Virus record (IMG/VR): IMGVR_UViG_3300037586_002113
Span: 1 to 25,502 of that record
From: a virus
Reading direction: 5' to 3' (one strand)
Length of the DNA stretch: 25,502 nucleotides
Both the position numbers and the translations under genes were made by a program. The notes under the pieces are model-generated. The model was not told the DNA's origin, made no database searches, and saw only the letters and a list, made by a program, of their open reading frames with translations. How positions within the stretch are numbered: the first letter of the stretch is position 1; the number at the start of each line of letters is the position of its first letter. Positions 1 to 25,502 of this stretch are shown piece by piece.

Positions 1-1574
1 GAGCCGCCTATTGCCGCCGTGCCTCTCACCGACCCGCCCATATCGCCCACAGGCGCACCCCAAGAGCCAGTTGGTGAGCCAGAACCGCGCCCCAAGCCGC
101 TAGTCCAAGTAGTGATAGCACCAAATAGTGGCTTGGTGACATAATATTGCACCAGCATCTTGATCAGGCTATCGATAACGCTCTTCGCCATCTCCTTCAT
201 GGCATCAGCAAAGTCTTTTGCCCCTGTGATGGCATCGGTCATCGCCTGGGTAAAGGTATTCATCCCCTGCTGTGCGACATCCCGCATGGCCTCATCGATG
301 TCGATCAAACCATCTTTCCAATCATTGAAGGCTTGGCGCATATTGCCGACACTTTCGGCAGTATCATCACCCACTTTCTTGGTGGCATCACCTATCGTGC
401 CGATTGACGCGACCAGTTCCGCGATTGTGGCTTTGTATGCTTCAATATCAATAATATTTTCAAGGCCAAGATCAGCGGCAGTTGTCTCGCGAACTCCTTC
501 GAATGCCGCCATCAGTTCGGCAAGGCGAGCGCGGACATCATCCGCTGTTGTCCCTGCGCGATTGATCCACATAAACCCTGTGTCATCTTTGTTCAATGCG
601 ATGCCTTGACGCATCTTGTCGCTGATGTTGAACAGCTTTTGTATCTTGGCTTCCAACTCCTCCGCATTGTCACCCAACGGATTCAATGAAAAAGTATTCA
701 CCTTGGTTTGGATGGTCGCAATAGTTGTGCCTATCGCGTTCACCATCGAGTTCAAAGACACCGCAATGGTTACGGTCATTTGCAGAAATGAAGCCGCCAA
801 GCCTTGCGCCCACTTTGCAACACCGCCATCATCCTCGGCAATTGCTTTGAAGAAATTAGTGAGCTTGGTCACAACGAGCGTAATAGCGGGGGCTAGTGCC
901 GCAGTGAATTGATCTCGAACGCCTTTGGAGAGCGCCCCCAGTCTGGTGAATGCATCGTTCGCATCTTCCACGCCCTGTGCCGCATCGGAGGACATTACTA
1001 TGCCCAACGCTCTAGCCTCGCCCATCAGTTCGGCTAGTCCGTCCCTGCCTAGACTAAGGGTATTAACTAAGGCCGCGCCCTCGGAATCAAATAGCTTGAA
1101 CGCCAACCTAAGCCGATCAGCTTTGTTTTCAACACCGCCAAAGGCATCAGCAAGCACAAGCATCCGCTCATCCAGAGGCATTCGATTCAACTCTTGAGCG
1201 TTGATGCCCAACTCGCGAATTGCACTCTTGGCCTCACCCGTTCCCTTGGCCGCTTCAGCCGCTCGCCTGGTGAATCTCTGTAAAGCCATGTCCATCGTGA
1301 CTGTGGCTATGCCCGTCACATCTGCTGCATAGCGTAAAGCACTCAATGCCTCGGTGGTCGTTCCTATTTTAGATGCTGTCTTAGCTAATGAGTCGGTGGC
1401 GATTAATGAGCTTCTGATCAGCAAGCCGAACCCAGCAAGACCAGCAACACCTATAAGCGCGGTTCGCAGAGAAAACACTGCCACCGTCACCGCCCTGAGT
1501 CCTCTGATAGCAGCACCGAAACCTTTCTTGGTATTGTCGATGGCACTGATGATGATCTTGGTCTTTTCAGCCAT
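1..1574 (-). CDS. Tail tape measure protein (partial, C-terminus beyond window)
   Basis: An open frame of 524 codons starts at the ATG at 1574 and runs off the left edge with no stop. The product begins MAEKTKIIISAIDNTKKGFG and is helical and Ala/Leu/Thr rich with hydrophobic segments. It becomes Gly/Ser rich near the window edge, which is typical of the tape measure proteins that set siphovirus tail length and are ejected with the DNA. Its start overlaps the end of the frameshifted chaperone extension by 8 bases (ATGGCTGA), the usual lambda GT-H arrangement. Only part of the length is visible. The call rests on gene order and composition. Confidence 0.85.
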   Translation of the reverse strand, partial: MAEKTKIIISAIDNTKKGFGAAIRGLRAVTVAVFSLRTALIGVAGLAGFGLLIRSSLIATDSLAKTASKIGTTTEALSALRYAADVTGIATVTMDMALQRFTRRAAEAAKGTGEAKSAIRELGINAQELNRMPLDERMLVLADAFGGVENKADRLRLAFKLFDSEGAALVNTLSLGRDGLAELMGEARALGIVMSSDAAQGVEDANDAFTRLGALSKGVRDQFTAALAPAITLVVTKLTNFFKAIAEDDGGVAKWAQGLAASFLQMTVTIAVSLNSMVNAIGTTIATIQTKVNTFSLNPLGDNAEELEAKIQKLFNISDKMRQGIALNKDDTGFMWINRAGTTADDVRARLAELMAAFEGVRETTAADLGLENIIDIEAYKATIAELVASIGTIGDATKKVGDDTAESVGNMRQAFNDWKDGLIDIDEAMRDVAQQGMNTFTQAMTDAITGAKDFADAMKEMAKSVIDSLIKMLVQYYVTKPLFGAITTWTSGLGRGSGSPTGSWGAPVGDMGGSVRGTAAIGG

Positions 1575-1710
1575 TGTTTTCACTCATAAGTTGGAAGTAG
1601 GCCAGCCACTCATGGAAATGGTTGACGGGCATTTGCTCGGCATCTTCGATGGTAATATGAAGGCGATCAGCCAGGGATAAAAGATTCATCCGTGACGGAT
1701 CGCTTTTTAG
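1567..1710 (-). CDS. T-like extension of the tail assembly chaperone (made by -1 frameshift)
   Basis: This 47-residue frame has no good start of its own but is entered directly by a -1 slip at the heptamer at 1710-1716, just before the stop of the upstream chaperone. The extension begins LKSDPSRMNLLSLADRL and contains HEWLAYFQL, which resembles the short T-type domain (leucine-rich 'LADRL' start, then 'EW.AY..L') fused to G in lambda-type tails. The fusion would be about 163 residues. In lambda, GT bridges G-coated tape measure to tail tube subunits. The frame ends at 1567, overlapping the tape measure start. Existence of the fusion is inferred from the slippery site and the domain. Confidence 0.8.
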   Translation of the reverse strand, partial: LKSDPSRMNLLSLADRLHITIEDAEQMPVNHFHEWLAYFQLMSENNG

Positions 1711-2057
1711 TTTTTTGAAGCAGTTTCCACCGATTCAATTTCTGCAAACATCTGATTGGCGATCTCAGATATAACAGTTGTCTCCTCGCCCATTAGGTCG
1801 ATGCGATCTTCTGCTGCGGTGAATAACTTGTCACCTGATTCATCTTGCGCTTTCATCACAATCAGATCGACCATAGCGGCAACGGTGGTATTCTCAAGAA
1901 ACTTGGGGTGCTTCTTTTGCAGACGATTGAGATCGTCACAGGTAATCGATCCGCAATACAATTTAAACGCCTCGCCTTTCTCATCCGACCAGGCTTCCAC
2001 CACCACCTCGCGCAGTGGTATATCACGCCTTGAGCGCAACTCTCTAGCCAAGCCCAT
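1707..2057 (-). CDS. Tail assembly chaperone (G-like)
   Basis: The 116-residue protein is acidic and helical. It sits between the major tail protein and the tape measure, where the lambda G-type tail chaperone lies. Its ATG overlaps the stop of the major tail gene (TGATG), indicating translational coupling. G binds the tape measure during tail assembly and is absent from the virion. The last codons form the slippery A AAA AAC next to the TAA stop, so a minority of ribosomes should make a longer GT fusion. Sequence similarity alone is weak; position and the frameshift make the call. Confidence 0.8.
   Translation of the reverse strand: MGLARELRSRRDIPLREVVVEAWSDEKGEAFKLYCGSITCDDLNRLQKKHPKFLENTTVAAMVDLIVMKAQDESGDKLFTAAEDRIDLMGEETTVISEIANQMFAEIESVETASKN
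1710..1716 (-). promoter_or_regulatory. Programmed -1 ribosomal frameshift site (A AAA AAC)
   Basis: On the minus strand the chaperone frame reads TCA AAA AAC TAA, giving the canonical X XXY YYZ heptamer A AAA AAC directly before the stop codon. A slip of -1 gives AAA AAA CTA and continues for 47 residues into a T-like domain. Both the position at the end of the gene preceding the tape measure and the overlap match the conserved siphovirus G/GT arrangement. Confidence 0.85.
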
Positions 2058-2458
2058 CAGTGTGCCGCTTCGGTAACAGCGCCTGAGACTTGAATGCTAA
2101 AACTGGCCTCGACCATGCCGTCAAAAGATACGTTGATCGCCTTGCTGGTGACAATGCCAGTGCCTGTGTATTTCTTCGAGCCAGAACCCGTGCCTGATGG
2201 ACTGATTTCAAAATCAATGCTGGCGCGATTGTCTAAGACTAGTTGCTGTGCATCTGCTTGATCCCAATAGCATTCGAGCGACACAGTGTTACTTTCAAGC
2301 CCTGGTTTATACGACCTAGCTGTATCGCCCATGACGCTGTCTTCGACTGTGTCAGCACTACCATCAATGCTGAAAGACCGCACCTCGCCAACCACTGCCA
2401 CTGTAGTTCCCGTCAATTGCAATTTTACTACTCCGCTTGTACCCGTTGCTGTTGCCAT
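2057..2458 (-). CDS. Major tail (tube) protein
   Basis: The 133-residue protein begins MATATGTSGVVKLQL and is rich in Thr, Ser, Gly and Val with predicted beta strands. The segment with VGEVRSFSI and a later FEISPSGTG resembles tail tube proteins of the lambda V/TP901 type, which stack as hexamers around the tape measure. It lies just upstream of the chaperone gene, where the tube gene is expected. It is preceded by a leader of hairpin, U-tract and AAAAGGTAAAT ribosome site that is nearly the same as the leader of the major capsid gene, consistent with high expression. Confidence 0.85.
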   Translation of the reverse strand: MATATGTSGVVKLQLTGTTVAVVGEVRSFSIDGSADTVEDSVMGDTARSYKPGLESNTVSLECYWDQADAQQLVLDNRASIDFEISPSGTGSGSKKYTGTGIVTSKAINVSFDGMVEASFSIQVSGAVTEAAH

Positions 2459-2525
2459 GATTATTTACCTTTTAAATGGGCGAAAAAAAACCGCCTTTTG
2501 GCGGTCTGTTTCATCGTTGAATTAA
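2459..2525 (-). repeat. Duplicated 5' leader cassette, copy before the tail tube gene
   Basis: Positions 2481-2525 are identical over 45 bases to 4719-4763 upstream of the capsid gene. The following 24 bases to the ATG are also similar, sharing AAAAGGTAAAT, and have exactly the same length in both copies. The cassette therefore contains a hairpin, a U-tract, a ribosome site and fixed spacing. It precedes the two virion proteins expected to be most abundant. Confidence 0.85.
2483..2505 (-). terminator. Intrinsic-terminator-like hairpin before the tail tube gene
   Basis: The minus-strand RNA folds ACCGCC-AAAA-GGCGGT followed by eight U residues. It lies between the tail terminator stop (2527) and the tube gene start (2458). 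It could end transcription, or serve as an RNA processing or stabilising element, since a late transcript must pass it to reach the tube gene and no promoter fits between it and the ATG. Confidence 0.8.
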
Positions 2526-2526
2526 A

Positions 2527-2961
2527 TTAAGTTGTGCCGCGTGTGTATTCGTACAGCACACGAGCGTTTAAAATGACCCCGCCAAAGGGATCGATTGAGC
2601 CTTCATCAATTTCTATATTTGTAATTTGGGTATCGAGCGCAAATCCACCTCGCGTCCTATCTGCGTCCAGCCCTTCTTCAACCGCTTCGATAATGCTATT
2701 GCGAGCCGTATCAATGACCCCCGCCTTTACAAAGCATACAAGCTCATAGCTAATCGTTGCCTGACGCTTGCCAATCGTTCCCCCCACGGTTGAATCTTCT
2801 CTGTTCTCGTCTGCGGTTCTGACCAGAATTGCGGGGAATTGGGCGCTGGATAATTTCTCGAAATCAAACGGCTCTCGCGTGATGTAGCCGATACGCAGAG
2901 GTGAGTAGACCGCCTTGAGTGTTGTGACTATATTTTTAGCAATAGATTCGCGAACACTCAT
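2527..2961 (-). CDS. Tail terminator / tail completion protein
   Basis: The 144-residue protein begins MSVRESIAKNIVTTLKAV and contains FPAILVRTADE and a C-terminal NARVLYEYTRGTT. This matches the pattern of tail terminator proteins (lambda gpU / HK97 gp10-gp11 neighbourhood): an N-terminal helix, a central beta sheet and a C-terminal strand with an aromatic tail. Such proteins cap the tail tube and form the head-tail joining surface. Its ATG overlaps the upstream stop (ATGA at 2958-2961). The call relies mostly on gene order between the gp10-like gene and the tube gene. Confidence 0.65.
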   Translation of the reverse strand: MSVRESIAKNIVTTLKAVYSPLRIGYITREPFDFEKLSSAQFPAILVRTADENREDSTVGGTIGKRQATISYELVCFVKAGVIDTARNSIIEAVEEGLDADRTRGGFALDTQITNIEIDEGSIDPFGGVILNARVLYEYTRGTT

Positions 2962-3407
2962 TTCATAAACCTTTCAAATGCTCTGCCCAACTCTTTCTGT
3001 TCAGCGCGACTGAAGCCGAAAAACGGGCGCGATTTGTTGTTGCGAGTGGCTTTGTCCAACTCTCTGCCCCTGGTGAAGCTGAGAGTTGCCTTGGTGCGCG
3101 TCACACGGGTGGTGATGCTGCTCAACATCTTGCCACTCAGATGGAGATTGGGCGTGATTGAAGTCTTGCCGCCCCCGCCTTTGGCTGTGGATGTCGTTTT
3201 CCATTCCGCATAATCTTTAGAATATTTCTTAAAGCGTTGGCCATCGATATTCTTGCCCTTCTCGGTTCTGTCGAGAATCATCCTTACGCCTACGGATGCG
3301 GTGCGAGTGAGCGCGGTTTTAACGCTTCCCAGCGCATTTGTTCTGCGCTTCTTGATCACGCCCCTGAAGCTCTTGGGTTTGATATCTACTTTGACGATCA
3401 TGCTCAT
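2958..3407 (-). CDS. HK97 gp10-like head-tail joining protein
   Basis: A basic protein of about 149 residues starting MSMIVKVDIKPKSF. It contains LDRTEKGKNIDGQRFKKYS, a pattern common to gp10-like/minor tail (lambda Z-like) proteins, and a later LHLSGKMLSSI, also typical. A GTG at 3413 is in frame, but the ATG at 3407 overlaps the upstream stop as ATGA and is preferred. It would help complete the neck or tail top. Neighbours on both sides are coupled by overlaps, so these head-tail genes are probably co-translated. Confidence 0.65.
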   Translation of the reverse strand: MSMIVKVDIKPKSFRGVIKKRRTNALGSVKTALTRTASVGVRMILDRTEKGKNIDGQRFKKYSKDYAEWKTTSTAKGGGGKTSITPNLHLSGKMLSSITTRVTRTKATLSFTRGRELDKATRNNKSRPFFGFSRAEQKELGRAFERFMK

Positions 3408-3814
3408 CGGCACAACCGCCCATCGTGAATTGGGGTTTTTTCATCGTTATCTATGGTTGAACTGCCGTCATCGTCATACTCGATGCCATCTTGAAAGACC
3501 GCCTCGATTTCTTCTGTGTAGCGAGATTTGTAAAAGGCGATCATGCCCTGAAATCTATCGCCCTCAACCCAGTTGGTGAGTTGCGGTAAAGCGTACTTCC
3601 ACAGCACCAGATAGGCGTTGCTTCTTGCCCACTGCGACTCGGTCAGGTAGGTAGTATTCAACTCGCCAGAAAGCCCTCGCTTTGGCCACCACTCCGCTCT
3701 GATCTTGCGCTCAATGTCGGCCTGTGCTTTGGCGTGTTCCGCTGCAAATGAGCCAATCCCCAAGCTGAAGATATCGGGGAGAATCTCCACCAAATCTGCA
3801 TCTGTTGAAAACAT
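3404..3814 (-). CDS. Head-tail connector / adaptor protein
   Basis: A 136-residue acidic protein with several Trp residues. It starts after GGAG at good spacing and begins MFSTDADLVEILPDIFSLGIG. Position directly after the major capsid gene and before the gp10-like gene is where the gp6/gp15-type adaptors or stoppers lie. No catalytic motif is seen. It is preceded by an intrinsic terminator hairpin at 3827-3856, only a few bases before its ribosome site. The function is from position; the family is not certain. Confidence 0.55.
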   Translation of the reverse strand: MFSTDADLVEILPDIFSLGIGSFAAEHAKAQADIERKIRAEWWPKRGLSGELNTTYLTESQWARSNAYLVLWKYALPQLTNWVEGDRFQGMIAFYKSRYTEEIEAVFQDGIEYDDDGSSTIDNDEKTPIHDGRLCR

Positions 3815-3826
3815 AGTTACTCCAAT

Positions 3827-3856
3827 AAAAAAGCCCCACCCCCGAAAGGATGAGGC
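3827..3856 (-). terminator. Intrinsic terminator after the major capsid gene
   Basis: The minus-strand RNA forms GCCTCATCC-loop-GGGTGGGGC, nine pairs including G-U, followed by six U residues. It starts seven bases after the capsid stop and ends just before the GGAG of the connector gene. With the hairpin at 4721-4743 it brackets the capsid gene. Confidence 0.8.
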
Positions 3857-3862
3857 GTGTCG

Positions 3863-4696
3863 CTAAAGTGCCGCGTCAGATAACATTTCAACACCGTAGG
3901 AATCATCGAGTTCACCAACACCGTAGCAAGCGGTAGCATTAAGCTCCCATGCTCGGTTGGAAGCATCGCGTTCCGCTTCGATATTGAAGTCACGTTTAAT
4001 GGCAATGGCCAACGCTTCTGGAGCGAATACCGCACCTTTAGCATCGTCACTTCCGTCCACGGTTATATTGGCTGACTCGTAAATGTTCACCCCAGCGATA
4101 GTGCCTACATAGCCATTTTTCATAGCCGCATTCTGTAGATCACCGCCATTGGGATTGGCGAACGTGTTGGTCAGATTGGCTTTCAGTTGATAAGCCTGGT
4201 ACGGATGAACAACAGCATTGATCGCACCAGTGACCTTGTTAGCTCTCAGAGTAGCCGCTGCCTTAAAGATATCCGCAACAGTAATCTCAGCGCCAGCCGC
4301 TCCGATTGATGTGCTGAAGCCATCGAACAGAGCGATCAGGTCGGTGTCGATCTTGGTGGCTATAGAGTTGCCTAGAACCACGCCAAGGTCTGCCGCTGGA
4401 TCGCCAGCACCCATTTTGCCCATGTCGTGAAGCAGGACTTGTGCGCCCACTTCCGCAACCGTTACTGTAACTGATGAGGTGGATACCGTGGTGCTGGTCA
4501 TATCCGTGCCTTCAGTCAGAGCAGCCGCTGTGATAGCAGGGTACTTAGGTACTTGAATTGTTTTGCCAGCTTGTGAGCCGATGTTGTATTGAGTGACAAG
4601 ACCTAAAAGCAAAGATTGCTCTGAAGCGGTGTGTCGAGCTTCAAGAATAATGTTCGCAAATAGGTCATCGAGGGTTGTGCTAGTAGTAGCAGCCAT
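3863..4696 (-). CDS. Major capsid protein
   Basis: A 277-residue protein beginning MAATTSTTLDDLFANIILEA. It is rich in Ala, Thr, Val and Gly with a central AVVHPYQAYQLKANL segment and a C-terminal DSYGVEMLSDAAL. Features fit an HK97-fold capsid protein: an N-terminal helical arm, a spine/P-domain and a segment resembling 'VVHP..Y' often seen in these coats. It follows the scaffold gene and precedes the connector. It is bracketed by hairpin terminators and carries the same 5' leader as the tail tube gene. No protease gene is nearby, so maturation may depend on the separate scaffold. Confidence 0.85.
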   Translation of the reverse strand: MAATTSTTLDDLFANIILEARHTASEQSLLLGLVTQYNIGSQAGKTIQVPKYPAITAAALTEGTDMTSTTVSTSSVTVTVAEVGAQVLLHDMGKMGAGDPAADLGVVLGNSIATKIDTDLIALFDGFSTSIGAAGAEITVADIFKAAATLRANKVTGAINAVVHPYQAYQLKANLTNTFANPNGGDLQNAAMKNGYVGTIAGVNIYESANITVDGSDDAKGAVFAPEALAIAIKRDFNIEAERDASNRAWELNATACYGVGELDDSYGVEMLSDAAL

Positions 4697-4763
4697 GATG
4701 ATTTACCTTTTTGACAGACGAAAAAAAACCGCCTTTTGGCGGTCTGTTTCATCGTTGAATTAA
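4697..4763 (-). repeat. Duplicated 5' leader cassette, copy before the major capsid gene
   Basis: Positions 4719-4763 match 2481-2525 exactly over 45 bases, and the 24-base spacer to the ATG has the same length and shares AAAAGGTAAAT. The copy ends close to the scaffold stop at 4765. The duplication suggests a transferable expression module. Confidence 0.85.
4721..4743 (-). terminator. Intrinsic-terminator-like hairpin before the major capsid gene
   Basis: ACCGCC-AAAA-GGCGGT followed by eight U on the minus-strand RNA, located between the scaffold stop and the capsid start. It is identical to the hairpin at 2483-2505 and shares stem, U-tract and CGTCT flank with the one at 10049-10073. Confidence 0.8.
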
Positions 4764-4764
4764 G

Positions 4765-5424
4765 TCAAGTCGGCCTTCGCTTTGCAGCAGCATAGGCTTC
4801 ACGCCCACCCTGTTGGTAGTTATCGACCATCTCTTGATATGACATTTGTTTTTGAACTGAACCGCCAGTATTTCCCTGACTGCCAGAACCGCCAGCCGAT
4901 GCCCTCACAAAATGGGGGTTGGCTGTGAGAAATTCGGAAACCGCTTCGTCTACCGTCAGCAGATCACCCTTGTCGTTGTATCGAGGGGCGTTGCTGCTAT
5001 CGGTGACTTCCACAGTGCCGTCCTCTGCTAATCGAACCTTACTTTTTAACAGAGTGGATACTTGCGCTACATCAACTGCGTTATTTCTGCTCGCTGCTGT
5101 GGTCAGTGCGCCATCTATCAGCGTTGACTGCAACCGCGCTTTGTAACTGTTGATCTCAGCGTCTTTCTTTTCGACAGTCTGTTTCAAGATAGAATCGAAC
5201 TCGCCTCGCTGTTTCTGCGCCTCGACTTCAGCCTCATTGCGTTTCTCAATCAACTCTCTAGCTTCATCGAGATTGATACCGCCAAGTTGCTTGTCGAACT
5301 TTCTCTGCGCTCGCTCAATGCGAGTAGCTACGACTTTGTCCATTTCTGCTTGAGTGAATGTCTTTTCCTGAGTTGTTTCGACTGTCTCAGTATCAGTTTT
5401 TTCCATGATTTCTTCATCGCTCAT
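4765..5424 (-). CDS. Capsid scaffolding protein
   Basis: A 219-residue highly charged protein. Residues of about 20-100 are predicted coiled coil (FTQAEMDKVVATRIERAQRKF onward, with many Glu/Lys/Arg heptads), followed by a Gly/Ser-rich linker and a basic tail ending AAAKRRPT. This is the plan of phage scaffold proteins of the DUF4355/gp6-like type, in which the basic C-terminus binds coat protein. It has a good ribosome site (AGAGG) before the ATG and lies directly upstream of the major capsid gene. The scaffold would assemble the procapsid and leave it. Confidence 0.8.
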   Translation of the reverse strand: MSDEEIMEKTDTETVETTQEKTFTQAEMDKVVATRIERAQRKFDKQLGGINLDEARELIEKRNEAEVEAQKQRGEFDSILKQTVEKKDAEINSYKARLQSTLIDGALTTAASRNNAVDVAQVSTLLKSKVRLAEDGTVEVTDSSNAPRYNDKGDLLTVDEAVSEFLTANPHFVRASAGGSGSQGNTGGSVQKQMSYQEMVDNYQQGGREAYAAAKRRPT

Positions 5425-5451
5425 GTGCGAACCTCTTTTAAGAGTGGTTAG

Positions 5452-6324
5452 TTAAAAAACAGGTCTCCAGTGGTGCTGACAGTTGTAGCCACCTCTGGCA
5501 ATCATTGCATCGCTGGACGATTTACCCGCCCAGCTTCCAGCCCACAGATCGGCAATCTCCTCATCGGTGTAAATATTGCCCTCGCGATCTCTGCAAAACT
5601 GTCTTGAGCCTGACGATGTGCCGCCATAGTATTTCCACTTAGTAGCGCCAGCCTCTTTGCCAATTGCGGTATTTACTGATGCATCAAACTGCATCAAGCT
5701 ATCCTGAGCGTAAGTTTGTGAATAGCGTCTTAAGTTATTGCCGACCCTATCCCTCGCATACAGGCTGTGTAGTTTTTCAACCGCATCTGCGCTCTGTGCT
5801 GCCGTGCCAGTTTTAGCGATCTCAACCAGCTTCTGTGCCTCGGCATCATTGGTCTTGATATAGACCCCATTGATCGTCTGCTGAATGGTTTTGACTGAAT
5901 CGGTAAAAGCTCGATTGGTGAGAGTGCTTTGATACACCTCGGTGGCGATCACATCTAGATATTCGTTGGCTATCGCCTCAAAGCCTTTAAAGGAGAGCGA
6001 CTGCAACTGGGTGATGATTCGCGGATTCAGCTTCATCACAGGGCTGTACTCGCCAAGCATCTCATAGGTCGAGGTGGCTATGCCCTGGTAGCCCTTGAGG
6101 ATGTTTTGCACCTCGGTCAAATAGGTCGCTTCAATCGCGGCCTTGATCTCTATCCTTCTGCCAACCGCCCAGCCCAGATCGTGCAGATTGCCATCGACCA
6201 GGGGCGCTTTTGACATAATGCCCACAAGCTCTTTCTCCAATCGCTCCAGTGAGTCGGAGAGCCTTTGTTGATGTTGTAAGGTTAGCGTTTCAAGAAGGTC
6301 AGCGTATTCGGTATCTTTAGGCAT
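5452..6324 (-). CDS. Head morphogenesis protein (SPP1 gp7 / Mu F-like)
   Basis: A protein of 290 residues. The C-terminal region has FCRDREGNIYTDEEI and then RGGYNCQHHWRPVF, the diagnostic end of the Mu F/SPP1 gp7 minor head protein domain. The rest is long and helical. The ATG at 6324 overlaps the portal stop by eight bases (ATGCCTAA); an in-frame TTG at 6333 is a weaker start. Such proteins bind portal and are packaged in a few copies, affecting DNA ejection. It lies between portal and scaffold, as expected. Confidence 0.85.
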   Translation of the reverse strand: MPKDTEYADLLETLTLQHQQRLSDSLERLEKELVGIMSKAPLVDGNLHDLGWAVGRRIEIKAAIEATYLTEVQNILKGYQGIATSTYEMLGEYSPVMKLNPRIITQLQSLSFKGFEAIANEYLDVIATEVYQSTLTNRAFTDSVKTIQQTINGVYIKTNDAEAQKLVEIAKTGTAAQSADAVEKLHSLYARDRVGNNLRRYSQTYAQDSLMQFDASVNTAIGKEAGATKWKYYGGTSSGSRQFCRDREGNIYTDEEIADLWAGSWAGKSSSDAMIARGGYNCQHHWRPVF

Positions 6325-7696
6325 CTGTTTCAACAGGGAACTGACCCAGAACGCTCACGCTCTCCTCGATCTCCCTGTGCGCCTCAGTCAACTTATCTTC
6401 GTCAAGAACTAGATCGGCAATCCGCATATCGACCTCCTGCTGGAGCGTCACAGATTTAACGCCTGATGCTTTCATCTGCTGAAGGAACATTAGCTCTTTA
6501 TCGTAGTCTCTTAAATCAAATGCATCTGGGTATGAAATCTCGACATCTGGAGTCACATCTTGCCACTCACAGAACAGCCCCCATAGCTGCTCTTCTGCCA
6601 GTTCAAGGATATCGGCTTTCTCTGACAGCTTGGCATTCAGCATCTGGAACTCAGTCTGCATTGCTACGCCCGACTGGGTCATGGCCTCTGTGCCTCTAAC
6701 CGCTCCCATGTGGGACATTCTATTAATCGCCTCAACCTTGTCTGTAATCGAGGCTCTCACAGCGTCTAGGTTCTGACCGCTGGGCTGCATCTGATAGGGC
6801 TTTAGATTTCCATCAATATCATCGGGGAGGTTAATGATAGCCCCCGCCCCTGCGCTGGCATCTGTGCCAAAGGTTTTGACGAGCGTAGGATGGTTACTGA
6901 TGCGGATCAGTTGCTCGATCTCGGATAGCTCCTGATAGATAGCTCGCTGCATATAAGCCACATCGCTTAGATCGGAAACACCTATGCCCCTAACTACTGA
7001 GCGTTGCGCGGGAAGGAACACTGCGGGTATCTTGCCCAGCGTGTTCTCCAGATGCTCAAGCACTGTCTCTGTTTCGCTGTCGCTGGAAACCTTGACCGTC
7101 CTGATATCGTCCTCAGTCCAGATTCTGTAGTAAGTCTCTGTCTCCGCGCCTTCGCGCTCTATTGACTCCCTGACCTTTAAATAGATCAGCTTAAATCTAC
7201 CGCTGGCGGTGCGCTCATACTTCCAATCAAACACGTTCTCAGGCGTAAACATCGTCAGATAAGGGCGAATGTCTTGCGCCAGTTCCTCTGCCTTGGTCGC
7301 GGCATTGGATTTGGGCTTGTCGATCATCAGCCACACATGACCATAAACGCTCGACCATACTTGCGCTTGCCGCATAAATGCATTGAGGCTGCGTCCATCC
7401 AAATCGCAATCGTCTAGGAAGGGCTTGAGCGAGCCATTGTTGGTCAGTGAGTTGAATGCCCTTGTGGGCGGTACGCGCCACAGGAAGCTAGAGTAGATAT
7501 GCACAATGTTCTTGCAGTGATTATCCATAGGGGTCAGGTCGAGTCTGCGGCTGTACTCACCCTTGTCTTCAGATACATATTGAGTCAGGTAATTGCCGTC
7601 AATGTACTCCTGCCCACCCATATAGCTGCGTAGGTAGAACTCCCACTTTGCGCTGTTCTCGTCATAGCTTGAGTGCGTTGATTCTATATCTGCCAT
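6317..7696 (-). CDS. Portal protein
   Basis: A 459-residue protein following terminase and preceding the head morphogenesis gene. It is acidic with mixed alpha/beta content, and contains a stem-like segment around GKIPAVFLPAQRSVVRGIGVSDLSD and a long helical region after ISNHPTLVKTFG, a pattern of DUF4055/SPP1-type portals. Portals form the dodecameric ring through which DNA is packaged. The terminase stop and the portal ATG are directly adjacent (TAGATG). The start is firm because of that spacing. Confidence 0.85.
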   Translation of the reverse strand: MADIESTHSSYDENSAKWEFYLRSYMGGQEYIDGNYLTQYVSEDKGEYSRRLDLTPMDNHCKNIVHIYSSFLWRVPPTRAFNSLTNNGSLKPFLDDCDLDGRSLNAFMRQAQVWSSVYGHVWLMIDKPKSNAATKAEELAQDIRPYLTMFTPENVFDWKYERTASGRFKLIYLKVRESIEREGAETETYYRIWTEDDIRTVKVSSDSETETVLEHLENTLGKIPAVFLPAQRSVVRGIGVSDLSDVAYMQRAIYQELSEIEQLIRISNHPTLVKTFGTDASAGAGAIINLPDDIDGNLKPYQMQPSGQNLDAVRASITDKVEAINRMSHMGAVRGTEAMTQSGVAMQTEFQMLNAKLSEKADILELAEEQLWGLFCEWQDVTPDVEISYPDAFDLRDYDKELMFLQQMKASGVKSVTLQQEVDMRIADLVLDEDKLTEAHREIEESVSVLGQFPVETDA

Positions 7697-8911
7697 CTAA
7701 GTCCACCGCGTTGGCTGTTCAATTTGATAGTCTGTTTTCACTGGAAATAGGTACTCAACCATATAGCCAAGGGCATCATTCATATGATCATAGCCATCGT
7801 CTTTATTAGGTTGGGATGTCCCCTCTTTATAGGTCTGCCGTTCAAGCGACTTGATGGCTTGTTTGCAGTTTTCCGTGAGGAACAGATGCCTTGTGCCACC
7901 GCCTGTTTTCAGTCTTGAGTTGACCGCATTGATGCGATCCCTGACGAGCGGATGGGCTTTCTTGGCTTTCGTCATAAAGCCTGAATTCTGTAGTATCGAG
8001 AGGTCGGTGCGACCCCCTGCCGATGTCTTTCTCTGCCGTGCTGCTGGATCGGGATAGATAATTATTTGCCTGTCGGGATAGCGTTGGTGTATCTCTTTCG
8101 CCATCTCATCGCTGTTACTACCATAAATCACGATCTCATCGATGCAGATCAGATCGTTGCCCTTACGCTGTGCAACAACAGCACTCATGGGGTCGATGTT
8201 GAAGTCCATACCTATATGAAGAACGCCACCATTATCGCTTGCCTTCACTACAGATGCTGATCGATCAAAGTTGTAGTAGATCAGCCCTGCATAGGTGACA
8301 AACTCGGCACGGTATTCTTGATCAAAGGTGCGCTGATCGAGGTCAGCTTGCGCCTGGTCAATCTCAGGCTGTGAAACTTGCCCACCATCGAGGGTTGTGA
8401 ATTGATAGCTCTCCCATCCCTCCGCACCATCCACGCCCTTTGCCCACAGATCATAGAAGTGGTTGCGCCCTTTAGGTGTGCCTATGAATAACGCACTGCC
8501 TCCTCTGTCGCTCAAGCTTGGACGTATAACCTCACTCCAAGTCTCAGGTCGCATATCAGCGAACTCGTCAAGTACAACAAAGTCTAATGCACGTCCTCGC
8601 AGATGATTGGGCTTCTCCGCGCCCTTGAGCGATATCGTAGAGCCATTGATAAGTTTGATAGTCAGTGCGGTTTCATTGGTCTTTGCCATGTATTCATCGG
8701 GGATGGTATGGATCAGCATATCCCAGGCGATCTCTTTACTCGCTTTGTAAGTCGGGGAAATGTACCAGCAGTTTCTATGCTTGCCACCTATTGCCGCTTT
8801 TAGCAATTCACCTGTCGATAGAAAGGTCTTGCCAAATCTACGCCCAGCCACACAGACGCGAAAACGAGAATCAGAACAAAATATCTCAGTCTGGGGAAGT
8901 GTTAGTTGCAT
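7697..8911 (-). CDS. terL: Terminase large subunit
   Basis: A 404-residue packaging motor protein. Walker A is AGRRFGKT at residues about 22-29, Walker B is FVVLDE near 115, and the coupling motif is in FIGTPKGRNHFY. The nuclease domain shows MDFNIDP with the first acidic residue and a C-terminal HMNDALGYM with another. It cuts and pumps phage DNA into the prohead using ATP. The frame is open further upstream, but the ATG at 8911 begins MQLTLPQTEIF, the usual N-terminal form, and has GTGGA upstream. It overlaps the end of the small subunit by 26 bases. Confidence 0.95.
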   Translation of the reverse strand: MQLTLPQTEIFCSDSRFRVCVAGRRFGKTFLSTGELLKAAIGGKHRNCWYISPTYKASKEIAWDMLIHTIPDEYMAKTNETALTIKLINGSTISLKGAEKPNHLRGRALDFVVLDEFADMRPETWSEVIRPSLSDRGGSALFIGTPKGRNHFYDLWAKGVDGAEGWESYQFTTLDGGQVSQPEIDQAQADLDQRTFDQEYRAEFVTYAGLIYYNFDRSASVVKASDNGGVLHIGMDFNIDPMSAVVAQRKGNDLICIDEIVIYGSNSDEMAKEIHQRYPDRQIIIYPDPAARQRKTSAGGRTDLSILQNSGFMTKAKKAHPLVRDRINAVNSRLKTGGGTRHLFLTENCKQAIKSLERQTYKEGTSQPNKDDGYDHMNDALGYMVEYLFPVKTDYQIEQPTRWT

Positions 8912-9266
8912 TGCCATCCACGATGATATTGATAGGGGGTATCTCTTGTGCTTCTGGCTGCTCTTCCTTCCAGCCACCCTGAGTCTTCAGGTAGAAGATG
9001 TTAGCCGCTACGTTGCCATCTGTTGCCAATTTGACAAGGTTAGACCCCATATCACTGATCTGTTTGACTCTCCCTTTTTTATAGGCATCGCAAACTTCAG
9101 GTTGTCTAGCCTCAATCGCCCTTAATGTAGTCTCTGAGATACCGAAAAAATCAGCTATTTGAGCCTTAGTCAGGACAGCGGCAAGTGCTTTAAGCTCGAT
9201 CACCTGGTCAGGGGTGAATACAACGGGCGGTCTACCTCCCCCATCGCCCTGATTGCCGTTCTTCAT
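8886..9266 (-). CDS. terS: Terminase small subunit
   Basis: A 126-residue protein with an N-terminal helix-turn-helix (VLTKAQIADFFGISETTLRAI, residues about 32-53) followed by a helical oligomerisation region that includes GNVAANIFYLKTQGGWKE, a hallmark of phage TerS. It would recognise the packaging site and load TerL. The ATG overlaps the holin stop (TAATG). It stands immediately upstream of TerL. DNA recognition by the HTH is inferred from the family. Confidence 0.9.
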   Translation of the reverse strand: MKNGNQGDGGGRPPVVFTPDQVIELKALAAVLTKAQIADFFGISETTLRAIEARQPEVCDAYKKGRVKQISDMGSNLVKLATDGNVAANIFYLKTQGGWKEEQPEAQEIPPINIIVDGNATNTSPD

Positions 9267-9496
9267 TACTTCTTACGCAATCGCGCTTCGATGCTTTTGA
9301 GCATATCTTTGATGCGCTTTATGAGTCGCTGGCAACTTTTGCTCTCCAGTATGCGAGTACCCAACCAAATAATCGTGAATAGGGACGCAATTGGTGTCAG
9401 CCAGTTGCTCGCGATAATACCGACCCAAGAAGCACCTGAATAAGCACCCCCGCCAGCAGCAACCAGATCAACAATATCTTTGCCATGCTCAGTCAT
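9266..9496 (-). CDS. Holin
   Basis: A 76-residue small membrane protein beginning MTEHGKDIVDLVAAGGG. It has a hydrophobic stretch WVGIIASNWLTPIASLFTII (one or two transmembrane segments) and a strongly basic C-terminal tail rich in Lys/Arg, typical of phage holins. The ATG at 9496 has GGAG upstream and overlaps the lysozyme stop by eight bases (ATGACTGA). It sits directly after the lysozyme gene. It would form the inner-membrane lesion that lets the endolysin out. A second holin-like gene lies at 20414-20803. Confidence 0.75.
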   Translation of the reverse strand: MTEHGKDIVDLVAAGGGAYSGASWVGIIASNWLTPIASLFTIIWLGTRILESKSCQRLIKRIKDMLKSIEARLRKK

Positions 9497-9947
9497 TCGA
9501 TTTCTCCTTTGTCCCGTAATCAACTTTGCCTGTGTCAAAAAGTGTGGCCTCTGACTTTCTTCGCCTCGTTAAACCCGCCAGTGCTTTGCCTTTGGATTTA
9601 TTCCATCTGACTATCTGCTCTGAAACCGCATCCAGTTCACCGCTATTTAGAACCAGCAGCAATGTACTCGCCCTGAGATTGCCGCAGCCAAGATTAAAGC
9701 ACCACGACACAATCGCATCGTACTGATGCTGCTCTAGTTCAGTTTTTACCAGGCGGTCAACGTGTAGCTCCACCAGTTCAACATCTTCGATCAACAACGC
9801 ATCGGCTTCTTTCTTGGTGATCTTATCGCCTTCCTGAACACCGCGAGTGTGGCCGTAACCGATTGTCCACACCCCACTGGGGCATTGATACGCCTCCAGC
9901 TTGCAGCCTTCGAAATGCTTAATCAGATCGACATTGGAAGTATTCAT
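9489..9947 (-). CDS. Endolysin, T4-type lysozyme (GH24)
   Basis: A 152-residue muramidase. The catalytic triad region reads HFEG...AYQCPSGVWTIGYGHTRG, fitting Glu-x8-Cys-x5-Thr, the form with Cys used by many phage endolysins such as those of the P21 class. It would cleave the glycan strands of peptidoglycan. There is no signal peptide or SAR helix at the N-terminus, so export should depend on a holin. The ATG at 9947 has AGGTG at good spacing; an upstream in-frame extension to 10019 lacks support. It is the first gene of the late transcript. Confidence 0.9.
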   Translation of the reverse strand: MNTSNVDLIKHFEGCKLEAYQCPSGVWTIGYGHTRGVQEGDKITKKEADALLIEDVELVELHVDRLVKTELEQHQYDAIVSWCFNLGCGNLRASTLLLVLNSGELDAVSEQIVRWNKSKGKALAGLTRRRKSEATLFDTGKVDYGTKEKSND

Positions 9948-10048
9948 GCATTGCACCTGTGAAAGTTTGGCGACCCCACGACTTAGGAAAGGGGAAGTAG
10001 TCGCTTCAATGGGTCGCACAGGTCACCTAAAAAGGCCGCCTATAGACG

Positions 10049-10073
10049 AAAAAAAACCGCCAATAAAGGCGGT
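10049..10073 (-). terminator. tR'-like terminator just after the late promoter
   Basis: The minus-strand RNA forms ACCGCC-loop-GGCGGT followed by eight U residues. It ends about 55 bases after the predicted start of the promoter at 10113-10141 and about 100 bases before the lysozyme gene. It shares stem, U-tract and downstream CGTCT with the hairpin before the capsid gene. Its place matches the terminator that Q must override in lambdoid phages. Confidence 0.8.
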
Positions 10074-10112
10074 CTATGAATGATTTATGCGTGGTTCTCT
10101 CCACTGTAGAGA

Positions 10113-10141
10113 ATTAGATCACATTTTGTGTGAACTGTCAA
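10113..10141 (-). promoter_or_regulatory. Putative late promoter (pR'-like)
   Basis: On the minus strand TTGACA (10141-10136) is followed by 17 bases and TCTAAT (10118-10113), a near-consensus sigma70 promoter. Transcription would begin near 10106, pass a terminator at 10049-10073 and enter lysozyme. A Q-like antiterminator gene lies a short distance upstream at 10657-11190, the arrangement of lambda pR'-tR'-Q. Confidence 0.75.
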
Positions 10142-10165
10142 TATGTACAGTGTATAAATATACAG
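10135..10165. promoter_or_regulatory. Two adjoining LexA-like boxes over the late promoter -35
   Basis: CTGTCAATATGTACAG (10135-10150) keeps CTG-N10-CAG and matches the gammaproteobacterial LexA consensus (CTGT-ATATATAT-ACAG) at 13 of 16 positions. GTGTATAAATATACAG (10150-10165) follows, sharing one base, and departs only at the first base of the CTG...CAG frame. The first box contains the reverse complement of the TTGACA -35 element. Adjoining SOS boxes are known for colicin promoters. LexA binding is a hypothesis. Confidence 0.4.
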
Positions 10166-10174
10166 TTATTTTCT

Positions 10175-10206
10175 CTTCCTTCATTTTTTCGGATTTTTGA
10201 AGGAAG
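10175..10206. repeat. Inverted repeat, 9-base arms
   Basis: CTTCCTTCA (10175-10183) and TGAAGGAAG (10198-10206) flank a 14-base T-rich loop. It lies just upstream of the late promoter. It is not followed by a U-tract outside the stem, so it is not a typical terminator. Its role is unknown; it could be a protein-binding dyad or a leader structure. Confidence 0.6.
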
Positions 10207-10379
10207 CTCCCTCAGCATAGGTTAGCCGTATCATGTGAATTGATGACACGCCTTTTCGATCTTTTGTTTCCGAAAGTTTACGTTGTCTGACTTTAGAAAC
10301 GCAATGTGCGTATGCAGCGTGACAATACCTGGCTGCAAGAGAAAAGGGGTAGCCATGCATTTAAAATTTCATTACACTG

Positions 10380-10462
10380 AAAGCGTTGAAGGATGTAGTG
10401 GGCAATCTAGGGTGGCCTTGTTGTCATCAAAACTTAGATGTTGCTACATCCTTCAACACTTT
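10380..10462 (-). ncRNA. Long inverted repeat, possible structured RNA
   Basis: The arms 10380-10398 and 10444-10462 are 19 bases each and complementary except for one position, which would be a G-U pair in a minus-strand transcript and a C-A mismatch in a plus-strand one. The 45-base loop contains ATCTA (10405-10409) and TAGAT (10435-10439), which extend the stem. No convincing protein is encoded here. In the 425-base gap 10083-10508 this is the most prominent feature beside the promoter, terminator and LexA-like boxes. Whether it is an RNA gene, a leader or a DNA structure is unresolved. Confidence 0.4.
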
Positions 10463-10508
10463 TGTTGATTCTCCGCGCAAAACTGTCAACATTTCTGTAT
10501 ATTCTAGC

Positions 10509-10652
10509 TCATTGACCCGCTACGAAATCACCTAAAAGTTTCACCACCTGTTCTTCAGTCAGGTTATTTAGGAAATCATAGCGCGGGTCATCATCATCCC
10601 AGACTATAGATATGCTACCATCCTCATTTTCCACTACCTCTAAATCTTTCAT
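10509..10652 (-). CDS. Small acidic protein, function unknown
   Basis: A 47-residue frame starting MKDLEVVENEDGSISIVWDD and ending LLGDFVAGQ. The 'ENEDGSISIVWD' strand-like N-terminus and 'LTEEQV' helix resemble small proteins often seen in marine phages. Its ATG is four bases after the Q stop, so it is translated in the same message; the ribosome site (GAAAGA) is weak. It is the last gene before the late control region. No function can be assigned. Confidence 0.65.
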   Translation of the reverse strand: MKDLEVVENEDGSISIVWDDDDPRYDFLNNLTEEQVVKLLGDFVAGQ

Positions 10653-10656
10653 AATA

Positions 10657-11190
10657 TTATTCTTTCAGCCCCCGATGAATCGCCTTGCTGATCTCGGACT
10701 CCATCACCGAATATTCCGACAACAACAAGCTCAATCGCTTTTGCCAGAGCCTAGCTCGCCAGCCGCTGACCCCCAGAATTCTCTTTAATTTCCGCGAGGG
10801 TATTTTTTTGACCCCCACCCCCTCACAGGACGGGCACTGGATTAATTCATTGCCGACTGTCAACTCCCCCACCCCACCACATTTTCGGCACAGTTGAGGC
10901 CGTGTACTCAGCAGCAATGCCATCAGCCCCAGCTTGTAAATAATCAATTTTGGCTCTTTCGCACTGCGCTCAAACTGATGCTTGTTGGCAGCGATTAAAG
11001 CAAGTGATATCAACTCAGGGTTTGATCCGTAGTCCCCCGCGAATTTGGCCAATCCATACAGATAGGTAAATCGATCAACTCGCGTCAGGCAAGCAGCAAC
11101 ATCACTTGCCGTCACCTTCAGTGAGCTTGATCCCCGTACAGATTCCAGTGGCGGTGCGCCAGCGGTGAGCATTGCCATCAACTCACTCAT
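10657..11190 (-). CDS. Q: Late gene antiterminator, Q-like
   Basis: A 177-residue basic protein. The second half has a zinc-binding pattern CRKCGGVG (near 100) and CPSCEGVGVKKIPS (near 118), followed by basic helices ending LSEYSVMESEISKAI. The order Cys-x2-Cys-x-Gly-x-Gly, Cys-x2-Cys-x-Gly-Val-Gly, Pro-Ser, helical tail is that of lambda-type Q, which binds the late promoter DNA and RNA polymerase and lets it read through terminators. The gene lies just upstream of a strong promoter followed by a terminator. The ATG overlaps the upstream stop by eight bases (ATGAGTGA), so it is coupled. Confidence 0.85.
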   Translation of the reverse strand: MSELMAMLTAGAPPLESVRGSSSLKVTASDVAACLTRVDRFTYLYGLAKFAGDYGSNPELISLALIAANKHQFERSAKEPKLIIYKLGLMALLLSTRPQLCRKCGGVGELTVGNELIQCPSCEGVGVKKIPSRKLKRILGVSGWRARLWQKRLSLLLSEYSVMESEISKAIHRGLKE

Positions 11191-11401
11191 CTAGTATCGG
11201 CATGGTTGGGTGCTTGGGTTGAATTTCATCGTAGTCGGGCGGCAACTTGATCAATCTCGCAGTGATCTCATCGCGCAGACTGAGCAGTGCGCTCTGCTTA
11301 ATCTCGCCCTTTGATGATTTTTCGATATTCCAGTATTTTTGAATCAGATCGTGCCACTCATTATCCTCGCAAGCATTGTAGTCAGGTTGAAAATCTATCA
11401 T
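11183..11401 (-). CDS. Hypothetical protein upstream of Q
   Basis: A 72-residue acidic protein starting MIDFQPDYNACEDNEWHDLI. The ATG at 11401 has GAGGT at eight bases; that GAGGTAG also contains the stop of the preceding gene. A longer frame to 11443 has no ribosome site. It is coupled by overlap with the Q gene. No domain is recognised; there are several Trp and acidic residues and a Pro-rich end (QPKHPTMPILDE). Confidence 0.7.
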   Translation of the reverse strand: MIDFQPDYNACEDNEWHDLIQKYWNIEKSSKGEIKQSALLSLRDEITARLIKLPPDYDEIQPKHPTMPILDE

Positions 11402-11406
11402 CTTAG

Positions 11407-11544
11407 CTACCTCGGTAGTCTGCCCCGCCTGGCCATCGCCCAAATCTCAACGGCCTCAGATTTATCAGCCAGCCATGAGAAAATCTGCGCCAGAATCCTT
11501 GTTGAAACTTCCAGCGCCTTGAGCGCATAAAATCTAATCGTCAT
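11407..11544 (-). CDS. Small hypothetical protein
   Basis: A 45-residue frame beginning MTIRFYALKALEVSTRILAQ and ending ARRGRLPR. AGAGG lies seven bases before the ATG. The start overlaps the end of the preceding gene by 11 bases, and the stop is inside the ribosome site of the next. It is predicted to be a basic amphipathic helix. Tight packing supports a real gene, but no function is seen. Confidence 0.6.
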   Translation of the reverse strand: MTIRFYALKALEVSTRILAQIFSWLADKSEAVEIWAMARRGRLPR

Positions 11545-11776
11545 AAATCGCCTCTTCTATGATCGCATTTAAAAAATCTAGTGCTGCTTCAGCGTCTTTT
11601 TTGCTGAAATTGTCACTGATAGAAACTCTGCACTTTTCTGTTGTCGCAGAATCGTCATAAACCGCCCCTGCGATAATCGCGTTCAAGCAATCCAGTGCTG
11701 CCTCTATGTCTTTTTTGCTGAAATCTGCTCTGACAGAAACAAACACTGTCGCTGTATTCATGCCAAATTCAGCCAT
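11534..11776 (-). CDS. Hypothetical protein with internal tandem duplication
   Basis: An 80-residue protein starting MAEFGMNTATVFVSVRADF. The ATG at 11776 follows GGGGGAG and overlaps the upstream stop by eight bases. It is made of two copies of about 33 residues: FSKKDIEAALDCLNAII...VYDD and FSKKDAEAALDFLNAII...IYDD, each preceded by a short beta strand. The repeat is also clear in DNA, so the duplication is fairly recent. Function unknown; a dimer-like fold within one chain is possible. Confidence 0.75.
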   Translation of the reverse strand: MAEFGMNTATVFVSVRADFSKKDIEAALDCLNAIIAGAVYDDSATTEKCRVSISDNFSKKDAEAALDFLNAIIEEAIYDD

Positions 11777-12938
11777 CTCGCTCCCCCTTGATTCGATCTG
11801 GATTGATAATGACCCGACTGTCCTCGCCATAAGCCTTGGAAAGAACAACGCAAGTCATCGATCTTGATGACCCAAAGCCTGAACCTGAATGCCAAGCGTC
11901 AGGACTTGCCAATACATTCCACTGCTCGAAAAGCATTCCCCCGATCTCTTTGGCTTCTTTGTGATGGAGATGTCCCAGCCAGCCATAACGGTATTTAGAG
12001 CGCCCCCATTCCACCGCCAATTTTCGGGTCACGGACTCATAGATTCGTTGAGGTGTTATCTTGTCACCGTGGTGAGTGACAATCAGAGAATTGCCAAACT
12101 CCAGATGAGTAAACTTGGAATAGTTATCAGGAATAGTGACGCGAGGATCATCGGCAAAGTACATTTTTAAAGCCTCGTTTAACCAGAGAGCCGCATCAGG
12201 ATCGTGGTTGCCGCGCACATTTAAAACAGTGACAACCTCGTGCTTTTCGAGCAGCCGAATGATTAACCGCTTGAGTAAATTCACCCCCATCCGAACTGTT
12301 CGACCATATCTACCATCGGAATCTAAAGGCGTTCCACTACCTGTTTCACTTTTGATATTATTACTGTGAAAGAAATCACCAAGATTAACCAAAAGACCAT
12401 GACGAGAATTCGGAGAACGAGCGACCAGTGAGTCCACCGCCCTCTCAAGTAAATCCACACTAATGTTCGCGTCATAATCATCTTCCCTAGTCTCCTTTGA
12501 CCAGGCGTACATCCCCAAATGGTGATCGCCAATCATGTAGCAATTCATCAACTTATCTAAAGTGCCACTGGGCGCATCAACAGGCTTATGCAACCCCTTT
12601 AATTCGTCTTTTAAGCCGTCCCGAAAATCCTCAAGCATTGCGTCCAGATCAAACTTTTCTCGCTCCTGGCGAACGTACTGGCCTTGCAAATTGCCCTCGC
12701 CATCGAATCGGCTAGTCACAAACTTGGTATTGAATCCTTCCATTGTTCGATGGTTGACATCTCGATCTGGCGCTACCCCAGATAATGCGGCTTTTTTATG
12801 AATGCGCTTCATCGCCTGGCTAATGCGACTTTGCGACACGCCCAACTCAGCAGCCGCACCTTTTTGGCTTGAGTGCTTTAAAAATGCGTTCAAAATTTCA
12901 AGCTGTCTAGCCGTGCAGAACTCTCTTAAATGCTCCAT
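11769..12938 (-). CDS. HTH-metallophosphoesterase protein
   Basis: A 389-residue protein. Residues about 1-45 form a helix-turn-helix (SQKGAAAELGVSQSRISQAM). From about residue 130 comes a calcineurin-like metallophosphoesterase domain with the metal ligands in order: IGDHHLGM, LGDFFHSN, RGNHDPDA, VTHHGDK and GHLHHKEA. It may cleave nucleic acid or phosphoester bonds during phage replication; the substrate is unknown. AGGTGA lies before the ATG, and the gene directly abuts ninG (TAGATG). The HTH suggests action on DNA. Confidence 0.85.
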   Translation of the reverse strand: MEHLREFCTARQLEILNAFLKHSSQKGAAAELGVSQSRISQAMKRIHKKAALSGVAPDRDVNHRTMEGFNTKFVTSRFDGEGNLQGQYVRQEREKFDLDAMLEDFRDGLKDELKGLHKPVDAPSGTLDKLMNCYMIGDHHLGMYAWSKETREDDYDANISVDLLERAVDSLVARSPNSRHGLLVNLGDFFHSNNIKSETGSGTPLDSDGRYGRTVRMGVNLLKRLIIRLLEKHEVVTVLNVRGNHDPDAALWLNEALKMYFADDPRVTIPDNYSKFTHLEFGNSLIVTHHGDKITPQRIYESVTRKLAVEWGRSKYRYGWLGHLHHKEAKEIGGMLFEQWNVLASPDAWHSGSGFGSSRSMTCVVLSKAYGEDSRVIINPDRIKGERDG

Positions 12939-13367
12939 CTAATCACCTATTCGATTTGTGTGATATTTGATCTGCTCTTTGAGATCTTTTTGCAACGCCA
13001 GCACATCTTGCCTGTCGATTTTGGGCGCAGTTCGCCACGCCAGTTTCTCCATCGCCTTAACCTTTCTCTCTCCATACATATCCACCATCCACTCCCTGTA
13101 CTTGAGGACATAATGAGCTTGTTTCATCCCCCACTGGTTGCACCCTGGACACTGCGGGTTGATATTCTTCTCGTGAAGTTTGAGGATAGTTCTCCCTCTG
13201 GGAATAAAATGACCGCCCTGCATAGCTTTGTAATGGTCTGTCTTGCCACAAGTCACACACTGGCAGTAGCCGTTATCATCTGAGGCTTTAAGCCGTACAA
13301 GCCTCTGTAACAGCTTTGCAGCATTGTCGATTTCTTTAGCTACTGTCGTTTTTTTGCGCCTTGCCAT
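12939..13367 (-). CDS. ninG: NinG / Rap-type recombination nuclease
   Basis: A 142-residue basic protein with zinc-binding and catalytic motifs of lambda NinG (Rap): CQCVTCGKTDHY, then GGHFIPRGR, and NINPQCPGCNQWG. Rap is a structure-specific nuclease for D-loops and Holliday junctions that aids phage recombination. Its length is somewhat below lambda NinG because the N-terminal part is short. GAGGAAT precedes the ATG, and it abuts its neighbours. It fits with the annealase at 17788-18387. Confidence 0.9.
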   Translation of the reverse strand: MARRKKTTVAKEIDNAAKLLQRLVRLKASDDNGYCQCVTCGKTDHYKAMQGGHFIPRGRTILKLHEKNINPQCPGCNQWGMKQAHYVLKYREWMVDMYGERKVKAMEKLAWRTAPKIDRQDVLALQKDLKEQIKYHTNRIGD

Positions 13368-13571
13368 TTATTCCTCACCAATCGGCACAATATCAATGGG
13401 CTGTGCGCCAACGCCCAGATCGCATAAATTGCACACGCCAAAAGCAGTGCCATCGTCATCAGTCCACAGATCAAGGCCGCTGCCGCAAGTGCAACAAAAC
13501 TCACGCTTGACTCTGATCTGATCACTTTTTTCATCGTGTTCTCCGCCTGGAAACTTAATAATCCGTGTCAT
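13368..13571 (-). CDS. Small zinc-ribbon-like protein
   Basis: A 67-residue protein starting MTRIIKFPGGEHDEKS. FCCTCGSG and GVCNLCDLG give two CxxC pairs about 20 residues apart, a zinc ribbon. It ends one base before ninG. The ATG at 13571 follows the upstream stop by 11 bases; the ribosome site is weak. It may bind nucleic acid or act as an adaptor; no family is certain. Another frame on the same strand overlaps it (see findings). Confidence 0.65.
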   Translation of the reverse strand: MTRIIKFPGGEHDEKSDQIRVKREFCCTCGSGLDLWTDDDGTAFGVCNLCDLGVGAQPIDIVPIGEE

Positions 13572-13582
13572 CGCATACTCGC

Positions 13583-14371
13583 TTAATCGCCACAAAAACA
13601 GGCTGTTGATTCATCGTCAAAATCAAAAAGCTGCCCTTGGTCGCTTGCTATGAGTTTCATTTTTGAATAACTTGGTTGATCGCCCCGAAACACTGCCCCC
13701 ATGAATTCTTCCTGCTCGATCCACCAATCAGCAAGATTTGGGTTATGTTCGACAATTGACTGTTTGATCTTGAAGCCCTTTAAGAAACATAAATCGCAAT
13801 TGCTAAGGGTATTCACAGAGGCGTGAGGCATCGCCAAATCAAAATATTGATGTTGCCAAAATCGATCTATTTGATTCTCAGTGACTTTGGCATCAGCCAG
13901 TGGCACAAAATAACTATCTTTGCCCCGCATCTTTGCCACTCTGCGCGGTTCGTCTGCTCTGATACCAACAACGGTGGCAAAATCACAATCCATGTATCGC
14001 TCAATCGTCAAAACCTTCAATTCACTGGTGCAAAACCGCGCCATCATGTTTGGCAAAAACTGCCGATCTTTGATTAGTTGTGCAAACGGCTCACCGTTTC
14101 GACTAGCTGTTTTATTATCAACAACCCTGAATGCTTTCTTGCCACAATATTCAAGCCAGATAATTTCAACGCCCCAGTTCACAGCGCAGTCATTGACGAA
14201 ATCCAGGGTCTGAGGCATTTCTTTCCCAGTGTTGCAAAAGATCACTTTCAGATAATCTGGCAGCACAAATTCATGTGCCTCTAAAATCTTATACAACATG
14301 AAAGCCGATGATCTGCCGCCTGAGAAGCTGATCACCGCTGGTTCATCGATGAAATAAGGGTTATTAGTCAC
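13583..14371 (-). CDS. PP-loop protein, PAPS-reductase-like
   Basis: A protein of about 262 residues. The N-terminus has the nucleotide-binding PP-loop ISFSGGRSSAFMLYK; further on come FCNTGKEMPQTLDFV, RFCTSELKVLTIE and VVGIRADEPRR, the order of the phosphoadenylyl-sulfate reductase/adenine nucleotide alpha-hydrolase superfamily. CDLCFLKG and a C-terminal CFCGD supply further Cys that could hold an Fe-S cluster. The start is probably GTG at 14371, overlapping the upstream stop as GTGACTAA. Phage members have been linked to sulfur or nucleotide metabolism or DNA modification; here the role is unknown. Confidence 0.8.
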   Translation of the reverse strand: MTNNPYFIDEPAVISFSGGRSSAFMLYKILEAHEFVLPDYLKVIFCNTGKEMPQTLDFVNDCAVNWGVEIIWLEYCGKKAFRVVDNKTASRNGEPFAQLIKDRQFLPNMMARFCTSELKVLTIERYMDCDFATVVGIRADEPRRVAKMRGKDSYFVPLADAKVTENQIDRFWQHQYFDLAMPHASVNTLSNCDLCFLKGFKIKQSIVEHNPNLADWWIEQEEFMGAVFRGDQPSYSKMKLIASDQGQLFDFDDESTACFCGD

Positions 14372-14486
14372 CAAATCTATTCACCTTTCTCAGTCGGCCA
14401 CACTTCTTACATCGCACGATAGATGGGCTTGCGACATCCACGCTGTAGATGCATTTGCAGTTTTTCTTCTTTGGTCGCTTAGTCAT
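14364..14486 (-). CDS. Small zinc-finger-like protein
   Basis: A 40-residue basic protein starting MTKRPKKKNCKCIYSVD and containing RCKKCGRLRKV, so a CxC plus CxxC pattern. AGGGGA lies at good spacing before the ATG. Its stop overlaps the GTG start of the PP-loop gene by eight bases. It is likely a nucleic-acid-binding or accessory zinc ribbon. Confidence 0.65.
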   Translation of the reverse strand: MTKRPKKKNCKCIYSVDVASPSIVRCKKCGRLRKVNRFGD

Positions 14487-14505
14487 AGCTCAATCCCCTG
14501 AAATC

Positions 14506-14922
14506 TCAATATTCAGCTACCATTGTCAACTGTTTGTTACTCAGCCCCCGCGCATAATCGCTTCCCAGATAGCCTTGAATCACTTTGTTGAAAAACTGCC
14601 TGAATTCGCCTTCATCAGCACTGTTAAAGTTGATCGATTTTGGAACATACTGAGTGACTCCATTTTTGCCGATCACTGGGTAGAAATGTCCCGCCAATAT
14701 TTTGAGTACATACACCCAAACATTCTTATTCGTGAATTCGTCTTGCCAATCAAATGTCCGATTCACAAGTGTGAAAAACCTCTTATGATTTTGAACTGAT
14801 CTGCCCTGCTTGTACGAGATCAGTAATTCTTCACCCACTGGCATAGCATTGAAGAGTTCCTTGCTCTGCTCATCCGCTGGCAATAGTGCGCCTTTGCATT
14901 TGATGTAAAGCGCCTCTGTCAT
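14506..14922 (-). CDS. DUF1367-family protein
   Basis: A 138-residue protein beginning MTEALYIKCKGALLPADEQS, with VQNHKRFFTLVNRTFD and a C-terminal FNKVIQGYLGSDYARGLSN. This matches the DUF1367 family common in lambdoid ninB/ninG regions, whose function is unknown. The ATG at 14922 overlaps the upstream stop (ATGA) and has GAGGA before it. Context is the replication/recombination operon. Confidence 0.8.
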   Translation of the reverse strand: MTEALYIKCKGALLPADEQSKELFNAMPVGEELLISYKQGRSVQNHKRFFTLVNRTFDWQDEFTNKNVWVYVLKILAGHFYPVIGKNGVTQYVPKSINFNSADEGEFRQFFNKVIQGYLGSDYARGLSNKQLTMVAEY

Positions 14923-15197
14923 ACTCGATTCCTCACCCAGTCGTCCCATGCGGCAATGCTTGCCAACGCTTTTTTATTGGATGTTTTATTGGATGTTTTT
15001 TCCTTTTTCCTACCCGCCCCAGCGGGGATTGCCAACTCTTTTTCGCCAAATACGGCACAACTTACGCCTTGATGTGTTCTTCTGTTGCGACACCTTCTCG
15101 CTCGCTGGCGCAATGTGGTCTTTTTGATGTCAAGATCGAGCGCCAATTCAAATAAGGTCACTGGTTTTCCGTCAACAAAAACAAAGATTCTTCTCAT
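14919..15197 (-). CDS. Small HTH protein with basic tail
   Basis: A 92-residue protein. Residues about 14-35 (LFELALDLDIKKTTLRQRARR) form a helix-turn-helix. The middle has KTSNKTSNK encoded by a 12-base tandem repeat, and the C-terminus is WDDWVRNRV. The ATG overlaps the stop of the initiator gene (ATGA). It resembles small DNA-binding regulators found beside phage replication genes; the target is unknown. Confidence 0.65.
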   Translation of the reverse strand: MRRIFVFVDGKPVTLFELALDLDIKKTTLRQRARRCRNRRTHQGVSCAVFGEKELAIPAGAGRKKEKTSNKTSNKKALASIAAWDDWVRNRV

Positions 15198-15940
15198 CTA
15201 GCCCACCCGCGATCAGTTAATTTCTCCTCAATCCCTATCTTGCGAATTTTCTGAGCATCATAGAGATCGCCTTTGCGAGATTCCCTGATTACATTTGTAA
15301 GCAACTTGTGCTGCCATTCTCGGTGAGTCAGGGATGATCGACCCCAAGAATTAGATCGCGCCATCCAGTAGCTTTTGAATTCAGCCACGATTTGGTTGAT
15401 GCGCTCAGGCGGGATTTTTTCAATTTCAAGACCAGCCAGCCTCGACTGATCGGCAAAGAATGAATCGGGTTGCCAGAGATCGTACATCTCAAATTTTTGA
15501 TCGGGGGATACACCACTTTGTTGACTGGTTTGTTGACTGGTATGTTCTTTGCACTTGGTAGTTTCTACCAAATTGGACTTGGTATTTTCTACCAAATTGG
15601 ACTTGGTATTTTCTACCAAATTGGGAGTTTCTGACAAATTGGTAGTTTCTGCCAAGTTGGGAGTTTCTGCCAAGTTGATAGGAAGCGTCAGCTTGTAGTC
15701 GTTGTAGCCTGTGAAGCCGCGCTTTTTCTTGGTCAACCAGCCCAATTTTGCAAGTGATGTTGTGTGTCTTGAGATTTGAGAGATATCGCGGATGGTGGCT
15801 CTTTCGGAAATTGCAGAAAGCGAGGGGAACACTGTGTCGCTTTTGCCCTTGAAACTGTACAGCGCGAGCAGAACTTTACGCTCGCTGTTTGAGAGCCGAT
15901 CATCAGTAAGTGCTTGCAATGGCGCAACCAGATATTTCAT
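15194..15940 (-). CDS. Replication initiator, O/DnaT-like
   Basis: A 248-residue protein in three parts. Residues 1-87 are a winged helix-turn-helix (LSNSERKVLLALYSF, RHTTSLAKLGWLTKKK), like phage O proteins. Residues about 90-130 are a repeated linker of NLAET/NLVENTK units encoded by DNA iterons. The C-terminal part with YDLWQPDSFFADQ, VAEFKSYWMARS and HREWQHKLL resembles the primosomal DnaT domain. By analogy with lambda O it would bind the origin inside its own gene and recruit host helicase loading. GGGGAG precedes the ATG. No helicase gene is seen nearby, so host DnaB is presumably used. Confidence 0.8.
   Translation of the reverse strand: MKYLVAPLQALTDDRLSNSERKVLLALYSFKGKSDTVFPSLSAISERATIRDISQISRHTTSLAKLGWLTKKKRGFTGYNDYKLTLPINLAETPNLAETTNLSETPNLVENTKSNLVENTKSNLVETTKCKEHTSQQTSQQSGVSPDQKFEMYDLWQPDSFFADQSRLAGLEIEKIPPERINQIVAEFKSYWMARSNSWGRSSLTHREWQHKLLTNVIRESRKGDLYDAQKIRKIGIEEKLTDRGWAR
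15517..15540. repeat. 12-base tandem repeat next to the iterons
   Basis: TTTGTTGACTGG occurs twice in tandem at 15517-15528 and 15529-15540, encoding TSQQTSQQ. It adjoins the iteron block on its downstream side within the initiator gene. It may be part of the origin or a coding linker. Confidence 0.75.
15553..15678. other. Putative replication origin: six iterons inside the initiator gene
   Basis: Six copies of a 17-base core start at 15555, 15579, 15603, 15621, 15639 and 15657. The first is TTGGTAGTTTCTACCAA, a dyad with 6-base arms and a 5-base centre; the later copies vary at a few arm positions. The spacing is 24, 24, 18, 18 and 18 bases, always a multiple of three, so the repeat encodes the NLVENTK/NLAET linker. 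Lambda places its ori iterons in the middle of the O gene in the same way. Confidence 0.75.
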
Positions 15941-16028
15941 CGACTCCCCTTTGGTTGGGGAAATCCTACTACACTGATTCGTATATTTGCAACTGTCTTT
16001 AACGTATATTTTAAATAAAATTGAAATT

Positions 16029-16078
16029 AATACTTTAGTAGTATTGCAATGGCAGGTATTTTAATACACTATTTAGTG
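16029..16078. promoter_or_regulatory. Cluster of short dyads, putative operators for the replication arm
   Basis: Three inverted repeats lie in the gap 15941-16146 upstream of the initiator gene: AATACT-N5-AGTATT (16029-16045), GTATT-TT-AATAC (16056-16067) and CACTA-TT-TAGTG (16067-16078). Some share TTTAGT with the sequence between the repressor and Cro-like genes. The rest of the gap is AT-rich; I see no certain promoter in it, although the initiator operon needs one. Repressor or Cro binding is inferred. Confidence 0.45.
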
Positions 16079-16146
16079 AAAGTTATTTGCAAGGAAGTCG
16101 CTTTAGAGTTGTTTGACATAGAGAAATTTCACAGGAATCGGGCATT

Positions 16147-16260
16147 ATGGATTGTGAGGAAATTATTGAAATGATCAGGTTGTTAACTCAGGAAGAAAAA
16201 GAAATCATCATCAAGCGTCTGCTTACAGTTTCGAGCGCATCGCCACCAGCTTCTGCATAA
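16147..16260 (+). CDS. Possible small protein convergent to the repressor
   Basis: A 37-residue frame beginning MDCEEIIEMIRLLTQEEKEI and ending SASPPASA. It is a predicted amphipathic helix of the 'LLT.EEK..I...L' type seen in small regulators. AGGA lies ten bases before the ATG. The last 38 bases overlap the repressor 3' end on the other strand. It could be a real small regulator or chance; expression is not shown. Confidence 0.35.
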   Translation: MDCEEIIEMIRLLTQEEKEIIIKRLLTVSSASPPASA

Positions 16261-16552
16261 AAGCAATCTCTCTCGCTCGCTCATCATCTGAAAGTTGATG
16301 CAGCAGATCAAGAAGTTGTTTGTCCAGCGGAGTAAGCTCTGACGGCTCAGAGTCCCCAGCTTCCCCCGTTTCGATATAAATCGGATCAACGCCCAAAGCC
16401 ACACATATCTTGATCAAATATACGCTGCTTCGCTGAGTGCCAATTTCCAGACCACTGATGCGCGCCTGGTCAACCCCAGATACTTTCGCTAATGTTGCCT
16501 GTGTGAATCCAGCATCTTTTCGCGCTTTTTTCAGGCGATCTCCCATCGTCAT
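16223..16552 (-). CDS. CI-like repressor, XRE family, no peptidase domain
   Basis: A 109-residue protein. The N-terminal 65 residues are an XRE helix-turn-helix (MGDRLKKARKDAGFTQATLA, KVSGVDQARISGLE), and the rest is an acidic helical tail (LTPLDKQLLDLLHQLSDDE). The S24 LexA-like domain with the Ala-Gly cleavage site is absent, so RecA-stimulated self-cleavage is not expected. It is divergent from the Cro-like gene and would keep lysogeny by binding operators between them. GGGGTG precedes the ATG at 16552. The same strand continues into the replication operon. Confidence 0.8.
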   Translation of the reverse strand: MTMGDRLKKARKDAGFTQATLAKVSGVDQARISGLEIGTQRSSVYLIKICVALGVDPIYIETGEAGDSEPSELTPLDKQLLDLLHQLSDDERAREIAFMQKLVAMRSKL

Positions 16553-16592
16553 CGGGTCACCCCACCATAAGTAAAAAATAATCTTAAGTGGA

Positions 16593-16621
16593 ATATTAAA
16601 CTTTTAGTCGTGATTTAGCAA
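16593..16621 (-). promoter_or_regulatory. Putative repressor promoter
   Basis: On the minus strand TTGCTA (16621-16616) is followed by 17 bases and TAATAT (16598-16593). This is a moderate match to sigma70 and is suitably placed 40 bases before the repressor ATG. The region between the two divergent genes also has CGTGA-N9-TCACG, a possible operator. Confidence 0.45.
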
Positions 16622-16649
16622 CTCACGCTCTCGGATACTCGCAAAAGTG

Positions 16650-16677
16650 TTGCGCTTTACTCTCATTCGTGTATACT
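16650..16677 (+). promoter_or_regulatory. Putative Cro/right-arm promoter
   Basis: TTGCGC (16650-16655), 16 bases, TATACT (16672-16677). The -10 is strong and the -35 weak, as in regulated early promoters. A direct repeat of ATTGGT lies just downstream (16679-16693), possibly an operator. It would drive the plus-strand operon through to integrase. Confidence 0.55.
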
Positions 16678-16715
16678 AATTGGTGTATTGGTTAAAACGA
16701 AAAAGGGTATTTTTT

Positions 16716-16910
16716 ATGGGCAATCAATTTCTAGCTGGGGCAATGCGGAATGAGCAGATCAGCCAACGCGAGTTGGGGAAACGCACAGGCGTGAAGCAGC
16801 AAACGATTTCACGCCTCTTAAATGGAACAACAAAAAACCCTTCCTTTGCCACCGCTGTGCGGCTGGCCGACTACTTCGGAGTGAACACAGATGAAATTTA
16901 CAGAATTTAA
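16716..16910 (+). CDS. Cro-like XRE regulator
   Basis: A 64-residue protein beginning MGNQFLAGAMRNEQISQREL, with a complete helix-turn-helix (LGKRTGVKQQTISRLLNGTT, residues about 18-37). It is divergent from the repressor, as Cro is from CI. AAGGG lies before the ATG at 16716; an upstream TTG lacks support. It heads the plus-strand recombination/integration operon, unlike lambda where cro heads the replication operon. It would repress the early promoters. Confidence 0.8.
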   Translation: MGNQFLAGAMRNEQISQRELGKRTGVKQQTISRLLNGTTKNPSFATAVRLADYFGVNTDEIYRI

Positions 16911-17250
16911 GGATGGTGAGTTGAAGATCACGCTGACGGATAACCCAGCGCCTCTGATCTCCCTCCCTAAAGAAAGTGACATTTCACATGATGAGGTATG
17001 CGACTTTCTGGCTGACCCGCGTTGGCTCTGGCAATCGGTAAGCATGGACGGGGTGAGCGAGCCAAATCCGTATCAAGGGAATCGCCTGGGCTTCGTTGAG
17101 CTTCGAGAGAATGAACTTCATCTTGAGCAAGTCGAGCAAGCCATTCTCTTTTCGGTTGAAACTCAAAATATCAACGATCTTGGGCAAATTTTCTTCGACC
17201 AAATCACATCACACGCAAGATACATCATTAAAAAGGAGCGCGAATCGTGA
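16891..17250 (+). CDS. Hypothetical early protein
   Basis: A 119-residue acidic protein beginning MKFTEFKDGELKITLTDNPA, with DEVCDFLADPRWLWQSV in the middle and a helical end. GGAGTG lies eight bases before the ATG. It overlaps the Cro-like gene by 20 bases, so the two are read from one message. No family is recognised. Its position right after cro suggests an early regulatory or host-takeover role, which is only inference. Confidence 0.7.
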   Translation: MKFTEFKDGELKITLTDNPAPLISLPKESDISHDEVCDFLADPRWLWQSVSMDGVSEPNPYQGNRLGFVELRENELHLEQVEQAILFSVETQNINDLGQIFFDQITSHARYIIKKERES

Positions 17251-17417
17251 GCATTGAATTATCAGATTTTGAGCGCGGGGAATATGACTGCGTTCAGGGA
17301 AATGAGGCGCGGGATTGTGAAGCAGCCGATTACTATTCGGGGTTTGCTCAGCAATACGCAAAAGATCAGGGCGAATCAGCGCACAGCCTAGAGCGGCTTC
17401 GCGAGGCGGGAGAATAA
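17247..17417 (+). CDS. Small acidic protein
   Basis: A 56-residue frame starting at GTG (MSIELSDFERGEYDCVQGNE) with the stop at 17415-17417. AGGAG lies eight bases upstream and the start overlaps the preceding stop (GTGA). Rich in Glu, Asp and Tyr, with helical heptads at the end (HSLERLREAGE). No function can be assigned. Confidence 0.65.
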   Translation: MSIELSDFERGEYDCVQGNEARDCEAADYYSGFAQQYAKDQGESAHSLERLREAGE

Positions 17418-17418
17418 G

Positions 17419-17574
17419 ATGGATAGGCATGATCGAGATTATCGGGATTTCAGCGAGGGGCGCAATTCCTATGCGGCTTACGAACCTGATCACAGGACAG
17501 AGCCAGAGGATCACCCCGACTATGATCCGACAAAAAACAGGAGAGACAGCGATGACAATTCAGAAGAATCTTGA
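17419..17574 (+). CDS. Small Asp/Arg-rich protein
   Basis: A 51-residue frame beginning MDRHDRDYRDFSEGRNSYAA and ending NRRDSDDNSEES. GGGAGAA lies before the ATG, two bases after the previous stop. It is probably disordered, made largely of charged residues. It overlaps the next gene by 23 bases. Tight packing supports it; function is unknown. Confidence 0.55.
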   Translation: MDRHDRDYRDFSEGRNSYAAYEPDHRTEPEDHPDYDPTKNRRDSDDNSEES

Positions 17575-17785
17575 AAAGAAGATCAACGGTGACACACGGC
17601 TCACTGCCGATGAGAAAACAGTGTTGTTGGCGGCAGTGGGATTTTCAGACATTCATCAGCCAGATGATTTTGTGCGGGGCGAGTTGGATGTAATCAACGG
17701 AAAGCCCTATCAGCGCGGGAGGTCTCGCGACTACGACAGGGGCTATGCAGATCGACACAAGCTCGAAAATCTGCTGGGAGGATAA
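17552..17785 (+). CDS. Small hypothetical protein
   Basis: A 77-residue protein beginning MTIQKNLEKKINGDTRLTAD. The ATG at 17552 has AGGAGA at eight bases and is preferred to longer in-frame starts. The C-terminal half is rich in Arg, Asp and Tyr (GRSRDYDRGYADRHKLENLLGG). It abuts the annealase gene by two bases. No family is recognised. Confidence 0.65.
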   Translation: MTIQKNLEKKINGDTRLTADEKTVLLAAVGFSDIHQPDDFVRGELDVINGKPYQRGRSRDYDRGYADRHKLENLLGG

Positions 17786-17787
17786 GC

Positions 17788-18387
17788 ATGAGCGGCATCG
17801 TAAGAATCCACGGTAAAGAGTACAAAACAGTTGCTTTGCGCGTCAATGAATTCATTGCATCAACAGCGCATAAGAACTGGTCAATCGAGACTGATCTGAT
17901 CAGTGATGGCTCTGCCGTGGTAATGAAAGCAACGATCAAAGATCAGGATGGACGCACTCGCGGCACTGGCTTCGCAGAGGAAATTCGCGGCAGCACCAAC
18001 ATCAATAAAACTTCCGCGCTTGAGAATTGCGAGACATCTGCAATCGGCAGGGCGCTGTCAGCCGTTGGCTTCTCTGGCAGTGAATACGCCTCTGCCAATG
18101 AAGTTTCAGATGCAATTGTTCAGCAGACGGTGATGAAAGCCTCTGAAGAACTTCTGAATTACAACGCGGCAGTGCGTGAGCATATCAGCACAGTGAATGC
18201 CATTAAGGATGCTTTGATTACATCTGACCTTGAGACGGCAGCAGAAGAATGGAATGCGCTGACTGAGGATGAGCAGCGCAGTATCTGGAGAGCGCCAAGC
18301 AAAGGCGGCATCTTCACAACTCAAGAACTGGCCACAATCAAAACCAGTGACTTCCGCGAGGCGGGTTTCGCGGCTCAAGTAAATTAA
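17788..18387 (+). CDS. ssDNA annealing protein, ERF/Rad52-like
   Basis: A 199-residue protein. The first 120 residues hold an annealase domain with TSALENCETSAIGRALSAVG (about 72-91), the signature of ERF/Rad52-type recombinases. The C-terminus is helical (LITSDLETAAEEWNALTEDE). It would anneal single strands to circularise or recombine phage DNA. GGGAGGA lies before the ATG. The next gene has an SSB-type acidic tail, so the pair may load together on DNA. NinG at 12939-13367 would process the intermediates. Confidence 0.8.
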   Translation: MSGIVRIHGKEYKTVALRVNEFIASTAHKNWSIETDLISDGSAVVMKATIKDQDGRTRGTGFAEEIRGSTNINKTSALENCETSAIGRALSAVGFSGSEYASANEVSDAIVQQTVMKASEELLNYNAAVREHISTVNAIKDALITSDLETAAEEWNALTEDEQRSIWRAPSKGGIFTTQELATIKTSDFREAGFAAQVN

Positions 18388-18398
18388 GGGGAAAGACA

Positions 18399-18659
18399 AT
18401 GAGTGAATTTCAGCAGAAAGACAACGAGGGCGCTCTGTTTGCGAACGACAGAAAAGAAACTGAAAAGCATCCCGATTATAAGGGTGATGCCTTGATTGGC
18501 GGGACGCAGTATTACCTCAGTGCGTGGATTAACACCTCGAAAAATGGCGTGAAGTATATGAAAACCAGCTACACGCCCAAAGAACAGGCCAGCAACGCTG
18601 TGGTGCAGCAAATTCAGCCAGCCGCGAAACCATTTAAAGACAATGATATTCCATTTTAA
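18399..18659 (+). CDS. DUF736-like protein with SSB-type C-terminal tail
   Basis: An 86-residue protein. Residues about 10-60 (GALFANDRKETEKHPDYKGD, GGTQYYLSAWIN) match the DUF736-like fold common in phages. It ends KDNDIPF, like the acidic tip of single-stranded-DNA-binding protein that recruits partner proteins. GGGGAAAGACA precedes the ATG. It follows the annealase by 11 bases. An SSB-like role in recombination is inferred from the tail and context. Confidence 0.7.
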   Translation: MSEFQQKDNEGALFANDRKETEKHPDYKGDALIGGTQYYLSAWINTSKNGVKYMKTSYTPKEQASNAVVQQIQPAAKPFKDNDIPF

Positions 18660-18669
18660 GGGGTGATCT

Positions 18670-18879
18670 ATGACGCAGAATCAACGAATTTTAAGCCATT
18701 TGAAATTGCGTGGAAGCCTGACAACAAAAGAGGCGCAGGAGTTATATGGGTGCTATCGGTTGAGCGCGAGGATTTATGATCTCACTCGCCAAGGCCACCC
18801 CATTGTTTCTTCGCGCCTGACAGTCCCGACTAGGCATGACAGAGGCGCAAGAATCGCGGTGTATTCCTATGCAGATTAA
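18670..18879 (+). CDS. Small winged-HTH protein
   Basis: A 69-residue protein starting MTQNQRILSHLKLRGSLTTK. It has a helix-turn-helix (LTTKEAQELYGCYRLSARIYDL) followed by a beta hairpin (GHPIVSSRLTV), the plan of the small phage DNA-binding proteins often near recombination genes. GGGGTGA precedes the ATG. It overlaps the next gene by 11 bases. It could be a regulator of the arm or an accessory to integration. Confidence 0.7.
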   Translation: MTQNQRILSHLKLRGSLTTKEAQELYGCYRLSARIYDLTRQGHPIVSSRLTVPTRHDRGARIAVYSYAD

Positions 18880-19072
18880 TAAATTCTGGCTATCAGCCAA
18901 AGATGTTGAGGAATTGACGGGGGCAAAGGCTCGCTCAAAGCAACAGCGAGTCTTGGACTTTATGGGCTACGGGTATAATATAAGACCAGACGGCTCTTTT
19001 GTTGTTCCGATTGAACAATTCCTTGAGGCGAAACAGAAAGAATACAAGATGGATTTCTCAGCACTTGGCTAA
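18869..19072 (+). CDS. DUF4224-like excisionase candidate
   Basis: A 67-residue protein starting MQINKFWLSAKDVEELTGAK. The 'LSAKDVEELTGAKARSKQQRVL' helix pair is that of the DUF4224 family, which lies next to phage integrases and is thought to act as excisionase or directionality factor. It overlaps the integrase start by eight bases. The role in excision is an inference from position. Confidence 0.7.
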   Translation: MQINKFWLSAKDVEELTGAKARSKQQRVLDFMGYGYNIRPDGSFVVPIEQFLEAKQKEYKMDFSALG

Positions 19073-20180
19073 TAGAACCTTAAAAGAAAATAAAAAATAC
19101 CCTAGCAACTGGCGGCTTAGAAAGCGCGGGGAAAAGGGTAAATTTGTGCTTTTTTATAGAGTGCCTAAAGCGGTGCGGCATCTTTGGGGTGATAAATCAG
19201 AGGTCAAGTTAGGAGAGGGTAAAACTTTAGTCGAGGCCGAGGAAAAAGCCTTTGCATTTTGGGCATCTAAAATATCAACGACAAGCAAACCTTACACGTT
19301 GGGCGAATTATTTAATCGATACCGCTTGCAAGTTTTGCCAACCAAGAAATCTAGTCAAAGAGACAGCAACACCTATTCACTCAATCGCCTCCAGAAGATT
19401 ATAGATTTAGATCAGCCAGTAGTAGAGTTTAAAACGCACCAAGCATATGAATACAGAGACTTTATTCACTATAAGTTAAGCGCAAAAAGGGCAAATAGTG
19501 ATATTGAAACTCTCTCCCATATCTTTACTAAAGCGATTGAATGGGGCTGTGAAAGACCGCACCCGATCATAAACATTATGAAAAAGATACCTATTGCATC
19601 CCGAGGCCGATATGTAACGGATGAAGAGTTAGATTTCTTTTTATCCGTTTGCAATGATTTTCTGAAAGTTTATGTGCCGTTGAAATTAGCTACAGGCAAA
19701 GATCAAGGTATGTTGCTAAGATTGAGGCTCTCAGAGGTTACCAAAGAGGGTGTGTATTTTGGCAAGAGAATTAAAACTGGTGCGGGGAAAGCATCTTTTT
19801 TGCCATTTGAGCATGATGGGGAGCCAACAGGGTTGCGCGAAATCATTAATGACATCATGGCCTGGAGAGCTAAAACATTAAAGGTTCAGTCAATGTTTTT
19901 ATTTGCAAGCAAACATGGCAAACCTATGTTCAACGAAAAAGGCAAGGCAACAAATTTTAGATCACAGTGGTCAAGGGCAATGGATAAAGCCATTCTTGAG
20001 ACCGACTTGTCCGAGCGATTCACCGAACACGACCTCAGAGCAAAAACTGCATCAGACATAGATAATGAAGTTGAAGCCGCCAGGCTTCTGCAACATGCTT
20101 CAGTTGCCACTACGAGAAAAATCTATTTAAGAAAACCTCAAACTGTTGTGCCATTTAAGCGAGAAAATTTGCCCCAATAA
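19065..20180 (+). CDS. int: Tyrosine recombinase integrase
   Basis: A 371-residue protein if the start is TTG at 19065 (reads LANRTLKENKKYPSNWRLRK), overlapping the DUF4224-like stop; there is no nearby ATG in frame. The N-terminus (RGEKGKFVLFYRVPKAVRHLW) is an arm-binding domain and the middle is a SAM-like core-binding domain. The catalytic domain shows HDLRAKT, LLQHAS and the nucleophile in RKIYLRK. The box I site reads LATGKDQGMLLRLRL, with Asp where the catalytic Arg is usual. It would recombine attP with tRNA-Arg. Its own stop lies in an arm-type site. Confidence 0.9.
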   Translation: MANRTLKENKKYPSNWRLRKRGEKGKFVLFYRVPKAVRHLWGDKSEVKLGEGKTLVEAEEKAFAFWASKISTTSKPYTLGELFNRYRLQVLPTKKSSQRDSNTYSLNRLQKIIDLDQPVVEFKTHQAYEYRDFIHYKLSAKRANSDIETLSHIFTKAIEWGCERPHPIINIMKKIPIASRGRYVTDEELDFFLSVCNDFLKVYVPLKLATGKDQGMLLRLRLSEVTKEGVYFGKRIKTGAGKASFLPFEHDGEPTGLREIINDIMAWRAKTLKVQSMFLFASKHGKPMFNEKGKATNFRSQWSRAMDKAILETDLSERFTEHDLRAKTASDIDNEVEAARLLQHASVATTRKIYLRKPQTVVPFKRENLPQ

Positions 20181-20250
20181 AAAATTAGGGTCGCGAAACA
20201 TGCCGCGTGTATCCCCATGTATAACTAAATGATTGGGGCAATTATTATAG

Positions 20251-20263
20251 TAAGTTATTGATT
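20251..20263 (-). promoter_or_regulatory. Putative IHF binding site in attP
   Basis: The minus strand reads AATCAATAACTTA, an exact match to WATCAANNNNTTR. It lies between the inverted arm site (20232-20241) and the core (20288-20339), where IHF bends DNA in lambda attP. Occupancy is inferred. Confidence 0.65.
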
Positions 20264-20287
20264 TATATAGCTTTAATTACGCTTGAA

Positions 20288-20339
20288 TACTCGGCTACGA
20301 ACCGAGCGGTCGGTGGTTCGAATCCACCCGAGTGCACCA
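20288..20339 (+). tRNA. 3' part of tRNA-Arg(ACG), attP core (not a full tRNA)
   Basis: The 52 bases run from before the anticodon stem to the encoded CCA. They hold the anticodon stem CTCGG/CCGAG with loop CTACGAA (ACG at 20297-20299), the T arm GGTGG-TTCGAAT-CCACC, and the acceptor end CGAGTGC-ACCA. The D arm and 5' acceptor are absent, so the fragment cannot be an independent tRNA. It restores the host tRNA-Arg gene on integration. The anticodon arm closely resembles the gammaproteobacterial tRNA-Arg(ACG). Confidence 0.85.
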
Positions 20340-20413
20340 TTAACACTGGGCTGTAGCGATTTAGCAAAAACAAGATTGCCCCAATAACTGCACATTGCCC
20401 CAATAATTAGGGG

Positions 20414-20803
20414 TTATTGCTTTAAAACCTTTGCTATTTTCTCGCCACTTCTGCCCACCACATAACCGCCTAGTCCCAACTGCAAAAGCATCCACGCTTC
20501 ATCGCGCAAGGGTGTTGCCAGCAGCCCCAAACTATCCCCCACGGCCAGTGCTAAGAATGTCAGCATAGTGATTGGCCTCCATGCAGCAACAATTAAATGC
20601 TCACTTTTTGCTTCGGCTGACACCACCTTGTACTGACCACCAATGAGTTCTTTCTCATAGTCGAATACGCGTTGCATTGCAGCCGCCTGAACGTCCAGTA
20701 AATGCCCTTTGGCGCTTAATTTCTCTTCAGTGCTTGTATGCAGTTCATCAATAAGTTTTGCGGCTGGCTTGAAGATACCCGCGATTAAATCAGAAACGCC
20801 CAT
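20414..20803 (-). CDS. 3TM-holin-like membrane protein
   Basis: A 129-residue protein. The first 70 residues are helical and charged (MGVSDLIAGIFKPAAKLIDEL). VAAWRPITMLTFLALAVGDS begins the hydrophobic region and carries the WRP motif of the 3TM/GTA holin superfamily; a second hydrophobic stretch AWMLLQLGLGGYVVG follows. AAGGAGG precedes the ATG. It is the last gene of the late operon, next to attP, whereas another holin lies beside lysozyme at 9266-9496. It may give a second lysis function or an antiholin. Confidence 0.75.
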   Translation of the reverse strand: MGVSDLIAGIFKPAAKLIDELHTSTEEKLSAKGHLLDVQAAAMQRVFDYEKELIGGQYKVVSAEAKSEHLIVAAWRPITMLTFLALAVGDSLGLLATPLRDEAWMLLQLGLGGYVVGRSGEKIAKVLKQ

Positions 20804-20804
20804 G

Positions 20805-20996
20805 CTACGCCTCCTTTACCTCTTGCACAGATTCGCGGATCGCGGATGCGTAGGCAGAGATCAGTACATTCAATTCTTCGACTTGCATTTGAAGCTGTGT
20901 TGCCTGGCCGCGCAATTCATTGATTCGATTGACATGAGCCTTTGATACATCATTCAAATCGTCTTCCGTATATTCAATATCATCGATGGTGATCAT
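20805..20996 (-). CDS. Small coiled-coil protein (DUF6447-like)
   Basis: A 63-residue protein beginning MITIDDIEYTEDDLNDVSKA. It has a short beta motif and then a helix with heptads (LRGQATQLQMQVEELNVLIS), the pattern of small marine phage proteins of the DUF6447 type. The ATG at 20996 overlaps the stop of the preceding gene (ATGA). It is co-translated with the holin-like gene. Function unknown. Confidence 0.65.
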   Translation of the reverse strand: MITIDDIEYTEDDLNDVSKAHVNRINELRGQATQLQMQVEELNVLISAYASAIRESVQEVKEA

Positions 20997-21286
20997 TCCC
21001 AAGGTACTCCTGTTAAAACTGATGGTGATGTCTGTTCAGCGAGGTCAGCAACAAGTCTTTCTTCAAGTGCGTCAGTGTCCAATGCCTCTTGTAACCATCC
21101 GATTACTGTAGATTCAGTCAGGTCAGCAAAGGGTATAAAGCCGTCTGCTGTAGAGTCGGGAGTGAAGCTACAAGTGCCGTAGGAGGAAGCTGTGTACTCA
21201 TCCACGGACTTGCTCAACCGCCAATGTGCTACGATAACGCCATCGTCATTTGTGTTGCGTTCGAGGTTCGCGATTGTGAAAATCAT
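20993..21286 (-). CDS. Small fibre-associated protein (DUF7936-like)
   Basis: A 97-residue protein. It contains VAHWRLSKSVDEYTASSYGT, then FIPFADLTESTVIGWLQEAL and a C-terminal PSVLTGVPWE. This pattern (WR..., ...'PFADLTE..VIGWL', Pro-Trp end) is typical of the DUF7936-like proteins after tail fibres in marine phages. GGAG lies ten bases before the ATG at 21286. It lies directly after the fibre gene. It may be a fibre assembly or host-range accessory, by position. Confidence 0.75.
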   Translation of the reverse strand: MIFTIANLERNTNDDGVIVAHWRLSKSVDEYTASSYGTCSFTPDSTADGFIPFADLTESTVIGWLQEALDTDALEERLVADLAEQTSPSVLTGVPWE

Positions 21287-21302
21287 ATGAGGTGTTCTCC
21301 AG

Positions 21303-24300
21303 TTAAACTGCCGCGATGATAAAGGCTAGTAAGTTTTCATAACAAACGCTGTACGTTGTTTGTTCTACACCGTCATCGTCTGTATATGTTGTGGTTTTTA
21401 GGACTTGGTAGTTGTTAGCATTTAGACCTTCTGCTTCAAATGCCGCCTTTAGGTCTTGGGCAATAATACCGAAGTGTATGTTTGCCTCATCACCTTCTGC
21501 TTCTACAGTGTCAATGTATCTGAATGCTTTTAGAGAACCTTTAGCCACTACAGCTACTCTAGCTTCTGCATCAGTTAAGTCTCTAATGTCTTGCTTCTTG
21601 TTTCTGTCAGATGTTGAATAAGTAGAACCTGAACGGTAAATGTCTTTGAAGCGTGATGAACTACCGCCGAGGTCTAGTATGTTGTCTGTAGGAGCATTTG
21701 TCGCTATATCGTGCGGTAGAATTTGGTTGGTTGAATCCACGAACAGGAGCGCGGAGTTACCATCCCCGATGTATAACTGCACCCCTGCTCGACTGCCAAT
21801 AGACCCCACGTTTGTGTTGTCCTTACGGAACACTGCAATGCCGCCATCAGTTGAAAGTCGGTTCAAAAGCAAAGGTTGGACAGAGGCGGTAGCTACCAAC
21901 GCACCATAAGCCCCTGTGCCTGTTTGCAACTCAACGCCTGCTGTTGCTGGGCTAGTAGTCGTTTTACCCACGAGGACGCGACCGCTGGAATCGATTCTGA
22001 GTTGGCTAAAATTTGCGGCTGTGCCGAACTGCAGACTGTCGTCAGCATGATGGTACTTGATACTACCCCTATACCCTGCTGTGCCGCCATGGCCATCCGC
22101 GAACATGATTGAACTGGTTGAAGATGTCCCAGACACGATGGACATTCCTGTGTTGCCAGAGCCGTTGATAACTAAATTTCTCCCTGCGGAGTTGTAACTG
22201 GACGGGGCGGTTGTGCCCACGCCGACTGAGCCTCCCGTCCTCGCAAGAATGCACTGCCCCTCCGTGGCAAAGGTAGTTGTCTCGAGTTGCCCGAATCCAC
22301 TAGCTCCGCTGATGCCCACGAGTGCGCGACCGCTGGAGTCGATGCGCATGGCTTCTGTTGGAGCTGTGTTCGTTGTACCTGTACTAACCGTGACAAGACC
22401 ACTACCTGTTATGATCTGAGACGTTCCATATCCTGAATCATCCACAGTGCTTGTATTAGGGTCAAAGTTGGTTGATATATAATTGTTGTCGCCAGATGTA
22501 CCTAAAGCACCAAAGCGATGTTTGGTAATCCAACCTGATGGGGTTATATCTACGCCTGCTTTGCCTGTACCAGCCGCTAAACTTAATAATTCACTAGGCG
22601 AACTAGTACCAATACCCAAAGACTCCGCAGACGCATCCCAGAAGAACTTAGGCGTTGTGCCTGTGTCCTCGTAGAAGCTGATGTCTCCGTTGTTGGCTAC
22701 CTTTAAATGCAAATCTCCTTGCCCTGCCGCCATGTTGCCAGAACGTGCTTGTAGTACATCACCTGTACCACCATTTTGTATGTAAGCGGCTACGTTTGAT
22801 GAGTTTCTAGCAAGTAAGTTATAGTTGGTATTTGCTGTGTCCGTTTGAAAACCATCAGCAGTCACTGTGCCATTTACATCTAAGTCACCATCTTCATCAA
22901 TTGTAGCCTTTGTGCTTCCGTCCACTCTGAACTGAATGGCAGAGTTAGCAACAGCGGCATCGTCATCAACACTGACTCGTAGATTAGCTCCCGAAGCCTC
23001 GACCTTTGCACTCCCTGTTGAGTCAGTGAGCTGAATGCCAGCACCTGTGTCAGTAGAAGTAAAGGTGGCAACTGTATTGGTAGTGCCTGAGTTCACTGCA
23101 AACCCATCAGCAGTCACTGTGCCCGTAACGTCTATAGGGTGACTGAAGTCAAATGTATCTGTAGCAGAGTCCCATAACATAGTAGCGTCTGTGCTACTAT
23201 CGACGGCATCCTGAATAGTAATACCTGCACCGTTTGCACTAGAGCTAGAATCCCCTGCGGCATAGTTAAGAGTAATATTTTTATCTTCAACATTAAGGTT
23301 AGCTGTATTTAAGGTAACGGTTGTGCCTTGTACTTTTAAGTCTCCACCAACAACGACGTCGCTGTTGAAAGTGGCCTTACCTGCATTTGCCATTTCAAGG
23401 GTGAGGGCTGTGATAGCTGAACCACTATCATTGCCTCTAAATAAAATATTTTTATCTTCTTCTGCCGCATACATATGTACATGACCACTACTTCTTTCTA
23501 ATTCTAGATAAGTAGTACCACCATCTTTATATTGAACATTACCACTATCAGTGTCAAGAATAATCTTTGCTGCAGCGTCTAGTGTTAGGTCGCCTGTTCC
23601 AATAAGACCTGTCGTAGTCGCTGTACCAGATAGGTAGAGGTCTTTGAAGCGACCACCTACAGCACCTAAGTCAACTGCGTCATCTGAAGCCGCCCCTGCC
23701 GAATCAGTTGGGAACATCTTTGTGCCGCCACTGTGTAGGCGTAACCCACAACCCGCACTTGCGATATACAAACCACCAGTATGGCCAATAGACCCTACGG
23801 TTGTATCGTCTTTCGCAAAAACGCAAATGCTTCCATCGCTTGTTTTACGATTGAAATTAGCTACATAGTTACCGTCTACACAGGACAACAGCCGTCCATC
23901 GCTTCGTAAGCTCGACCCTGCCACATTGCTGTTTGGTGACGTTTGCCCCACCAATACGTTGCCGCTGCCATCAATACTCATTTTTGCAGTACCATTATTG
24001 CTACCGTAAGTGTAAAACTCAAGACCAATTGTTGAATTTCCTGGGACTCTGGATCTTACTGAAGCCTCTCCAACTGTAGTGGCAAACTTTAACAGACCAT
24101 AAGCATCGGTAGCCCAAGGTGTTTTAATACTTATTGCAGTACCGCTTGCTCCTTCAACTTCTAGTGCGTAGTCTGGACTATCAGTACCTATACCAACATT
24201 GCCTGTGTTACTGATAGCTAATCGATTGCTTGTATTTTGCACATCGTAAATAGTAAATATGCCATCAGAATTAATAATCGAATAATCTGGGTTGTTACCA

Positions 24301-25502
24301 GTGTCTGTAAGGTTGATTCGTGGGTATGATGAGTTGATTGTAATATCGCCCTGTGTCACAAAAGTAGACGCATCTGTAAATTCAGCTACTTTAGTTGTCT
24401 CATTATAAAAAACCAAACCACCGTAGGAATCTACTCCAAGTTGATAATACTCACCACCTAAGCCTTCTTTAATCATTAGAGCATAATCACTTCCTGCTTC
24501 ACCAACAGTCAGTCCATCGGCTACAACTGTGCCAGTAACGTCTATACCTGTGGCTGTGGTTGAGAGTTTTGGTGAGTTGTCGTAGTAGAGATTGACCGCT
24601 CCGTTCTCATTAGCATCAATAGAACTTTCGCCATTAGCACCTTGTATTCTTATTGCGCTACTGCCTCGGATAAATAAAATCCCTGTTCCAGCGTCTTTTA
24701 TGTAACTATCTGAGCCATCATGATAAATCTCTAGGTCATTACCTGCACCAAGCCTGAGTTTTTTACTGTCGGCTAGTTTGATTTCTTCAAGATTGTATAG
24801 TGCAAGACCGGAGTTTAAGACAGTTGTGCCGCCTACAGCAATTCCACCAGTAATGTCTACACCTGTGGCTGTTGTGGCTAGTTTTGTAGAGTTGTTATGG
24901 TAAAGAGATACTGCACCATCGGCATTTGCGGTGAGATACGTTTCGTCACCTGCCGATTTTAAGCGTAAATTAGTAGCTTCTATATAAAGCTGACCAGACC
25001 CAGACTCTTTGATGTAGCTATCGCCCCCTACATCATGGTAAATCTGTAAATCATTACTAGCGCCAAATCTTGCCTTGCCGTTATCGTCTAAGTATATATT
25101 ACCAGTAACGTCTATGCCTGTGGCTGTGGTGGCTAGTTTGATTGAGTTGTCATAGTATGAAGTCACACCGCCGTTGGAATTAGCTCTTAAATAGTTCTCA
25201 CCTGTAGCTGACTGCAGCCAAATATTTGTAGAACCTTTGATAACAAGGTCGCCGCTGCCACTATCTTCGATAATAGAATTGCTACCGTTGTGATAAATCT
25301 GTAAATCATTACTAGCGCCAAATCTTGCCTTGCCGTTATCGTCTAAGTATATATTACCAGTAATGTCTACACCAGTAGCAGTACCGTCTAGTTTGACTGC
25401 ACCACCGTGGCATATCTTTCCATCTTCGCCGATCTGTGTTAGGGCTGCATCAATATTTGTGGCAGTGATAAAACCTGCCGCAGTACTATCTATGCCAGAT
25501 GC
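21303..25502 (-). CDS. Tail fibre with S74 intramolecular chaperone (N-terminus beyond window)
   Basis: An open frame of 1,399 residues visible before the stop, continuing off the right edge without interruption; the GTG at 25166 is internal. The distal N-terminal part is made of several units of about 85 residues (KLATTATGIDVTG...NDLQIYH). The middle holds tail-fibre modules such as GKATFNSDVVVGGDLKVQG. The last 102 residues begin STSDRNKKQDI, with the Ser-Asp...Lys dyad of the S74 endosialidase-type chaperone, which trimerises the fibre and cleaves itself off. Composition is AT-rich relative to head genes. It would bind the host surface. Confidence 0.9.
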   Translation of the reverse strand, partial: ASGIDSTAAGFITATNIDAALTQIGEDGKICHGGAVKLDGTATGVDITGNIYLDDNGKARFGASNDLQIYHNGSNSIIEDSGSGDLVIKGSTNIWLQSATGENYLRANSNGGVTSYYDNSIKLATTATGIDVTGNIYLDDNGKARFGASNDLQIYHDVGGDSYIKESGSGQLYIEATNLRLKSAGDETYLTANADGAVSLYHNNSTKLATTATGVDITGGIAVGGTTVLNSGLALYNLEEIKLADSKKLRLGAGNDLEIYHDGSDSYIKDAGTGILFIRGSSAIRIQGANGESSIDANENGAVNLYYDNSPKLSTTATGIDVTGTVVADGLTVGEAGSDYALMIKEGLGGEYYQLGVDSYGGLVFYNETTKVAEFTDASTFVTQGDITINSSYPRINLTDTGNNPDYSIINSDGIFTIYDVQNTSNRLAISNTGNVGIGTDSPDYALEVEGASGTAISIKTPWATDAYGLLKFATTVGEASVRSRVPGNSTIGLEFYTYGSNNGTAKMSIDGSGNVLVGQTSPNSNVAGSSLRSDGRLLSCVDGNYVANFNRKTSDGSICVFAKDDTTVGSIGHTGGLYIASAGCGLRLHSGGTKMFPTDSAGAASDDAVDLGAVGGRFKDLYLSGTATTTGLIGTGDLTLDAAAKIILDTDSGNVQYKDGGTTYLELERSSGHVHMYAAEEDKNILFRGNDSGSAITALTLEMANAGKATFNSDVVVGGDLKVQGTTVTLNTANLNVEDKNITLNYAAGDSSSSANGAGITIQDAVDSSTDATMLWDSATDTFDFSHPIDVTGTVTADGFAVNSGTTNTVATFTSTDTGAGIQLTDSTGSAKVEASGANLRVSVDDDAAVANSAIQFRVDGSTKATIDEDGDLDVNGTVTADGFQTDTANTNYNLLARNSSNVAAYIQNGGTGDVLQARSGNMAAGQGDLHLKVANNGDISFYEDTGTTPKFFWDASAESLGIGTSSPSELLSLAAGTGKAGVDITPSGWITKHRFGALGTSGDNNYISTNFDPNTSTVDDSGYGTSQIITGSGLVTVSTGTTNTAPTEAMRIDSSGRALVGISGASGFGQLETTTFATEGQCILARTGGSVGVGTTAPSSYNSAGRNLVINGSGNTGMSIVSGTSSTSSIMFADGHGGTAGYRGSIKYHHADDSLQFGTAANFSQLRIDSSGRVLVGKTTTSPATAGVELQTGTGAYGALVATASVQPLLLNRLSTDGGIAVFRKDNTNVGSIGSRAGVQLYIGDGNSALLFVDSTNQILPHDIATNAPTDNILDLGGSSSRFKDIYRSGSTYSTSDRNKKQDIRDLTDAEARVAVVAKGSLKAFRYIDTVEAEGDEANIHFGIIAQDLKAAFEAEGLNANNYQVLKTTTYTDDDGVEQTTYSVCYENLLAFIIAAV
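25039..25108 (-). repeat. 70-base direct repeat in the fibre gene, copy 1
   Basis: Identical over 70 bases to 25294-25363; the offset of 255 bases is 85 codons. It encodes part of the NDLQIYH/GKARFGASND unit. Perfect DNA identity between these two units, unlike the more diverged ones further in, points to recent duplication or gene conversion. Confidence 0.9.
25294..25363 (-). repeat. 70-base direct repeat in the fibre gene, copy 2
   Basis: The second exact copy of the element at 25039-25108, in the same frame. Recombination between the two would remove or add exactly one 85-residue unit of the fibre. Confidence 0.9.

Follow-up and report, generated by a model that had tools for sequence, protein, structure and literature searches.

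The major capsid (mcp) and major tail, or tail tube (mtp), protein genes of a marine phage with a lambda-like layout are each preceded by the same hairpin and U tract. We propose, at a probability of about 0.6, that these two leaders act as fail-safe intrinsic terminators in a Q-controlled late operon, which only Q-modified polymerase would pass. The observations on which this sequence-based proposal builds are the sequence itself, the hairpins, the gene identities, the predicted Q fold, the pR'-tR' layout and the distribution of the leaders over a clade of relatives.

Phage and gene layout

The window, by which we mean the whole stretch of DNA analysed, corresponds to one IMG/VR virus record and is 25,502 bases long. 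Its genes include an integrase, repressor-like genes, an O-like replication protein, NinB, NinG, a Q candidate and a lysozyme, together with terminase, portal, scaffold, major capsid, head/tail completion and major tail genes. The late genes, including every gene at both leaders, are carried on the minus strand.

18999..20180, plus strand: integrase
16223-16552, minus strand, and 16680-16910, plus strand: repressor-like genes
3863..4696, minus strand: major capsid protein gene, mcp (PHROGs major head protein, phrog_267, E=1.1e-25)
2057..2458, minus strand: major tail (tail tube) protein gene, mtp (PHROGs major tail protein, phrog_10528, E=3.9e-14)

An earlier note on this DNA had named the genes behind the leaders as those of the capsid and the tail tube, and the PHROGs matches listed above agree with it. 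When the mcp protein was searched against genome_contigs by tblastn, no relative was found. The integrase and repressor-like genes mark the phage as temperate. Just downstream of the integrase, the sequence at 20279-20340 resembles the 3' portion of a tRNA, with anticodon arm, T arm and CCA; it was matched by Rfam and not by ARAGORN and is probably the attachment site.

Two leaders with 45 identical bases before mcp and mtp

4697..4763, minus strand: mcp leader (spacer after the scaffold stop, hairpin, U8, ribosome-binding site AAAAGGTAAAT, ATG at 4696)
4721..4745, minus strand: predicted intrinsic terminator before mcp (AGACCGCC-AAAA-GGCGGTTT, then the U tract)
2459..2525, minus strand: mtp leader (spacer after the tail-terminator stop, hairpin, U8, ribosome-binding site, ATG at 2458)
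2483..2507, minus strand: predicted intrinsic terminator before mtp (same hairpin as at mcp)

The leaders lie inside the operon, at the scaffold/mcp and tail terminator/mtp borders between virion genes of the same strand. The 45 identical bases reported by the earlier note were recovered at 45 of 45 positions (2481-2525 and 4719-4763), as was the equal distance of 24 nt from U tract to ATG, and a wider similarity of 83% extends over 96 nt. By our own estimate the probability of a 45-nt exact repeat arising by chance in 25.5 kb is negligible (<1e-17), and with 45/45 identity a chance origin was rejected. In both copies the repeat begins where the upstream gene stops (scaffold at 4765, tail terminator at 2527), spans the hairpin and U8, and ends at CG, from where 22 further bases lead to the ATG in both leaders.

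The hairpin consists of an 8-pair stem including 5 GC pairs and a 4-nt loop, followed by U8, and a terminator scan picked up both copies. It has the sequence features of an intrinsic terminator, namely a GC-rich stem of at least 5 pairs, a short loop and a U tract directly after it, and the folding z-scores of the two copies were -3.5 and -3.0. Rfam returned the tRNA piece only and no known leader RNA, and the exact leader 39-mer had no match in IMG/VR beyond the window's own record. In keeping with the earlier note, a search of the minus strand for promoters of the sigma-70 type found none between hairpin and ATG in either leader; expression of mcp and mtp therefore needs polymerase to pass the hairpin.

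A candidate Q and its proposed late switch

10657..11190, minus strand: predicted Q-like antitermination protein, 177 aa, with CxxC...CxxC (weak phrog_127 match and fold)
10113..10141, minus strand: proposed late promoter pR', sigma-70-like, TTGACA-17-TCTAAT
10051-10075, minus strand: third copy of the stem (itself at 10054-10075), with a 6-nt loop, found by the terminator scan and proposed as tR'

The best Q-named family for the Q candidate was phrog_127, a weak match (E=0.03), and searches against the Q families of Pfam and NCBIfam gave no match. PF06530 matched no record, the window included, and was dropped as an uninformative test for Q. An AlphaFold2 model of the protein (pLDDT 79, pTM 0.71) had as its best PDB folds the Q-lambda chains of RNA polymerase loading complexes, 7ubn_Q and 7ubm_Q (probability 1.00, TM 0.53-0.59, Foldseek E 0.006-0.02), and the next PDB match was AlpA, another antiterminator. 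The product is thus predicted, by its fold only, to be a Q-lambda-like protein.

The proposed tR', which the earlier note did not include, has the stem ACCGCC/GGCGGT of the leaders and sits about 40 nt downstream of pR', between the Q candidate and the lysozyme gene. The spacer of pR' contains TCACA..TGTGA, at most a candidate for a Q binding element. By their anatomy we propose that candidate, promoter and terminator form a pR'-tR' late switch. As in lambda, Q follows the nin region, a terminator stands about 40 nt behind the promoter, a lysis gene comes next and the predicted fold of the protein resembles that of Q-lambda; unlike in lambda, the terminator recurs further down the operon and the Q protein is hardly similar in sequence to the known Q families.

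Comparable promoter-terminator units were found after Q homologues in related viral contigs. Most of these tR' stems read ACCGCC/GGCGGT, two read ACCGCT/AGCGGT and one is different, which suggests that the terminator after pR' is kept as a structure while its stem sequence can change. ACCGCC stems are also common in terminators of unrelated phages, so the stem shared between leaders and tR' is weaker evidence than it appears. Specific recognition of the ACCGCC stem by this Q was discarded as unsupported, given how common the stem is and that tR' can switch it. A second GGCGG (TAGGCGGC) follows tR' in the window, at 10030-10054, and in most relatives; pairing between it and the 5' arm of the terminator stem is conceivable.

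Distribution among relatives

Relatives of mcp and mtp were found on many viral contigs. In a tree built on mcp+hc+tt+mtp all carriers of the hairpin formed one clade (18 rows, SH-aLRT 98). A strong terminator preceded mcp in 16/16 distinct cases inside this clade and in 0/61 outside it, and preceded mtp in 8/15 inside and 0/72 outside. The earlier note had pointed to related phages as the place to look for the same leader before both genes; it proved constant before mcp and partial before mtp within the clade, and absent beyond it. Some members of the clade have a hairpin-less version in place of the mtp leader.

The stem and U8 are invariant in all mcp leaders listed, whereas loops, flanks and the mcp proteins themselves vary. 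The spacing in relatives is 22-24 nt before mcp and about 43 nt before mtp, so the 24-nt distance is not conserved. Fail-safe termination overridden by Q is favoured by this invariance of stem and U8 amid variable loops and flanks, with no promoter behind, and also by the use of one stem in leaders and tR' and by the confinement of the leaders to the Q-bearing clade.

Alongside Q and tR', the window and G001 carry integrase and repressor genes; G029, an 11 kb fragment, has Q, tR' and the mcp leader. Among 18 relatives outside the clade (contigs of 18.8-32 kb, records that may be fragments) no Q-profile match, no ACCGCC terminator and no integrase were found, and the three inspected for gene content (G011, G013 and G017) looked virulent. 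The contrast between clade and non-clade may represent a single evolutionary event. G001 also carries an extra copy of the hairpin (L297, 17445-17466) immediately upstream of a late gene close to the tail genes; the U tract of this copy runs into the ribosome-binding site.

Within a stretch of 52 bases around the hairpin, the window's own two leaders agree at 47/52 positions, while each agrees with its orthologues at 31-34/52. In other genomes the orthologues are mostly closer over the same bases (36-52) than the intragenomic pair (41-43). The within-genome copies being less alike than orthologues, the other genomes inherited both leaders from a common ancestor; the values for the window indicate that homogenisation of its copies, or substitution of one for the other, took place in its own lineage. 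Such homogenisation, like the substitution of a hairpin-less mtp leader in part of the clade, would also be expected if the repeats were recombination linkers, kept or spread at gene borders by homologous exchange of structural modules and having no regulatory role of their own. We consider this improbable: conservation falls exactly on the terminator, stem plus U8, and leaves flanks and loops variable. As the sole reason for the repeats it is further disfavoured by the finding that other phages have terminators with unrelated stems at these gene borders.

A terminator after mcp

3833-3856, minus strand: second terminator type with a different stem, directly after mcp, 18 nt before the next gene

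This fourth strong terminator of the window was likewise not in the earlier note. It is nearly identical across the hairpin clade, G-U pairs included, while its flanks differ, which suggests a constraint on the sequence beyond pairing alone. A terminator at this site was found in 11/13 cases inside the clade and in 14/78 outside, where stems vary.

Conserved hairpins flank mcp on both sides, and the hairpins might mark mRNA boundaries. If some of the transcripts terminated there, or if the AU-rich leader were cleaved, the upstream message would keep a protective hairpin at its 3' end, and mcp and mtp would each have a separate, well-translated message. RNA segmentation or stability of this kind is a serious rival, if a rather unlikely one, and fits best the hairpin after mcp, which some Q-less relatives also have; the hairpin after gene 5 of P22 and the hairpins of T1, a phage without a known Q, are in line with it. 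The hairpins before mcp and mtp, in contrast, are absent outside the clade, where mcp is also needed in quantity. Moreover, the invariant U8 would be needless in a 5' stabiliser and argues for termination. Of the options raised in the earlier note (a Q-passed terminator, an RNase processing point or a 5' stabiliser), the Q-passed terminator is the best supported, through the predicted Q fold, a proposed pR'-tR' unit with the same stem and leaders found only in the Q-bearing clade of this family; the other two, though compatible with the sequence, are less likely.

Terminators in other phages

The architecture as such is known, terminators in phage late operons having long been annotated: deposited records contain them for HK97 and N15, and a stem-loop after gene 5 for P22. 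The earlier note had judged that a leader module of this kind would be unusual, a view that finds no support: in lambda, HK97, HK022, N15, D3, T1 and many other phages, terminators stand a few tens of nucleotides upstream of genes for mcp, mtp, the tape measure and J. In lambda the terminator precedes E (6098-6117), in N15 gene 8 and J, and in HK97 mtp (6691-6712), the tape measure, I and J; further examples were found in HK022, D3, Bordetella PHB09, Burkholderia KS9, Halomonas H4907 and T1. Lambdoid late operons (HK97, HK022, N15, lambda, P22 and phage L) resemble the window in having internal intrinsic terminators, which lie 14-40 nt upstream of the following start codon. Such terminators are found at mcp in lambda (E) and N15 (gene 8), at mtp in HK97, HK022 and D3, and at the tape measure and J. 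The lambdoid operons differ in that the mcp and mtp copies of the window are identical and share the tR' stem, whereas the stems of the reference phages examined differ from site to site.

In 13 phages, which were chosen by hand, in part as relatives of capsid matches, and include the window and G001, a home-made score placed a terminator within 60 nt before the major capsid gene in 8/13, the major tail gene in 8/12, the tape measure in 5/11 and J in 4/10. With phages counted as independent, this gives 25/46 for major virion genes vs 17/202 for other late genes (Fisher p=2.5e-11). Two terminator patterns were also run against IMG/VR without regard to genes; among the matches listed, many of them near-duplicates, most were located upstream of genes for virion proteins (major head, major tail, J, tape measure, sheath and baseplate).

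The late operon of T1 holds many terminators. T1 is virulent and is not known to have a Q. The architecture is therefore not tied to Q in general, and gating by Q cannot explain all of it. This, together with the partial loss of the mtp leader in the Q-bearing clade and the frequency of the ACCGCC stem, forms the main case against gating.

A 2020 analysis of phage L described the roles of late-operon terminators as not known (PMC8022706). One possibility raised by its authors is attenuation, in which incomplete read-through by Q-modified polymerase sets the RNA level of each segment and so the stoichiometry of the products. Here attenuation seems very improbable, as the terminators precede the most abundant proteins and would cut the products needed most.

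Two further systems bear some likeness to the leaders. The SAS and ESAS elements of cluster K mycobacteriophages also place a repeated inverted-repeat motif just upstream of several start codons, but an ESAS is an imperfect inverted repeat of 17 bp, with a spacer of 4-13 bp, that lies beside the SAS; these elements occur at many genes and carry no stated terminator role in the passages cited here (PMC3203893). The 13-bp SAS motif given there, GGGATAGGAGCCC, was not matched before the start codon, where the leader reads AAAAGGTAAATNATC. In the mobile element Tn916 a terminator is reported to work as an insulator that blocks premature expression, in combination with antitermination (PMC11658703). 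The element and organism are different, and the terminator lies near one end instead of recurring before structural genes as in the window; within these limits the example counts in favour of gating.

Proposed mechanism and significance

In the fail-safe reading, polymerase that has not loaded Q, because it leaked through tR' or initiated at a chance promoter in the lysogen or during early infection, would halt just before mcp and again just before mtp. Q-modified polymerase from pR' would pass tR', both leaders and the terminator after mcp, so that the whole late operon would be transcribed. With the stem ending about 30 nt from the ATG (24 nt after the U tract), the ribosome-binding site would be free in read-through RNA. 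In this way the gates would prevent expression of the coat genes before the virus is committed to growth. We infer termination itself, passage by this Q and, as the benefit, silencing of the major virion genes.

More tentatively, and with the balance somewhat against it, such gates might form a general second layer of late-gene control in phages that adopt Q, lost when these turn virulent, the copies here being homogenised and sharing the tR' stem. As part of that joint reading, held with the same reserve, the gates would precede the genes costliest if expressed early (mcp, mtp, tape measure and J).

New here are the stem shared with tR', the homogenised copies, the association with Q and the enrichment before major virion genes. 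The family offers a natural comparison: its structural modules are closely related, and some occur with Q and others lack it. Terminators in front of mcp and mtp track Q and the one after mcp does not, which separates two functions that are usually mixed. The comparison makes the question testable in lambda or HK97.

Other features of the window

Short tandem repeats of 18-24 nt lie at 15537-15674 within the replication-initiation gene and are possibly origin iterons, as in lambda O. A 91-nt direct repeat of 79% identity at 11536-11740 forms an internal duplication in the open reading frame 11534-11848. A phosphoadenosine phosphosulfate reductase-like gene is sited at 13583-14374, in the nin-like region.
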